Shown here: positions 1-56,292 of the stretch, piece after piece
How positions within the stretch are numbered: the stretch's first letter is position 1
Layout of the letters: each line of letters opens with the position of its first letter
NCBI GenBank assembly: GCA_031277015.1
Contig: JAISLZ010000035.1
Span: 1 to 56,292 of the forward strand
Reading direction: 5' to 3'
Length of the DNA stretch: 56,292 bases
DNA from: Eubacteriales Family XIII. Incertae Sedis bacterium
GTDB lineage: Bacteria > Bacillota > Clostridia > Peptostreptococcales > Anaerovoracaceae
Position numbers and translations under genes: made by a program
The notes under the pieces: model-generated
What the model was told of the DNA's origin: nothing
Database searches by the model: none
The model's input: only the letters and a program-made list of their open reading frames with translations

Positions 1-161
1 GACGAGCGCAACATTACGCGTCTAGGCGAACCCGCGCTTTGGATGTGAGTAGACTTCGCCTCCTATCTGTGCATAGCTTTCACGCGACAACCAACTGCGG
101 AAGCCGAAGAATGAGAACCGCAATACAAAACTCTCGCCTGCATCACGACCGATTAATAACA

Positions 162-214
162 AATCCGAACGCACCCGCTATCGGCCTTGCTGCCAATAAC
201 TGACCGTTCGGATT
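162..214 (-). terminator. possible terminator hairpin after tRNA-Val
   Basis: A perfect 10-bp inverted repeat (AATCCGAACG at 162-171, CGTTCGGATT at 205-214) with a long 33-nt loop lies just downstream of the tRNA-Val 3' end on the minus strand, followed on that strand by a short T-rich stretch. The long loop and weak T-tract make it only a plausible terminator. Bases 1-161 hold no gene I can support; one frame is open from the left edge to about 203 but its translation looks random. Confidence 0.4.
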
Positions 215-223
215 ATCTGGATT

Positions 224-300
224 TGGTGCGGGCATAGGGACTTGAACCCCAGACCCCATGGTTGTGACCCATGTGCTCTAGCCAGCTGAGCTATGCCCGC
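224..300 (-). tRNA. tRNA-Val (anticodon CAC)
   Basis: Read on the minus strand this folds into a complete cloverleaf: acceptor GCGGGCA paired with TGCCCGC, discriminator A and an encoded CCA; D arm GCTC/GAGC; anticodon stem CATGG/CCATG with loop GTCACAA, giving CAC (reads GUG valine codons); T arm with a TTCAAGT loop. Position 32 is an uncommon purine but U33 and A37 are normal. A consensus promoter lies immediately upstream, so it is probably transcribed alone. Confidence 0.93.
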
Positions 301-313
301 ATACCGCTTTCAT

Positions 314-342
314 ATTATCTGCGAAATCGTGAACACTGTCAA
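314..342 (-). promoter_or_regulatory. promoter of tRNA-Val
   Basis: On the minus strand TTGACA (337-342) and GATAAT (314-319) are separated by exactly 17 bp. The predicted start of transcription is about 7 nt before the mature tRNA 5' end, as expected for a stable RNA gene. Confidence 0.85.
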
Positions 343-459
343 GAAAAATGGGTGGATATTGAACAAAAACCTTCCGTAGGCAGCCCCTTTCACAAACGGC
401 GTTTTTTTACACTGATATTATCCGGTGGTTTTTATTGTGTGTTTTTCATATTGATATTG

Positions 460-489
460 TTGCACAAGTAGGTTTATTGGTAGTAAAAT
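460..489 (+). promoter_or_regulatory. candidate promoter of the glycine-rich surface protein gene
   Basis: TTGCAC (460-465) and TAAAAT (484-489) with an 18-bp spacer, about 80 nt upstream of the chosen ATG. A second -10-like GATAAT at 513-518 lacks a good -35. No other gene lies between the tRNA and the CDS. Confidence 0.45.
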
Positions 490-570
490 AGGAGACAGTA
501 ATAATGTGGTAAGATAATAGGTTCTGTATCACCGAGATAAACTGATAACCGCTTGGGAAGGGAAAATTTC

Positions 571-3500
571 ATGAAAGTTATTGATGTATTGAGTCGCAAT
601 ATAGCCTGCGCTCGGCTGAGAGCTACGGCTGTTGTCTTTGTGATTGTCATCGGGGCAATCATTGCGTTCACTCCTGTAGCGATCTTCTATGGCGTCTCCG
701 TTGCTCATGGTGAGAATGCCCAGTCTGTACAGTCCGCGGACGACAATGTTAAAGACGGAGTTTCCGCCATGGACAATGGTACGGTCGACGACGCTCCTTT
801 GAAGGAGGGCGCTGATGTGCCTGCATCGTCCATAGATGAAGGGGATCAAAAGAAAGATGAGTCGGTTCAACCGCTGGCGGCAAGTGATATCAGTATTTAT
901 ATAGGCTCGACTCCCATCGTGTCCAAAGGAGTTGTGCAAACTTCATCGCTTCCTTCCGGTATTACGGTCAACATTTCAGGCAACGATATCACCGTTAATG
1001 CTGCGGGAAATACATATAATGGGCTTACGATAACCGGTGGCAAGAGTGGAGATACCGTCACTTTACAATCCAACAACGCCACGTTTCAGGGCAATCATTT
1101 GTCTATGCCTCCTGTCCAATCCAGATATGGAGGGATATCGGGGATCACCTCTACGGATGGCTCCGCTCTGGTCATAAACGGATCTGTGACCGTTAAGGCC
1201 GAGAATGGCCAAGGCGAATCCCAAAAGGGCTACGCCTATCCCGGTATAGTGATCAACTCAGATCTTACCATCAATGGCCCGTTGACTACCTACGGGTCGA
1301 GCGAGAGTCAGTCCGGTCTTACTGCGGGATGCGGCATCCTCACCAATGGCCTCCTTACCACCAATACCTACGGTGATGGGATCAAGGCATATGCCGGCAG
1401 CAATCCCAACGGCTTCGGCGGTTCGGGCATAGACGCCTATGGCAAGGTTGATCTGAAGGGCGGCCCGGTGCTTGCGTATGGCGGAGATGGCAAATCCGGT
1501 GGTGTGGGTATCGTCGTTTATGATAGTAAGGCAAGCGGGGTTGATAATGCGTTGAACGTCAGCGGTGGTTCACTAGTAGCGGTCGGAGGCAATGGCAGTG
1601 GTGGATCCGGTGGCGCTGGTGTACTCACCCCGTATTCAATGACTGTCAACAACGGTGCGTCTATCAGCGGCACGGGTGGCAACGGCACGGAATTTGGCGG
1701 CACGGGCATCGCTGTGGCTACTCCGATCACTGGCGGAAAAGATGCGGATTCCGGTAACGGTTTTATCAGCAACAATGGGGGCGTTGTCTCCGGTGTAGGT
1801 GGTAGTGCTACGGCAGGTGACGGCTATGGTGGGGCCGGCCTCGAGACATCGGTACTTTCGATCACTGGAGGCAGTGGCGTTACCGGTACCGGAGGTGATG
1901 GTCATGGCAATGGCATAGGAGGGCCGGGGTTGCTTGCGTCATCCAATATCGTTGCGAAGGGTATAAGTGTCGATACGGGTGCTCGGCTTACCGGAATAGG
2001 CGGCGATGGCGGCGATGTGGATGGTAGCGGTGGCAATGGCATCATTACCAACGCAAAGATCAGCGCGTCAGGCGGTGCGGCGCTTAACGGTATGGGCGGT
2101 GCGGGCCATGGTTCGGGTGAAGGTGGTGACGGCGTAAGCTCTGGTGCCAAAATAGACGCGGCGAGCGGTGCACAGATAAACGGCGTTGGCGGAACGGCAT
2201 CTGCTTCAGGCGCGGGCGGCGGCGGTGTGGTCACCGGAGTTATCCGCGATCCCGTGACAGGAAAGGTCACAGATACTCCTGCGGGTACCGACGCTTCGGT
2301 TAACGTTGATAATGGCACATTTTATGGAGCGGGTGGCGATAGCGCGGGAGCGGGTGGAGGATCTGGTATAGTTATTGGAGGAGACCGTTCCAGTCCTGCG
2401 ATATCGGCGATCAACGGCACGAATATAGTCGGTAAGGGAGGCAAAGGAGGCAATCCAGGCGGAACGGGAGGCGACGGCATAAATGCCGGAGGCGCCGTAC
2501 GTCCGCAGAATGCGCCGTCCATTATCAACAAAGATTCAACGATTACCGGTAGTGGCGGTAATGGAGGAACGAGTTCCGATCCTAAGGTCTCCGGTGGTGA
2601 AGGTGGGACAGGTATTGAAACCGGCGGCGGCGGTACGTCCGTTACCGGTGAGGGATCGATAACAGGCGTTGGCGGTTCCGGAGGTGATAACTCCGGTGGT
2701 GGTTCCGGCGGCGCGGGCGGAGATGGTATTGGTACCGATGGCGGTGATGTCCTCACCGGCGGTGGTTCTACCGTGGGTGTTGGTGGCTCAGGTGGTGATA
2801 ATACCGGAACAGGCGGCACTGGCGGTGCAGGAGGGACGGGCATAGCTACCGATGCTCCTGGTAGCAACACTGGTGGTGACATCAACACCTCCGGTGGGAG
2901 TTCGACCATCGGTGAGGGCGGTGAAGGTGGTAAAGGCGGCAATACCGGAGGCGACGGAGGTGATGGTGTAGGTACAGGTGGCGGCAATGTCAACACTTCC
3001 GGTGGAAGCTCCGCTACAGGTGAAGGTGGTGAAGGTGGTTCGGGTGGCGTTACTGGCGGCGATGGCGGTGATGGCGTATCTACTGGTGGTGGTGACATTA
3101 CGACAACCGGCGAAAGCTCGACAGGCGGTCAAGGCGGGACGGGCGGTACAGGAGACAAAGATGGTGGTTCCGGCGGTGAGGGTATAGTTACAGGTGGCGG
3201 CGATGTCACCAATGTCGGCGGAAGTTCGACGACGGGCAATGGCGGCACGGGCGGCGTCGGCGGCCAGGCAGGCGGCACTGGCGGCGCCGGTATAGGCACT
3301 GGCGGCGGCGATATCAACAATCCTAGCAAACCTTCCCAATCCAACGGAAGCACCCCGCAAAAGGGCGGCGACGTGACCGGTACCGGAGGCAATGGCGGTG
3401 GCCTGAATGGCAAAGGTGGCTACGGTATCGGCACCGGGGGTGGCAACGTGAATACTGGCAACGGCGGTTCCACCACGGGCCAAGGTGGGAACGGCGCCGG

Positions 3501-3924
3501 CTCCGGCAAGGGCGGAGATGGTATTCGTACGGATGGCGGAGATGTAAACATTGGTCAAGGAGGATCCACTACAGGCGACGGTGGAAGTTCCTCTAAAGGC
3601 AAAGGGGGCAGTGGCATCAACGTCGGTACGGATCCTTCCGGAAAGATCAAAGTTTGGCCCAAGGGTGACTTGGTCGCAGAAGGCGGTACGGGAGAAACCG
3701 GCGGTGGAAAGGATTCTAACGCCGAGCCCACATATGTTAAGGTAAACAATGGAGGAGGCGACAGCGATGACGGTGGTGATAACGATTCGCCCGACACTGG
3801 TGACGGATTCCCTCTTGAATTGATGACGATGATGGCCGCGATTTCGGCAGCGATGTTGCTTCTTGCGCGCATAGGGTTCACTCGCGTGAGGAGTGGAAGG
3901 CGCATTAGAAGCAAAACTCCATGA
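571..3924 (+). CDS. large glycine-rich repeat surface protein with LPXTG-like C-terminus
   Basis: A 1117-residue protein. An N-terminal hydrophobic signal segment (about residues 15-45) is followed by an acidic linker, a beta-rich stretch, and from about residue 270 to 1050 long arrays of GGxG/GGDG units resembling PGRS-like or beta-helical surface proteins; the 3' part has a period of roughly 30-35 residues (GGGDVNTSGGSST-type units). It ends SPDTGD, a hydrophobic segment and an Arg-rich tail, the layout of a sortase signal with a non-canonical motif. The ATG at 571 is preferred to an in-frame TTG at 553 because GGGAAGGG ends 8 nt before it. Role is inferred as a cell-wall-attached surface or adhesion protein. 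No sortase gene is in the window. Confidence 0.85.
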   Translation: MKVIDVLSRNIACARLRATAVVFVIVIGAIIAFTPVAIFYGVSVAHGENAQSVQSADDNVKDGVSAMDNGTVDDAPLKEGADVPASSIDEGDQKKDESVQPLAASDISIYIGSTPIVSKGVVQTSSLPSGITVNISGNDITVNAAGNTYNGLTITGGKSGDTVTLQSNNATFQGNHLSMPPVQSRYGGISGITSTDGSALVINGSVTVKAENGQGESQKGYAYPGIVINSDLTINGPLTTYGSSESQSGLTAGCGILTNGLLTTNTYGDGIKAYAGSNPNGFGGSGIDAYGKVDLKGGPVLAYGGDGKSGGVGIVVYDSKASGVDNALNVSGGSLVAVGGNGSGGSGGAGVLTPYSMTVNNGASISGTGGNGTEFGGTGIAVATPITGGKDADSGNGFISNNGGVVSGVGGSATAGDGYGGAGLETSVLSITGGSGVTGTGGDGHGNGIGGPGLLASSNIVAKGISVDTGARLTGIGGDGGDVDGSGGNGIITNAKISASGGAALNGMGGAGHGSGEGGDGVSSGAKIDAASGAQINGVGGTASASGAGGGGVVTGVIRDPVTGKVTDTPAGTDASVNVDNGTFYGAGGDSAGAGGGSGIVIGGDRSSPAISAINGTNIVGKGGKGGNPGGTGGDGINAGGAVRPQNAPSIINKDSTITGSGGNGGTSSDPKVSGGEGGTGIETGGGGTSVTGEGSITGVGGSGGDNSGGGSGGAGGDGIGTDGGDVLTGGGSTVGVGGSGGDNTGTGGTGGAGGTGIATDAPGSNTGGDINTSGGSSTIGEGGEGGKGGNTGGDGGDGVGTGGGNVNTSGGSSATGEGGEGGSGGVTGGDGGDGVSTGGGDITTTGESSTGGQGGTGGTGDKDGGSGGEGIVTGGGDVTNVGGSSTTGNGGTGGVGGQAGGTGGAGIGTGGGDINNPSKPSQSNGSTPQKGGDVTGTGGNGGGLNGKGGYGIGTGGGNVNTGNGGSTTGQGGNGAGSGKGGDGIRTDGGDVNIGQGGSTTGDGGSSSKGKGGSGINVGTDPSGKIKVWPKGDLVAEGGTGETGGGKDSNAEPTYVKVNNGGGDSDDGGDNDSPDTGDGFPLELMTMMAAISAAMLLLARIGFTRVRSGRRIRSKTP

Positions 3925-3957
3925 AATAAGGTATAATATTTCCGAGTTGAGGAAGTA

Positions 3958-5094
3958 TTGAAAGAACAGAGCCTTAAAGAAAAATTAATAGTACACAGGC
4001 GCTTTTTGCATCGCGTTCCGGAGTTGGATCGCGATCTGCCCAAGACGACCGGTTACATCAGGAATTATCTCGCCGCTTTGCCGTGCGAGATAATTCCTGT
4101 GGCGGGTGGCGGATTCTGTGCGTTGTTTAAAGGCGGTAAGGCGGACGAAGGCTCACCCGCTACGGCATTTCGTACGGATATGGACGCGCTCCCCGTCACA
4201 GAGGAGAACGACGTAGATTATCGCTCGGAGCATGTGGGAGCAATGCACGCCTGCGGCCACGACGGCCATATGAGCATCATGCTCGGCTTTGCCGGTGAAG
4301 TTGCGGATAGCCTGGGCGGGCTGGACCGCAATGTACTGCTCGTGTTTCAACCGGCAGAGGAGACCACCGGCGGCGCGAAAGACATCGCGGCATCCGGCAT
4401 ATTTGAAAAGTACAATACCGAAAAAATATTCGGCATACACCTTTGGCCCGGATATCCTAAAGGAAGCATCATCTGCCGCGACGGCGACTTCATGGCTTCC
4501 ACAATGGTCCTCTACATAGGCATCAAGGGTCAATCTGCGCACATCGCCCAGTACAAGGAGGGCATCGATGCCATAGACGCCGCGTGCAAGTTCATTACGC
4601 GCTGCTATGAAACAGAAAAGAACGAGGTGTCCCCCGAAGTGAGGCGCCTGCTCAGGTTCGGTCTGCTTATAAGCGGCAACGCGAACAACGTGGTTGCGGA
4701 CACGGCGCTCATCGAAGGGACCCTTCGGACCTACGGCGAAGAAGTCAGGGATTTCCTGTGGGGCCGAATGGAAGAGATCGCCGGTGACATCGGCGCGCGG
4801 ACGGGGGCGAAGTTCACGTTCCGCCACTCCGACCCCTACCCCGCCGTGATCAATCCTCACGCGTTATTCTCGGAAGCAAAGAACACCTTGACGAAAGCGG
4901 GATTCGAGTTCATAGAACCTCTCGAGCCACTCATGATAGCCGAGGATTTTTCATGGTATCAGCGTAGGCTCCCAGGGCTGTTCTTTCACATCGGCACGGG
5001 CATGACTACCCCTCTGCACAACCCCAAATACCAAATTGATGAGGACGCGCTCGTGACCGGCGTGCGCGCGTACAAAGCCTTGCTCGGCATCTGA
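3958..5094 (+). CDS. M20 family amidohydrolase (N-acyl-amino-acid/peptide deacylase)
   Basis: A 378-residue cytosolic metallopeptidase-like protein of the M20D amidohydrolase type (hippurate hydrolase, N-acyl amino acid deacylase, IAA-amino acid hydrolase relatives). Family landmarks are HRRFLHRVPELD at the N-terminus, the metal-binding DMDALP and MHACGHDGH, QPAEETTGGA, GIHLWP and SAHIAQ in the lid domain. The TTG at 3958 is the only start placing the N-terminus where the family begins; GAGGA sits 4-5 nt upstream. A TATAAT at 3932-3937 could be its promoter. gltX begins 25 nt downstream (possible operon). The acyl substrate cannot be told from sequence. Confidence 0.9.
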   Translation: MKEQSLKEKLIVHRRFLHRVPELDRDLPKTTGYIRNYLAALPCEIIPVAGGGFCALFKGGKADEGSPATAFRTDMDALPVTEENDVDYRSEHVGAMHACGHDGHMSIMLGFAGEVADSLGGLDRNVLLVFQPAEETTGGAKDIAASGIFEKYNTEKIFGIHLWPGYPKGSIICRDGDFMASTMVLYIGIKGQSAHIAQYKEGIDAIDAACKFITRCYETEKNEVSPEVRRLLRFGLLISGNANNVVADTALIEGTLRTYGEEVRDFLWGRMEEIAGDIGARTGAKFTFRHSDPYPAVINPHALFSEAKNTLTKAGFEFIEPLEPLMIAEDFSWYQRRLPGLFFHIGTGMTTPLHNPKYQIDEDALVTGVRAYKALLGI

Positions 5095-5119
5095 CCGGAA
5101 AGGAAAAGAAGAATTGATA

Positions 5120-6817
5120 ATGAATACTGACGACAAGACAGTGATGGCTGAGCTGCTGTTCCCGAACCTTGAGTACGCGGAATCCGGCGGCGACCCTGAC
5201 TATTACGAGCGCAAATACCCATTGAGGGACCTGCCGGTGCCTGCGGCCGTGACGAGGCTCGGCCCGAGCCCCACAGGCTTTATCCATCTAGGTAACCTGT
5301 ATACCGCCTTTATGAACGAGAAGCTCGCGAACCAGACGAGCGGGGTATTCTACCTCCGCATAGAGGACACCGACAGCAAGCGCGAGGTTAAAGGCGCGGC
5401 GGAATCGCTGATCGCGTCGCTCGCCCACTTCGGCGTGAATTTTGACGAGGGCGTCACGCTCACAGAAGGCGGGGGCATCGCCGAGGTGGGGGATTACGGC
5501 CCCTACCATCAGTCAGGGCGCGCGGAAATATACCGGACATATGCCCGTAGGCTTGTCCTGAAAGGCCTCGCATACCCATGCTTTTTTACGCAGGATGAGA
5601 TAGACGAACTGAGAGCGGAGCAGGAGGGGCGCAAGGAGACCCCCGGCATATACGGCAGGTACGCGACGTACAGGGACATCTCGCCGGAGGACGCACAGGC
5701 CCGCATCGTGCGTGGCGAACGCTACGTGCTGCGCCTAAACGCGGACGCAGTGAACGCGGATACAGGCGCTACAGAGGAATACATAACGGTAACGGACGGC
5801 ATCAGGGGCAAACTCTCCGTGCCGCACAACGTCATGGACGTAGTTGTCCTCAAATCGGACGGCATGCCGACCTACCACTTCGCGCACGTGGTCGACGACC
5901 ACCTCATGCGCACGACACACGTCGTCAGGGGAGAGGAATGGCTCAGCTCGCTACCCATACACGTAGCCCTGTTCGGTGCGCTCGGATTTGACCTGCCTTT
6001 GTACTGCCATTCGACCGTGCTCATGAAGATGGACGGCGGCACGAAGCGCAAGCTATCGAAGCGCAAGGACCCCGAACTCTCGTTGGAATATTACCGCGCC
6101 GAAGGTTACCACCCTAAGGCGATACTCGAATACCTGCTCACGATCATCAACTCCAACTTCGAGGAATGGCGCGCAGCCAACCCTGACGCGCCGATAGAGG
6201 GCTTCGAGATGACGACGGGGAAGATGGGCGTGTCGGGCATACTGTTCGACCTGGACAAACTCGGCGATGTCAGCAAGGAAGTCCTCTCGCGACTGCCCGC
6301 GGGAGAGATAGCGGACTTCCTCATGAAGTGGGCGGGTATGTACGACCACAGGGCGCACGAGGCCATGGCGGCGGACCGGCAGCGCCTGGAGAAGATACTG
6401 GACATCGGGCGCGTCGGCGAGAAGCCGCGCAAGGACCTCGCCTACGCCAGGCAGATATGGGGGTTCATCTCGTATTTCTATGACGGGTTCTTCATCGTGT
6501 CGGATCCGTGGCCGGAGCGCGTGGCCGAAGGCGACGTACAGAAGATACTCGCCGGGTACATGGACGGCTATGTCCACACAGACAGTCGTGACATATGGTT
6601 CGGCAAGATAAGGGAGCTCGCAGAGAGGCTGGGGTACGCCGCGAAGCCAAAGGACTACAAAAAAGCCCCGGAAAGCTACAAGGGGCACGTCGGCGACGTC
6701 AGCACGGTCGTCCGCATAGCCCTGACCGGGCGCGCCTCCTCGCCCGACCTGCATGAGATACAGCAGATACTCGGCGAATCCGTCGTAATGGAACGCCTCG
6801 CTCGTTCAGCCAGTTGA
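5120..6817 (+). CDS. gltX: glutamate--tRNA ligase
   Basis: Class I aminoacyl-tRNA synthetase charging tRNA-Glu. The Rossmann-fold signature is PSPTGFIHLGN (HIGH motif) about 50 residues in, and the KMSKS equivalent is KLSKRKDP near residue 320. The protein is about 565 residues, longer than the usual 480-500, with an N-terminal extension of about 45 residues before the catalytic core, as in one clostridial-type branch. The start is uncertain: ATG at 5120 is given, but an in-frame TTG at 5114 is better spaced from AAGGA at 5100-5104. Probably co-transcribed with the preceding amidohydrolase. Confidence 0.93.
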   Translation: MNTDDKTVMAELLFPNLEYAESGGDPDYYERKYPLRDLPVPAAVTRLGPSPTGFIHLGNLYTAFMNEKLANQTSGVFYLRIEDTDSKREVKGAAESLIASLAHFGVNFDEGVTLTEGGGIAEVGDYGPYHQSGRAEIYRTYARRLVLKGLAYPCFFTQDEIDELRAEQEGRKETPGIYGRYATYRDISPEDAQARIVRGERYVLRLNADAVNADTGATEEYITVTDGIRGKLSVPHNVMDVVVLKSDGMPTYHFAHVVDDHLMRTTHVVRGEEWLSSLPIHVALFGALGFDLPLYCHSTVLMKMDGGTKRKLSKRKDPELSLEYYRAEGYHPKAILEYLLTIINSNFEEWRAANPDAPIEGFEMTTGKMGVSGILFDLDKLGDVSKEVLSRLPAGEIADFLMKWAGMYDHRAHEAMAADRQRLEKILDIGRVGEKPRKDLAYARQIWGFISYFYDGFFIVSDPWPERVAEGDVQKILAGYMDGYVHTDSRDIWFGKIRELAERLGYAAKPKDYKKAPESYKGHVGDVSTVVRIALTGRASSPDLHEIQQILGESVVMERLARSAS

Positions 6818-6880
6818 AAACCCCTCAATGGTGCATTTTCGACAAATCGACCGATATGATATACAGGCGAGAAATTGGGG

Positions 6881-6886
6881 TATAAT
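6881..6886 (+). promoter_or_regulatory. candidate -10 box for the secreted repeat protein
   Basis: TATAAT about 50 nt upstream of the ATG at 6936 in the AT-rich gap after gltX. I see no convincing -35 at 17 bp, so this rests on the -10 alone. Confidence 0.4.
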
Positions 6887-6935
6887 GAAATAAAGATAAT
6901 GGGACAATGGGAAGTTGCTGAACGGGAGAGTGAAG

Positions 6936-9605
6936 ATGATGAAGCGAAACATGATAGCAACAAATGGAAATTTATCCAAGGTATTTGCGGTGATGATTGC
7001 ACTTGCGGTTCTGCTGACATTCTCCGTCCCGTCGGAGACGTTTGCTGTAAGTAAGAGCAAAAACAACTACGCGAAATCCATCAAAACAAGCGTAGGGAGA
7101 TTAAGCCCTAAGTTCACCAAAAAGAAAACATCATACAAGATAAGCTTGAAGGCTAGCCAGACCAAAACCAAACTGACCTTTAAGAAATCCCACAATACGG
7201 CAAAGGTGCGGGTCAAAGTCGGAGCGGCCAAGTGGGGTAAATACTCATCGAAGGCTTCCGTAGCTACCACCGTCAAAGTGGCAAACGGCAAAAGCGTAGT
7301 CGTAAGGTACGGCGTAAAAGCCCAAAGCGGCGAGACAAAGACTTACAAGATCACGGTCACAAGAGCCCCAAGCGTTATCGCGATAAACGCGCTCGCAAAC
7401 CAGATCAAAGCTGCCATAGATGGCAAGCAGGCGAACTACGCGGTAAATTCATGGAATGCTCTGCAGACAGCCCTTGCAAACGCCGGCGATGGCGCCCTGA
7501 CGGTAGGGACTATGACGCAGGTGCAGATAGATGCTCTGTATGCCGCCCTTGACGCCGCATACAAGGCATTGGCTGACATCAGCAAGCTGAAAGCCGAGTT
7601 GGCATTGCCGGATGTGGATCCTGCAAATGACGAGATAAACCAGCCTCTATACACAACGAGCACTTGGTACAGATTCGATAACATCAGGATAATGGCACAG
7701 ATCACGGTAGACAATCCCGACACAACGCGGGTGCAAGCGGATAGCGCTTTGTTCAATCTAAAGTTTGCCGCAAAAGCTCGCGCGCTGAGGGGCAATCCGG
7801 AAAGTATCAATACGTTAGCAAATGAAATATTAAGGGAGATCGCCTTCGATGATTTGGTCGAAAATGACTATGCCAAAGATTCATGGACCCTCTTGCGGAG
7901 AGCGCTTACAGCCGCGGGCAGTGGCGATTTAGATACCTCCAACCTTACGCAGCAGCAGGTGGACAATCTCAAGAATAAGCTTGAAATAGCCAGAAAAACC
8001 GACGGTAATGGCACATTGGTTGACATAAGGGTGCTGAAAAGCGCTATAGATGAAGCAAAATCGAGAAACAGAACTCTATTTACAGCTGCTTCCTGGACTA
8101 CTTTCGAAACTGTCATAAACGCTGTCAACGGTGTTTTGACAAAGCCTGGCGCAAGCCGTGCAGAGGTAGAAAAGGCCGTAGCTGATTTGGCTGCCGCGAC
8201 GACAGCGCTGAAAACCGGATATATAGCAGATTTAGCGCTTGTAACCGTTTCAGCTTCAATTAGTGGAATCTCTGTTTTCAAAGATGCCATTGAAGACAGA
8301 AGTGTTACCTTGCAGTCGAGTATCGCAGGGCGCGTCATCACATTGACAGGCGCGGCGGAAGGCAACAAAGCTTCGTCCGCTACGATTTCATGGGGCACCA
8401 GCGATGCAGCCGGCAACTTGACAGCTTCCGGAGGTACAGGCGGAACTCAATACACAGTCACCATTCCGGCAAACGCAACAGGCCACATAACGGTAACTTT
8501 CACGGCATCGAATAACGGCATATCGAAGGCCCGTAGCGTTTCCATCTATGTAACGAACATCTCAGAATTTACAGTGGACTACCAAGCCTACGATGAATAT
8601 TATTACATGGTGAAAGACGTGAAGTTTGCGGATGCGGACAAAGACAATAGGGGTCCGAGCTTTGATCACGGAAGCGATGTCACTATGGCAACCACGAGCC
8701 GCGCTTTTCGTGCCAGAGCGTTCAACAAATCCGGTGGTGAGATCACTGGCACCAATTTCACTTGGAGTATCGTAAATCAGGGCGGCACAGGAGCGCAATT
8801 GATCAGTCCTACCGGGAAAACCAACTCGGTGATGATACCTGTGGGCTATGCGGGTACTATTACCATAAAAGTGGCGTCATCTGATTGCCCGTCCTACGAT
8901 GTGGTATTTGATATCGTTGTGGGCGTAAGACCGACCATCGCAGCCGAGGCGCGTGCCCTCACAACGACTTCAGTATTTGACACAGCGGACTGGTTGGAAG
9001 TGGCTACGCAGAGGGTCGGTGGCATAGACTACTCGCTTATCGTGCGCCAGGCGGTCTTGCCTGCTGTACCCGGATATGGAGTGTCCCATGCATTCGGCGA
9101 GGACAACAACTACATCGGCTCTGATGTACAGAAACATATCAACGCATGGTACGCTGACCTGCCGGCGAACAGCCTTTTGGTGACGCATGCCGTTAACCAT
9201 AACGCGCTTGAGCGCCTCGGCACCACATGCACTACCGTATGGGACGGCTACAGCACGCCAAAAGGTGGAACGCCCTCTGCTAGAAAAGATGTGGCATTTG
9301 CGCTCAGTTCGAGTGAAGTCATCAGCTTCATGTCCCGATTTATAATTGCGCAGGATGCGAACAAAGAAAACGAGACCAACATGGGTGAAGGTAGCCAGCA
9401 ATACAAGAATTGGGACCATCTGGCAGATGGAAAAACGCAGCCCTATACATGGCTTCGTTCGCCGGGCGGCATTCCGGCTACAGGTGGCTTTGTGTCTACA
9501 GCATCCACGCTGTTGCATGACCATGTCCGCTATGGCTACATCAATGATAATACGTACTTTGCGGTGCGTCCCGCCCTATGGGTGAGGTCAGAGATCTTTA
9601 ATTAA
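6936..9605 (+). CDS. secreted multi-domain surface protein (cadherin-like, FIVAR-like, Ig-like, DUF6273-like)
   Basis: About 889 residues starting with a signal peptide (KVFAVMIALAVLLTFSVPS). Domain order by eye: a Lys-rich cadherin-like beta-sandwich (about residues 45-145, with LSPKFTKKKTSYKISL and KTYKITV), helical FIVAR-like repeats (about 150-430), two Ig-like regions (about 430-680), and a C-terminal domain ending WLRSPGG and FAVRPALWV, typical of DUF6273 modules. There is no LPXTG motif. The ATG at 6936 follows GGGAGAG by 5 nt; an in-frame TTG at 6915 has no ribosome binding site. The same beta-sandwich module ends the protease at 42154. Function is inferred as wall-associated binding or adhesion. 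Confidence 0.82.
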   Translation: MMKRNMIATNGNLSKVFAVMIALAVLLTFSVPSETFAVSKSKNNYAKSIKTSVGRLSPKFTKKKTSYKISLKASQTKTKLTFKKSHNTAKVRVKVGAAKWGKYSSKASVATTVKVANGKSVVVRYGVKAQSGETKTYKITVTRAPSVIAINALANQIKAAIDGKQANYAVNSWNALQTALANAGDGALTVGTMTQVQIDALYAALDAAYKALADISKLKAELALPDVDPANDEINQPLYTTSTWYRFDNIRIMAQITVDNPDTTRVQADSALFNLKFAAKARALRGNPESINTLANEILREIAFDDLVENDYAKDSWTLLRRALTAAGSGDLDTSNLTQQQVDNLKNKLEIARKTDGNGTLVDIRVLKSAIDEAKSRNRTLFTAASWTTFETVINAVNGVLTKPGASRAEVEKAVADLAAATTALKTGYIADLALVTVSASISGISVFKDAIEDRSVTLQSSIAGRVITLTGAAEGNKASSATISWGTSDAAGNLTASGGTGGTQYTVTIPANATGHITVTFTASNNGISKARSVSIYVTNISEFTVDYQAYDEYYYMVKDVKFADADKDNRGPSFDHGSDVTMATTSRAFRARAFNKSGGEITGTNFTWSIVNQGGTGAQLISPTGKTNSVMIPVGYAGTITIKVASSDCPSYDVVFDIVVGVRPTIAAEARALTTTSVFDTADWLEVATQRVGGIDYSLIVRQAVLPAVPGYGVSHAFGEDNNYIGSDVQKHINAWYADLPANSLLVTHAVNHNALERLGTTCTTVWDGYSTPKGGTPSARKDVAFALSSSEVISFMSRFIIAQDANKENETNMGEGSQQYKNWDHLADGKTQPYTWLRSPGGIPATGGFVSTASTLLHDHVRYGYINDNTYFAVRPALWVRSEIFN

Positions 9606-9668
9606 TGAAACCTGCGAGTCAGATAGCGTCGGTGTAATAGGATAACAAGTAATAAACAAACAGACAGT

Positions 9669-10208
9669 TCATAGCGCGGCGGTGATGGCAGAGGTGATGG
9701 CGTCAGTGTCCGCGAGGGCGCCCCTGCCGAGGTCGCCGCAGGCGAGGACGGACTCGCGCGGCTCCACGAAGGCGTATCCTAGCTCCGTCAACTTATCGAT
9801 GTTCGCGCGCACTATGGGGTTCCCGTACATGGCGGTGTTCATCGCGGGGCAGACGACGATGCGCTTGCCGTAGCCCGCCGCGGCCATGACCACCGTGGAC
9901 AGCAGGTCGTCGGCTATGCCGCCCGCCACCTTGCCTATGATGTTCGCCGTCGCGGGGGCGATGACGACTATCTCCGCGCCCTTCGCCAGGCCGATGTGTT
10001 CTACGTCGTATTCGGGCACGTCTGCAAAGCTGTCCGTGTAAACGGGGCGCTTCGTGAGCGTGGAGAATGTCAGCGGCGCTACGAACTCGCGGGCATTCCT
10101 CGTCATGACCACGTCCACGGCGTGCCCGTCCTTCGTGAGCCTGTTCGCGATGTCGGCGGCCTTGTACGCCGCGATGCTTCCCGTGACTCCGAGCAGTATG
10201 TTACCCAT
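9669..10208 (-). CDS. coaC: phosphopantothenoylcysteine decarboxylase
   Basis: A 179-residue flavoprotein catalysing FMN-dependent decarboxylation of 4'-phosphopantothenoylcysteine in coenzyme A synthesis. Features: N-terminal LLGVTGSIAAYKA, substrate-binding PAMNTAMY, and ACGDLGRGALAD near the end. It overlaps the 3' end of coaB by 8 bp and has AAGGAGG 8 nt before its ATG inside coaB, so the two are translationally coupled. The split of CoaB and CoaC into two proteins is as in streptococci and some clostridia, unlike the common CoaBC fusion. Confidence 0.93.
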   Translation of the reverse strand: MGNILLGVTGSIAAYKAADIANRLTKDGHAVDVVMTRNAREFVAPLTFSTLTKRPVYTDSFADVPEYDVEHIGLAKGAEIVVIAPATANIIGKVAGGIADDLLSTVVMAAAGYGKRIVVCPAMNTAMYGNPIVRANIDKLTELGYAFVEPRESVLACGDLGRGALADTDAITSAITAAL

Positions 10209-11031
10209 TCCGTCTGCCTCCTTCTACCGCGGCCGCTATCGCCCCCGCTATGGCGTCCTTGCCTTCGTATGTCGTGTAGGCGCCGTCTGCCGCTATCAGA
10301 TGTCCGGTATGGCCGCCGTCCCGCAGGGAATCCATGTCGTTCGCGAGCACGTAGTCGCAGCCGTTGCGCCTCAGCAGATCAAGGCCGACACGGACGAGCT
10401 CCTTCTCGCTCACGCCTGATAGCAGCTTGAACCCCACGAGCATGGCGTCCGGCGCAAGGGACCTGAACATCGAGATGATCTTCGGCGCGCGCTTCAGCAT
10501 GATGAGCAGATCGTCGTGGCCTGAACTGATCTTGCCGCCGGCTGCCGCAGGTGGAGCGTTCATGATGGCGTCCTCTATCGCGCCCGATTCACCTGGGCCG
10601 GACGGCGCCGCGGTGCCGGGTGCGTCGCTCCCAAGGGCCGCACCCTCTGCACGTAGAGCAGGCTCGCCATCGTAAATCATGCTGCTGCGAATCGCAGTTT
10701 CTACGCTCCGTGCGGCCGCCTCTACAGTCGTCACGTTCCTCACTTGGTAGTCGCTGACCGCCATGCTGTGGACTACGGCGTCTATGCGGCGCCCTGAGCA
10801 GACCTCGCGGACGGCCGTCTCCAGAGCTGTCACGTTGTCCGCGTGTATCACGGTGACATCGCTAGCGCGAGGCGTCACGGCATGCCTGTCGCATACGTAG
10901 AATATCTGTGCGCCGCTAGCTGCGACCTTCTCAGCCACGAGCGCGCCGAGCCGCCCCGTGCCAGTGTTCCGAATCGCCCGCACGTCGTCGATCTTCTCCG
11001 TATTGCCTCCGGCTGTGATGAGTACGTTCAT
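10201..11031 (-). CDS. coaB: phosphopantothenate--cysteine ligase
   Basis: A 276-residue monofunctional ligase joining 4'-phosphopantothenate and cysteine. The N-terminal LITAGGNTEKIDDVR and the following NTGTGRLG match the nucleotide-binding signature of the family; the C-terminal half has VGFKLLSGVSE and DYVLANDM. In the middle (about residues 150-180) is an Ala/Gly/Pro-rich insertion of low complexity, not expected in the fold. No Shine-Dalgarno precedes the ATG; instead TGCTATACT ends 6 nt before it, suggesting a leaderless mRNA. First gene of the coaB-coaC operon. Confidence 0.92.
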   Translation of the reverse strand: MNVLITAGGNTEKIDDVRAIRNTGTGRLGALVAEKVAASGAQIFYVCDRHAVTPRASDVTVIHADNVTALETAVREVCSGRRIDAVVHSMAVSDYQVRNVTTVEAAARSVETAIRSSMIYDGEPALRAEGAALGSDAPGTAAPSGPGESGAIEDAIMNAPPAAAGGKISSGHDDLLIMLKRAPKIISMFRSLAPDAMLVGFKLLSGVSEKELVRVGLDLLRRNGCDYVLANDMDSLRDGGHTGHLIAADGAYTTYEGKDAIAGAIAAAVEGGRRNG

Positions 11032-11037
11032 GCAATC

Positions 11038-11046
11038 AGTATAGCA
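11038..11046 (-). promoter_or_regulatory. extended -10 promoter of coaB (leaderless)
   Basis: TGCTATACT on the minus strand (extended -10, TGn-TATACT) with only 6 nt between its end and the coaB ATG. Transcription would start at or next to the A of the start codon. No clear -35. The identical 9-mer at the identical distance precedes the MBOAT gene at 14235. Confidence 0.55.
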
Positions 11047-11058
11047 TATGTGAGCGCT

Positions 11059-12597
11059 CTATCCGAACAGCTCGGCGAGCCGATCCACCTGTTTCTCCGA
11101 GCCGGCGGCCGAAACGTAGTTCAGGAACAGGGCCTCGTTGATGCCGTATGTCTCGATGAGGCTGTTCACGTCGCCTTCATAGTAGCGGAAGTCAACGACT
11201 ATAATCTCGTCGTAGTTCTCCGTCAGGAACGGGATGAACGCATTTGCAAAGCTCTCCTTGAACACGATGAGCTTGCGGCCTGTAGCCACCTGCGTCTTGA
11301 TGTGGATGAGCGGCATATCGCCGCCGGAGAAGGCGAGGTATTTGTTGTTGATCTGAATCTCGTCGGAGCCGCGCACGAGGCTCAGCCCGAAACCGTTCTC
11401 CATATTGGAGTTCTCATATCCCGTCATCTCGTACGGGACGATGGGCGCGTACGCGAGCACATAATCGGGGTTGGCCCGCATATCCGCGTTGCCGCCGATG
11501 GAATTGTAGAAGCTGCCGAGGAAGCCGTCGAGCCTGATGCGCGGATACGAAAGCAGCGCCGTATGCGGCAGCCCGAGCGCCGCGCAGTAGTCTCGGTAGG
11601 CGTAGTAGGCCCCGAGCTGCGTCCAGTGATGGTCTGTACGGAAGTATATGTACTCGTTCGCGTGGGCCCGGAGGCTGTCGTACACGTCGACCTTCACTAC
11701 GTCGTCGTTCAGGCGGCCGTAGATGAACGATATCGCGTCGCGCTGGCTGTCGGACAGATCGCTGTATCTGTCGGGCAGTTTGAACTCGATGTTCGTAGGC
11801 GCGACGAGCGCGGCGGTCCTGACGCGCCCGCGGTACCTTTCTCCAAAGGCGTTGATGATCCCGGCGTACTTCTCGTTGTTCTTCTCCGAAAAACCGTAGA
11901 ACTCCAGGGCCGTATCCCCTATAACGATGACGCCGCCTTCGCGCTTGCCCTCCCCTGTGAGTTTTTCCACGCCGTCTTCCGGGCCAATGCCCGCGCCTGT
12001 GCTAGCGCCAGGGCCGGTGGCGACGGCCGCGCCCGTCGCGGCGGGATCGGCGGCGGCGTCCGGAGGCGACGTTTCCGCGCCGGACTCCCCTGCGACGCCT
12101 GTGTCCGGGCCATCCTGCGGAACATCCGCACCTATGCCCACGCCCTCTTCGCCCTCCATGTCATCCTTGGCCGCGCCCTCATCGCCGCCCGCGGTGTCCA
12201 CGCCGTAGTGTATGCTGACGCCCTTCCCGCCGCCTCCTACCCCGAACAGCGATTTGAAGTCGGATGCCGCCGCGATCATCCGCTCGCGCCACGGGAACGT
12301 GTCCGAATAGTGCCTTGAGAAACCGTCCGTCAGACTGCCGTTCGCCAAGGCCCGTACGGAGAAAACGGGCGCTTTTTCTAGCGGCCTGTTCTCTATCTGC
12401 GATATCCCGGGCTTGGGCATGACGAAACTCAACACTCCCATGGCCGCGAGGGCTAGGACGAAGATGGACAGGGTGAGCGCGGCAGCCGGGCTGTCTTTTA
12501 CGCTTTCGCGAAAGTCGTGTAGCCTATCCGCCGTGAACCGCTTCAAGGCTTCTATCACCCCCGTATTATTTTCTTCTTTAACATCTTTCAGCAACAT
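11059..12597 (-). CDS. DHHW-family membrane-anchored protein (polymer acetylation partner)
   Basis: About 512 residues: a cytoplasmic N-terminus, one membrane segment (about residues 40-62, ALTLSIFVLALAAMGVLSFV) and an extracellular domain with the diagnostic FRTDHHWTQLGAYYAY motif (DHHW family, related to AlgX/AlgJ SGNH-like proteins). Between about residues 140 and 225 lies an acidic Gly/Ala/Pro/Asp-rich linker that looks inserted. It follows the MBOAT gene on the same strand after 141 nt; such pairs transfer acetyl groups to exported polysaccharides. The start is uncertain: ATG at 12597, or TTG three bases upstream; no good Shine-Dalgarno is visible. Confidence 0.85.
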   Translation of the reverse strand: MLLKDVKEENNTGVIEALKRFTADRLHDFRESVKDSPAAALTLSIFVLALAAMGVLSFVMPKPGISQIENRPLEKAPVFSVRALANGSLTDGFSRHYSDTFPWRERMIAAASDFKSLFGVGGGGKGVSIHYGVDTAGGDEGAAKDDMEGEEGVGIGADVPQDGPDTGVAGESGAETSPPDAAADPAATGAAVATGPGASTGAGIGPEDGVEKLTGEGKREGGVIVIGDTALEFYGFSEKNNEKYAGIINAFGERYRGRVRTAALVAPTNIEFKLPDRYSDLSDSQRDAISFIYGRLNDDVVKVDVYDSLRAHANEYIYFRTDHHWTQLGAYYAYRDYCAALGLPHTALLSYPRIRLDGFLGSFYNSIGGNADMRANPDYVLAYAPIVPYEMTGYENSNMENGFGLSLVRGSDEIQINNKYLAFSGGDMPLIHIKTQVATGRKLIVFKESFANAFIPFLTENYDEIIVVDFRYYEGDVNSLIETYGINEALFLNYVSAAGSEKQVDRLAELFG

Positions 12598-12738
12598 CAA
12601 TATTAATACATTTCCATGATCACAACGCCAAGTTTATTTCATATATTTTACCATGCACCACCGCGACTCCCTGTGCACCGGCAGACACTCTCCCTGTCAC
12701 CGCGAACACCATACCAATCCATGTCATGCCCATCGCCG

Positions 12739-14235
12739 TTAGAACCTGAAATAGATGAATGGATTGTAACTGTTGCCCACCAACATGATTGTACTCACGA
12801 ATATCAGGGCGCCCAACCAAACGCATCGGATAGCAAAGATGCACTTCGCCATCGTGCCACCGCGGTATTCAGCTATGCGATAGAGTCGCGACACTGCACG
12901 GCCGATCGGAAGGCAAGCGAAAGCGGCGACGCTCAACAGGAGCAGATTGTTCTTGAGCAGGATCGTAGTCCCTGTGTCCGTGAGCGCACCCGTTCCGAAC
13001 ATACGGCTGACGCACAAGGCGGCGTCCGTGATGTCCGTGAAGTAGAACAACGCCCACCCTATGAGAAATACGAGTACGGTGTAGACGTGTAGCAGGGCGG
13101 TCGGCCATCGCTCCATGTGCTTTCTTAGCCAAATTTTTTCAAAGGCGATGAATCCGAACCAGTAGAGTCCCCACAGTACGAAGTTCCAATTTGCTCCGTG
13201 CCACAGGCCCGTCAATGTCCAGACGATGAATAAATTTCTGTACTGGTGTGTACGTCCGCCACCGAGTGGTATGTAGACATAGTCGCGGAAGAAAGAGCCG
13301 AGCGATATGTGCCACCGCCGCCAGAACTCCGAGGCCGACGCGGCGATGTAGGGGTAGTTGAAGTTCTCCTTGTACTGAAAACCGAATATCCTCCCCATGC
13401 CGATGGCCATGTCCGAGTATGCGGAGAAGTCAAAGTATATCTGGAGCGCGAACATGACCACGCCGAGCCACGCACCGAGCATGCTGAGCTCGCCTAGGCC
13501 GCCGGCGCCGAGCAGGGAGTTTGCAATGTCACCGCAGACATTCGCGAGGATGGCCTTCTTTGCGAGGCCAACGAGGAACCTTTCGACGCCGCGCCCGGCC
13601 TCCTTCAAGTCGGTTGCGCGTTGTTCTATGCTCTCCGCGATGTCACCGTATCTGACTATGGGGCCCGCCACGAGCTGTGGAAACATGGACACGTAGGTCA
13701 GAAGCCTCGGGAACGAACGCTGCGCGGACGCATCGCCGCGGTACACGTCTATCACGTACGACATGACCTGGAAGGTATAGAACGATATGCCTATCGGCAG
13801 GGCAATATCGGGTACGGGCAGATCCACGCGAAACACCGAATTGATCGTGCCGACTAGAAATCCCGTGTATTTGAACACCCCTAGCAAGCCGATATCCACG
13901 GCTATCGCACAGACGAGGAACAGCTTCGTCTTCTGTTTTGCAGCGAGAGCCAGGGACTCCCTTTCCGCCTTTTCCGCTTTGGACATGCGGCCGCGTTTCG
14001 TACGCTTAGGGGGGATGCCGGCGAGCCTCGCTTGCTCTATCCTCAGCGTCAGTGACCAGTTTACTAAGACTGTCGCCAGCATGAGGAACACGTAGATGGG
14101 TTCGCCCCACGCGTAAAACAAAAGGGAAAACGCGATGAGCACACCATTGCGCCATGGGACGTCACTGCGCGCAAAATACATCACCACGCATGCCGGCAAA
14201 AAAACATATAAAAAAAACAGGCTCGAAAATACCAT
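12739..14235 (-). CDS. MBOAT family O-acyltransferase (AlgI/DltB-like)
   Basis: A polytopic membrane protein of about 498 residues. It carries the MBOAT hallmarks FWRRWHISLGSFFRDYVYIPLGG and the catalytic-histidine segment LTGLWHGANWNFVLWG, plus an N-terminal VFSSLFFLYVFLP typical of AlgI-like acyltransferases. It should move acetyl groups across the membrane for O-acetylation of a cell-surface glycan, with the adjacent DHHW protein as extracellular partner. The ATG at 14235 is favoured over an upstream in-frame start at 14277, since TGCTATACT ends 6 nt before it (leaderless) and the protein then begins at the first membrane helix. Confidence 0.92.
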   Translation of the reverse strand: MVFSSLFFLYVFLPACVVMYFARSDVPWRNGVLIAFSLLFYAWGEPIYVFLMLATVLVNWSLTLRIEQARLAGIPPKRTKRGRMSKAEKAERESLALAAKQKTKLFLVCAIAVDIGLLGVFKYTGFLVGTINSVFRVDLPVPDIALPIGISFYTFQVMSYVIDVYRGDASAQRSFPRLLTYVSMFPQLVAGPIVRYGDIAESIEQRATDLKEAGRGVERFLVGLAKKAILANVCGDIANSLLGAGGLGELSMLGAWLGVVMFALQIYFDFSAYSDMAIGMGRIFGFQYKENFNYPYIAASASEFWRRWHISLGSFFRDYVYIPLGGGRTHQYRNLFIVWTLTGLWHGANWNFVLWGLYWFGFIAFEKIWLRKHMERWPTALLHVYTVLVFLIGWALFYFTDITDAALCVSRMFGTGALTDTGTTILLKNNLLLLSVAAFACLPIGRAVSRLYRIAEYRGGTMAKCIFAIRCVWLGALIFVSTIMLVGNSYNPFIYFRF

Positions 14236-14241
14236 TTTATT

Positions 14242-14250
14242 AGTATAGCA
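14242..14250 (-). promoter_or_regulatory. extended -10 promoter of the MBOAT gene (leaderless)
   Basis: TGCTATACT on the minus strand, 6 nt before the MBOAT ATG, the same 9-mer and spacing as upstream of coaB. No Shine-Dalgarno in between and no recognisable -35. Confidence 0.55.
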
Positions 14251-14326
14251 CCAAAATAGCTGTGGATAATTTGCCACGAGTTTGCGGTATGATTAACTCT
14301 ATATGTCAGACGTCTGTGGATAACTT

Positions 14327-14353
14327 TTAGCACTCGATGAATGAGAGTGCTAA
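14327..14353 (+). promoter_or_regulatory. CIRCE operator upstream of clpB
   Basis: A perfect CIRCE: TTAGCACTC, 9-bp spacer, GAGTGCTAA. This is the binding site of the heat-shock repressor HrcA. It lies directly upstream of the clpB -10, so bound HrcA would block RNA polymerase. Confidence 0.95.
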
Positions 14354-14357
14354 TCTG

Positions 14358-14366
14358 TGGTATAAT
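14358..14366 (+). promoter_or_regulatory. extended -10 promoter of clpB
   Basis: TGG-TATAAT (TGn-TATAAT) starts 5 bp after the CIRCE; the -35 position falls inside the operator and is poor, fitting an extended -10 promoter. The leader to clpB is about 95 nt. Confidence 0.75.
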
Positions 14367-14468
14367 ATTAATAGATATATTCAAAGACTATTGCCACACG
14401 GCTGTGGTTTTTCGAGGCATTTATTGATAAAAATACGCAAGAATTGAGATCAAGGAGAATCAGGTTAG

Positions 14469-17045
14469 ATGAATTTTGAAAAGTTTACGCAAAAGGCGCA
14501 GCAGGCGGTATCGGAGAGCCAGCAGATCGCCGTACAGATGGGTCACCAGCAGCTCGAAGGGGAGCATCTGCACCTCGCACTTCTGCTACAGGACGAGGGG
14601 GTCGTGCCTAAAATACTCAAGCTACTCGGCGTGGACGCCTCCAGTATGGTGCGCGAAGTCGAAGCGGAGCTCGAGAAACTGCCTAAGGTCCAGGCGCAGG
14701 GCGGCGGCGACAACCTTTACCCTACGCGCCGGATAGGCAAGATACTTGGCGATGCAGAGAAGATAGCGAAGGGGTTCAACGACGATTTCATCAGCGTTGA
14801 GCACCTTTACCTCGCGCTGATAGACGAGAATGGCACGCCGTCCGCCAAGATGTTTAAGAGCCGTAATATAACTAAGGAAAACTTTCTCGAGGAGCTTACA
14901 AAGATACGAGGCAATCAGCGCATCACGTCCCAAAACCCGGAGGAGGGCTATGAAGCGCTCACAAAGTACGGGCGCGACCTCGTGCAGCTCGCGCGTGAAG
15001 GCAAGCTAGATCCGGTCATCGGCAGGGACGAGGAGATCAGGCATACGATACAGATACTGTCCAGGCGCACGAAGAACAACCCCGTGCTCATCGGTGATCC
15101 GGGCGTGGGCAAGACGGCCGTCGTCGAAGGGCTCGCCCAGCGCATCCTGAACGGCGACGTGCCGGAGAGCTTGAAAGACAGGACGATATTTGCGCTCGAT
15201 ATGGGCGCGCTCATCGCGGGCGCCAAGTTTCGCGGTGAGTTCGAGGAGAGGCTGAAGGCCGTGCTGACCGAGATAGAGCGGTCGAATGGGCAGGTCATAC
15301 TCTTTATCGACGAGATACACAACATCGTCGGCGCGGGCGCAGCAGAAGGCGCCATGGACGCGGGCAACCTGCTCAAGCCCAAACTCGCCCGTGGCGAACT
15401 GCACTGTATAGGCGCGACAACGCTCGACGAGTACCGCAAACATATAGAGAAGGACGCCGCGCTAGAGCGCCGCTTTCAAAAGATACTCGTCGACCAGCCG
15501 AGCGTAGAGGACACCATATCCATACTGCGCGGCCTGAAGGAGCGCTTCGAGATACACCACGGCGTTCGCATCACCGACGCCGCGCTCATCGCGTGCGCCA
15601 CGCTGTCCGACCGTTACATCTCAGATCGCTTCCTGCCGGACAAGGCAATCGACCTCATGGACGAGGCCGCATCGAAGATACGTACGGAGATAGACTCCAT
15701 GCCGGCCGAGCTCGACCAGATAGGCCGCAAGATCATGCAGCTTGAGATCGAAAAGCAGGCCCTCGGTAAGGAAGATGACCAGGGATCGAAGGACCGCCTC
15801 GCAAACATCGAGCAAGAGCTCGCGGGGCTGCGTGAGGAGAACGACTCCATGCGCGCGCAGTGGGAAAATGAAAAGCAGGCCATCGCCAAAGTGAAGGAGA
15901 GCAAGCAAGAGATTGAAGACGTGAAGCTTCGTATAGAGGAGGCTGAACGCGCCTATGACCTCGAAAAGCTCGCTCAATTGAAATATGGTACGCTTCCCGA
16001 ATTGGAAAAGCGGCTTGATGACGCCCGCGAGGCCGCCGATGCGGCTGAAGAACGCAGACTTCTCAAGGAGGAGGTCACTGAGGAGGAAATAGCTGAAGTT
16101 GTCGCGGGTTGGACGGGTATCCCCATCAGCAGGCTCGTCGAGTCCGAGAAGGAGAAACTCCTTCGTCTGCCGGATATACTGCATAGGCGCGTCATCGGCC
16201 AGGACGAGGCTGTGGATGCCGTATCTGAGGCCGTCTTGCGCGCGCGCGCGGGACTCAAGGATGAACGCAAGCCCATCGGATCGTTCATCTTCCTCGGCCC
16301 CACGGGCGTCGGCAAGACCGAACTCGCGAAGGCGCTGTCAGAAGCCCTATTCGATACGGAGAAGAACATGGTCCGCATAGATATGTCGGAGTACATGGAG
16401 AAGCACTCTGTCTCGCGCCTCGTCGGCGCGCCTCCCGGTTACGTCGGATACGAGGAAGGCGGTCAACTGACGGAGGCCGTGAGGCGCAGGCCGTACAGCG
16501 TCATACTCTTCGACGAGATAGAGAAGGCGCACCAGGACGTGTTCAACGTGCTGCTGCAGCTGCTCGATGATGGCAGGCTCACGGACAACCAGGGCCGGAC
16601 AGTGAACTTCAAGAACACAATCATCATCATGACGTCGAACATCGGCAGCCCATATCTCATCGAGAATATAGCGGACGACGGCACGATAACGGATGAGGTC
16701 AAAGAGACGACCATAGACGAGATGAAGAAACACTTCCGCCCCGAGTTCATCAACCGCATCGACGACATCGTTGTGTTCTCGCCGCTGACCGAGGACGACA
16801 TCGTGAAGATCATAGACATAGCCATGGTGGATATCGAGGGCAGGCTCGCGGAAAAAGGCATCAAGGTAGGGTTCACGGACAAGACGAAGCGTTTCATCGC
16901 GAAGGAGACGTACTCGCCCACCTACGGGGCGCGCCCGATCCGGCGCTATCTGCAGAAGAACATCGAGACGCAGATCGCCGCCAAGATCATACGCGGCGAG
17001 CTGAAGGACGGCGACACTTTCACCGTGGACATCGGCGGAGAGTAA
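14469..17045 (+). CDS. clpB: ATP-dependent chaperone ClpB
   Basis: An 858-residue Hsp100 disaggregase that works with DnaK to resolubilise heat-aggregated proteins in the cytoplasm. In order: N-terminal Clp repeats (about 1-150), first AAA+ module with GDPGVGKT and FIDEIHN, the long coiled-coil middle domain (about 410-530, rich in Glu/Lys) that separates ClpB from ClpA/ClpC, and a second AAA+ module with GPTGVGKTE and LFDEIEK. Length is normal. AAGGAG lies 11 nt before the ATG. Control by CIRCE/HrcA is seen directly, whereas CtsR usually governs clp genes in Bacillota. Confidence 0.98.
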
Positions 17046-17053
17046 GCGTAGAA

Positions 17054-17084
17054 GTTTCCGGGCGGCGATCTGCCGTCCGGAAAC
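17054..17084. terminator. hairpin between convergent clpB and gntR
   Basis: Strong stem-loop: GTTTCCGG (54-61 of this kilobase) pairs with CCGGAAAC, then CGGC/GCCG after one G-T pair, with a 5-nt loop. It fills almost the whole gap between the clpB stop and the gntR stop. On the plus strand a TTTTT run follows 8 nt later; on the minus strand there is no T-tract, so termination is better supported for clpB. Confidence 0.65.
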
Positions 17085-17723
17085 CTACTGCTTTTTCAGC
17101 GCGCGCCGGGACATATTGGCGATGTGTTCGTACATCGCCATAGCAGCCTTTTCCGGATCGCGCTTTTTGACCGCTCTGTATACGCGCTCATGCTCTGATA
17201 ATATCTCGGTGAGGTGCTCGCGGCGATAATCTTTGGTATGGACGCTGAGCTTTAGGTAGATATTGACACGCCGTATCGAAACGAGCAACAGTCGGCTTTT
17301 CGCGGCTGCATAGAGCGCCTCGTGAAAGTCGCGGTTGATCCGCTTCATCCTGCGCAGGTCGCCGCGCTCCGTATAGTGGCGCATGAACTCCATGCTCTCA
17401 TCGAGCCTTTCGAAGTCAACCTTATCGGCACGCTCCGCGGCGTTGCGCGCGGTGATGACCTCGTAGTGTTTCCTTATCTCGAACAGATCGGCCGTGTCCA
17501 CTGCCGACAGCCCCACCACAAATGCTCCCCGGTTTGGAATCGTCTCGACGAGGCCCTCGGCTTCGAGTCTTCCGATAGCTTCTCGCACGGGAGTACGACT
17601 CACTTCGAAGCGAGATGAGAGCTGTTGCTCCGTCAGCTTCGAACCGGGGCGTAGCTCCTCCTTCAATATCTCCTCGCGTATCAGGCTCGTGAGATCTTCG
17701 GAAGTATGCCCTCGCCTATCCAT
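17085..17723 (-). CDS. GntR family transcriptional regulator (FadR/FCD subfamily)
   Basis: A 212-residue regulator. N-terminal winged helix-turn-helix (about 8-75: LTEQQLSSRFEVSRTPVREAIGRLEAEGLVE split over the helices) and a C-terminal all-helical FCD effector domain (about 85-205) with candidate metal-ligand residues in NRDFHEAL. FCD-type regulators sense small carboxylates or sugar acids. It follows the aconitase gene after only 11 nt on the same strand, so both are likely one operon; a TTGTATACAA palindrome upstream of the aconitase gene is the probable operator for autoregulation. Confidence 0.9.
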   Translation of the reverse strand: MDRRGHTSEDLTSLIREEILKEELRPGSKLTEQQLSSRFEVSRTPVREAIGRLEAEGLVETIPNRGAFVVGLSAVDTADLFEIRKHYEVITARNAAERADKVDFERLDESMEFMRHYTERGDLRRMKRINRDFHEALYAAAKSRLLLVSIRRVNIYLKLSVHTKDYRREHLTEILSEHERVYRAVKKRDPEKAAMAMYEHIANMSRRALKKQ

Positions 17724-17734
17724 TTCATCATCAC

Positions 17735-19705
17735 CTATCCTTTAATTGATGTTGCTTTTTGTATCATGTTGATCTTACCGCCTGCCAGTAACATCTCTTT
17801 TTCTGCGCGGGAGAAATGCCCCACCATCCTGTACGATACACCCGTATCCGCGTTGCGCACTATGAACTCGTCTTTTTCCAGCTGCTCCCTCGCCTTCTCT
17901 ATGACGAGGCTGTCACCCATATGTATCTTTTCATAATCGCTGCTTTCGGTGAATACGAGAGTCAGGATGCCGCTATTGATGAGATTGGAGCGGTGAATGC
18001 GTGCGAAGCTCTTTGCTATGACGAACTTGATTCCGAGGTAGAGCGGCGCTAGGGCGGCGTGTTCACGACTCGAGCCCTGCCCATAATTCTCACCACCGAT
18101 GATGGCGCTCTGCCCCGCATCCCCCGCTCGCGCCGAGAATCCCGAATCTATCTTCTCGAAGCAGTAACCGGCGAGATAAGGTATGTTCGAACGGTAGGGG
18201 AGGAGCCGGCTGTCCGACGGCATGATATCGTCCGTCGTGATATTGTCGCCCGCGCGTAGCACGACCTTGCCATGGACCCTCTCCGTGAGTGCTGTGTTCC
18301 TCGGAAATGGCTTGATGTTCGGGCCCATTACCACGGGCGTGTTACCCTTGTTCGTATCGTCCGGACGAATAAAGAAATTATCATTGGGGTGGAAAATTTC
18401 TGTAGCGACGGGCGGTAGCGTGATGCCAAGCGTAACGGCGGATGTCCGTCCGTCCGTGAGTACTCCTGTGACCGCGGATATAGCCGCAGTCTCCGGGCTG
18501 ACGAGATAGACGTCCGCGTCGAGCGTTCCGCTGCGTCCCTTGAAGTTGCGGTTGAACGTGCGTAGCGACACCGCGCCGCTCCGGGGGCTTTGCCCCATGC
18601 CTATGCACGGACCGCATGCATTCTCTATGATGCGCGCGCCCGCGTCTATCAGATCCGCAAGAGCGCCGTTTCGCGCCAACCTCGCGAGGATAGACGCGGA
18701 ACCGGGCGATATGACGAGACTCACCTCGGGGTGAACACGGCGTCCCTTCAATATAGCCGCGACCTTCATCAGGTCGGTATATGACGAATTTGTACAGCTA
18801 CCTATAGCGACCTGATCCACCTTGATCCCCGCGATGTCCGATACGGCGCTGACGTTGTCAGGGCTATGCGGCATGGCCGCGAGTGGGGTCAGAGATGATA
18901 GATCAACTTCGAGCGTCTCGCCGTAGGCCGCGCCCTCGTCCGCCGAGAGTGGTCTGTAAGTTTCGGCGCGTCCTTGCGACTCTAGAAATACTCTCGTATT
19001 TTCATCCGACGGGAACAATGAAGTGGTCGCGCCGAGCTCAGCTCCCATGTTTGTAATCGTCGCGCGGTCAGTGACGGAGAGGGCTCCTACACCGTCGCCG
19101 TAGTATTCCGCGATCCTGCCGACGCCGCCCTTGACCGTAAGTTCCTTCAGCACATAGAGGATGACGTCCTTCGCACTGACCCACGGCCTGAGCTCTCCCA
19201 TCAGATGTATGCCTATGACCTGCGGAGCGGTCAGGCTGTATGTGCCGTTTGCCATCGCGACGGCTACGTCGAGACCGCCTGCACCTATGGCTATCATGCC
19301 CAGTCCGCCGCCTGTGGGCGTGTGACTATCGGAACCGAGCAGTGTCTTGCCCGGCGCACCGAAGTTCTCGAGATGAAGCTGGTGGCATATGCCGTTCCCT
19401 GGCTTTGAGAACAGCACACCGTGACGCTTCGCTACACTCTCTATAAAGGCGTGGTCATCGGCATTTTCAAATCCTGTCTGTAGCGTATTGTGATCTATGT
19501 AGGCTACGGACAGTTCGGTCGCCACCCTGTCCACTTCCATCGCCTCTAGCTGCAGATATACCATCGTACCCGTGCTATCCTGCGTCAGGGTCTGGTCTAT
19601 TCTTATAGTTATTTCGTTACCAGGAGAGAGCTCTCCGTACGTCAAGTGCTCCTCGAGTATTTTGTACGCGAGTGTCCTTTTATTGCCTGTGTTTTCTGAC
19701 ACCAT
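17735..19705 (-). CDS. acnA: aconitate hydratase (compact IPM-dehydratase-like type)
   Basis: A 656-residue [4Fe-4S] hydro-lyase interconverting citrate and isocitrate. Cluster ligands are visible in GSCTNSS and in ACGPCIGMGQSP; other landmarks are GSDSHTPTGGGLG, the linker DDIMPSDSRLLPYRSN and the swivelling-domain GQGSSREHAALAP, which contains the substrate-binding Ser-Arg. The protein is much shorter than the roughly 890-residue AcnA type and matches the compact form found in clostridia and other anaerobes; a homoaconitase-like activity cannot be excluded. GAGAGGAG precedes the ATG. First gene of an operon with gntR; a -10-like TATACT lies at 19754-19759. Confidence 0.9.
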   Translation of the reverse strand: MVSENTGNKRTLAYKILEEHLTYGELSPGNEITIRIDQTLTQDSTGTMVYLQLEAMEVDRVATELSVAYIDHNTLQTGFENADDHAFIESVAKRHGVLFSKPGNGICHQLHLENFGAPGKTLLGSDSHTPTGGGLGMIAIGAGGLDVAVAMANGTYSLTAPQVIGIHLMGELRPWVSAKDVILYVLKELTVKGGVGRIAEYYGDGVGALSVTDRATITNMGAELGATTSLFPSDENTRVFLESQGRAETYRPLSADEGAAYGETLEVDLSSLTPLAAMPHSPDNVSAVSDIAGIKVDQVAIGSCTNSSYTDLMKVAAILKGRRVHPEVSLVISPGSASILARLARNGALADLIDAGARIIENACGPCIGMGQSPRSGAVSLRTFNRNFKGRSGTLDADVYLVSPETAAISAVTGVLTDGRTSAVTLGITLPPVATEIFHPNDNFFIRPDDTNKGNTPVVMGPNIKPFPRNTALTERVHGKVVLRAGDNITTDDIMPSDSRLLPYRSNIPYLAGYCFEKIDSGFSARAGDAGQSAIIGGENYGQGSSREHAALAPLYLGIKFVIAKSFARIHRSNLINSGILTLVFTESSDYEKIHMGDSLVIEKAREQLEKDEFIVRNADTGVSYRMVGHFSRAEKEMLLAGGKINMIQKATSIKG

Positions 19706-19809
19706 ATTTCATCGCTCCTCTCGACATCAACGCCACCTCTATCGGCCTGGCGCAGTATACTCTATCTCTACCTTCCGCCGCCGCGGACACAACCGCCGCG
19801 TTTCAGCGA

Positions 19810-19825
19810 TTGTATACAATTGTAT
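19810..19825. promoter_or_regulatory. overlapping palindromes, candidate GntR operator
   Basis: Two perfect overlapping palindromes: TTGTATACAA (19810-19819) and ATACAATTGTAT (19814-19825). TTGTATACAA fits the TnGTnnnACnA-like half-site symmetry of FadR/FCD-type GntR operators. They sit between the divergent aconitase-gntR operon and the NlpC/P60 gene, about 100 bp upstream of the aconitase ATG. Confidence 0.6.
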
Positions 19826-19884
19826 CATAAGGAAAGCCACATCGTCTATCATCCGCGCGGAAAGCGCGCCAACGAGCACTGAGT

Positions 19885-19915
19885 TTGCTTTCACCCCCGC
19901 ATGTTGTTATATAAT
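19885..19915 (+). promoter_or_regulatory. promoter of the ricin-repeat NlpC/P60 gene (near-leaderless)
   Basis: TTGCTT (19885-19890) and TATAAT (19910-19915), 19-bp spacer. Only 8 nt separate the -10 from the ATG at 19924, with no Shine-Dalgarno, so the mRNA would begin at or within a base or two of the start codon. Confidence 0.6.
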
Positions 19916-19923
19916 AAATCATT

Positions 19924-22278
19924 ATGAAAAATAAAAATGTTAGAACGCTGTCGGTTATGATGGTATGCGCGGCGGTCGCGCTGGCCTTTGTCAGTCCCAT
20001 TTTTGGAGGGAACTTCTTTGAGGTATACGCGGCGAAATCCCAGGAATTGGCGTCACCAAAGAAGGTTAATGTATACGCAAAGAGCGTGAAGGCAACGCTC
20101 TCCAAGGGTCGGTATGTGATCAGGCCCCTCGTGTCCGATACGCGCGCCTTGACGGTAAAGGATGGCTCTAGGAAGACCGGCGCGAATATATATATCTATA
20201 CGAGTGACATGGCGACTAACCAACAGTTCGACGTATCATACGACTCAAAGGGCTACGCCCTCATAAGGAACGTCAAGTCAAAAAAGTACATCAGCGTGTC
20301 CGGCAAAAAGGCGAAGAAGGGCGTTAACGTCGTACAGGCGTCCAAAAGTTCCTCAAAGAAGCATCGTTGGATCCTCGAAGCAGCCGGTACCAGCTACGGG
20401 CAACCGGTTTTCCGCGTGCGTAGCGCTCTTGCGAGCAAATATTATCTCCAGCTAGCCGGAAGTAAGGATCGTGACGCGGCCAATATACGCCTGTGGACGA
20501 AAAACAAATCCAAAGCCGGGAAGTTCGTTTTCATAAGCACGAAATCCTACGCGGAGCCAGCGGCAGGCCCGGCTATAGAGGACGGAATATATAGGATAGG
20601 CAGCGCTCTGTCATCATCGCTCAACCTTGCGATACCGGGCGGCTCGATCAGAAACGGAGTCGCTCCCGCTCTCGCCTCGAAAAGTAGCGGCTCGCTCTCG
20701 CAATTGTTTATTTTCACATACAAGGACGGCTATTATCAGATAAGATCGCTCGTGAGCGCCAAGAGCCTGACGGTCAAGTACGGCAGCGTACTCGCAAAAG
20801 CGAAGGTCGCCCAAGACTCCGATAAATCCAAATCATATCAGCGTTTCAAACTGACGCCGCGATCGGATGGTACGTATAACATCATCTCAAAAGCAGGCGG
20901 CCTCGCGTTGCGTGTCGCTGCTGGCGCTGCGGCGTCCGGGCGTCCGCTTGAGACATACTATCCGTCTTCGCAGAAGTCGCAGAAGTTCACTCTGACGCCG
21001 GTCAGCAGTATCAAGCTCTCGTCAGGGGTTTATGCCATATCTCCATACTCGAAGGATGAACTGAATCTCTCGATCGCGGGTGCGAGCAGGACCGGCGGCG
21101 CAGAGGCCACAGCTACTGAGGATGGCCGCAGTTTCGCACAGAAGTTCACCATCACAAGAATGGCCGGCGGGGCTTATTCGATCAAGAACGCCCATTCACA
21201 GCTATTGCTTGCGGCGGATGATTCCGTCGTCATACAGACCAAAGAGGCGGATGGCGGCCCTTCCGATGATCAGATGTGGTATGCGGAGCTGATGGCTGGA
21301 GGCATGAGATTTGTGAACAAATCTTCTGGCATGGCCATGCGGCTCGTCGACGGCGATGATAGCTATGGCATAGAGCTCGCTTCTCCGTCGGATTCCACTA
21401 AGCAGGCGTTCGTTCCGCTCAAGACGGGGCTGTTCGACGCGGGGCAGTACCGCATAGACTCGCGTTCGGATGCCGGATCGCTCGAGGTCAAGGGCTCGTC
21501 CTTTTTTAACTTGTCCAATATTCAGGCATCCGCTGCCGACGGTAGCGGTGCGCAGGCATGGTTCGTGAAGGTAAATTCCGACGGCTCTGTTACCGTCAGA
21601 AATGAACGCTCCGGCAAACCCATCGAAGTGGCGGGATCCTCACCCGGCGCGAACGTCAGACAAAACAAATCCTCGGGCGGCAAGGTCCAGAAGTGGTACA
21701 TGGAAGAGAGCGGCGACGGTTGGTATAGGCTACGCTCCGCTTCGGGAGGTAATTACCTGGAAGCGGATGCCGCGAGTGTGGACGCTGCCGGCAACACGAA
21801 TGTCAGGACGGTCCCGGGCGAAGGCTCTGATGATACATCGGACATTATGGAGTGGCGCTTCGTGCCGACCAAGGTGAAGAAAGCCGGTCCCGTTATGCCC
21901 AAGGTCGCAGCCGACGCGGTGGAGAAGGAGGCGAGGAAGCACCTCGGAAAGAGGTACGTGTTCGGTGCAGAGGGACCAGGGACCTTTGACTGTTCCGGCT
22001 ACGTCTACTACGTTATGAACCACAGCGGCATCAAGGAGATGAGCCGCGTCACCGCGCAGGACATCTACGATTCGTGCGTCAAGATACCGGCCTCGGAAGC
22101 GAGGCGTGGCGACCTGGTATTTTTCAAGAACACATATAGGACCGACCGGACGGTGACTCATCTGGGCATATATCTAGGCGGCGGCAGGATGATACACGCG
22201 GGCAGCCCCGTGCAGATATCGAAGGTGAACACGAAATATTACAAAGCCCACTTCTACGCGTACGCCAGGATCGCGTGA
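19924..22278 (+). CDS. secreted ricin-type beta-trefoil repeats with C-terminal NlpC/P60 peptidase
   Basis: A 784-residue exported cell-wall hydrolase. Signal peptide (about 1-35, LSVMMVCAAVALAFVSPIFGG); at least four RICIN-like beta-trefoil segments (about 55-650, with repeated YxIRSxxSxKxLxV and QKFTL patterns) that should bind carbohydrate; and a C-terminal NlpC/P60 domain with catalytic Cys690 (FDCSGYV), His746 (THLGIYLG) and His758 (MIHAG). NlpC/P60 enzymes cut D-Glu-meso-DAP or related peptide bonds in peptidoglycan. The ATG has no Shine-Dalgarno but a TATAAT 8 nt upstream. The divergent neighbour is the aconitase operon. Confidence 0.92.
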   Translation: MKNKNVRTLSVMMVCAAVALAFVSPIFGGNFFEVYAAKSQELASPKKVNVYAKSVKATLSKGRYVIRPLVSDTRALTVKDGSRKTGANIYIYTSDMATNQQFDVSYDSKGYALIRNVKSKKYISVSGKKAKKGVNVVQASKSSSKKHRWILEAAGTSYGQPVFRVRSALASKYYLQLAGSKDRDAANIRLWTKNKSKAGKFVFISTKSYAEPAAGPAIEDGIYRIGSALSSSLNLAIPGGSIRNGVAPALASKSSGSLSQLFIFTYKDGYYQIRSLVSAKSLTVKYGSVLAKAKVAQDSDKSKSYQRFKLTPRSDGTYNIISKAGGLALRVAAGAAASGRPLETYYPSSQKSQKFTLTPVSSIKLSSGVYAISPYSKDELNLSIAGASRTGGAEATATEDGRSFAQKFTITRMAGGAYSIKNAHSQLLLAADDSVVIQTKEADGGPSDDQMWYAELMAGGMRFVNKSSGMAMRLVDGDDSYGIELASPSDSTKQAFVPLKTGLFDAGQYRIDSRSDAGSLEVKGSSFFNLSNIQASAADGSGAQAWFVKVNSDGSVTVRNERSGKPIEVAGSSPGANVRQNKSSGGKVQKWYMEESGDGWYRLRSASGGNYLEADAASVDAAGNTNVRTVPGEGSDDTSDIMEWRFVPTKVKKAGPVMPKVAADAVEKEARKHLGKRYVFGAEGPGTFDCSGYVYYVMNHSGIKEMSRVTAQDIYDSCVKIPASEARRGDLVFFKNTYRTDRTVTHLGIYLGGGRMIHAGSPVQISKVNTKYYKAHFYAYARIA

Positions 22279-22323
22279 CCTCGCGCGTCGTTTCGTTATT
22301 TGTAGTGAGGCCATCCAGTCCAT

Positions 22324-22352
22324 TTGACAAGGCGGGGCGGACGGTATATTAT
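22324..22352 (+). promoter_or_regulatory. consensus promoter in the gap before the pilin gene
   Basis: TTGACA (22324-22329), 17-bp spacer, TATTAT (22347-22352). It lies 340 bp upstream of the next ATG, with a strong terminator in between, so it seems to drive a separate short transcript. Confidence 0.7.
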
Positions 22353-22487
22353 TTATTGCATAAACCTCACGCACGTGAGTTAGTGGGTGCGTGGGATGCT
22401 GGTAATTGGTGGGTGTGGATCTCGGGGTGAGAGGAAAGTCAAAAGGCGTGATGATCACAACATATAGCGAACTGGAAATATCTAACA

Positions 22488-22496
22488 GGGGGGGGG
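22488..22496 (+). repeat. homopolymeric G9 tract
   Basis: Nine consecutive G residues in the non-coding unit between a consensus promoter and a terminator. Tracts of this length are prone to slipped-strand length change. Confidence 0.8.
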
Positions 22497-22559
22497 CAGA
22501 ATAATCTAGACTCGGCCCATTCGGTCTATTTCTTCATTATATTAAATACTGATACAGAT

Positions 22560-22588
22560 GCGGAGCGGACTATCTGCTCCGCGTTTTT
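22560..22588 (+). terminator. intrinsic terminator
   Basis: GCGGAGC (22560-22566) pairs with GCTCCGC (22576-22582) around a 9-nt loop, followed by GTTTTT. A clear Rho-independent terminator upstream of the pilin gene. Confidence 0.85.
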
Positions 22589-22692
22589 GTGCGTGCAAAC
22601 ACATCTTTGTAAACAAACCAAGTTATCCGTTGGTATCCGTAGAGATACCTCGCAATATAAATATCAATAGTTATTAAGGAAAGGAGCAGACA

Positions 22693-23397
22693 ATGAACAT
22701 GACCCCAAAGAAACGGTTGGTGAACAGGAGAGGGCGCAAGGGCTTCACTCTCGTGGAGGTCATCGTCGTCCTCGTCATCTTAGCCATACTCGCCGCCATA
22801 GCGATACCTGCGTTGACTGGCTACATCGACAAGGCGCAGTGGATGAAACTGAAGTCGATGATGAATACATATCGCACGGCCGTCCAAACGATGATCATCG
22901 AAGAAGTGACCGATAACGGTGGGACCATACCGATATACAATGGTAATACCGGTGATAATGGCGGATATTTTCAAGATGTGCGCAACACTGATTATAATGG
23001 ACATCCAATATATACGTTCTTGCGCCTGTCATCCAAAGGTAAGGCTGAGCTCGAAAAGCTGACCGGTGACTCTGAATTGATGAAGTACTTAGGCGATGCG
23101 AGTGTTAACTGCGAAGCAGACCTAACAGTCAAGCAATGTCAATTGTCCCGTGTGGCCTCGAGCTATCTTCCTACAGCTACATCTGCTCATATACTCATGT
23201 GTATATGGTTGGCCGATCTGCCTGCGACGGATATATATATGGAGTATTTTTCCAACCAGATAGCAACAGCATCAGATAAAACAACATGGAGTTACAAAAT
23301 TGGTTCACAAATGACCTCCGGTTTCAACGCCTTCGACATCACTCGCAAGACCAGCGGTAATTGGGAGTGGATAGATGCGGAGAAAATTCATCCTTAG
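22693..23397 (+). CDS. type IV pilin-like / pseudopilin protein
   Basis: A 234-residue protein with a class III (prepilin) signal: basic leader ending RKG, then FTLVEVIVVLVILAILAAIA, the hydrophobic helix with Glu at position 5 of the mature protein. Prepilin peptidase would cut after the Gly and methylate the Phe. The globular part is Thr/Asn-rich with cysteines around residues 138-176, perhaps a disulfide. AGGAAAGGAG precedes the ATG. No pilus ATPase, inner-membrane platform or prepilin peptidase gene is next to it, so its machinery must lie elsewhere. It may be a major pilin or an independent pseudopilin. Confidence 0.9.
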   Translation: MNMTPKKRLVNRRGRKGFTLVEVIVVLVILAILAAIAIPALTGYIDKAQWMKLKSMMNTYRTAVQTMIIEEVTDNGGTIPIYNGNTGDNGGYFQDVRNTDYNGHPIYTFLRLSSKGKAELEKLTGDSELMKYLGDASVNCEADLTVKQCQLSRVASSYLPTATSAHILMCIWLADLPATDIYMEYFSNQIATASDKTTWSYKIGSQMTSGFNAFDITRKTSGNWEWIDAEKIHP

Positions 23398-23516
23398 CGA
23401 CACAAGCGCCCTCTGAGGCCGCTATGCGATTTATTTTCCAAAATAAAAATGAAAATTCAACCGTGCGTGTGGTCTTTTGCCCCAAATGTGTTATTATGAT
23501 TACCGTTACGCGTTAG

Positions 23517-23576
23517 GGAAACTCTGATTAACGCTTGCCCGGCACTGACGTGTGCAAGATGTTAATCGGTGTTCCC
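23517..23576. mobile_element. MITE-like hairpin repeat, copy 1
   Basis: A 60-bp imperfect palindrome: GGAAACTCTGATTAAC at the left end and, inverted, GGGAACACCGATTAAC at the right. It is flanked by TTAG (23513-23516) and TTGG (23577-23580), a near-match to the TTAG duplication of copy 2 at 46180. It has no coding capacity and lies in the 5' region of the permease gene. Confidence 0.6.
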
Positions 23577-23608
23577 TTGGTCGAATAATACGTGAGAAAT
23601 CGAGGGCG

Positions 23609-24943
23609 ATGAAGTACGGGCTGGACGACCCCATAGAACTCAATAAGACGTTGGCCTACGGCTTCCAGCATATGATTCTTTTCATCGCGAACGCGGCCAT
23701 CATGCCGGTGATAGTCGCGAAGGCGATAGGTCTGGAGCACGTGGCAATATCGGATATGCTTTTGCGCACGCTGTTTCTGTGCGGAGTACTTTCGATCGTC
23801 CAGACGCGTTTCGGACACAGGTATCCCATCATCGACGGACCGAGCGGGCTTTGGATCACGGTACTCATCAATTTGGGCGCCGTCACTTCATCGCTCGGAG
23901 GTGATTTCACCGCATTGAGGACGGATATAGAATTTGGCATGCTGATTGCGGGCGTCTTCATATTCCTGCTTGGAATATCGGGGAAGATGAAATATATAGC
24001 GGCTCTGTTTTCACCGATGGTTAACGGCATTTTCCTCGTTCTCATGCCGATACAGCTCAGCAAAAGTTTTGTCGCGGGTATGTTCGGGAACATCAACGGC
24101 GGAACAGATATCAAGGGAGAGGATTTCCTCGCTTTCTGGATCACCGCTCTGGTCATGCTCATTATCAACATCAAGGGCAATGGATTCCTTCGTAGCATCG
24201 CTATACTCGTCGGCGTAGCTGCCGGCTGGATTGCCGCGGCGGTCCTCGGTATCACCGATTTCAGCGGGATGGAGAATATGGCAAATATCTTCCAATTGCC
24301 GGAGATATTTGCCTGGGGTACGCCCACGGCTGACGTGGGCATCATCATCACCTGCGTAATAGGGTCCTTCCTTCTTTTTGCGAACGTGATCGCCAGTATC
24401 GTCGGCATGGCGGATGTGCTGGATGAGGAGCTTACGGAAAAGCAGATGGACAGGAGTACGATGTGCTATGGACTCTCGTCGTTCATGACAGGTGTGTTCC
24501 CGACTGTCGGTTTTACCGTATTTGCCACGTCAATGGGCATCGTAAGACTGACCGGTGTCGCTACCCGCAAGCCTTTTTATCTCGGCTCCGCCGCGATGCT
24601 CGCGCTGGGGGTGTTCGCTCCGGTCGGACTTTTTTTCGCCTCAATACCTCCATCCGTCGGGTACGGTGCGATGATGGTGCTGTTTGCCGTCATCGTCAAG
24701 CAGGGCGTCGATTGCTTCAGGAAGGCGCATCTCACCGAGCGCAAGGGCTTTGCGCTCGGTGTTTCGATGCTTGCGGGCACGGGAGTCATGATGCAACCCT
24801 TTGACGTGTTTCACAATCTTCCCGATGTCATCGTGCCTTTTGCCTCGAACGGGCTCCTCGTCGGAGTCATCTTGTCGGTCGTGCTTGAACAGATACTGAA
24901 AGACAAGCCGCGTAAACGATTTATTTCAAAAAAACCTTCGTAG
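23609..24943 (+). CDS. uracil/xanthine permease (NCS2 family)
   Basis: About 444 residues, a polytopic inner-membrane transporter of the nucleobase:cation symporter-2 family. It opens with MKYGLDDPIELNKTLAYGFQHM, the characteristic QH motif of NCS2 transporters; the substrate-site region near TM10 is represented by FMTGVFPTVGFTVF. Uracil and xanthine branches cannot be separated confidently by eye. Start chosen at the ATG at 23609, where family similarity begins, with GAGGG close upstream; an in-frame GTG at 23552 would start inside the hairpin repeat. Confidence 0.88.
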   Translation: MKYGLDDPIELNKTLAYGFQHMILFIANAAIMPVIVAKAIGLEHVAISDMLLRTLFLCGVLSIVQTRFGHRYPIIDGPSGLWITVLINLGAVTSSLGGDFTALRTDIEFGMLIAGVFIFLLGISGKMKYIAALFSPMVNGIFLVLMPIQLSKSFVAGMFGNINGGTDIKGEDFLAFWITALVMLIINIKGNGFLRSIAILVGVAAGWIAAAVLGITDFSGMENMANIFQLPEIFAWGTPTADVGIIITCVIGSFLLFANVIASIVGMADVLDEELTEKQMDRSTMCYGLSSFMTGVFPTVGFTVFATSMGIVRLTGVATRKPFYLGSAAMLALGVFAPVGLFFASIPPSVGYGAMMVLFAVIVKQGVDCFRKAHLTERKGFALGVSMLAGTGVMMQPFDVFHNLPDVIVPFASNGLLVGVILSVVLEQILKDKPRKRFISKKPS

Positions 24944-24947
24944 CCCC

Positions 24948-24975
24948 TTGACAAGACATTGTAATGATGTAAAAT
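24948..24975 (+). promoter_or_regulatory. groESL promoter
   Basis: TTGACA (24948-24953), 16-bp spacer, TAAAAT (24970-24975). The CIRCE operator begins 5 bp after the -10, covering the start of transcription. Confidence 0.85.
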
Positions 24976-24980
24976 AGACA

Positions 24981-25007
24981 TTAGCACTCACCAACATAGA
25001 GTGCTAA
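24981..25007 (+). promoter_or_regulatory. CIRCE operator of groESL
   Basis: Perfect CIRCE (TTAGCACTC, 9-bp spacer, GAGTGCTAA) just downstream of the -10. HrcA repressor site. The half-sites equal those upstream of clpB; only the spacer differs. Confidence 0.97.
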
Positions 25008-25045
25008 CAAATACGGAATACCAGAACGAAAGGAGTTACAGCGAA

Positions 25046-25324
25046 ATGAGTGTCGGAATCAAACCTATCAACGACTACGTCCTCATAAAGAGGGTGGAGG
25101 CCGAGGAGAAGACCGCGAGCGGGATCGTCCTGCCCAGCCAGGCTAAGGAACAGCCGCAGATCGCGAAGGTCATAGAGGTCGGCCCCGGTACCGACGAGGT
25201 CAAGATGGTCGTCAAGGCGGGCGACAAGGTCATCTTCGGTCAGTACGGTGGTATGGACATCAAGTATGATGGCGAAGAATACAAGCTCGTGCGTCAGAAT
25301 GACATCTACGCTACGGTGAAATAA
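25046..25324 (+). CDS. groES: co-chaperonin GroES
   Basis: A 92-residue Hsp10 that forms the heptameric lid of the GroEL chamber. Family features are IKPINDYVLIKRVEAEEKTASGIVLP (mobile loop around ETASGI-like KTASGI) and the C-terminal YDGEEYKLVRQNDIYATVK. The ATG at 25046 is preceded by AAAGGAG; earlier in-frame codons fall inside the CIRCE. First gene of the CIRCE-controlled groESL operon, 27 nt before groEL. Confidence 0.98.
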   Translation: MSVGIKPINDYVLIKRVEAEEKTASGIVLPSQAKEQPQIAKVIEVGPGTDEVKMVVKAGDKVIFGQYGGMDIKYDGEEYKLVRQNDIYATVK

Positions 25325-26980
<1,656 letters not shown>

Positions 26981-27048
26981 TCACGCACATTCCCCGGAGG
27001 GGCGTAGGGTAGGATTTCTCCCTTATGCGCCACTCAAAACGATAAAGA

Positions 27049-27080
27049 AAAAGTCCGGCTTTAAGAAACGCCGGACTTTT
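27049..27080. terminator. bidirectional terminator after groEL
   Basis: AAAAGTCCGGC (27049-27059) pairs with GCCGGACTTTT (27070-27080) around a 10-nt loop. The A-run and T-run make it work in both directions, fitting its position between groEL and the convergent small gene at 27142. Confidence 0.92.
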
Positions 27081-27141
27081 CTATTAGATGCGGCTGAATT
27101 AAATAGGGAAGGGGGTCAGCCGCTTGAGACAAGCTGATTGA

Positions 27142-27372
27142 TCATTCGCCCTTTTTGAGCGGGTTTGCGGGCTGGGCGTCGTTTGCTACGGCGTCATGCT
27201 GCTTTTCATAATTTGCGTTGGCAAGGTTACCGATGGCGTATTCGCAGCATTGCACGACGAGATTGTTCATCGACACGCCCATATCGTGCGCCGTCTGGCC
27301 GAGTTCTTTGACGAGCTCGGTCGGCATTCTGAAAGTCTTGTTTGTGTATTCTGGTTTCACCACTTTGAACAT
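27142..27372 (-). CDS. small ribbon-helix-helix-like protein
   Basis: A 76-residue protein. The N-terminal KTFRMPTELVKELGQTAH reads like an Arc/CopG-type beta strand followed by helix A, and MGVSMNNLVVQCCEYAI like helix B, which suggests a dimeric DNA-binding fold. The C-terminal 25 residues are polar and probably disordered. AGAGGTGAG precedes the ATG by 5 nt. No toxin gene lies next to it, so it may be an orphan regulator or antitoxin. Function unknown. Confidence 0.7.
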   Translation of the reverse strand: MFKVVKPEYTNKTFRMPTELVKELGQTAHDMGVSMNNLVVQCCEYAIGNLANANYEKQHDAVANDAQPANPLKKGE

Positions 27373-27427
27373 TGGCTCACCTCTTTTGTCGTAATCATTC
27401 TAGCTATTCTTTTCGGTGTATGTCCAT

Positions 27428-27466
27428 GGAAACCTGGATTAATCATATTCCGCAATCAGTGTCTCC
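27428..27466. repeat. 39-bp hairpin repeat, tandem copy A
   Basis: A short imperfect palindrome beginning GGAAACCTGGATTAATC and ending AATCAGTGTCTCC. Its end resembles the inverted ends of the hairpins at 23517 and 46180. The internal segment ATTAATCATAT-(T)CCGCAATCAG recurs almost identically in copy B 4 bp further on. Confidence 0.6.
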
Positions 27467-27470
27467 TTGT

Positions 27471-27509
27471 GGGAGCGCCGATTAATCATATCCGCAATCA
27501 GTGTCTCCC
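27471..27509. repeat. 39-bp hairpin repeat, tandem copy B
   Basis: Second copy, GGGAGCGCCGATT at one end and AATCAGTGTCTCC(C) at the other, in the same orientation as copy A. Both lie in the gap between the ribbon-helix-helix gene and tyrA, which otherwise holds only the tyrA promoter. Confidence 0.6.
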
Positions 27510-27640
27510 GATACATCTATATCTATCATAAACTAAATTGCTGTCTGAATACACACACAAAAATTACACTTATTCAAGTGGATGCAAATTCCTTGATACG
27601 ATCGTGCTATTCTGTCGAGGCGATGATCGTATAAAAATAG

Positions 27641-27646
27641 TATAAT
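27641..27646 (+). promoter_or_regulatory. -10 box of tyrA (leaderless)
   Basis: TATAAT with 7 nt between its end and the chosen tyrA ATG at 27654. No Shine-Dalgarno and no clear -35. Confidence 0.5.
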
Positions 27647-27653
27647 GGCGGTG

Positions 27654-28787
27654 ATGGACGATAAGTTTGAAAATATACTCGTGGTAGGGCTCGGGCTGAT
27701 AGGCGGCTCGCTCGCGGCGGCGCTTAAAGATCTGGGCGGCGGCGCGCCCTTCATATATGGCTGTGACGCGGAAGGCGGCGCTCGGGATGCGGCTGTGGAG
27801 CTCGGATACGCCGACGCGGCCATCGCACCCGGTGAAGCGGAAGCGCTGTTCGCGGAAGGCGACATAGACCTCGTCGTGCTCGCTATTCCGGCGCGCTTCA
27901 TGCGGGAATGGTTCTCGCTCATCGCGGACAGCGGTTACTGCGGGGTCGTTACGGATGTCTGCTCGACGAAGCAGGGCGCGGTGAATCTCGCTCGCTCGCT
28001 GTTGCGGTATCCAGGGCGTTTCGTGCCCGGCCATCCAATGGCCGGGAGCGAGCAGAGCGGCATCGAGGCTGCGCGCCCAGACCTTTTTTCGGGTGCGTAC
28101 TGGATATTGACGCCCATAGGAGATACGGACGCGGAAGCATACGGAGGAGTACACGCTCTGCTCGCTTCCGTCGGGGCGCGTGTCATATCGGCAGACCCGG
28201 CAGAACACGACCGCATGGTCGCCGTCGTGTCGCATGTGCCACATGTGGCTGCCGCCGCGCTGGTAACGCTCGCTGGGGACCACGCGGGGAAGAACGGCGA
28301 TCTGTTGCGGCTAGCGGCCGGTGGGTTTAAAGACACCACGCGTGTCGCATCCGGCAGTGCCGACCTTTGGACCGGCATCATCATGGACAATTCAGATGTC
28401 ATTGCGGAGGAACTGGAGGAGTATGGCCTCATCGTCGCCGAGTTCGGCCGACTCGTGCGCGAAGGCGACGCGGGTGCTCTCCGCGACCTGCTTGCGGGCG
28501 CCGCCATGGTGCGTGACAGCCTCCCGGCAAAGTGGGCTCCGAAGCCGGAAGCGCTTACGGTGGTACGCGTGCCCATGGACGACCGCAGGGGCATCGTCGC
28601 GCAGATTACGGCGGCCGCCGGGCGCGCAGGGTGTAACATCGAAGCGATAGACATAGACCATATCACGGAGAAACGTGCGGAGCTTGAGCTCGTGCTCACC
28701 GGGGAAGGGGACGCGGATGGATTCATCCGCGAGCTCGAAGCGTCCGGATTCAGGCCGCGCCGCCGGGCACTCGCTCCGCAAACCTGA
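27654..28787 (+). CDS. tyrA: prephenate dehydrogenase with ACT domain
   Basis: About 377 residues. The N-terminal Rossmann domain opens ILVVGLGLIGGS (NAD(P)-binding GxGxxG), followed by VTDVCSTKQ, the catalytic-histidine segment GHPMAGSEQSG and an all-helical dehydrogenase domain; the C-terminal 75 residues (EALTVVRVPMDDRRGIVAQI onward) form an ACT domain for feedback by tyrosine. It converts prephenate to 4-hydroxyphenylpyruvate in tyrosine synthesis. An in-frame ATG at 27645 overlaps the TATAAT, so the ATG at 27654 is chosen. No other aromatic-pathway gene is adjacent; the AT-rich cassette begins right after it. Confidence 0.93.
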   Translation: MDDKFENILVVGLGLIGGSLAAALKDLGGGAPFIYGCDAEGGARDAAVELGYADAAIAPGEAEALFAEGDIDLVVLAIPARFMREWFSLIADSGYCGVVTDVCSTKQGAVNLARSLLRYPGRFVPGHPMAGSEQSGIEAARPDLFSGAYWILTPIGDTDAEAYGGVHALLASVGARVISADPAEHDRMVAVVSHVPHVAAAALVTLAGDHAGKNGDLLRLAAGGFKDTTRVASGSADLWTGIIMDNSDVIAEELEEYGLIVAEFGRLVREGDAGALRDLLAGAAMVRDSLPAKWAPKPEALTVVRVPMDDRRGIVAQITAAAGRAGCNIEAIDIDHITEKRAELELVLTGEGDADGFIRELEASGFRPRRRALAPQT

Positions 28788-28865
28788 GAAAGCCCTCATG
28801 AATATAAAATTTTTCAGGTTTTCGTTTTACCAAATTGCGAAAACGCAAAAGCAAGCAACAATACC

Positions 28866-28897
28866 TTGTATGAATTCAGTTCTGCGTGATATATAAT
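28866..28897 (+). promoter_or_regulatory. left inward promoter of the candidate invertible cassette
   Basis: TTGTAT (28866-28871) with TATATA (28890-28895, 18-bp spacer) or the overlapping TATAAT (28892-28897, 20-bp spacer). It points into the glycosyltransferase genes and lies outside the left inverted repeat, so it would stay in place if the segment inverted. Confidence 0.5.
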
Positions 28898-28912
28898 AAC
28901 AGTTGAACAGGC

Positions 28913-28934
28913 GATAATTCGTTATTATCGGTGA
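28913..28934 (+). repeat. 22-bp inverted repeat, left copy (candidate recombination site)
   Basis: Perfect inverted match to 34221-34242. Its core is CGATAA, TTCGTTA, TTATCG: two 6-bp arms in inverted orientation around an asymmetric 7-bp centre, the layout of a tyrosine-recombinase core site. It sits between a promoter and the first glycosyltransferase. It could instead be an operator or an mRNA hairpin. Confidence 0.7.
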
Positions 28935-28969
28935 GTTGGTATGGGCCAACAACAAGGGGGATGAGTATA

Positions 28970-30079
28970 GTGGTAAAGCTATTGATTGTATCTAACAACA
29001 TGGCTGGCGGGGGTGCGGAGAAGGATTTGATTATGTTCTTGAACGAGCTGAGGCCCCCTGAGTATGCCGTGGATTTGCTCATTATCAAGAACAAGGGCGT
29101 GTATCTTGATTCAATACCTGACTATGTCAACGTGCAAGTTATGATTGATGTGACACACGGGGACAAGCCTTTTCCCTCTGATACAGCGGTTCTTGAATCT
29201 TATTGCGAGGGCTTCATCTCCAATAATTATAACGTGGAAGTCGCGTTTCTTGAAGGGCCACCCACAAAGCTTGTCGCATGTCACGCAAATTCCCATGCCG
29301 TGAAGATTGCCTGGGTACACATAGATCTTCAAAATACTCACTGGACTTATTCGTATTACAGATCGGACGAGGAGGAACGCGATATTTATAGCAAATTTGA
29401 TGAAATCGTGTTCGTATCAGAGGGGGTACGAGAATCATTCTTTCAACGCTTTACTGCCTTGCAAGCCCGTTGCACTGTTATTACAAACCCTACTGACGTT
29501 GATGCGATATTGAGTCAGGCGAAAGAATATGATACGCCATCTTACCATTTTTGCTTCTGTATCATTGGCAGTTTAAGTACAAGAAAAGGACATAGCAGAC
29601 TTTTGTACGCGATGAGCCGTCTTCATTCAGAAGGCTTTTGTTTTCATTTGAATATAGTCGGCGAGGGAACAAATTACGGTAATCTGAATGAGTTGGCACA
29701 TATCCTGAATATAAATCCATATGTACATTGGATTGGATTTAAGAGAAATCCTTACCCCTACATCGCGAATTGCGACGTTGTCATATCATCTTCCATCGCC
29801 GAAGGGTTCCCATTGGTTCTTTGCGAGTCGCTCTGCCTTCACCAGCCAATCATTGCCACCAACTGCGCCGGAAGCAGGGATGTTCTTCAGTATGGGCGCT
29901 TTGGGTTATTGGTAAATAATACAGAAGAAGGCATCTATCAAGGGATGAAACGTGTTTTGGTGGACAGCGCATTCCTCTCTGAACTGAAGGACCGATCCCG
30001 CTTGGGGTCGGGTAGCCTGAAATACGATGAAATCATGGAACAAGTACATACCTTGTTGCATCAGCACAACGAGGTATAG
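28970..30079 (+). CDS. glycosyltransferase family 4 (GT-B fold)
   Basis: About 369 residues. N-terminal LLIVSNNMAGGGAEKDLIMFL is the acceptor-side start of GT4 enzymes that build capsule, teichoic or other surface glycans; the donor site is marked by SSSIAEGFPLVLCESLC (the E-x7-E motif) and the glycine-rich GSLSTRKGHSRL. Start is taken as the GTG at 28970, 9 nt after AAGGGGG; an ATG at 28961 touches the ribosome binding site. No membrane segment or signal peptide, so cytoplasmic. Base composition is clearly more AT-rich than flanking tyrA and galE, suggesting transfer. Sugar specificity unknown. Confidence 0.9.
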   Translation: MVKLLIVSNNMAGGGAEKDLIMFLNELRPPEYAVDLLIIKNKGVYLDSIPDYVNVQVMIDVTHGDKPFPSDTAVLESYCEGFISNNYNVEVAFLEGPPTKLVACHANSHAVKIAWVHIDLQNTHWTYSYYRSDEEERDIYSKFDEIVFVSEGVRESFFQRFTALQARCTVITNPTDVDAILSQAKEYDTPSYHFCFCIIGSLSTRKGHSRLLYAMSRLHSEGFCFHLNIVGEGTNYGNLNELAHILNINPYVHWIGFKRNPYPYIANCDVVISSSIAEGFPLVLCESLCLHQPIIATNCAGSRDVLQYGRFGLLVNNTEEGIYQGMKRVLVDSAFLSELKDRSRLGSGSLKYDEIMEQVHTLLHQHNEV

Positions 30080-30085
30080 AAAAAG

Positions 30086-31054
30086 ATGGTCAGCATTATA
30101 ATAATCATAAAGGACACTAAGGAATATCTCGCCAAATGCTTGGACTCTATCAAAAACCAGACTCTCGGCGATATACAGGTCATTGCGGTAGATGACCACT
30201 CATTGGAATCATCAGAAGATATCATTGCGCTGTATCAGGGCGCAATGAAGATTTCCTATCTGAATTTAACAGAGGAGCGAGGACCCGGAGGCGCCCGAAA
30301 TGTTGGGTTTCAACATGCAACCGGGGAATACATTTGTTTTTTGGACAGTGATGATTGGCTGGATTTGATCTATTTAGAAACCGCTGAAAAGCTTATGTCC
30401 GAGCACCAAGCAGATATAGGTATGTGCGGCTTAATTCGAAATTACGACTCGGTCGCATACACTCCCGTATATAAATGTAGTTACCAAAATTTACATATAC
30501 TAGATGGAACTACAGCTTTTCGTATGATGTCCGACCAATATGACTTTGGCGTGACAATCAGCCCATCGCCGGTAAGCAAAATATACCTAAGAACCTTTCT
30601 TGAGAACAATAAAATTGAGTTTTTGGAAAATGTATATTATGAGGATGTCCTGTTTGCTTTTCAGACGCTACTTACCGATTGCAAGGTAATTACCATCCCT
30701 GATGTATATTACCATCATTATCGGCGGCCTGGCTCCATAGTGCAGTCTCTGTCGCAACGCCATTTTGATGATTTCAACACGGTTTTCACCAAGGTTAAGG
30801 AATACTTGATAGAAAGCCATCAATACGAAGATTACGCTTTTAATTATTATAAAATACTAGAACGATTCTACAACCTAATCATCAGGCAGGTATTCCAGTT
30901 TTCGAAATCTGAACAGGAAAAGAAGAAATGGATGCAGTATTCTTTTAGCATCATAAAAGAGTTGATAGTACTGGAGGAATACATGGAGTATTTCAGCGCC
31001 GAGGATATTCGCAGGCATCTCCAACCCTTTTTAAAAGATACGACCCTGCTATAA
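30086..31054 (+). CDS. glycosyltransferase family 2 (GT-A fold)
   Basis: 322 residues. The GT2 signature is complete: VSIIIIIKDTKEYLAKCLDS, nucleotide-binding VDDHS (about residue 35), GPGGARNVG and the metal-binding DSDD at 87-90 (CFLDSDDWLD). The C-terminal third has no clear transmembrane helix. It begins 6 nt after the GT4 gene and forms an operon with it, probably adding successive sugars to one surface glycan. Its TAA stop is separated from the stop codon of the convergent NTPase gene by a single base, with no terminator between. Confidence 0.92.
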   Translation: MVSIIIIIKDTKEYLAKCLDSIKNQTLGDIQVIAVDDHSLESSEDIIALYQGAMKISYLNLTEERGPGGARNVGFQHATGEYICFLDSDDWLDLIYLETAEKLMSEHQADIGMCGLIRNYDSVAYTPVYKCSYQNLHILDGTTAFRMMSDQYDFGVTISPSPVSKIYLRTFLENNKIEFLENVYYEDVLFAFQTLLTDCKVITIPDVYYHHYRRPGSIVQSLSQRHFDDFNTVFTKVKEYLIESHQYEDYAFNYYKILERFYNLIIRQVFQFSKSEQEKKKWMQYSFSIIKELIVLEEYMEYFSAEDIRRHLQPFLKDTTLL

Positions 31055-31055
31055 A

Positions 31056-34000
31056 TCAATCTCCCCGTGGATCGATATAATACCAGTCCCTCTCAAACTT
31101 CTGTGTAAAATAAAAATCCATGCGTTTGAATGAAAACAGACCACGTTTAAGTACTTTTTGGTTATGGCGGATAACACGCATATAACTACGTGTCGACTGA
31201 AAAGTCTCCGCCGCCTTTTCAAGGGCATCGCATGCCTCATTTGTATTATTATGCGCGAGATGGTGCAGTGCGAGGGTTTCATAATAGAACCCTTTCAATT
31301 TGTCCCTCAGCTTTCGTGGCTTTGCAAGATCGCGCAAAAAACGCTCATCCGCCTTATCAAAGTCCCCAATAACATACAATATGGCGCAGAGTGCTAGATT
31401 GCGGTGCCTGTAACTGCTGTAATAATCTCTATACGCAGCGTCTGTAATAGCCTCGATACGGGGAATCAGTGTGTTGTTGCGGCTACGGAGAAACTGTAGG
31501 TATAGATATTGGAACTCCACCAAGCACCATTGCTTACTTGTCTTCTCTATATTGTCCGGCAAAAGTTCATGCGCGTCCTTGGTATACAGAAACGCCCTGT
31601 CAATATCCACCGTATACAATGTATGCGCATATCTGACGTGGAAATCAATGCAGTGATGAAGCAAATAAGCTTCGCTCTTTAAGACTTTTCTCCATTGCAG
31701 AAACATCCGCTCCGAACGTCTTTTACCTCGGGATGACTGAATCATGATTCTCATATTTTCACATATAAAAGGTATCTCATATTCTTTTTCCATGGAGGAA
31801 ATAGTGCCAAATATTCTTTGCAGTCTGAATACTTTTTGAAATTGCCTGTAGTATTTCATGGCCTTTGAATATCGAAACATATTATAATTGCTATTCATCA
31901 GCTCAAGTAGCAAATCCAATTGCAGAAAGCGCATTTTGGGAGAGTTGTAGTCCTTGATTTCATTGTAAATTTTTTCAAAGCAGTCATAGCCGATATATCT
32001 ATGACTGCAATTAACTGCCGCATAAGCGTAATCAAAATATAGTTGGTAATATACCTCGCCGTTGTTGGCATTTTTCAGGATTGACGTAGAATGTGCGCCC
32101 TGGAAATATCCATCGAGGATGTGACATACCACGTAAAAACGTTCATCTTCACGCAACTTTGAAATACGTTTTGCTGCCTGTAGCAGTTCGTCAAGGGAAT
32201 TGTCCAAGAGGAACTTTTCTCGGGCTTTGTCCACTTCATCTACATAATCCAATCCGAGCGCCTTCTTGCTGATACGATGGGTTTTACGAAAAATATCTTT
32301 ATAGATATCATGAAAAGGGATCAGCTGGTTTTGCTCGTTGAGTTTTACCAATCCTGTATTCAAAAGTTCGGAAGCATCGTTATTGTCTTCAATAGGGACG
32401 CCATTGGGATTTGTATAGATTGCATGAAGCAATTTTTCACGTTCGCCATTCATGAGATTCTTGAATTGTTCTAACACTAGTTCCTCTCCCATGTTCCCGT
32501 TCACAAAGGGACCATACAATTTGATGAAATCATCCAAATTGTCAATAGAGTCGAAATTAATAATATATCTCAGAAACTCAATAAGCATAATTATGTTCGG
32601 GAAATAGTCCCCTAGTACCAAATGAGGGATTTCCAATTTAAGTGAGCGAGTATTTTGTAATACTGAAGCAATATCTGAGGTTTCAACCCTGCATTCGAAT
32701 TCATTGATTTCAAATTTGCTTTTTAAGTTACGATAGAAATCTGAATCCAAAATATAATCTTGTCCTGCAAACAGAAAAAATATAGGGCAATTTTTGCGTT
32801 GTAATTCACGAAATAAAAATAGCAAAAAAGAGAGCACTGCGGGATTTAAATTCTGAAAATTATCCAAGAAAAGATAGCGAGAGTTAAGATCGCATTGTTG
32901 CGGCAGAATATCGGCTCTTTTCCTCGTGATGTGTGAAAAGAATTCTTCCGACTTTTCCGGATAGCCTCGTAGAGAGACCAGTTTCATGAAGTTTTTTGTA
33001 ATTACTCTTCTCCCTATATTTTTCCTGATCTTTTTTATGTAGGAGGAATCAATTTCATCTGGATTCACGTACGGAAGCAGCAGGAAAAAAATTAAATCGC
33101 AGATTTTCTTGGCGTTTTCCACATGATCCCCAGAAAAATTGTGATAAAAAATCGTTTCGTTAGTTATTGAGCTTGATTGCATGAAGCGATTGACTAAATA
33201 CGTTTTCCCTGTTCCTGACTTGCCGTAAATGGTGGCAAATCTCAACCGTTGTTCCTGACGGAAACACTCCGCTATATCATTGAGTTCAGATAGAATCTCA
33301 GCTTGGGACTGAATTTCTATATGGAAATCTGCACTGTTCTGTAATTCAATCTTTTTCTTTAGCAGGACTTCAATAACGCTTGAATTATGCAGGATTTTGA
33401 ATAAATCTAAACGGCAATACTTTCTCCCATCGTTCCCAACGTTGATTCCCTGAAAACAATCCGTGAAACGGAACACAATATTGACTGCATTTTCTCTCGG
33501 CTCTAGGTCGAGCGACTCGGTCATAAGCTCTATGCCATCGTACTTCGCTTCAAACGAGATTGTTTGCTTTACTGGGCTTAAAAGTTTAAGATACGCCCTA
33601 TAAAGTTTTTCAAAATAGAGAATCTTACATTCTTCTGCATACCCATTTTCATTAGACTGATATGGGTACACGCTTATATCCTCCGACACGGACAAGGGGA
33701 CGTCTTGAGGTTTTGGTTTCGTCGTTGCTTCTGGGAAGAAGCGCTCATAGACATCTATATGTTTTGCCAACCAATACTCGATAACATTTTTAGTACAAAA
33801 ATAAACATCCTCACAACCAATCGCTTTTTGAAGAGCGATTCGGACATCAGAGATGACTTTTGAATGAATATCAATGTTTGTTACGAAAATGATCTTTGAA
33901 ATTTGTTTGTGGAAAATGGAACTGACAATCGTGGCGTCCAGGCGATAGCGAGCTAAATATTTTTCAGTGGATGAGTATTTAGCTTCCATCCACCAAGTCT

Positions 34001-34181
34001 CACCAATCTCTCCGGGAGGATGAAACCCGACGATGATAGCATAGGCGTCTTTATTCCCATCCCGAGTTTTCTTTGTACTCCTCCATTTTCTATTAGAATC
34101 TTTAAACTCGACATTAACGTATTCAAACGCCAATTTCTCAAATCCCGAATATCCTTCGTGAATTTTCCCCCAATCAATCAT
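31056..34181 (-). CDS. PD-(D/E)xK nuclease + P-loop NTPase + helical-repeat protein (Avs-like defence candidate)
   Basis: A 1041-residue protein. Residues 1-130 look like a Mrr-type restriction-endonuclease fold: GFEKLAFE, Asp45 and Glu66-Ala-Lys68 (WWMEAKYS) form a PD-(D/E)xK pattern. After a linker, residues 295-650 hold a P-loop NTPase: Walker A GKSGTGKT (310-317), Walker B YLFLDN (Asp430) and FFLFAGQD as sensor strand. The rest (about 650-1041) is helical, with TPR-like periodicity (KAMKYYRQFQKVFR). Nuclease, STAND-like NTPase and C-terminal repeat sensor is the order in Avs anti-phage proteins; membership is inferred. AT-rich; no methyltransferase or partner nearby. Promoter and inverted repeat lie just upstream. 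Confidence 0.8.
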   Translation of the reverse strand: MIDWGKIHEGYSGFEKLAFEYVNVEFKDSNRKWRSTKKTRDGNKDAYAIIVGFHPPGEIGETWWMEAKYSSTEKYLARYRLDATIVSSIFHKQISKIIFVTNIDIHSKVISDVRIALQKAIGCEDVYFCTKNVIEYWLAKHIDVYERFFPEATTKPKPQDVPLSVSEDISVYPYQSNENGYAEECKILYFEKLYRAYLKLLSPVKQTISFEAKYDGIELMTESLDLEPRENAVNIVFRFTDCFQGINVGNDGRKYCRLDLFKILHNSSVIEVLLKKKIELQNSADFHIEIQSQAEILSELNDIAECFRQEQRLRFATIYGKSGTGKTYLVNRFMQSSSITNETIFYHNFSGDHVENAKKICDLIFFLLLPYVNPDEIDSSYIKKIRKNIGRRVITKNFMKLVSLRGYPEKSEEFFSHITRKRADILPQQCDLNSRYLFLDNFQNLNPAVLSFLLFLFRELQRKNCPIFFLFAGQDYILDSDFYRNLKSKFEINEFECRVETSDIASVLQNTRSLKLEIPHLVLGDYFPNIIMLIEFLRYIINFDSIDNLDDFIKLYGPFVNGNMGEELVLEQFKNLMNGEREKLLHAIYTNPNGVPIEDNNDASELLNTGLVKLNEQNQLIPFHDIYKDIFRKTHRISKKALGLDYVDEVDKAREKFLLDNSLDELLQAAKRISKLREDERFYVVCHILDGYFQGAHSTSILKNANNGEVYYQLYFDYAYAAVNCSHRYIGYDCFEKIYNEIKDYNSPKMRFLQLDLLLELMNSNYNMFRYSKAMKYYRQFQKVFRLQRIFGTISSMEKEYEIPFICENMRIMIQSSRGKRRSERMFLQWRKVLKSEAYLLHHCIDFHVRYAHTLYTVDIDRAFLYTKDAHELLPDNIEKTSKQWCLVEFQYLYLQFLRSRNNTLIPRIEAITDAAYRDYYSSYRHRNLALCAILYVIGDFDKADERFLRDLAKPRKLRDKLKGFYYETLALHHLAHNNTNEACDALEKAAETFQSTRSYMRVIRHNQKVLKRGLFSFKRMDFYFTQKFERDWYYIDPRGD

Positions 34182-34220
34182 TCCTGAAAATGCCCCCCGC
34201 TACTGTTCTGGAAGTGGATA

Positions 34221-34242
34221 TCACCGATAATAACGAATTATC
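34221..34242 (-). repeat. 22-bp inverted repeat, right copy (candidate recombination site)
   Basis: Perfect reverse complement of 28913-28934, 40 bp upstream of the NTPase start codon and 270 bp from the tyrosine recombinase gene. The arm before the shared 22 bp differs by one base from the left copy (G instead of C). The identical asymmetric centre means recombination between the two would invert the 5.3 kb between them. Confidence 0.7.
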
Positions 34243-34279
34243 CGTTGTTCCTGCGAGGTATTCTGTTGCTCGCGGAAGC

Positions 34280-34307
34280 TGTATAATATTACCCTTGCAT
34301 CAAACAA
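34280..34307 (-). promoter_or_regulatory. right inward promoter of the candidate invertible cassette
   Basis: On the minus strand TTGTTT (34302-34307), 16-bp spacer, TATACA (34280-34285), directed at the NTPase gene through the right inverted repeat. On the plus strand the same AT-rich stretch reads TATAAT (34282-34287) and may also serve the recombinase gene. The stretch 34243-34512 holds no gene I can support. Confidence 0.45.
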
Positions 34308-34512
34308 TAGGAAGCTACGTAGTTTTTATGCCCGCCTACTTTTCTTTGGCGCTCTTGCATGTCGATAAAGCGCACAGTTTCGGTGTGTTGCCTTATGCGG
34401 TCCGGGCGGCTGAACTGCATGCTTAGTTTTGATATTAGTAGTCATTCCTGGCGCCTCTTTTTGCTGTTTGATGCGAGGGTAGTAATCACTTATAGAAACG
34501 GAGGAGATTGAA

Positions 34513-35424
34513 ATGGAACTATTTGGGATGCATATTGACGATTATTTGGACTATTGCCGGTACAGCAAGAGGCTGAGTTCCAAAACGCTTATCGCCTACA
34601 AAACAGATCTGAAGCAGTTATCTGCCCACGTAGGTACAGGCAAAGACGCTTCTGAGAAGGATACCTTGAAGGAATATATCTCGTTACTGCATCAAACGTA
34701 TAAATCTACAAGTATCAAACGCAAGATAGCGTCCGTTCGCGCCTACTACAATTATCTGGCGGATGAGAATATTATTGACTTTAACCCGCTTAGCCTATTG
34801 AGAATAAAGCTTCGCGAGGAGAAAAAGCTTCCCAAAACACTGTTGTTCCATACGGTGTGGCGCTTGTTGGATTGTGTATATGAAAAATACAGGAGCGACG
34901 CTCATCCCGCGTTGCTAAGGGACATTTTGATCATAGAGCTTCTGTTCGCTACGGGCATGAGGGTGTCGGAGTTGTGTTCTCTGAAAGACGAGGATGTGGA
35001 CATTACGGCGGGCAAGATCAATATCTTTGGGAAGGGTTCGAAGGAGAGGATTGTTCAGGTGTGTAATTCGGAGGTTCTGGCAAAATTGTTAGAATACAGG
35101 CAGGTGTATGATGCCGAGATCAATGCTACAGGTTATTTCTTTGTGAACCGTCTACGTAGACGCTTCTCGGAACAGTCCGCCAGGCATATGATTTGCCATT
35201 ACGCGAAGGCGGCGGGGATCATGCAGCATATCACGCCACATATGTTCAGGCATACCTTCGCCACGCTTCTACTTGAAGAAGATGTGGACATCAGGTACAT
35301 TCAAAAAATGCTCGGGCATTCGTCGATCAGGACCACCGAAATCTACACGCATGTTGCTTTAGAAAAGCAAAAGGAGATATTGGCTCTCAAGCATCCACGC
35401 AACAAGATGACTCTGGGACTGTGA
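34513..35424 (+). CDS. tyrosine recombinase (XerC/D-like site-specific integrase)
   Basis: A 303-residue recombinase. N-terminal SAM-like DNA-binding domain (about 5-95) and a C-terminal catalytic domain with all expected residues: Arg150 (ATGMR), Lys174/Lys177 (FGKGSKER), His243 and Arg246 (HMFRH), His269 (LGHS) and nucleophile Tyr278 (EIYTHV). GGAGGAG lies 7 nt before the ATG. It is short like XerC/D and DNA invertases of the tyrosine class rather than phage integrases. Its place next to one of two inverted 22-bp core-like sites suggests it inverts the adjacent cassette; a general XerC/D role is less likely because the gene sits in an accessory block. Confidence 0.93.
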   Translation: MELFGMHIDDYLDYCRYSKRLSSKTLIAYKTDLKQLSAHVGTGKDASEKDTLKEYISLLHQTYKSTSIKRKIASVRAYYNYLADENIIDFNPLSLLRIKLREEKKLPKTLLFHTVWRLLDCVYEKYRSDAHPALLRDILIIELLFATGMRVSELCSLKDEDVDITAGKINIFGKGSKERIVQVCNSEVLAKLLEYRQVYDAEINATGYFFVNRLRRRFSEQSARHMICHYAKAAGIMQHITPHMFRHTFATLLLEEDVDIRYIQKMLGHSSIRTTEIYTHVALEKQKEILALKHPRNKMTLGL

Positions 35425-35498
35425 CATTGGAAATGGTAGGTTTGCCTGTCATTGTGCTAGTTGCCGGAGCAACAAGCAATCGTGCTATGTGACACCGG

Positions 35499-36593
35499 TC
35501 ATTCGGGCAGTTTGGCGCAGTGCCTCTGCCAGCGCCACGCGTCCGCGCACATCTCATCTATACCCAGGCGAGCTTTGAAGCCGAGTTCGCGTTCGGCGAG
35601 ATCAGTGTTGGCATAGACGATGGCGAGATCACCGGCGCGGCGGGGATATACGGATTTAGGTAATTCACGTCCGCAGGCACGCTCGAAAGCGGAGATGATT
35701 TCCCTGACACTCGTGCCTTTTCCGGTACCTAGGTTGAAGGCATGGACGTTCGCCCCTTCGTGAGCAGCTCCACTTGCAGATTCACCTATATCAATGAAGT
35801 CACCCTCGTGCGATCTTTTTTTTCTCAAATATTCCATGGCGAGCAGATGGCCTTCCGCCAGGTCCATGATATGGATATAGTCGCGTACACCGGTGCCATC
35901 GGGTGTGTCGTAGTTGTCGCCGAATATGCGCACTTCGGGCAGCTCGCCTGTTGCGACCTTGGCGATGTATGGGAGCAGGTTGTTCGGGATGCCCTGCGGA
36001 TCCTCGCCGATGAGCCCGCTTTGGTGCGCTCCTATGGGGTTGAAGTATCTGAGTAAGGCCGCTGAAAAAGTGAAGTCGGTCGCGGCCGTATCCATGATGA
36101 TGCGCTCGATCATGACCTTTGTCCATCCGTAAGGGTTGGCGGCGCCGAGGGGGAAGTTCTCATAATAGGGGACGGGGTTGTCATGCTTGTACACTGTCGC
36201 GGACGAGCTGAAGATGAGATTTTTCACACCGGCCGTGCGCATGGAGCCCAGCAGGTTTATCGTGCTTAAAAGATTGTTTTCATAGTATTCGAGCGGTTTT
36301 TCGACGGATTCGCCTACGGCCTTGAGCCCTGCAAAATGAATCACCGAACCGATGTCATGCTTTTTGAACGCTGCCTCCGCCTCACCGGAATGTAGCAGGT
36401 CGGCTTCCTCACAGGGGCAGGGCTTGCCCGTGATCTTCTCTATCCTTGTAGGGACGTCGCGCTTGCTGTTCGAGAAGTTGTCGAGCAGAACGACATCGTA
36501 GCCGCGGTCAAGCAGAACAGTCGCTGTGTGGCTACCTATGAAGCCGGCGCCACCGGTGAGCAGGACGGTCTTGTTTCGTGTGTGGTCTTTCAT
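35499..36593 (-). CDS. galE: UDP-glucose 4-epimerase
   Basis: About 364 residues, a short-chain dehydrogenase-fold epimerase interconverting UDP-glucose and UDP-galactose with bound NAD. Landmarks: LLTGGAGFIGSHT, the catalytic SSSATVY and YGWTK, and ALLRYFNPIGAH. The ATG at 36593 has GGAGG 7 nt upstream; an in-frame start 24 bases earlier lacks one. It supplies sugar donors and may feed the neighbouring glycosyltransferases, though its composition is that of the core genome and it is transcribed separately. Confidence 0.93.
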   Translation of the reverse strand: MKDHTRNKTVLLTGGAGFIGSHTATVLLDRGYDVVLLDNFSNSKRDVPTRIEKITGKPCPCEEADLLHSGEAEAAFKKHDIGSVIHFAGLKAVGESVEKPLEYYENNLLSTINLLGSMRTAGVKNLIFSSSATVYKHDNPVPYYENFPLGAANPYGWTKVMIERIIMDTAATDFTFSAALLRYFNPIGAHQSGLIGEDPQGIPNNLLPYIAKVATGELPEVRIFGDNYDTPDGTGVRDYIHIMDLAEGHLLAMEYLRKKRSHEGDFIDIGESASGAAHEGANVHAFNLGTGKGTSVREIISAFERACGRELPKSVYPRRAGDLAIVYANTDLAERELGFKARLGIDEMCADAWRWQRHCAKLPE

Positions 36594-36753
36594 CAGTTGC
36601 CTCCATCCAGCACACATAGCATTTTATGAAATTCTAACATAAAGGGGTGACTGAAAACCAATTCGCTCCGTATTTGCGCGGGAGATTTTACGGCCTACTT
36701 CCTGTTTATCTGATTTTCCCGGTTGCTACGGGATTTTTTTTCCCCGCTTCTCC

Positions 36754-36783
36754 TTGCCTTACGGGAGGTGGCGGGATTATAAT
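36754..36783 (+). promoter_or_regulatory. promoter of the rpmE operon
   Basis: TTGCCT (36754-36759), 18-bp spacer, TATAAT (36778-36783). The predicted leader to the rpmE ATG is about 135 nt. The gap 36594-36926 contains this promoter and leader; an overlapping open frame there has no family resemblance and I do not call it. Confidence 0.65.
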
Positions 36784-36926
36784 AGATGACATGGCGCTTG
36801 TGGAGGCCATGGATAGCGTGCGTACGGAAACCGCGTGCGACAGATCAGGAAAGGAGACGCGTGTCGGCGGCTCTATGTGGGAAACATCCATATACTTAGA
36901 GCGCGGCGTTACGCAAGGGAAAACGA

Positions 36927-37127
36927 ATGAAGCAGGAAATACATCCGGAATACAAATCTACAAAGGTCACGTGCGCTTGTGGCAACTCGTGGGAGACGCG
37001 CTCGACACAGGACGAGATCAGGCTTGACGTATGTTCGGCATGCCATCCGTTCTTCACGGGGCAGCAGAAGTTTATCAACCGTGGCGGACGCGTGGAGAAA
37101 TTTAAAAACAAATACAACCTCGATTAG
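36927..37127 (+). CDS. rpmE: 50S ribosomal protein L31 (zinc-binding type)
   Basis: 66 residues. [11 protein letters not shown] is the typical L31 start, and the zinc ribbon cysteines are all present (CAC near residue 16-18 and CSAC near 37-40). It bridges the ribosomal subunits. As the C+ form it also acts as a zinc store that can be replaced by a C- paralog under zinc limitation. AAGGGA precedes the ATG. It leads the block rpmE-prfA-sua5-rpiB-upp; a terminator follows it, so expression may be partly independent. Confidence 0.97.
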
Positions 37128-37178
37128 GGGAACGCCGATAAACCGGCGTATCTCTATCTGTGCGGCATATGGCAAAGG

Positions 37179-37202
37179 CCGGGGCGCCGCCTCCGGTTTT
37201 TT
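37179..37202 (+). terminator. intrinsic terminator after rpmE
   Basis: CCGGGG (37179-37184) pairs with CTCCGG (37191-37196, one G-T pair) around a 6-nt loop, followed directly by TTTTTT. It lies between rpmE and prfA and probably attenuates read-through. Confidence 0.75.
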
Positions 37203-37225
37203 GTTGTCTGCATATGTGGAGCTAA

Positions 37226-38299
37226 ATGATGTTCGATAAACTTGATAGCACGCTTGAAAAATACGACGAGCTCGCGAGGGATGCCTCCGACCCGAGAGTT
37301 ATAGCCGACCAGCCGAGATGGCAGGGGATAGTGAAGGAGATGGGCGAGATCGAGCCCGTCGTCCTTAAATATCGCGAGTACAAGTCAGCAAAGAGCGAAC
37401 TCACAGACGCCAGGGAAATGATAGAGAGTGGTGGGCTTGACGCGGGGGAAAAGGAGCTTTTCAAGGCCGAGCAGGCAGAGCTGGAGCCTCGCGTTGAGAC
37501 GCTCGAGGGTGAGCTGAAGGCCCTGCTCCTGCCAAAGGATCCGAACGACGGCAAGAACGTCATTCTCGAGATACGTGCGGGCACGGGTGGTGAGGAGGCG
37601 GGCCTGTTTGCGGGCGATCTGCTTCGCATGTACATGCGCTATGCGGAGCGCCGCGGCTGGAAGACAGAGATGCTCGACATGAGCGAAACGGGCATCGGCG
37701 CGGTCAAGGAGGCCATCCTCATGATACGTGGCCGCGGCGCGTACAGCAGGCTCAAGTACGAAAGCGGCGTCCACAGGGTACAGCGCGTACCGGAGACGGA
37801 GTCGAGCGGGCGCGTGCACACATCCGCTGCGACGGTCGCCGTACTTCCCGAGGTAGACGATGTGGAGATCGAGATAGACCCGAACGATGTGCGCGTCGAC
37901 GTATATCGTTCTACGGGTCACGGAGGTCAGTCCGTGAATACGACGGACAGTGCGGTCCGCCTCACCCACGAGCCGACGGGGCTTGTCGTCACCTGCCAGG
38001 ACGAAAAGTCCCAGATCAAAAACAAGGACAAGGCGTTCAAAGTGCTGCGCGCCCGCCTCTACGACCTGAAGATCCACGAGCAGAACAAAGAAGTCTCTGA
38101 CGCGCGCCGCAACATGGTGGGTTCGGGGGACCGTTCCGAACGCATCAGGACTTACAATTACCCGCAGGGGCGCATTTCCGACCATCGTATCGGACTGACC
38201 CTCTACAAGCTGCCCGCGTTTATGGACGGCGATATCGACGAGGTGGTGGACGCCCTGATCACGAGCGATCGTGCCGAGCGCATGGGAGCCGTCGAATAA
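37226..38299 (+). CDS. prfA: peptide chain release factor 1
   Basis: 357 residues, recognising UAA and UAG stop codons. The peptidyl-tRNA hydrolysis motif is GHGGQSVN with the universally conserved GGQ; the C-terminal [21 protein letters not shown] is diagnostic. ATG codons at 37226 and 37229 are both possible; GGAG is better spaced for the second. The prmC (hemK) methyltransferase gene that usually flanks prfA in this neighbourhood is absent. Confidence 0.97.
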
Positions 38300-38385
38300 A
38301 GATTTATGCATAATCTCCCTGATAAGTATAAAAAAGGATCGCACGCTTTGTTTCCACACAATCGGCGTTGTGGGGTGATTATCCT

Positions 38386-39468
38386 ATGAAGACAAAGATC
38401 TACGATGTTACGGCGCTCAGCCCGGAGACCATGCGCAGGGCGCAGACCCTTCGCGAGCGTGACGCGATGGAGATCGTCAAACGGGCGATGAAGTACGTGG
38501 CCGAGGCGGCGCGTGTCATCGCGGCAGGAGGGCTTGTCGCGTTCCCTACAGAGACTGTCTACGGAATAGGGGCGAACGCGTTCGACGAGGCTGCGGTGCG
38601 TCGCATATACGCGGCAAAGGGCAGGCCATCGGATAACCCCATGATCGTCCATATAGCGCGGGCGAGCGACATCGGGCAATTGACGCCCATGATTTCGCCC
38701 GCTATCGTAAAGCTAGCAGACAGTTTCTGGCCGGGCCCGCTCACGATGGTACTGGACAGGAAGTCGTCCGTCCCGTCCGCCGTTACAGGAGGACTGGACA
38801 CCGTTGCGGTCAGACTGCCCGACGAGCCGGCCGCGTTGGACCTGATCAGGCTTTCGGGCTGTCCCATAGCGGCGCCGAGCGCCAACCTGTCAGGTTCGCC
38901 AAGCCCTACCACGGCCGCTCACGTCATAGATGACCTTGAAGGCAAGGTCGATATCATACTCGCTGGCAACCCATGCCGCGTAGGCATAGAGTCCACTGTA
39001 GTCGACATGACCGCTACGCCACCCGAGATACTCAGGCCGGGTATGCTGACTGCGGACATGCTGAGCGCCGCGGTGGACGCGGAGGTCGTTTACGATAAAG
39101 CATTGCTGCAAGGCGGCGCCTTCTCTCCGGAGTGCACCGCCTCCCCCAGATCACCTGGCATGAAATACAGGCACTATGCCCCAAAAGCGGATATGCTCGT
39201 CGTAGAAGGGAGCAGGGACAGAGTCGAGGCCGAGATCGAGAGACTCAAGGATATGAACGAGAGGATAGGGAACAAAGTAGCTGTCCTGCTTTTTGAGGAG
39301 CGCTCATACATTGAGGCCGCGCATGATTTTTACGCTAGGCTTCGCGCACTCGACGAGGAAAGTCCCGGGCTCATCATCGCCGGCGCTCTGCCGGATAACG
39401 ATGGCGCCGGCTTTGCTGTCATGAACCGCATGATGAAAAGCGCCGGCTACAATGTCGTCAGAGTATGA
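38386..39468 (+). CDS. sua5: L-threonylcarbamoyladenylate synthase (Sua5 type)
   Basis: About 360 residues: an N-terminal YrdC domain (GGLVAFPTETVYGIGANAFD, KGRPSDNPMIVHI, then SANLSGSPSPTTAAHV) joined to a C-terminal Sua5 domain (from about SPGMKYRHYAPKA). It makes threonylcarbamoyl-AMP for the t6A modification of ANN-decoding tRNAs. The ATG at 38386 follows GGGGTG by 9 nt; an in-frame TTG at 38368 is less likely. Same gene order as in many Bacillota. Confidence 0.95.
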   Translation: MKTKIYDVTALSPETMRRAQTLRERDAMEIVKRAMKYVAEAARVIAAGGLVAFPTETVYGIGANAFDEAAVRRIYAAKGRPSDNPMIVHIARASDIGQLTPMISPAIVKLADSFWPGPLTMVLDRKSSVPSAVTGGLDTVAVRLPDEPAALDLIRLSGCPIAAPSANLSGSPSPTTAAHVIDDLEGKVDIILAGNPCRVGIESTVVDMTATPPEILRPGMLTADMLSAAVDAEVVYDKALLQGGAFSPECTASPRSPGMKYRHYAPKADMLVVEGSRDRVEAEIERLKDMNERIGNKVAVLLFEERSYIEAAHDFYARLRALDEESPGLIIAGALPDNDGAGFAVMNRMMKSAGYNVVRV

Positions 39469-39498
39469 TATAATAGCCGCGATGACAGGAGGTTTTCC

Positions 39499-39933
39499 AT
39501 GAGAATAGCTATAGCGTCTGACCACGGCGGTTACGATCTGAAAGAGCGGCTCATTCCGTACATCGAGGGACTGGGCCATGCAGTCACAGACCTGGGAACA
39601 AACAACCCGGATCCCACGGACTATCCCATCTTCGGCCAAAAATGCGCGGAGTATGTCACGAGCGGTGAGGCTGACCGGGGCGTGGTAATGTGTGGTACAG
39701 GCATAGGCATATCCATGGCTGCAAACAAGACGAAGGGCGCCCGTTGCGCGCTCGCCGCTTCTGACGAGATGGCTAGGCTCGCGTCGGCGCACAACAAGGC
39801 GAACCTGCTAGCCCTCGGCGGGCGTACGACTTCATTTGAGAACGCGGCTCGATGGATCGATATATGGCTCGCGACGTCGTTCGACGGTGGAGAACGCCAC
39901 GTCAGGCGTGTCGCGATGCTTGATGGGATGTGA
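39499..39933 (+). CDS. rpiB: ribose-5-phosphate isomerase B
   Basis: 144 residues of the RpiB/LacAB fold. IAIASDHGGYDLKERL opens the protein, and VMCGTGIGISMAANKTKGARCA holds the catalytic cysteine and phosphate-binding loop. It interconverts ribose 5-phosphate and ribulose 5-phosphate. ACAGGAGG precedes the ATG, 30 nt after sua5. An allose-6-phosphate isomerase role is possible but the ribose role is usual in this gene order. Confidence 0.95.
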   Translation: MRIAIASDHGGYDLKERLIPYIEGLGHAVTDLGTNNPDPTDYPIFGQKCAEYVTSGEADRGVVMCGTGIGISMAANKTKGARCALAASDEMARLASAHNKANLLALGGRTTSFENAARWIDIWLATSFDGGERHVRRVAMLDGM

Positions 39934-40045
39934 CTGCGCACGGCGTATTTCCGCTCAAACTATCACGCTGTATAAGGCCCTAAAGGTTACCGTTAGGTGG
40001 TAACATATCTTTATAAAATAAATAAAAAAAGGAGATGGAAGGAAA

Positions 40046-40675
40046 ATGAGCACATTGCAGGTAATTGACCATCCGCTTGTTCAGCACAAGGCTGCCATGA
40101 TGCGCGACAGAGACACGAACGTCAAGGATTTCCGCGAGCTTGTCAAGGAAATCTCGATACTGCTCGGATACGAGGTCACGCGCGACCTGCCTCTCGTCGA
40201 GACTGAGATAGAGACACCCCTCGAAAGGATGAAGGTGAAAGTCCTTCCTGAGGCCGATCTTGCGATAGTGCCTATACTGCGCGCGGGCCTTGGCATGGTG
40301 GACGGCTTCCTGAGCCTCGTGCCGAACGCAAAGGTCGGTTTTGTCGGTCTCTATCGCGATCCCGATACGCATATGCCCGTCGAATATTACTGTAAATTAC
40401 CAGACGACATCGGAAAGCGTCAGGTCGTCGTACTTGACCCGATGCTCGCCACGGGCGGCTCCGCCTCGGCTGCTATACGTTTCGTCAAGGAGAAGGGCGC
40501 CAGTAGTATAAAGTTCGTATGCATCATAGCCGCGCCCGAGGGGGTCAAGGTCCTGCAGAATGATCATCCCGACGTGGATATCGTAGCTGCGCGTCTGGAT
40601 CGCGAACTCAACTCCCATGCCTACATACTGCCGGGGCTTGGCGACGCGGGCGACCGCATATACGGAACGAAATAA
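40046..40675 (+). CDS. upp: uracil phosphoribosyltransferase
   Basis: 209 residues of the type I phosphoribosyltransferase fold. The PRPP-binding loop is [16 protein letters not shown]; other landmarks are [14 protein letters not shown] and the C-terminal [10 protein letters not shown]. It salvages uracil to UMP, which fits with the uracil/xanthine permease at 23609, although they are not linked. AAAGGAGATGGAAGG precedes the ATG. A small inverted repeat (GTTACC at 39986, GGTAAC at 39999) lies in the 112-nt gap before it. tyrS follows after 11 nt. Confidence 0.97.
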
Positions 40676-40686
40676 AGGAAGCGTAA

Positions 40687-41976
40687 ATGAACCATATCCC
40701 TGACCGCACGAGTAGCCATAGCAACGTATTCGACGTCCTGAAGGAGCGCGGCTTCATCAGGCAGGCCACGCATGAGGATGACATCAGAGATCTGCTTGGC
40801 AAGGAGAGTGTCACCTTCTATATAGGCTTCGACCCGACAGCAGACAGCCTGCACGTCGGACATTTCATGCAGGTCATCATCATGATGTGGATGCAGAAAT
40901 ACGGCCACAGGCCGATAGCCCTTGTTGGCGGAGGGACTGCCATGGTGGGGGATCCGTCGGGCCGTACGGACATGCGCCGCATGATGACGAAGAACGATAT
41001 CGCGAATAACGGCATGAAGTTCGAGAAGCTGTTTGGCAAGTTCATCGAGTTCTCGCCAGAGGGGAAACAGAACGGCGCGCTCCTCGCAAACAATGCGGAC
41101 TGGCTACTCGATCTGAACTACATAGATTTCGTGCGCGACATAGGCAGGCATTTCTCAGTCAACAACATGCTCAGGGCCGAGTGTTTTAAATCTCGTATGG
41201 AGTCTGGGTTGAGCTTCCTCGAATTTAATTACATGCTCATGCAGTCCTATGATTTTCTGGAGCTGTACAAAAGATACAATTGCAAGATGCAGTTCGGTGG
41301 GGACGACCAATGGTCGAACATCCTCGGGGGTGTGGATCTTATCAGGCGCGAGCTTGCTGAGCAGGCATATGGTATGACCTTCGCCTTGCTCGAAACGAGC
41401 GAAGGCAAGAAAATGGGCAAAACGCAGGCTGGCGCACTATGGCTCGATGCCACCAAGACACCACCATATGACTTCTACCAATATTGGCGCAACGTCGGCG
41501 ACGCTGATGTGAGGAACTGCCTCTCCCTGCTGACGTTTCTGCCGATGGACGAGGTGGAACGGCTGTCTTCGCTGAAGGACGCTGAAATCAATATGGCAAA
41601 GGAGACGCTCGCCTACGAGGTGACGAAGCTCGTGCATGGGGAGGATGAAGCCGCATCCGCGCAGGCGGCCGCGCGTGCTCTGTTCGGAGGTGGTGGCCAT
41701 GAGGTCGTAGGTTCAGGAATTGTAGACGCGCCCACATTTGAACTTAGTCGCGATGACCTGCCAGGTGAAGGTATCGGCATACTCGACCTGATAAGGGAGG
41801 CGGGCCTCACTGATAGCAATAAGGACGGTTTCCGCGCGATAGAGCAGGGCGGTCTCACGATAGATGGTGAGAAGATCACCGATCCGAAAATGTACCTGAG
41901 CGTGGAGGATTTCCCGGATGGTTCAATCCTCATCCGTCGTGGTAAGAAAAAATACAGCCGTGTCATCCTGGTGTGA
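40687..41976 (+). CDS. tyrS: tyrosine--tRNA ligase
   Basis: 429 residues. Class I signature SLHVGHF (HIGH) and [13 protein letters not shown] (KMSKS equivalent); the Tyr-binding region has [27 protein letters not shown], which I recognise as TyrRS rather than TrpRS; a C-terminal S4-like RNA-binding domain follows (about 360-429). It begins 11 nt after upp, so it is co-transcribed; no T-box leader is visible in that gap. Confidence 0.96.
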
Positions 41977-42035
41977 CCTGGTAGTGCAGCCGCTACGTAT
42001 AAAAATAAATATAGATTTGTACAAAAGCATGATAC

Positions 42036-42041
42036 TATAAT
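42036..42041 (+). promoter_or_regulatory. -10 box upstream of the subtilisin-like protease gene
   Basis: TATAAT about 110 nt upstream of the protease start. The best -35 candidate (TTGTAC at 42017) is too close, so support is limited to the -10. Confidence 0.4.
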
Positions 42042-42153
42042 AGGTAGTAATTTCGATGTATATCAATCTTTTGTATGGATAGGTAGATCCGACTGTTTGG
42101 AAAAATGTGGTTCTCGTGAGGCAGTTAATAGCCCGGTTTGATAGGAGATGAAA

Positions 42154-44016
42154 ATGAACCCCAATCGTGTACGCAATGTCTTCGTATGTGTTTTGCTATC
42201 TTTTATACTCGTTGCAGGTGGAACGCTCTTTGCTTACGGAGACGGCGGTGACCGTTTTGCATATCCGCATCTGGATTCAGGCGCCGGGGTGTATTCCGGG
42301 CTCACCGACGAAGCGATCATCGAAGATCTGACGAGGCCGCCGGTGAATGGCGCGGAATATGACGGATACATCGTCAAGATGGCGGACGGCGCGTCCACGG
42401 ACGCGGAGCTACGTAGGATGAAGAAGTTTGCGGATGACACCATCGGAGATGAGATAGCCGTGGTGGACCGGCCGGAGGAAGCGCTCAAATTCGCTGATGC
42501 CGAGGACATAGAAGTCATCGAACCGAACTACAAACTCACCTCGTTCGATTTCCCTCAGACCGATCCCGTCGATCCGTATTATATTGACCCAAGAAACCAT
42601 CAGTGGGGTATCAGGTACGTGAACGCGGCGTCCGCGTGGAAGGCAGGATATCGGGGGAATGGCGTGAATATCGCCATAATGGATACGGGTATCGTCAGCG
42701 GGCACGAAGACCTATACAGCGACAAGATATTGTACCAATACGATTGGGTAAGCGGAGACACAAACGCCGAGGACGACAACATGCACGGCTCGATGGTGGG
42801 CGGCATCATCGCTGCGGATATCAACAATTACGTTCCCGGCACGGCGAACGGCGTCGGTATGGCCGGCATCACCGACCAATCCCATCTTTTCATACATAAG
42901 GTGTTAGACAGCAGGGGAGACGGCTCCGTCTCGGATATACTTTACGCTTATAACGAGATCCTTGAAAGCGGTGAGCGGATAGATGTCATCAATCTCAGCC
43001 TCGGTCATGAGGGATATCTCAAGTTAGAGGATGAAATCATACAGAAAGTCATCGATAAGGGCATCATCGTGGTCGCCGCCACGGGAAACAACGGCGCGGA
43101 TACCGACGGCACGGCCAACGCGATAAACTATCCTGCCGGTTACGCGAACGTGATAGGTGTGGGATCTGTCGGGATGAACGGCTCGGTTTCCGACTTCTCT
43201 ACGAAGAACAAGAGCGTCGATGTGATGGCGCCGGGCGAGTTCATGGTGGGTCTGAGGTACGGTACGAGAAACGGTTATCTGGTGAACACCTGGGAGAGGG
43301 GAGGCCTCCACGGCACGTCGTTCGCAGCCCCCGTAGTCGCCGCGGCGGCGGTCATAGCCAAACAGAGGGATAAAAGCATAGATTCGGGCGCATTCCTGAC
43401 CTCCCTCGCTCGATCTTCGCGCGACGCCGGACCCTCCGGCTACGATACCTCGTACGGCAACGGGATATTGGACATAGACAGATTGGTGAACTATCTGAAC
43501 ACAGGCGTTATCCGCGTGACCTTCAACGCGAACGGCGGTCAGGTTGGGACCGGGAACAAGAACGTCTGGCCCGGCGGCAAATATGGCAGTCTGCCCACGC
43601 CTACGCGTGCCAAGTATGGATTCCTCGGCTGGTACACAAATAAGACAGGTGGCACGAAGGTCACTTCGCTGAGCACGGTGGGTAGCTCGCCCCTGACGCT
43701 ATACGCGCATTGGCAGGGCGGTACCACCCTCGGTGACCTAACAGTTGGCAAGGCCAAACTCAGTCCCGCGTTTTCCTACAAAAAGACGAGTTACAAGCTC
43801 ACCCTATCAAAATCGCAGGCCTCCGTGAAGATCACCCCCGTGAAGGTATACAAAGGCGCGAAGATGCAGATCAAGGTCGGTTCCGACAAGTACAAGACGA
43901 AGAACTCGGTCACGGTCAAGCTCAATAAGGGCAAAAAGACGACGGTATATGTCAAGCTCTCCAAAAAAGGGATAAAGACAAGAATATATAAGATAAACAT
44001 CAAAAGGAAAAAATAG
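42154..44016 (+). CDS. secreted subtilisin-like serine protease (S8) with InlB repeat and cadherin-like domain
   Basis: About 620 residues: signal peptide (1-30), I9-like propeptide (about 60-130), S8 catalytic domain (about 150-450) with Asp177 (IMDTG), His211 (NMHGSMVGG), oxyanion Asn (GNNG) and Ser389 (HGTSFAAP). His lies in HGSM rather than the usual HGTHVAG, so the second conserved residue pair deviates. Then an InlB B-repeat (TFNANGGQ to LYAHW, about 460-530) and a Lys-rich cadherin-like beta-sandwich (about 535-618) like that at 6936. Start at ATG 42154, 6 nt after AGGAG; an ATG two codons upstream abuts it. Probably wall-associated. Confidence 0.92.
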   Translation: MNPNRVRNVFVCVLLSFILVAGGTLFAYGDGGDRFAYPHLDSGAGVYSGLTDEAIIEDLTRPPVNGAEYDGYIVKMADGASTDAELRRMKKFADDTIGDEIAVVDRPEEALKFADAEDIEVIEPNYKLTSFDFPQTDPVDPYYIDPRNHQWGIRYVNAASAWKAGYRGNGVNIAIMDTGIVSGHEDLYSDKILYQYDWVSGDTNAEDDNMHGSMVGGIIAADINNYVPGTANGVGMAGITDQSHLFIHKVLDSRGDGSVSDILYAYNEILESGERIDVINLSLGHEGYLKLEDEIIQKVIDKGIIVVAATGNNGADTDGTANAINYPAGYANVIGVGSVGMNGSVSDFSTKNKSVDVMAPGEFMVGLRYGTRNGYLVNTWERGGLHGTSFAAPVVAAAAVIAKQRDKSIDSGAFLTSLARSSRDAGPSGYDTSYGNGILDIDRLVNYLNTGVIRVTFNANGGQVGTGNKNVWPGGKYGSLPTPTRAKYGFLGWYTNKTGGTKVTSLSTVGSSPLTLYAHWQGGTTLGDLTVGKAKLSPAFSYKKTSYKLTLSKSQASVKITPVKVYKGAKMQIKVGSDKYKTKNSVTVKLNKGKKTTVYVKLSKKGIKTRIYKINIKRKK

Positions 44017-44030
44017 GAGGTAATGACGTA

Positions 44031-45614
44031 ATGAACAGAAATAGAATGGGTAACAGCTATAGTACAGGAAAGAGAAGTTCCATTCGGATGGTGTTAGCAT
44101 TTGCGTTGGCATTCGTTTTGACCACATCCCTTTCGGTCACCGCTTTTGGTGAGTCCGGTGAATATGCGGAACATGGCGAAAACGCAGTTATAAAGCCCGC
44201 CCCCGATACCGGAGACGTTATCAGCCTATCCAGTGAAGCGTCAGGGATAAGTCAGCTCGCTATCGATGAGGCTCGCGGTCAGTTGACAGATATCCTCGGT
44301 TCATACGACGTGAAAGCGATGAGATCTCCCAGTGCCAAACCTCCGGTGACACAACTGTTGAAAGATGGCAAGCCTGTAGATGGTGATGCGTGCGCCTTAG
44401 GCAGTATATATTGGAATCCTGCAACCTACAGCCCCACGGGCGATGTCGGCAACGCCTTTCAGCAGGGCGGCACTATGGCGGGACGCGCCAATACATTCAC
44501 AATATCCGGCAGGAATCAGGATGTTTTTTTTGCCACGGTCCCGTCGTATAGCGGTGATCTGGCGGGCAATCAGGCACAGTTCAACGCTCTCGGTCTCGTA
44601 CCCGGTACGTACGCCATGATACCCGCGGGCATAGCCAGCCGGTATGGTTCGTCATTCGAGCCTGAAAATCTATGGTCCGAAGGCAATTGTGACAATATGT
44701 GGGACGTGAACGACCCCCCTTTTCAGTATACCCATGCGTACAACAAGGCGGCCACATTTACGGACAGGGTGATCTATCAGAAATGGACCGTCAACGAGAC
44801 GTCCCCGGGGGCGATAGACTCTATCAGATACTGGGAACTCGACACCTCTGCCAAATGGTATCAGGACTTTAACTTCAAACTCAAAGGTTATGTGAGTTAT
44901 TACGGCGACGGAGGTGGCAACACGACGAAATGGTTAGATAATGGGGCCGCATATCCATCGTACACGCCCACGCGCAAAGGCTTCAAATTTGGCGGATGGT
45001 TTACTCAATTCCCTGTAGGCGGCGCCAAGATCGTTCCCGGGAAGACCCAGGTATGGTTTGGCGAGGGCTATAACAAGTCTGTCTACGTTCACTGGGATAA
45101 AACAGTTAAAATCACATTTAACCCTAATAAAGGAAAGATCACCAAGGGCAAGAAAGTGACGAAGGCCAAATACCGGGGGAAGCTTGGCAAAGCGCCGACG
45201 GCCAAACGTAGCGGCTACACGAGCCTGGGATGGTACTACGGTTCTACCAGCAATGGTTACAAATTACATGAAAAGGGCCTCATCGTGCTTGTGCCTAAGG
45301 CCGCGTTCAAAGCCCAGTGGATAAAGAACGGCAAGGGCAAGACCGTGTCAGGCTCCGAATGGAACCGTATACTGCAATCCTACAAGAAAAAGCTGTTCAT
45401 CAATTACAAATCGGTAGGCGCTGCGATAGGCGGCAAAGGGGTGTACAACGGCGAAGTCAACCACTATGTTGGCTCGGACGGCTTATATAATTATTATATC
45501 AAATGCAAGGAGTATGAATGGAACGGCAACATAGACGGTACTATCGTCAAAATGTATTTTTCCGTCAAGACGGGCAATCTCATCAACGGAACCAGATCTG
45601 GCGGACTGAAATAA
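44031..45614 (+). CDS. secreted protein with InlB-type repeats, function unknown
   Basis: 527 residues. Signal peptide (SIRMVLAFALAFVLTTSLSV to VTAFG, about 20-45); a central region of about 250 residues that I do not recognise (NTFTISGRNQDVFFATVP, MIPAGIASRYGSS); then two InlB B-repeat-like units (about 300-355 and 360-425) with FKFGGWFT and YTSLGWYYG cores; a C-terminal 100-residue domain with many Tyr and Lys. It follows the protease gene by 14 nt with AGGAGG upstream, so both are likely co-expressed; it may be a substrate, partner or independent adhesin. Confidence 0.82.
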   Translation: MNRNRMGNSYSTGKRSSIRMVLAFALAFVLTTSLSVTAFGESGEYAEHGENAVIKPAPDTGDVISLSSEASGISQLAIDEARGQLTDILGSYDVKAMRSPSAKPPVTQLLKDGKPVDGDACALGSIYWNPATYSPTGDVGNAFQQGGTMAGRANTFTISGRNQDVFFATVPSYSGDLAGNQAQFNALGLVPGTYAMIPAGIASRYGSSFEPENLWSEGNCDNMWDVNDPPFQYTHAYNKAATFTDRVIYQKWTVNETSPGAIDSIRYWELDTSAKWYQDFNFKLKGYVSYYGDGGGNTTKWLDNGAAYPSYTPTRKGFKFGGWFTQFPVGGAKIVPGKTQVWFGEGYNKSVYVHWDKTVKITFNPNKGKITKGKKVTKAKYRGKLGKAPTAKRSGYTSLGWYYGSTSNGYKLHEKGLIVLVPKAAFKAQWIKNGKGKTVSGSEWNRILQSYKKKLFINYKSVGAAIGGKGVYNGEVNHYVGSDGLYNYYIKCKEYEWNGNIDGTIVKMYFSVKTGNLINGTRSGGLK

Positions 45615-45633
45615 GGTTCGCACACTATCAAAG

Positions 45634-46179
45634 ATGAAAGATGGCGGGCTCCAGCGCTTCACCAGGACGGCTCTCATGGCTGCCATCATCTTTGTCGTCA
45701 CCTACATCATCCGCATCCCTTTGCCGTTCGCTTCGGGCGGGTATCTCAATATAGGTGACGCGCCGATATACTTGTCCGCCTACCTGCTCGGTGGGCCGGC
45801 TGGCGCTATTGCCGGAGCGATCGGTGCAGCCGCTTCCGATCTCGCGGCAGGCTACGTGTTTTATGTGGCGCCCACCGCGGCAATCAAGGGCGTTATGGGG
45901 TTCGTATGTGGTAGCCTCATGAGCGGCGGACCCATCAAATCGGACAGCCTTGGCGTCGTAGGCCCGGCGCGCAAGGGAGGTACGAAACGATTTGTACTCG
46001 CTTCCGCGCTGGGCGGCGCGATCATGGTTGGAGGATACGCTGTGTTCGAGGCGATCTTTTTCAATATCAACCAGGCGCTTGCGGCCATACCGTTCAACTG
46101 TATTCAGTGGGCCGGGGGCGTCGCTGCCGCCGCTGCCCTCTTTCCCGTAGCCCGTGCCATCGAAAAAACTCTGCGTTAG
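45634..46179 (+). CDS. ECF transporter S component (first)
   Basis: 181 residues, about six membrane helices. The first helix carries ALMAA (the AxxxA motif contacting EcfT) and the second LNIGDAPIYLSAYLLGGPAGAIAGAIG resembles the substrate-binding subunits of energy-coupling factor transporters in the HmpT/RibU group. Energising EcfA/EcfT subunits must be encoded elsewhere. Its TAG stop lies within the TTAG flank of the hairpin element at 46180. The ribosome binding site is weak. The vitamin cannot be predicted. Confidence 0.8.
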   Translation: MKDGGLQRFTRTALMAAIIFVVTYIIRIPLPFASGGYLNIGDAPIYLSAYLLGGPAGAIAGAIGAAASDLAAGYVFYVAPTAAIKGVMGFVCGSLMSGGPIKSDSLGVVGPARKGGTKRFVLASALGGAIMVGGYAVFEAIFFNINQALAAIPFNCIQWAGGVAAAAALFPVARAIEKTLR

Positions 46180-46247
46180 GGAAACGCTGATTAAATCTGC
46201 GCCACACCGGCGGCGAATCCGGCGACATATCTTATATCAGTGTTTCC
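46180..46247. mobile_element. MITE-like hairpin repeat, copy 2, with TTAG target duplication
   Basis: A 68-bp element with 12-bp terminal inverted repeats, GGAAACGCTGAT at the left and ATCAGTGTTTCC at the right (one mismatch), flanked on both sides by TTAG (46176-46179 and 46248-46251). It is non-coding and GC-rich in the centre. Because the target TTAG carries the TAG stop codon of the upstream gene, insertion left that stop codon intact. Confidence 0.75.
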
Positions 46248-46272
46248 TTAGGAGCCGTATATGGGCTATATA

Positions 46273-46281
46273 TGTTATACT
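46273..46281 (+). promoter_or_regulatory. extended -10 promoter of the second ECF gene
   Basis: TGT-TATACT (TGn-TATACT), 22 bp after the hairpin element and its duplication; leader about 65 nt. Confidence 0.5.
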
Positions 46282-46352
46282 TTTAGCGTATAGTTATCGT
46301 AACGCCGGAGCGTGCGCGCCCCGGTGTAAGACGGAAAGAGAAGGTACTTATC

Positions 46353-47231
46353 ATGTCGGACAGAAATTCGACCCGCGAAAAGACTTTACTCTTGGTCCAG
46401 TTTTCGATCCTGCTTGCGATTGAAGCCATCGTGTGCTTCACTCCGCTCGGCTCCATTCCATTGGCGCCCCCGCTGATCGTAGCGACCTTGGGTATGATAC
46501 CGGTCATCATCGCGGGAATCCTGCTCGGTCTTTGGGCCGGGGCGCTCATGGGGGCTTTTGCGGGGATGTTCAGCTTCATCGTGTGGACATTCATGCCGCC
46601 GTCGATCATGGCGTTTGTGTTCACTCCGTTCGCGTCGATCGGCGACGTTCACGGCAACTTTTGGAGCCTGCTCATATGCTTTGCTCCTCGCATAGGCGTA
46701 GGTGTCGTAGCGGCAGGATTATTCATCCTGTTCAGGAAGATTCTGAATCCGGATAGCGCGCGCGCGCAGGCGACATACCTGACGGGCGCTGCCGCGGCGA
46801 GCGCTATAGTGACGGCGATCATCACCATCATCATCTACATCCTCGCTCTGCGCGTGCTGGGTGCCTCACTCAGCGCGTCACACTACTGGATCATCGCGAT
46901 AGCCATCTTTGTCGCGCTCGCCGTCGTGTTTTATCTCCTTTTCAGCAGGCGTGTCAGCACGGATGTGGCCGCGGATATCGTAGCCTACGGCGCCAGTGCC
47001 GTGGCCGCGTCTATGACGAATACCATATGCGTTTTAGGGGGCGTGTACCTGTTCTTCGGCCGCGATTACGCGCAGGTGATGCAGATAAGCTACGATGCGA
47101 TGATGGGAGTTATCGGCCTGTCTGTCGTTACGAATGGCATACCCGAGGCAGCGCTCTCGGCTCTTTGCGCCTACTTCATTGCCCGTGTCATAATGCGCCG
47201 CGGCAATATGAAAAAAATAAAAATGAGATAG
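46353..47231 (+). CDS. ECF transporter S component (second)
   Basis: 292 residues with seven or eight predicted membrane helices: LVQFSILLAIEAIVCFTPLG, PLIVATLGMIPVIIAGILLG and a duplicated-looking C-terminal half. The repeated short loops and Gly/Ala-rich helices fit the S-component class, but it is longer than the usual 180-220 residues. GAAGG precedes the ATG. It shares orientation with the first S component and is separated from it by the MITE-like element and its own promoter. Substrate unknown. Confidence 0.75.
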   Translation: MSDRNSTREKTLLLVQFSILLAIEAIVCFTPLGSIPLAPPLIVATLGMIPVIIAGILLGLWAGALMGAFAGMFSFIVWTFMPPSIMAFVFTPFASIGDVHGNFWSLLICFAPRIGVGVVAAGLFILFRKILNPDSARAQATYLTGAAAASAIVTAIITIIIYILALRVLGASLSASHYWIIAIAIFVALAVVFYLLFSRRVSTDVAADIVAYGASAVAASMTNTICVLGGVYLFFGRDYAQVMQISYDAMMGVIGLSVVTNGIPEAALSALCAYFIARVIMRRGNMKKIKMR

Positions 47232-47332
47232 TTGTAGCGGTGGCCATAAAATGGTAAGGTAGTACGTATAAAGGATGCTGGGAGAATCCCGGCGCGGTAG
47301 GATAGCCGGCATTATGGCGGTAAGGTGGCAGT

Positions 47333-47611
47333 ATGGAGTTTGAACGTAAAGGTAACTGGATATTTAAAAGGAATGATGGGGGCAACGTTATTGCCGAGGT
47401 CACTTTCCCTAAGCTGAGGGACGGCGTAGTCGTGATCAATCACACCTATGTCGACGATTCGCTCAGGGGACGCGGTATCGCGGGTCAGCTCGTCGAAGCC
47501 GCGTACGAAGCGATCAAGGCCGAGGGTATGAAGGCGGAAATCACCTGTCCTTATGCTGTCAAATGGTTTGGAGACAGGCCAGACAAGAACGACATTGTGG
47601 TGAGCGAATAG
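47333..47611 (+). CDS. small GNAT-fold N-acetyltransferase (YjdJ-like)
   Basis: 92 residues. GVVVINHTYVDDSLRGRGIAGQL includes the acetyl-CoA pyrophosphate-binding R/Q-x-x-G-x-G/A loop (RGRGIA), and the C-terminal ITCPYAVKWF is typical of the short acetyltransferase group also called Acetyltransf_CG. Substrate unknown. GGTGG precedes the ATG. The next gene starts 4 nt after its stop, so both are in an operon. Confidence 0.85.
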   Translation: MEFERKGNWIFKRNDGGNVIAEVTFPKLRDGVVVINHTYVDDSLRGRGIAGQLVEAAYEAIKAEGMKAEITCPYAVKWFGDRPDKNDIVVSE

Positions 47612-47615
47612 GAGC

Positions 47616-48374
47616 ATGGCGCGTTACGGGACATTAAGACGCAATCTGCGGCGGAACATAAAGCCGTGGGTCGAAGATGACGCGGTAAAGTTTCGGGATG
47701 AGAGGGCGTTGTTCGCGAAAGTTCTCGCGGTTTTTGTCGTGCTATCCTTGTCAGGGGCGTTCGTACCGCTGGTTGCCAATCTGGTGTTTCGTATACCCGA
47801 TCTGTACAGCTTTGATCTTGGGCGGACACAGGCTGTGGAAGATATTGGAGTGAAGGTGAATAACGGCGATGTGGCGGACGCGATTTCGTCGTTCATGCGA
47901 CATAGGACGGACAGCTTACGGATCAACGCGGAATCTGATAGCGGCAAAGTTCCGCTTTTCACAGGGAATGATCGTACGGTCATGATGACGCTCAGATCGT
48001 TCCTCGACAATACCCTCGCAATAGGCTTTACCTTGCTTGCCCTATTTCTTGCGTTGTGCTTTATGCTCGTGAGGTGGAATAGGCCGCGTGAACTCAGGCT
48101 TGGGTTCATGGGCGGATTAGCTGCATACGTTGCTGTCATCTGCTTCCCCGTACTCGTGATCGTGTTCGGAGGGCCGCCCATGTGGATATGGAAGGAAGTC
48201 ATCGGTGCGGCGTTCGTGCCCGGCGACATGATGCCGGAGCTGTTTCATCGTGGTTTTTTCCTTACGTCATGGATAGCTGTGACAGCAGTTACCCTCGCGA
48301 TAATAATTGTATTGCTCTCTGTTGTCAGGAGGTTGACACGGCATGAAAGTATGTTTTTGGGGAAGATTGCCTGA
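47616..48374 (+). CDS. integral membrane protein, DUF1461-like
   Basis: 252 residues. Four membrane segments (about 35-57, 130-150, 160-185 and 215-240) with one large extracytoplasmic loop between the first and second. Loop and helix boundaries (SFLDNTLAIGF and FVPGDMMPELFHRGFF) resemble the DUF1461 family, which has a similar length and topology. Function unknown. AGGAG nearly touches the ATG, an unusually short spacing, but no better start exists downstream. Confidence 0.65.
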   Translation: MARYGTLRRNLRRNIKPWVEDDAVKFRDERALFAKVLAVFVVLSLSGAFVPLVANLVFRIPDLYSFDLGRTQAVEDIGVKVNNGDVADAISSFMRHRTDSLRINAESDSGKVPLFTGNDRTVMMTLRSFLDNTLAIGFTLLALFLALCFMLVRWNRPRELRLGFMGGLAAYVAVICFPVLVIVFGGPPMWIWKEVIGAAFVPGDMMPELFHRGFFLTSWIAVTAVTLAIIIVLLSVVRRLTRHESMFLGKIA

Positions 48375-48448
48375 CGTAATTACGACAGGCAATAGCCTTT
48401 TGGCGTTGTTGGATAGAAATCCTCGCTTTGTAGTGAATGGAGTATGAA

Positions 48449-48997
48449 ATGGCAGTATATGTACATTTAGCTGATGGATTTGAGGAGATAGAGGCATTGA
48501 CGCAGGTTGATCTGCTACGTCGTGCTGGGGTGAATGTTGAGACCGTGTCGATTATGGGGCGGCTGAGCGTTACTGGAGTACATGGCATTGAAGTGATTGC
48601 GGATATCGTGTTCGCTGATGCGGACTACGGCAGTTGCGACATGATAGTGCTTCCCGGTGGGCAGCCCGGTGCGGAGCGTCTCGCCGAGCACGAGGGACTG
48701 AAGCAGAAACTGCTCTCGTTTGCGAATGAGGAGCGGCGCATCGCGGCCATCTGCGCTTCGCCGAACCTCGTGCTCGCGCCGCTCGGTATCATTGATGGAC
48801 GGAAGGCCACTGGCTATCCCGGCTTCGATGACAACATGGGCAAGGCCGTCATCACAGGCGGCGATGTTGTGAAGGACGGTCACATCATAACTTCGCGCGG
48901 CCCCGCTACCGCGACGGCGTTTGGCCTGGCCCTCGTCGAGGAGCTCTGTGGTGGAAGCAAACGTGATGAACTCGCGAAAGATCTGCTGTATGAATAA
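48449..48997 (+). CDS. DJ-1/PfpI family protein
   Basis: 182 residues. DJ-1 features are FEEIEA with the conserved Glu near residue 14, MIVLPGG and the nucleophile cysteine in AAICASP. The length and DGFEEIEAL opening match the DJ-1/YajL/ThiJ branch (proposed deglycase or redox chaperone) rather than PfpI proteases. The ATG at 48449 follows GGAG by 8 nt; an in-frame ATG four codons upstream overlaps the ribosome binding site. Confidence 0.9.
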   Translation: MAVYVHLADGFEEIEALTQVDLLRRAGVNVETVSIMGRLSVTGVHGIEVIADIVFADADYGSCDMIVLPGGQPGAERLAEHEGLKQKLLSFANEERRIAAICASPNLVLAPLGIIDGRKATGYPGFDDNMGKAVITGGDVVKDGHIITSRGPATATAFGLALVEELCGGSKRDELAKDLLYE

Positions 48998-49086
48998 ATA
49001 ATACTGACGACTGTATATTTATAAGCTGATTATGAGTGATGAAATGGTGTTGCAATGATGGGTGCAGGCTGAGCGGAGAGGTCGGA

Positions 49087-50187
49087 ATGATGAGCGCAGA
49101 TATACGGAACTACGGTAAAGACAGAATAGGTGTGCTCTTTGGGGGAAGATCGCAGGAGCATGAGATATCTGTACTGTCGGCGGCGGCGCTGATGGACGCT
49201 ATAGACAGGGATAAGCATGAGGTCGTTCCGGTGGGCATCGGCAAGGATGGGCGTTGGTATATCGTCGGCGGGGATATGAGCGGACTGCGCGTGCTTAGCG
49301 ATTCGCGGATGGAGCGTCTGATTCCGCGAGGCGGTAGCGAGGCTGACATCGCGGCATGTCCGGGCGCGCGGCCCTTGAGCCTTGCGGAGTTCGCGGATTG
49401 CGTCGATTTCGTGTTCCCGACGCTTCACGGGCCTTTCGGCGAGGATGGCACTGTGCAGGGACTTTTTGAGATGATGGGTATCCCCTATGCGGGCTGCGGG
49501 GTATGCGCCTCAGCTGTCTCGATGGACAAAATTATAGCTAAGGAACTACTGTCGCGAGCTGGCATCTCGGTGCTTCCTTACACCTTTGCTACAGAGGGGG
49601 AGTATGGCGCCGACACGCCCGGCGTGCTGGCGCGCATCGAGGGGGTGGTTGACTATCCGGTTTATGTCAAGCCGGCGAATATGGGGTCGAGCGTGGGGGT
49701 GCGCCGGGCGGGCGGCCGCCATGAGCTCGCGGAGGCCATAGGGGATGCGCTACGCTACGACCGCCGTGTGCTCGTTGAGGAGGAGTCGAGTGGGCGCGAG
49801 CTCGAGGCGGCCGTGCTCGGCAACGACGAGCTAAGCGTCGGCGCCGTCGGCGAGATCATGACGGGCGGAGGATTCTACGATTACGACACGAAATACAGGA
49901 ACAACGTATTTGGCCTCAGCATACCGGCAGGCATCCCTAAGGACGTAGAGGCGCGTATCAAGGACCTGACGATCAAGACATTCAAAACCCTTGACGGTGC
50001 AGGCTTCGCGAGAGTGGATTTTTTTTATAACGAAGATACCGGCGTAGCCTATGTGAACGAGATGAACACGATACCGGGCTTCACACAGTACAGCATGTTC
50101 CCGCAGTTGTGGGAAGCGGCGGGCGTGGACTACCGTGACCTGATAGAAAAAATAATAGAGCTGGGCTATGAAAGGCATCCGGCATGA
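49087..50187 (+). CDS. ddl: D-alanine--D-alanine ligase
   Basis: About 366 residues, ATP-grasp enzyme making the D-Ala-D-Ala end of peptidoglycan precursors. Landmarks: IGVLFGGRSQEHEISVLSA, LHGPFGEDGTVQGLFE, VKPANMGSSVGV (ATP loop), and the Mg-binding C-terminal YVNEMNTIPGFTQYSMFP. The ATG at 49087 follows GGAGAGG by 5 nt; earlier in-frame starts lack one. Whether it can make D-Ala-D-lactate cannot be decided reliably by eye. Confidence 0.96.
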   Translation: MMSADIRNYGKDRIGVLFGGRSQEHEISVLSAAALMDAIDRDKHEVVPVGIGKDGRWYIVGGDMSGLRVLSDSRMERLIPRGGSEADIAACPGARPLSLAEFADCVDFVFPTLHGPFGEDGTVQGLFEMMGIPYAGCGVCASAVSMDKIIAKELLSRAGISVLPYTFATEGEYGADTPGVLARIEGVVDYPVYVKPANMGSSVGVRRAGGRHELAEAIGDALRYDRRVLVEEESSGRELEAAVLGNDELSVGAVGEIMTGGGFYDYDTKYRNNVFGLSIPAGIPKDVEARIKDLTIKTFKTLDGAGFARVDFFYNEDTGVAYVNEMNTIPGFTQYSMFPQLWEAAGVDYRDLIEKIIELGYERHPA

Positions 50188-50222
50188 TATATAATGGGAT
50201 GAAGTTTGGCGGGTAGCATGAT

Positions 50223-50669
50223 ATGAAAGACATTATTCTCAAGATAATAGGTAGTCAGTCGGATGCGGTGGATGCGTCGTCCGGGTCTGTAGATGAGCCG
50301 GGCATGGAGTTCATTACGGAAGGCCGCTTTTATAAGCGTGGACCTTCGATCTACCTCGTCTACGACGAGAGTGATTTTTCAGGCATGGAAGGCTGCACTA
50401 CGAGCCTCCGTATCACGGGCGACAAGATACGCATGAAACGGTACGGCGAGGACATCCCCGACGGGACATCCATAGAGTTCGAGAAGGGTAAGCGTTTCAG
50501 CGGTTGGTATGAAACGCCGTTCGGCTCGGTAGAGATGGAGGTCCTGACGAACGATATAGATAACCGTATTACGGGCGAGGGCAAGGGTTCTATCGACATA
50601 GACTATCATGTGAGCCTGAAAGGGCTGACCGAGAGCCGTAGCAGGTTGAGCATCGAGATATTGCAGTAA
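50223..50669 (+). CDS. DUF1934 family protein (YwiB-like)
   Basis: 148 residues, predicted all-beta (calycin-like barrel). The family signature is seen in MEFITEGRFYKRGPSIYLVYDESDFSGMEG, CTTSLRITGDKIRMKR and the C-terminal YHVSLKGLTESRSRLSIEI. Small cytosolic protein of unknown function, often near ddl, argS or murein genes in clostridia. It lies 35 nt after ddl and probably belongs to the same transcript. Confidence 0.9.
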   Translation: MKDIILKIIGSQSDAVDASSGSVDEPGMEFITEGRFYKRGPSIYLVYDESDFSGMEGCTTSLRITGDKIRMKRYGEDIPDGTSIEFEKGKRFSGWYETPFGSVEMEVLTNDIDNRITGEGKGSIDIDYHVSLKGLTESRSRLSIEILQ

Positions 50670-50773
50670 CGTCTATCTGGTGGTCGTAGAGCGCCAAAAA
50701 TCACGTTCGGATCCATATGAATGAGTATACCATCCCAGCTTGCGGCGTTCGGTCCGGATGTATGCACGGGATG

Positions 50774-50779
50774 TATAAT
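50774..50779 (+). promoter_or_regulatory. -10 box upstream of the aminotransferase gene
   Basis: TATAAT 36 nt before the ATG at 50816, preceded by TG. No clear -35. Confidence 0.4.
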
Positions 50780-50815
50780 AAAAATGATAGTGTTGATGAA
50801 ATAAGGAGGTCGGCA

Positions 50816-52105
50816 ATGCCGATATGGAGTGAGTTAGGCAAAAAAGATCAACAGGAATTGCTCGCAGAGAGCAGGGCAAGGTACGACGGACTTAAGGCCC
50901 GTAGTCTCCGGCTCGACCTCTCTCGTGGGAAGCCGGGGCCGGACGCGCTGGACTTTTCGAACGGCATACTCGGCGCATTGGAAGACTATCATGCGGAAGG
51001 TGGCATTGACGTGCGCAACTACGGTGTGGTAGACGGTCTGCCTGAGCTCAAACGTCTCTTTGCCGACCTGCTCGGCGTGCCAGCCGGCAACATGATAGTC
51101 GGCGGCAATTCCAGCCTCACGCATATGTACAACACTTTCGCTATGCTTTACCTGTTTGGCGCGCCTGACGGCATGGGTGACATGGACTGCAGGCCGTGGC
51201 ATAGGGGCGATGCCGCGAAGATACTCTGCCCCGTGCCCGGTTACGACAGGCATTTCAATCTCTCCGCCGACTTTGGCGCGAAGCTTGTGAACATCCCTAT
51301 GGAGAAAGATGGCCCGGACATGGACGAGGCGGAGAGGCTCGCGGCCTCCGACCCGTCAGTCAAGGGCATATGGGTAGTTCCGCTGTACTCCAACCCCGCA
51401 GGCAGCGTCCTTTCCCGCGAGAAGGCTCTCAGGCTAGCGTGCATGAAGGCGGCTGCGCCCGACTTCCGCGTCTTTTGGGACAACGCTTACGGCGTGCATC
51501 ATCTCTGGGAGGAACATGAGGCGCCGGACATACTGTCTATGTGCTGCGAGGCGGGCTATCCCGAGAGAGCGTTCTATTTCTTCTCCACATCCAAGGTGAA
51601 TTTTCCCGGTAGCGGAGTAGGGCTCGTGGCCACCGGCCCCAAGACCATAGAGCGCATGAAAGTGCACCTGAAGCTGCAGACGATAGGCTTTGACAAGATA
51701 CCGCAGCTACGCACGGTCAGGTTCTTTGACGGGAAGGCTGAGAACGTACGCCTTCATATGACGAAGCTCGCGAAGGTGTTGCGTCCTAAGTTCGAGTTCG
51801 TCATGGATAGGCTCGACGCCGAGTTTGGGGGGACGGGCCTGCTATCCTACGAGCGTCCGCTCGGAGGATACTTCATTTCAGTGGACGTGCCGGAAGGGTG
51901 TGCGAAGAAGGTCGTGGAGATCGCGTCCGAGGCGGGAGCGGCGCTGACGCCGGCCGGCGCCACGTTCCCCTACGGGAAAGACCCGAAGGACAGCAATATA
52001 CGGATAGCGCCGACATTCCCTTCGCTGGAAGATCTTGCAGATACGTTGGATATTTTCTGCGCCTCCGTCAAGCTCGCAGCCCTTGAAAAGTATCTCGCGG
52101 TCTGA
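50816..52105 (+). CDS. aspartate aminotransferase, AspT-like (PF12897 type)
   Basis: About 429 residues, fold-type I PLP enzyme. The N-terminal YDGLKARSLRLDLSRGKPGP resembles the actinobacterial AspT group (the Asp_aminotransf family, PF12897). PLP-site residues are visible in VVPLYSNPAGSVLS, FWDNAYGVHHLW and the lysine segment FFSTSKVNFPGSG. It should interconvert aspartate and oxaloacetate with glutamate/2-oxoglutarate. The ATG at 50816 follows AAGGAGG by 7 nt; an upstream extension to 50717 is unlikely. tRNA-Gly follows after 22 nt. Confidence 0.9.
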   Translation: MPIWSELGKKDQQELLAESRARYDGLKARSLRLDLSRGKPGPDALDFSNGILGALEDYHAEGGIDVRNYGVVDGLPELKRLFADLLGVPAGNMIVGGNSSLTHMYNTFAMLYLFGAPDGMGDMDCRPWHRGDAAKILCPVPGYDRHFNLSADFGAKLVNIPMEKDGPDMDEAERLAASDPSVKGIWVVPLYSNPAGSVLSREKALRLACMKAAAPDFRVFWDNAYGVHHLWEEHEAPDILSMCCEAGYPERAFYFFSTSKVNFPGSGVGLVATGPKTIERMKVHLKLQTIGFDKIPQLRTVRFFDGKAENVRLHMTKLAKVLRPKFEFVMDRLDAEFGGTGLLSYERPLGGYFISVDVPEGCAKKVVEIASEAGAALTPAGATFPYGKDPKDSNIRIAPTFPSLEDLADTLDIFCASVKLAALEKYLAV

Positions 52106-52127
52106 TATGCTTATGCAGGCCGAATGT

Positions 52128-52201
52128 GCGGATGTAGTTCAATGGTAGAACACCAGCTTCCCAAGCTGGATACGAGGGTTCGATTCCCTTCATCCGCTCC
52201 A
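52128..52201 (+). tRNA. tRNA-Gly (anticodon CCC)
   Basis: Full cloverleaf: acceptor GCGGATG/CATCCGC, discriminator T and encoded CCA; anticodon stem CCAGC/GCTGG with loop TTCCCAA, giving CCC (reads GGG). Its 3' end (GATTCCCTTCATCCGC and CCA) recurs at 52291-52310 and 54998-55017, so it looks like the integration site of the adjacent island. Confidence 0.96.
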
Positions 52202-52256
52202 TGCGAGAAACGCCTCCTTTACGGAGGTGTTTCTTGCATCAGGATGAAGGGAATCG
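52199..52256 (+). repeat. 58-bp direct repeat, copy A (hairpin after tRNA-Gly)
   Basis: Nearly identical (one mismatch) to 54820-54877. It contains a strong hairpin, GAGAAACGCCTCC pairing with GGAGGTGTTTCT, that can act as terminator for tRNA-Gly, followed by GGATGAAGGGAATCG, which is the reverse complement of the tRNA-Gly T-arm/acceptor region. Confidence 0.85.
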
Positions 52257-52290
52257 AACCCGAAAGGGCGTGGGCGTAAAGCGCCTGCGT

Positions 52291-52310
52291 AATTCCCTTC
52301 ACCTGCTCCA
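52291..52310 (+). repeat. att-like copy of the tRNA-Gly 3' end (imperfect)
   Basis: AATTCCCTTCACCTGCTCCA resembles the tRNA-Gly 3' end with two changes. It also shares about 14 bases upstream with the copy at 54998. Together with GAAGGGAAT at about 52246 it can form a large hairpin. Confidence 0.6.
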
Positions 52311-52363
52311 AGATAGGTTGACAAGCAAGATGGCTTGATTTCACAGTTTGTCAGCCTTTTTCT

Positions 52364-52570
52364 TTTACGGATTCCATTTTAAAGCAGCCAAAATCGGAAA
52401 ACAAATCTGCGGGTGATAGCCTGGGCAAAATCGCGAACGATTTGGAAAGGAGAGGCGTCTGTTCTCCAAACGGCAACAGTACGTGGAGCCGTCAGGCAAT
52501 AAGCAAACTTCTTTCAAATGAGAAATATGTCGGCTATAGTTTGCTCCAAAAATGGCTTATGTCACTCTGA
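52364..52570 (+). pseudogene. serine recombinase remnant
   Basis: A short frame translating to GDSLGKIANDLERRGVCSPNG, then STWSRQAISKLLSNEKYVGYSLLQK, before a stop at 52568. This matches the C-terminal part of the Recombinase domain of large serine recombinases (the 'G..SP.G..W....I..iL.NekY.G' pattern). There is no start, no catalytic resolvase domain and no Cys-rich C-terminus, so it is a decayed fragment. It fits with past integration at tRNA-Gly. From 52571 to 52725 I see no gene. Confidence 0.75.
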
Positions 52571-52725
52571 ATCATTTTGGATTGTACGTCATCAGGTTTT
52601 GCTGTACAGTAAAATCGGAGAGTGTGATGGCCAAGAGCATTCGCCGTATGGGATTGTCTCTGTGCAGGATTCAGCGGAAGTACGTTTGTCTGTGAATCGA
52701 TTTCCTATTATTCATTGCTGAACTG

Positions 52726-52734
52726 TGGTAAAAT
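52726..52734 (+). promoter_or_regulatory. extended -10 promoter of the 344-residue protein gene
   Basis: TGG-TAAAAT with 9 nt between it and the ATG at 52744 and no Shine-Dalgarno: a nearly leaderless layout. Confidence 0.45.
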
Positions 52735-52743
52735 GATTAGTAA

Positions 52744-53778
52744 ATGGAAAATATATTAGATAACAAAAATGATGTTCATGTTGGTACTATACTGGATTCG
52801 GTCAACCAGATGAGAGAACGTGTCCATAGGCTGCAAAAACAAATAATGATAATGACTTTACCTAGAATGGAGAATAAAAATATGCCCGATCCCGGAAGGG
52901 AAGAATTGGCTAAACATGATACATTCCATAAATTCGATGATTTTCAGTATCTTGAGTCGCGTGTTATTTATCATTATTTTAATTACGCTGATGCCTGTAA
53001 AAGTGCTTTGCGTCAAATCGAGAAAATGCCATTTGATTTTCACAACGGAATATCCTTCACCATACCTTCAAATTGCTCCTATGAGATGGCATTTGCATTT
53101 GAGGGTATAGTATCGGCATTTGGCATAACAATGGAAACCCCTGTCGTTGAAGAAGTAAAAAGAGGTCTATCAAGCAAGATTTTTAATGATTTCCCTCGAC
53201 GCCAGATTCAGCGCGACAATGTAGATGGGCTTTATTGGAGAATCAACGTGCTAAGGAATAGGGCAGTACATTTTGATGAACCACGCTATCACAATGCTGA
53301 TTCAAATGCACAGCGCTGGTTAGGATTGTCATCTAAACCATTAATGGCAGAAATAAAAGATGGCAAGTTGTCTCTTCAATGTACACTTTTTGATATTGCT
53401 GAAAATCAGTTAATTAAGGATATGATCTCAAATGAAATAATTAATAAGAAAACATACGTCCAAGGTTTTGGGGGGAACGTGATAGATTTGCTTTTTCCTG
53501 AAAAATCTCCGAAAGGATATGGCAAAAAAGCTCCTAACTTGTTGATGTATGGCGACCAGCTAAAGCGTTTTGACTATTTCAGGTCGTTTTGGACGCTTTC
53601 TGACGAGATGTTGTCATATCTCGAAAAAGTGAACCACTTATTTATGCGCTATGCTTTGGAGAACTTATCAAAGCGGGCAGATATTAAAGAAATGACAGGG
53701 CATCAATTCCAATATGACAATTCGGGTTCTTATAGCATAAGAGATGTTTATAATTTAAGGAGTAGTACTTTGCAATAA
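52744..53778 (+). CDS. hypothetical protein with HEPN-like RNRAVH motif
   Basis: 344 residues, markedly AT-rich and Lys/Asn-rich compared with the core. I recognise no full domain. The first 45 residues can form an amphipathic or coiled-coil helix; the middle is helical and contains RNRAVHFDEPRYH, with Arg171-Asn-x3-His176 matching the R-x4-6-H motif of HEPN ribonucleases (as in many abortive-infection and toxin proteins). The C-terminal part has aromatic-rich helices (FDYFRSFWTLSDEML). It sits in the tRNA-Gly island beside a toxin-antitoxin-like pair, so a defence role is possible but unproven. Confidence 0.75.
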   Translation: MENILDNKNDVHVGTILDSVNQMRERVHRLQKQIMIMTLPRMENKNMPDPGREELAKHDTFHKFDDFQYLESRVIYHYFNYADACKSALRQIEKMPFDFHNGISFTIPSNCSYEMAFAFEGIVSAFGITMETPVVEEVKRGLSSKIFNDFPRRQIQRDNVDGLYWRINVLRNRAVHFDEPRYHNADSNAQRWLGLSSKPLMAEIKDGKLSLQCTLFDIAENQLIKDMISNEIINKKTYVQGFGGNVIDLLFPEKSPKGYGKKAPNLLMYGDQLKRFDYFRSFWTLSDEMLSYLEKVNHLFMRYALENLSKRADIKEMTGHQFQYDNSGSYSIRDVYNLRSSTLQ

Positions 53779-53814
53779 TAGCAGTTAAAAAGCGTCTTGC
53801 TGACCACTGAAAAT

Positions 53815-53843
53815 TCGACATCGCGCGCACTGACGTGTATAAT
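53815..53843 (+). promoter_or_regulatory. promoter of the antitoxin/GNAT pair
   Basis: TCGACA (53815-53820), 17-bp spacer, TATAAT (53838-53843), followed by AAGGAGG at 53861-53867. Confidence 0.8.
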
Positions 53844-53875
53844 GGTTACAAAAGCCGCGAAAGGAGGTGTGCGTC

Positions 53876-54049
53876 ATGGCGACAAGTAGCATATTTAATA
53901 ACATCCGCATTACGAATAACGAGCAAGCAGAACTTTTGGTGAACGCGATGGAGACCGCCGAGAAAGTGGCGAAGGAGTCAACTCGCAAACCAGTTGAGTT
54001 CAAGGTTCTTCACCAAGGGGAACTCAAAGGCTTTTTGAAGGGGAAATAG
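53876..54049 (+). CDS. small antitoxin-like protein
   Basis: 57 residues, MATSSIFNNIRITNNEQAEL followed by LLVNAMETAEKVAKEST: a short beta strand and an amphipathic helix, resembling small clostridial proteins encoded just before GNAT genes. AAGGAGG lies 8 nt before the ATG; an in-frame GTG 9 bases upstream overlaps the ribosome binding site. It is probably the antitoxin of a type II pair with the next gene, whose reading frame is shifted relative to it. The assignment rests on size, position and N-terminal pattern. Confidence 0.75.
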   Translation: MATSSIFNNIRITNNEQAELLVNAMETAEKVAKESTRKPVEFKVLHQGELKGFLKGK

Positions 54050-54081
54050 CCATAGAATTTCTTACGTTCAATCTTGCGGCC

Positions 54082-54651
54082 TTGATCGCAGACGAGGGTT
54101 TGAAGGAAGTGCAATCGCTTCTTTCAACATTTTCGAGCAGATATGATCCGGACATCGAACAATTTCTGAAAGAACGGGCGATTGATTTTTCCAATCGCGG
54201 TATAGCGAGGACCCATCTTGTGATGTTGCGTACAGTTGATACGCCAATACTGCTTGGATATTTTACTCTTACCAACAAAATTTTGAGTATCCCATGCGGC
54301 GCCATTTCAAAAGGTATCGAAAAAAGGCTGTCTCGATTTGGACCGCTCGATGAAAATACGGATTCATACTCCGTTCCAATGCCCCTGATTGCTCAAATTG
54401 GCAAGAACTATACGAATGGAGTTGATGCTAAGATTAGTGGAGATGATTTGGTAGGCATAGCCTTGAAGCGGATCGGTGCAATTCAATTTGACCTCAGCGG
54501 CCAATATGCTTACATAGAATGCGAGGACAAGCCCAAACTTATTGAATATTACAAACGCAATGGCTTCATTCGCATCGACAATGGTGAACCCAGCAAACTT
54601 TACAATCATGGGAAACCATATCTTGTTCAGATGCTGAAACATATTTCATAG
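54082..54651 (+). CDS. GNAT-fold acetyltransferase, candidate toxin
   Basis: About 189 residues. GYFTLTNKI forms a GNAT-like central strand, ISGDDLVGIALKRIGAIQFDL lies around the acetyl-CoA region, and YIECEDKPKLIEYYKRNGFIRI is the classic GNAT C-terminal half. Such proteins paired with a small antitoxin (TacT/AtaT-like) acetylate charged tRNA; here that is inferred. The start is unclear: the only usual initiation codon in frame is a TTG at 54082, without Shine-Dalgarno, while coding-like frame continues upstream to an ATA at 54052 that follows AAGGGG and lies 2 nt after the antitoxin stop. It may use a rare start or be defective. Confidence 0.75.
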   Translation: MIADEGLKEVQSLLSTFSSRYDPDIEQFLKERAIDFSNRGIARTHLVMLRTVDTPILLGYFTLTNKILSIPCGAISKGIEKRLSRFGPLDENTDSYSVPMPLIAQIGKNYTNGVDAKISGDDLVGIALKRIGAIQFDLSGQYAYIECEDKPKLIEYYKRNGFIRIDNGEPSKLYNHGKPYLVQMLKHIS

Positions 54652-54819
54652 AGCGACTGCCCCATATTCATTGAAGAGTAGATGTTTTTTTCTATGACAT
54701 GATGATACCGCGTCATGGTTGTAGTATTACTGATAATATACATAAGTTCGAGGGTATTTTTGCGTAGCATCGTTAGATTTTCAACATAAAACGCACCCGA
54801 TCATTTTTGTTCAGTGATT
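54652..54819. other. non-coding, AT-rich gap
   Basis: Part of the 645-bp gene-free stretch 54652-55296. I see no ORF, promoter or clear terminator in this first part. The rest of the stretch holds the second 58-bp repeat, the att-like sequence and an inverted repeat listed separately. Confidence 0.5.
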
Positions 54820-54877
54820 CCATGCGAGAAACGCCTCCTTTACGGAGGTGTTTCTCGCATCAGGATGAAGGGAATCG
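54820..54877 (+). repeat. 58-bp direct repeat, copy B
   Basis: Second copy of the hairpin-plus-inverted-tRNA segment found after tRNA-Gly (52199-52256), with a single difference. Here no tRNA gene precedes it. The 120 bp that follow are GC-rich, with further short dyads such as GGGCGTCCA/TGGACGCCC around 54925-54945. Confidence 0.85.
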
Positions 54878-54997
54878 CGCATTGGATGAGACACGCCTCC
54901 GGCTCGCAGCTACCCGACCGGGCGGGGGCGTCCAGTGGACGCCCACGGTCCGAGCACGCGGAGCGAGTGCAGGACGGCAGGCGCGAAGCGTCTGCGT

Positions 54998-55017
54998 AAT
55001 TCCCTTCATCCGCACCA
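54998..55017 (+). repeat. att-like copy of the tRNA-Gly 3' end (right end of island)
   Basis: AATTCCCTTCATCCGCACCA equals the tRNA-Gly 3' end in 18 of 20 positions. Together with the tRNA it brackets a 2.8-kb AT-rich region. I take it as the right attachment site of the island. Confidence 0.7.
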
Positions 55018-55112
55018 ATGCAGATGTTCTTACAGAAATTAATGGGTTCGGGAAGTACATCCGTTTCTTTTTGCGGAATATCAAACAGCATTTTGCGTGG
55101 TGTGCGCTCCGA

Positions 55113-55129
55113 TGTAGTTTATAACTACA
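55113..55129. repeat. 17-bp inverted repeat
   Basis: TGTAGTT and AACTACA separated by TAT. Could be an operator; it lies about 180 bp upstream of the next gene. Nothing else in 55018-55296 is recognisable. Confidence 0.4.
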
Positions 55130-55296
55130 CCTGATGTTTATCTATTTGGTTATTAACATTGGGTGTTGATTCAGACCATGCTTGTATTTACAATTCATTT
55201 TAAATCTTATGCTTTTACTGAACTTGAAAGAAGGACAATTATGAGATGAAAAATCAAATGTTAAGCTCGCTACGAATTACCAATGAGGAAAAAACG

Positions 55297-55578
55297 ATGA
55301 AGACAATTGTTATTGCTTTGTTGTGTATTGCCATGATGCTATCTTCGGCCTTTAGTGTCTTTGCCGATGGCTCATCTGAATCAAGGAAAGACGTGACATC
55401 ATTTGCTGATTCTCAGGGGCAATATGGCAACAATAAGAAAGGTTCGGTGGCTACAAAGCTTGCATACGATAATTGTGGTAAAAATACACCGATTGATCTT
55501 ACGATGAAAAAGAAATCGGGAGGAAACAGTTATAGATCCACGTTCAGTATAAAAGACGTAACGTATACTCATTCGTAG
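55297..55578 (+). CDS. small secreted protein, unknown
   Basis: 93 residues: signal peptide MKTIVIALLCIAMMLSSAFS with cleavage probably after VFA, then a short hydrophilic mature part rich in Ser, Gly and Lys, with one Cys (YDNCGKN). GAGG lies about 9 nt before the ATG at 55297; an in-frame ATG at 55246 would put 17 polar residues before the signal peptide. I do not recognise a family. The next gene starts 6 nt after its stop. Confidence 0.7.
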   Translation: MKTIVIALLCIAMMLSSAFSVFADGSSESRKDVTSFADSQGQYGNNKKGSVATKLAYDNCGKNTPIDLTMKKKSGGNSYRSTFSIKDVTYTHS

Positions 55579-55584
55579 GAAATC

Positions 55585-56292
55585 ATGATGATCAACATTA
55601 TGAAGAGAAGTGCGCTGTCAGCTTTGGCCACCGCACTGTTGACGGCAACAATCATACAGATTGGATGTGCGTCTACCACGGATACGACGAAAGAAACAAA
55701 TACTCCAAAAATTGCCGAAGACTTATATATATCATTCTGCACAACCAATGAAGTGAAAAGGCAACCGGAAACCTTTGAGAGCCATGTGTACACGTATGGG
55801 CTGCAGTCGGGCGAAGTATCAGAAATGGGTGTTGTCCCATACAATTCGGGATACCCCCTCGCGGTATACAGCGCAAAGGACAAACAGATATATTATTCGT
55901 ACAGGGAAAACGAAAAGAATTGGAGGAACTCGCCACCACAACTTTATTCCTATGATCCCGCTACAAAAAAAGCGACTCAATTGACGGACAATCTTGCCGG
56001 CATGAATTATATTGTGCCGCAAAAGGACAAAGTGATTTTAGTTGCGTCTTCTATAGAAGAGGAAAATCTTTTGCCTTATGTATACGAACGCGGAAAGGGC
56101 GCTTCGCTTGTCTCAGGTTGGAACAAAGATTTGGGAATCAGAAAGCTCTATATAAATCCAAACAATGAAGAGGCCATATGCTCTGCATATTCGTCTAACG
56201 AAAGAAATAATCGATTTGAGTATCAGACGGATGAATACCCCTTTGAAGAGCCGCCGGAGTCAGTTTACTCGTTATTAGGAAAAGACAAGGTG
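55585..56292 (+). CDS. lipoprotein, partial (cut by window end)
   Basis: An open frame from ATG 55585 (or 55588) running off the right edge, at least 236 residues. The N-terminus is a lipoprotein signal: basic KR, a hydrophobic stretch and TIIQIGCAS with the lipid-modified Cys. The mature part has blades such as LYSYDPATKKATQLTDN, suggesting a TolB/WD40-like beta-propeller. TAGGA precedes the start. It lies 6 nt after the small secreted protein, probably in one operon. Likely extracellular, membrane-anchored; role unknown. Confidence 0.8.
   Translation, partial: MMINIMKRSALSALATALLTATIIQIGCASTTDTTKETNTPKIAEDLYISFCTTNEVKRQPETFESHVYTYGLQSGEVSEMGVVPYNSGYPLAVYSAKDKQIYYSYRENEKNWRNSPPQLYSYDPATKKATQLTDNLAGMNYIVPQKDKVILVASSIEEENLLPYVYERGKGASLVSGWNKDLGIRKLYINPNNEEAICSAYSSNERNNRFEYQTDEYPFEEPPESVYSLLGKDKV

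Follow-up and report, generated by a model that had tools for sequence, protein, structure and literature searches.

A putative recombinase-driven inversion switch opposing glycosyltransferase and nuclease-NTPase genes, with relatives in Lachnospiraceae and related Clostridia

The window analysed here is a stretch of 56,292 nucleotides from an Eubacteriales Family XIII. Incertae Sedis bacterium (contig JAISLZ010000035.1). It carries a 5.3-kb cassette which, taken as a whole, is in our opinion probably a recombinase-driven inversion switch. An Xer-like recombinase (34513-35424) would recombine two opposed GATAAT-N5-RTTATC sites and flip the cassette between them. The cassette is composed of two convergent, apparently promoterless arms. 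Their transcription would have an external origin, most likely a single main promoter located in the flank that lies farther from the recombinase (left, tyrA side). Depending on orientation, the glycosyltransferases or the nuclease-NTPase would come under this outside promoter, leading to alternate expression. As assembled, the cassette has its glycosyltransferase arm towards the tyrA side, and the glycosyltransferases would be ON if the one-promoter model holds. Other members of the family would follow the same design, a large immune-type sensor/effector alternating with enzymes that modify surface structures or metabolites.

Anatomy of the window cassette

The extremities of the cassette (28913-28934 and 34221-34242) form a perfect 22-bp inverted repeat in the window sequence, GATAATTCGTTATTATCGGTGA, for which the chance expectation, estimated as n^2/2/4^22, is ~1e-5 in the 20 kb examined. 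Extended to 28905-28934 (+ strand) and 34221-34250 (- strand), the repeat matches over 27/30 bp. Each copy is an internal palindrome with arms GATAAT/ATTATC and a 5-bp centre; the core site, GATAATTCGTTATTATC, is at 28913-28929 in the left arm and, on the minus strand, at 34226-34242 in the right arm. GC content is 0.406 in the segment, 0.458 in the recombinase gene and 0.541 in the rest of the window. An earlier note on this DNA had described an AT-rich 5.3-kb segment bracketed by a perfect 22-bp inverted repeat, and both coordinates and composition agree with it. Its reading of the site as CGATAA-TTCGTTA-TTATCG is valid for the left copy, where it equals GATAAT/ATTATC with a 5-bp centre, but not for the right copy, where the outermost base differs. 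The segment thus has the opposed repeats with matching asymmetric cores that characterize an inverton.

The core site, of the GATAAT-N5-RTTATC type, is present in two copies in the 1.98-Mb assembly, both bracketing the cassette; the remaining matches to the 14 arm positions carry 2 mismatches each and are not more frequent than those to a reversed-pattern control. Since the site occurs at only these two places, the 22-bp sequence does not behave as a plain operator upstream of many unrelated genes. The cassette was assembled in a single orientation, with a contig continuous through both sites.

Arm 1 carries, on the + strand, a GT4-type glycosyltransferase gene (28931-30079, with a true start possibly near 28971) followed by a GT2-type glycosyltransferase gene (30086-31054). 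Arm 2, convergent with arm 1 and 1 bp apart, encodes on the - strand (31056-34181) a 1041-aa protein with a PD-(D/E)xK-like N-terminus, an AAA/STAND-type P-loop NTPase and a helical C-terminal part. The PD-(D/E)xK-like pattern (D41, D45, E66-x-K68) is located within the first 150 residues, the P-loop is detected by Pfam, and this pattern and the Walker A are kept in two homologues. The label 'Avs-like' previously given to this protein may fit its predicted domain architecture but finds no echo in PADLOC, where none of the Avs models matches and the sole match is mad8 (2.8e-4). AlphaFold models were poor (pLDDT 41 for the full length with a 3-row alignment, 38 for the N-terminal 150 aa) and a PDB sequence search gave no match. 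In 119 family genomes, a search insensitive enough to miss the L047 and L078 homologues retrieved only one 59-residue fragment of the nuclease-NTPase (P0002). In a genus mate, the tyrA orthologue is directly followed by an IMP-dehydrogenase-like gene and the cassette is absent; within this genus the cassette is an insertion after tyrA.

The tyrosine recombinase gene (34513-35424, + strand), identified by profile matches and XerD alignment, lies outside the cassette and points away from it. It is intact, and 271 bp separate its start from the right repeat copy, in agreement with the complete gene at about 270 bp reported earlier. Its product has a catalytic domain with the R/K/HxxR/H/Y residues and a SAM-like N-terminal domain, as is required of an Xer-type enzyme. 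The closest profiles are XerC and XerD, whose NCBIfam equivalog cut-offs are not reached (241.6 and 240.5 bits vs 335.15 and 329.6), and the protein can also be aligned to solved XerD. Integron-integrase models scored far under cut-off (104.7 of 265 and 70.5 of 435 bits), and the sites are paired inverted palindromes, not the attC/attI sites which accompany an IntI-type integrase in integrons. The inner arms ATAA...TTAT appear to resemble the inner portion of dif sites, which would suit an Xer-type enzyme. A viral-contig scan for the recombinase gave no match.

Two other features of the window were observed. Directly upstream of the recombinase gene, a second inverted repeat (34287-34306 / 34465-34484, 20 nt, 90%) surrounds 158 bp and could represent either a site for a regulator or a small switch of its own acting on the recombinase. 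Further on, a low-GC stretch (0.40-0.46) at about 52200-56000 immediately follows a tRNA-Gly gene (52128-52201) and is a possible integrated island.

The site/recombinase family and inversion in relatives

A recombinase scan using one genome per species yielded 71 related loci, nearly all from Lachnospiraceae or related Clostridia, with the site consensus GATAAY-N5-RTTATC. An exact site was found at most 320 bp from 41 of the 71 recombinases, or 47 when one mismatch was allowed, for a background of 0.044 per kb; at several further recombinases the contig stops at that place. This family-wide association, together with the 271-bp distance in the window, ties a site-specific recombinase to the sites, another property of invertons. 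The 5-bp centre varies among loci (46 kinds, none self-complementary), and at 23 of the 26 loci that have two or more exact sites the centres of the pair are exactly reverse-complementary. Matched centres in inverted placement are the signature expected if strand exchange needs centre homology, the paired sites then co-evolving. One of the 26 multi-site loci has a pair in direct orientation. L063, where identical sites at 12945 and 20422 are 7.5 kb apart in direct orientation, was rejected as an inverton; such sites would give excision instead of inversion. Near-matches to the site in the relatives L006 and L007 were put down to chance: they lie in or beside housekeeping genes, at a rate near that of the reversed-pattern control, with no recombinase in the fetched flanks.

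In the recombinase tree, read without two rows from minus-strand loci (f_L012 and f_L016) that were possibly mis-oriented, the window recombinase falls inside the site-family clade, where it belongs to a group of 11, with weak support, that includes the pair from Lachnospiraceae bacterium 28-4. Recombinase relatives in the window's own family (36-50% identity) are often located beside genes for proteins that, by sequence, are S-layer-homology-like; such neighbours fit an ancestral recombinase role of choosing between alternatives. At L119 (7846-16488), two tandem wider-family recombinases adjoin two convergent S-layer-type genes whose 5' ends are homologous; this locus is a likely S-layer switch in the family to which the window belongs.

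The cultured isolate 28-4 holds one family cassette in opposite orientations on two scaffolds (L096 and L097). Over 4.6 kb of recombinase flank the two are identical, and they diverge at the site; the first 4600 bp of L096, at the scaffold end, equal L097 exactly only once the segment between the L097 sites has been inverted in silico. Inversion by this sister system is therefore essentially shown. The flipped order that the earlier note had proposed to look for in related genomes is also seen in the orthologous pairs L057/L064 and L060/L073, which have the recombinase and recombinase-side flank in common and homologous cargo. Moreover, 20 of the 65 visible contig ends lie at most 100 bp from a site, where site density predicts 0.8 (~24-fold excess), and several MAGs have two flank contigs that terminate in one and the same site, sharing it and then diverging. 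These breaks are the outcome that mixed orientations would produce, to which repeats longer than the assembler k-mer could also contribute. Since the window recombinase nests in the clade that contains the 28-4 pair, we infer on good grounds that the window cassette inverts as well. The proposal of an invertible cassette with a dedicated tyrosine recombinase is strongly supported in this way via its relatives, by site association, matched centres, the 28-4 scaffolds and the flipped orthologues.

Cargo of the two arms

The same cassette design recurs in dozens of Lachnospiraceae genomes. Family cassettes span 2-9 kb and nearly all those with matched centres have two convergent arms. One arm is usually a single large protein of the TIR/STAND/nuclease/TPR/pentapeptide type: TIR with STAND-TPR (L041, L079), TIR-type (L104 and, weakly, L058), STAND/NB-ARC/AAA-type (L085, L086), nuclease-like AAA (L047, L078, L092, 28-4 and the window), ThsA-type (L108), or else a TPR or pentapeptide protein. 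For some of these large proteins (pentapeptide, 563-aa TPR) a defence role is neither known from tests nor predicted. The opposite arm consists of enzymes, of which a D-Ala-D-Ala-ligase-like ATP-grasp is the commonest; radical SAM, GT2, nucleotidyl transferase, SHMT-like, HAD and acetyl- or methyltransferase types were also found.

The pairing of glycosyltransferases with a nuclease-NTPase pointed out previously is genuine and recurs elsewhere. Each of the three homologues of the window nuclease-NTPase found outside this genome (L047, L078 and 28-4) faces a GT2 gene, accompanied by a nucleotidyl transferase in L047 and by an uncharacterised gene in L078. In 28-4 the homologue cassette (C2 791621-795841) is within a glycosyltransferase-rich, polysaccharide-type gene cluster. 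The NTPase arm may act against phages and the enzyme arm on the cell surface. A coupling of receptor change with immunity, as the earlier note had it, is nevertheless too narrow for the family, because its enzyme arms consist of ATP-grasp, radical-SAM or SHMT-like proteins more often than of glycosyltransferases alone. For the Lachnospiraceae cassettes, we tentatively propose, with a little less than even confidence, that an intracellular immune sensor/effector and a surface/metabolite pathway are alternative heritable states, shuffled between genomes, which would provide bet-hedging between coat change and arming. As a rule, phase-variable surfaces and genes for phage defence are investigated separately. 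If true, one switch would explain both the co-location of immune-type and glycan genes and broken gut metagenome assemblies, and how receptor change trades off against intracellular immunity could be tested directly in the existing isolate 28-4. GATAAT-N5-RTTATC pairs beside the recombinase clade also offer a searchable signature for candidate defence genes.

The L064 and L108 loci have the same flanks and ~92% identical recombinase DNA, with no cargo in common, and in L085/L093 and L097/L100 cargo is likewise replaced between conserved flanks. Judged by these comparisons, whole cassettes have been exchanged between loci. In L108 (4704-8308), a ThsA-type gene (SIR2-STALD) and a ThsB-like TIR gene occupy opposite convergent arms, together with HAD and thymidylate-kinase-like genes; domains were assigned by Pfam, and this ThsA-type protein has the best PADLOC ThsA score among the cargo (3.8e-98).

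Further arrangements were noted in 28-4. In one region of this genome (G116:C2 777661-795857; L150, L154, L155), several cassettes are arrayed within a gene cluster rich in glycosyltransferases, and their CTTGT and TAAAA sites are repeated. Since no recombinase of the clade was detected in this region, a recombinase may act on the array in trans. At G116:C1 143764-150369 (L149), a gene for a 1373-aa NACHT-type protein, with a SIR2-like start by eye, is convergent with HAD and ATP-grasp/methyltransferase protein genes, and a more distant tyrosine recombinase is nearby. Genes recognised as transposase-like from their sequence are found within cassettes L058, L062, L085 and L092, perhaps tolerated through silence of one arm.

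Promoters, alternative readings and known systems

No consensus promoter was found beside either window site, and the best candidates did not score better than shuffled sequence (p=0.18 left, 0.25 right). The outer flank on the side away from the recombinase contains a perfect TATAAT (28892-28897, + strand), a candidate -10 box located 15 bp before the left site, with a weak -35 and not significant. The first gene of each window arm starts ~40 bp inside the site (commonly 25-200 bp in relatives), which leaves little room for internal promoters. Promoters were scored at 27 loci, 18 of which have the recombinase pointing into the cassette ('toward' layout). In these 18, a significant sigma-A-type promoter was found in the distal outer flank of eight, for example TTGTCA-17-TATAAT at 33 bp from the site in L078, and on the recombinase side of one. 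This suggests a fixed distal promoter serving whichever arm faces it, although over all 27 loci the contrast between distal and proximal flanks does not reach significance (Wilcoxon p=0.21). In loci with the recombinase directed away from the cassette, as in the window, promoter signal is weak on both sides, and for these the one-promoter model is putative.

The inward-facing promoters which the earlier note had placed on both sides are not supported: the window candidates do not exceed chance on either flank and, in 'toward' relatives, signal comes mainly from the distal flank. If both flanks nevertheless drive inward, inversion would swap strengths or regulation and neither arm would be switched off. 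This exchange, which we find rather unlikely, would accommodate the Thoeris-type genes on both arms of L108: if the ThsA-like and ThsB-like proteins are needed together, their position on opposite arms is a misfit with strict either/or expression and suggests that, at this locus at least, both sides drive some expression. Read-through from the recombinase could also feed the near arm in the 18 'toward' loci, in which the site is often 5-20 bp after the stop codon. However, the recombinase side lacks an above-chance promoter in 16 of these 18 loci at p<=0.07 (one reaches p<=0.05), and neither window flank is above chance.

The replacement of cargo between conserved flanks (L064/L108, L085/L093, L097/L100), the genus mate with no cassette after tyrA and the lower GC of the segment are also compatible with a dormant or mobile cassette platform, integron- or island-like, whose sites would serve chiefly for acquisition or swap of gene cassettes, inversion being a non-regulatory by-product. 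We hold this to be improbable, as nearly all centre-matched cassettes have the convergent two-arm layout with first genes near the sites and as centres differ between loci, so that direct site-to-site transfer from one to another is not simple. A regulator-binding palindrome that flanks the genes by chance, with the recombinase as an unrelated neighbour, would account for the palindromic nature of each repeat copy, but is nearly excluded by the presence of just two copies in the genome, by the family-wide recombinase linkage with pairwise-matched variable centres and by the inversion seen in 28-4.

The preferred reading, a recombinase-driven inversion switch, can be compared with several known systems. 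In the Campylobacter sapA S-layer and Ureaplasma mba/UU376 systems, genes are inverted while the promoter is fixed, and alternatives take turns at the expression site. The cassettes described here would similarly invert genes rather than a promoter, but surface proteins alternate in those systems whereas here an immune-type protein would alternate with biosynthetic enzymes. The switches of Clostridioides difficile flip short regulatory segments; the present family, in contrast, would flip gene cassettes of 2-9 kb, each with a pair of convergent arms. RecV and other tyrosine-recombinase switches of C. difficile control phase variation through events termed small inversions (PMC5903667). They have in common with the window a clostridial tyrosine recombinase and inverted repeats, and C. 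difficile Cdi7 also has a recombinase nearby (PMC5903667).

A survey of invertons in gut communities reports a statistical link between inverton group 139 of gut Clostridia and a nearby tyrosine-type recombinase, invertase group 35 (PMC11892184). The resemblance to the window family lies in this association of a clostridial inverton with such a recombinase; the example inverton given there for group 139 is short (hundreds of bp), unlike the present cassettes (PMC11892184). The words 'defense' and 'phage' are absent from the survey's main text (PMC11892184). In E. coli, inversion by PinQ, a serine recombinase of a cryptic prophage, alters adsorption of phage T2 (PMC12529663). It is likewise a site-specific inversion, whose tie to phage resistance is shown for PinQ and presumed for the window; unlike the window cassette, PinQ acts on adsorption, with no immune gene in alternation (PMC12529663).

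Concerning the cargo, the arm-2 protein appears similar to Avs/STAND anti-phage NTPases in predicted architecture only (nuclease-like N-terminus, P-loop NTPase, long helical C-terminus), and differs from Avs in matching no PADLOC Avs model. L108 holds SIR2-STALD and TIR proteins like those of Thoeris (ThsA and ThsB) but, unlike Thoeris, on the opposite convergent arms of an inverton. The open literature searched yielded no description of cassettes in which an immune-type protein alternates with surface or biosynthetic enzymes. The inversion switch is of a known kind, and it is the proposed alternating cargo logic that appears new.
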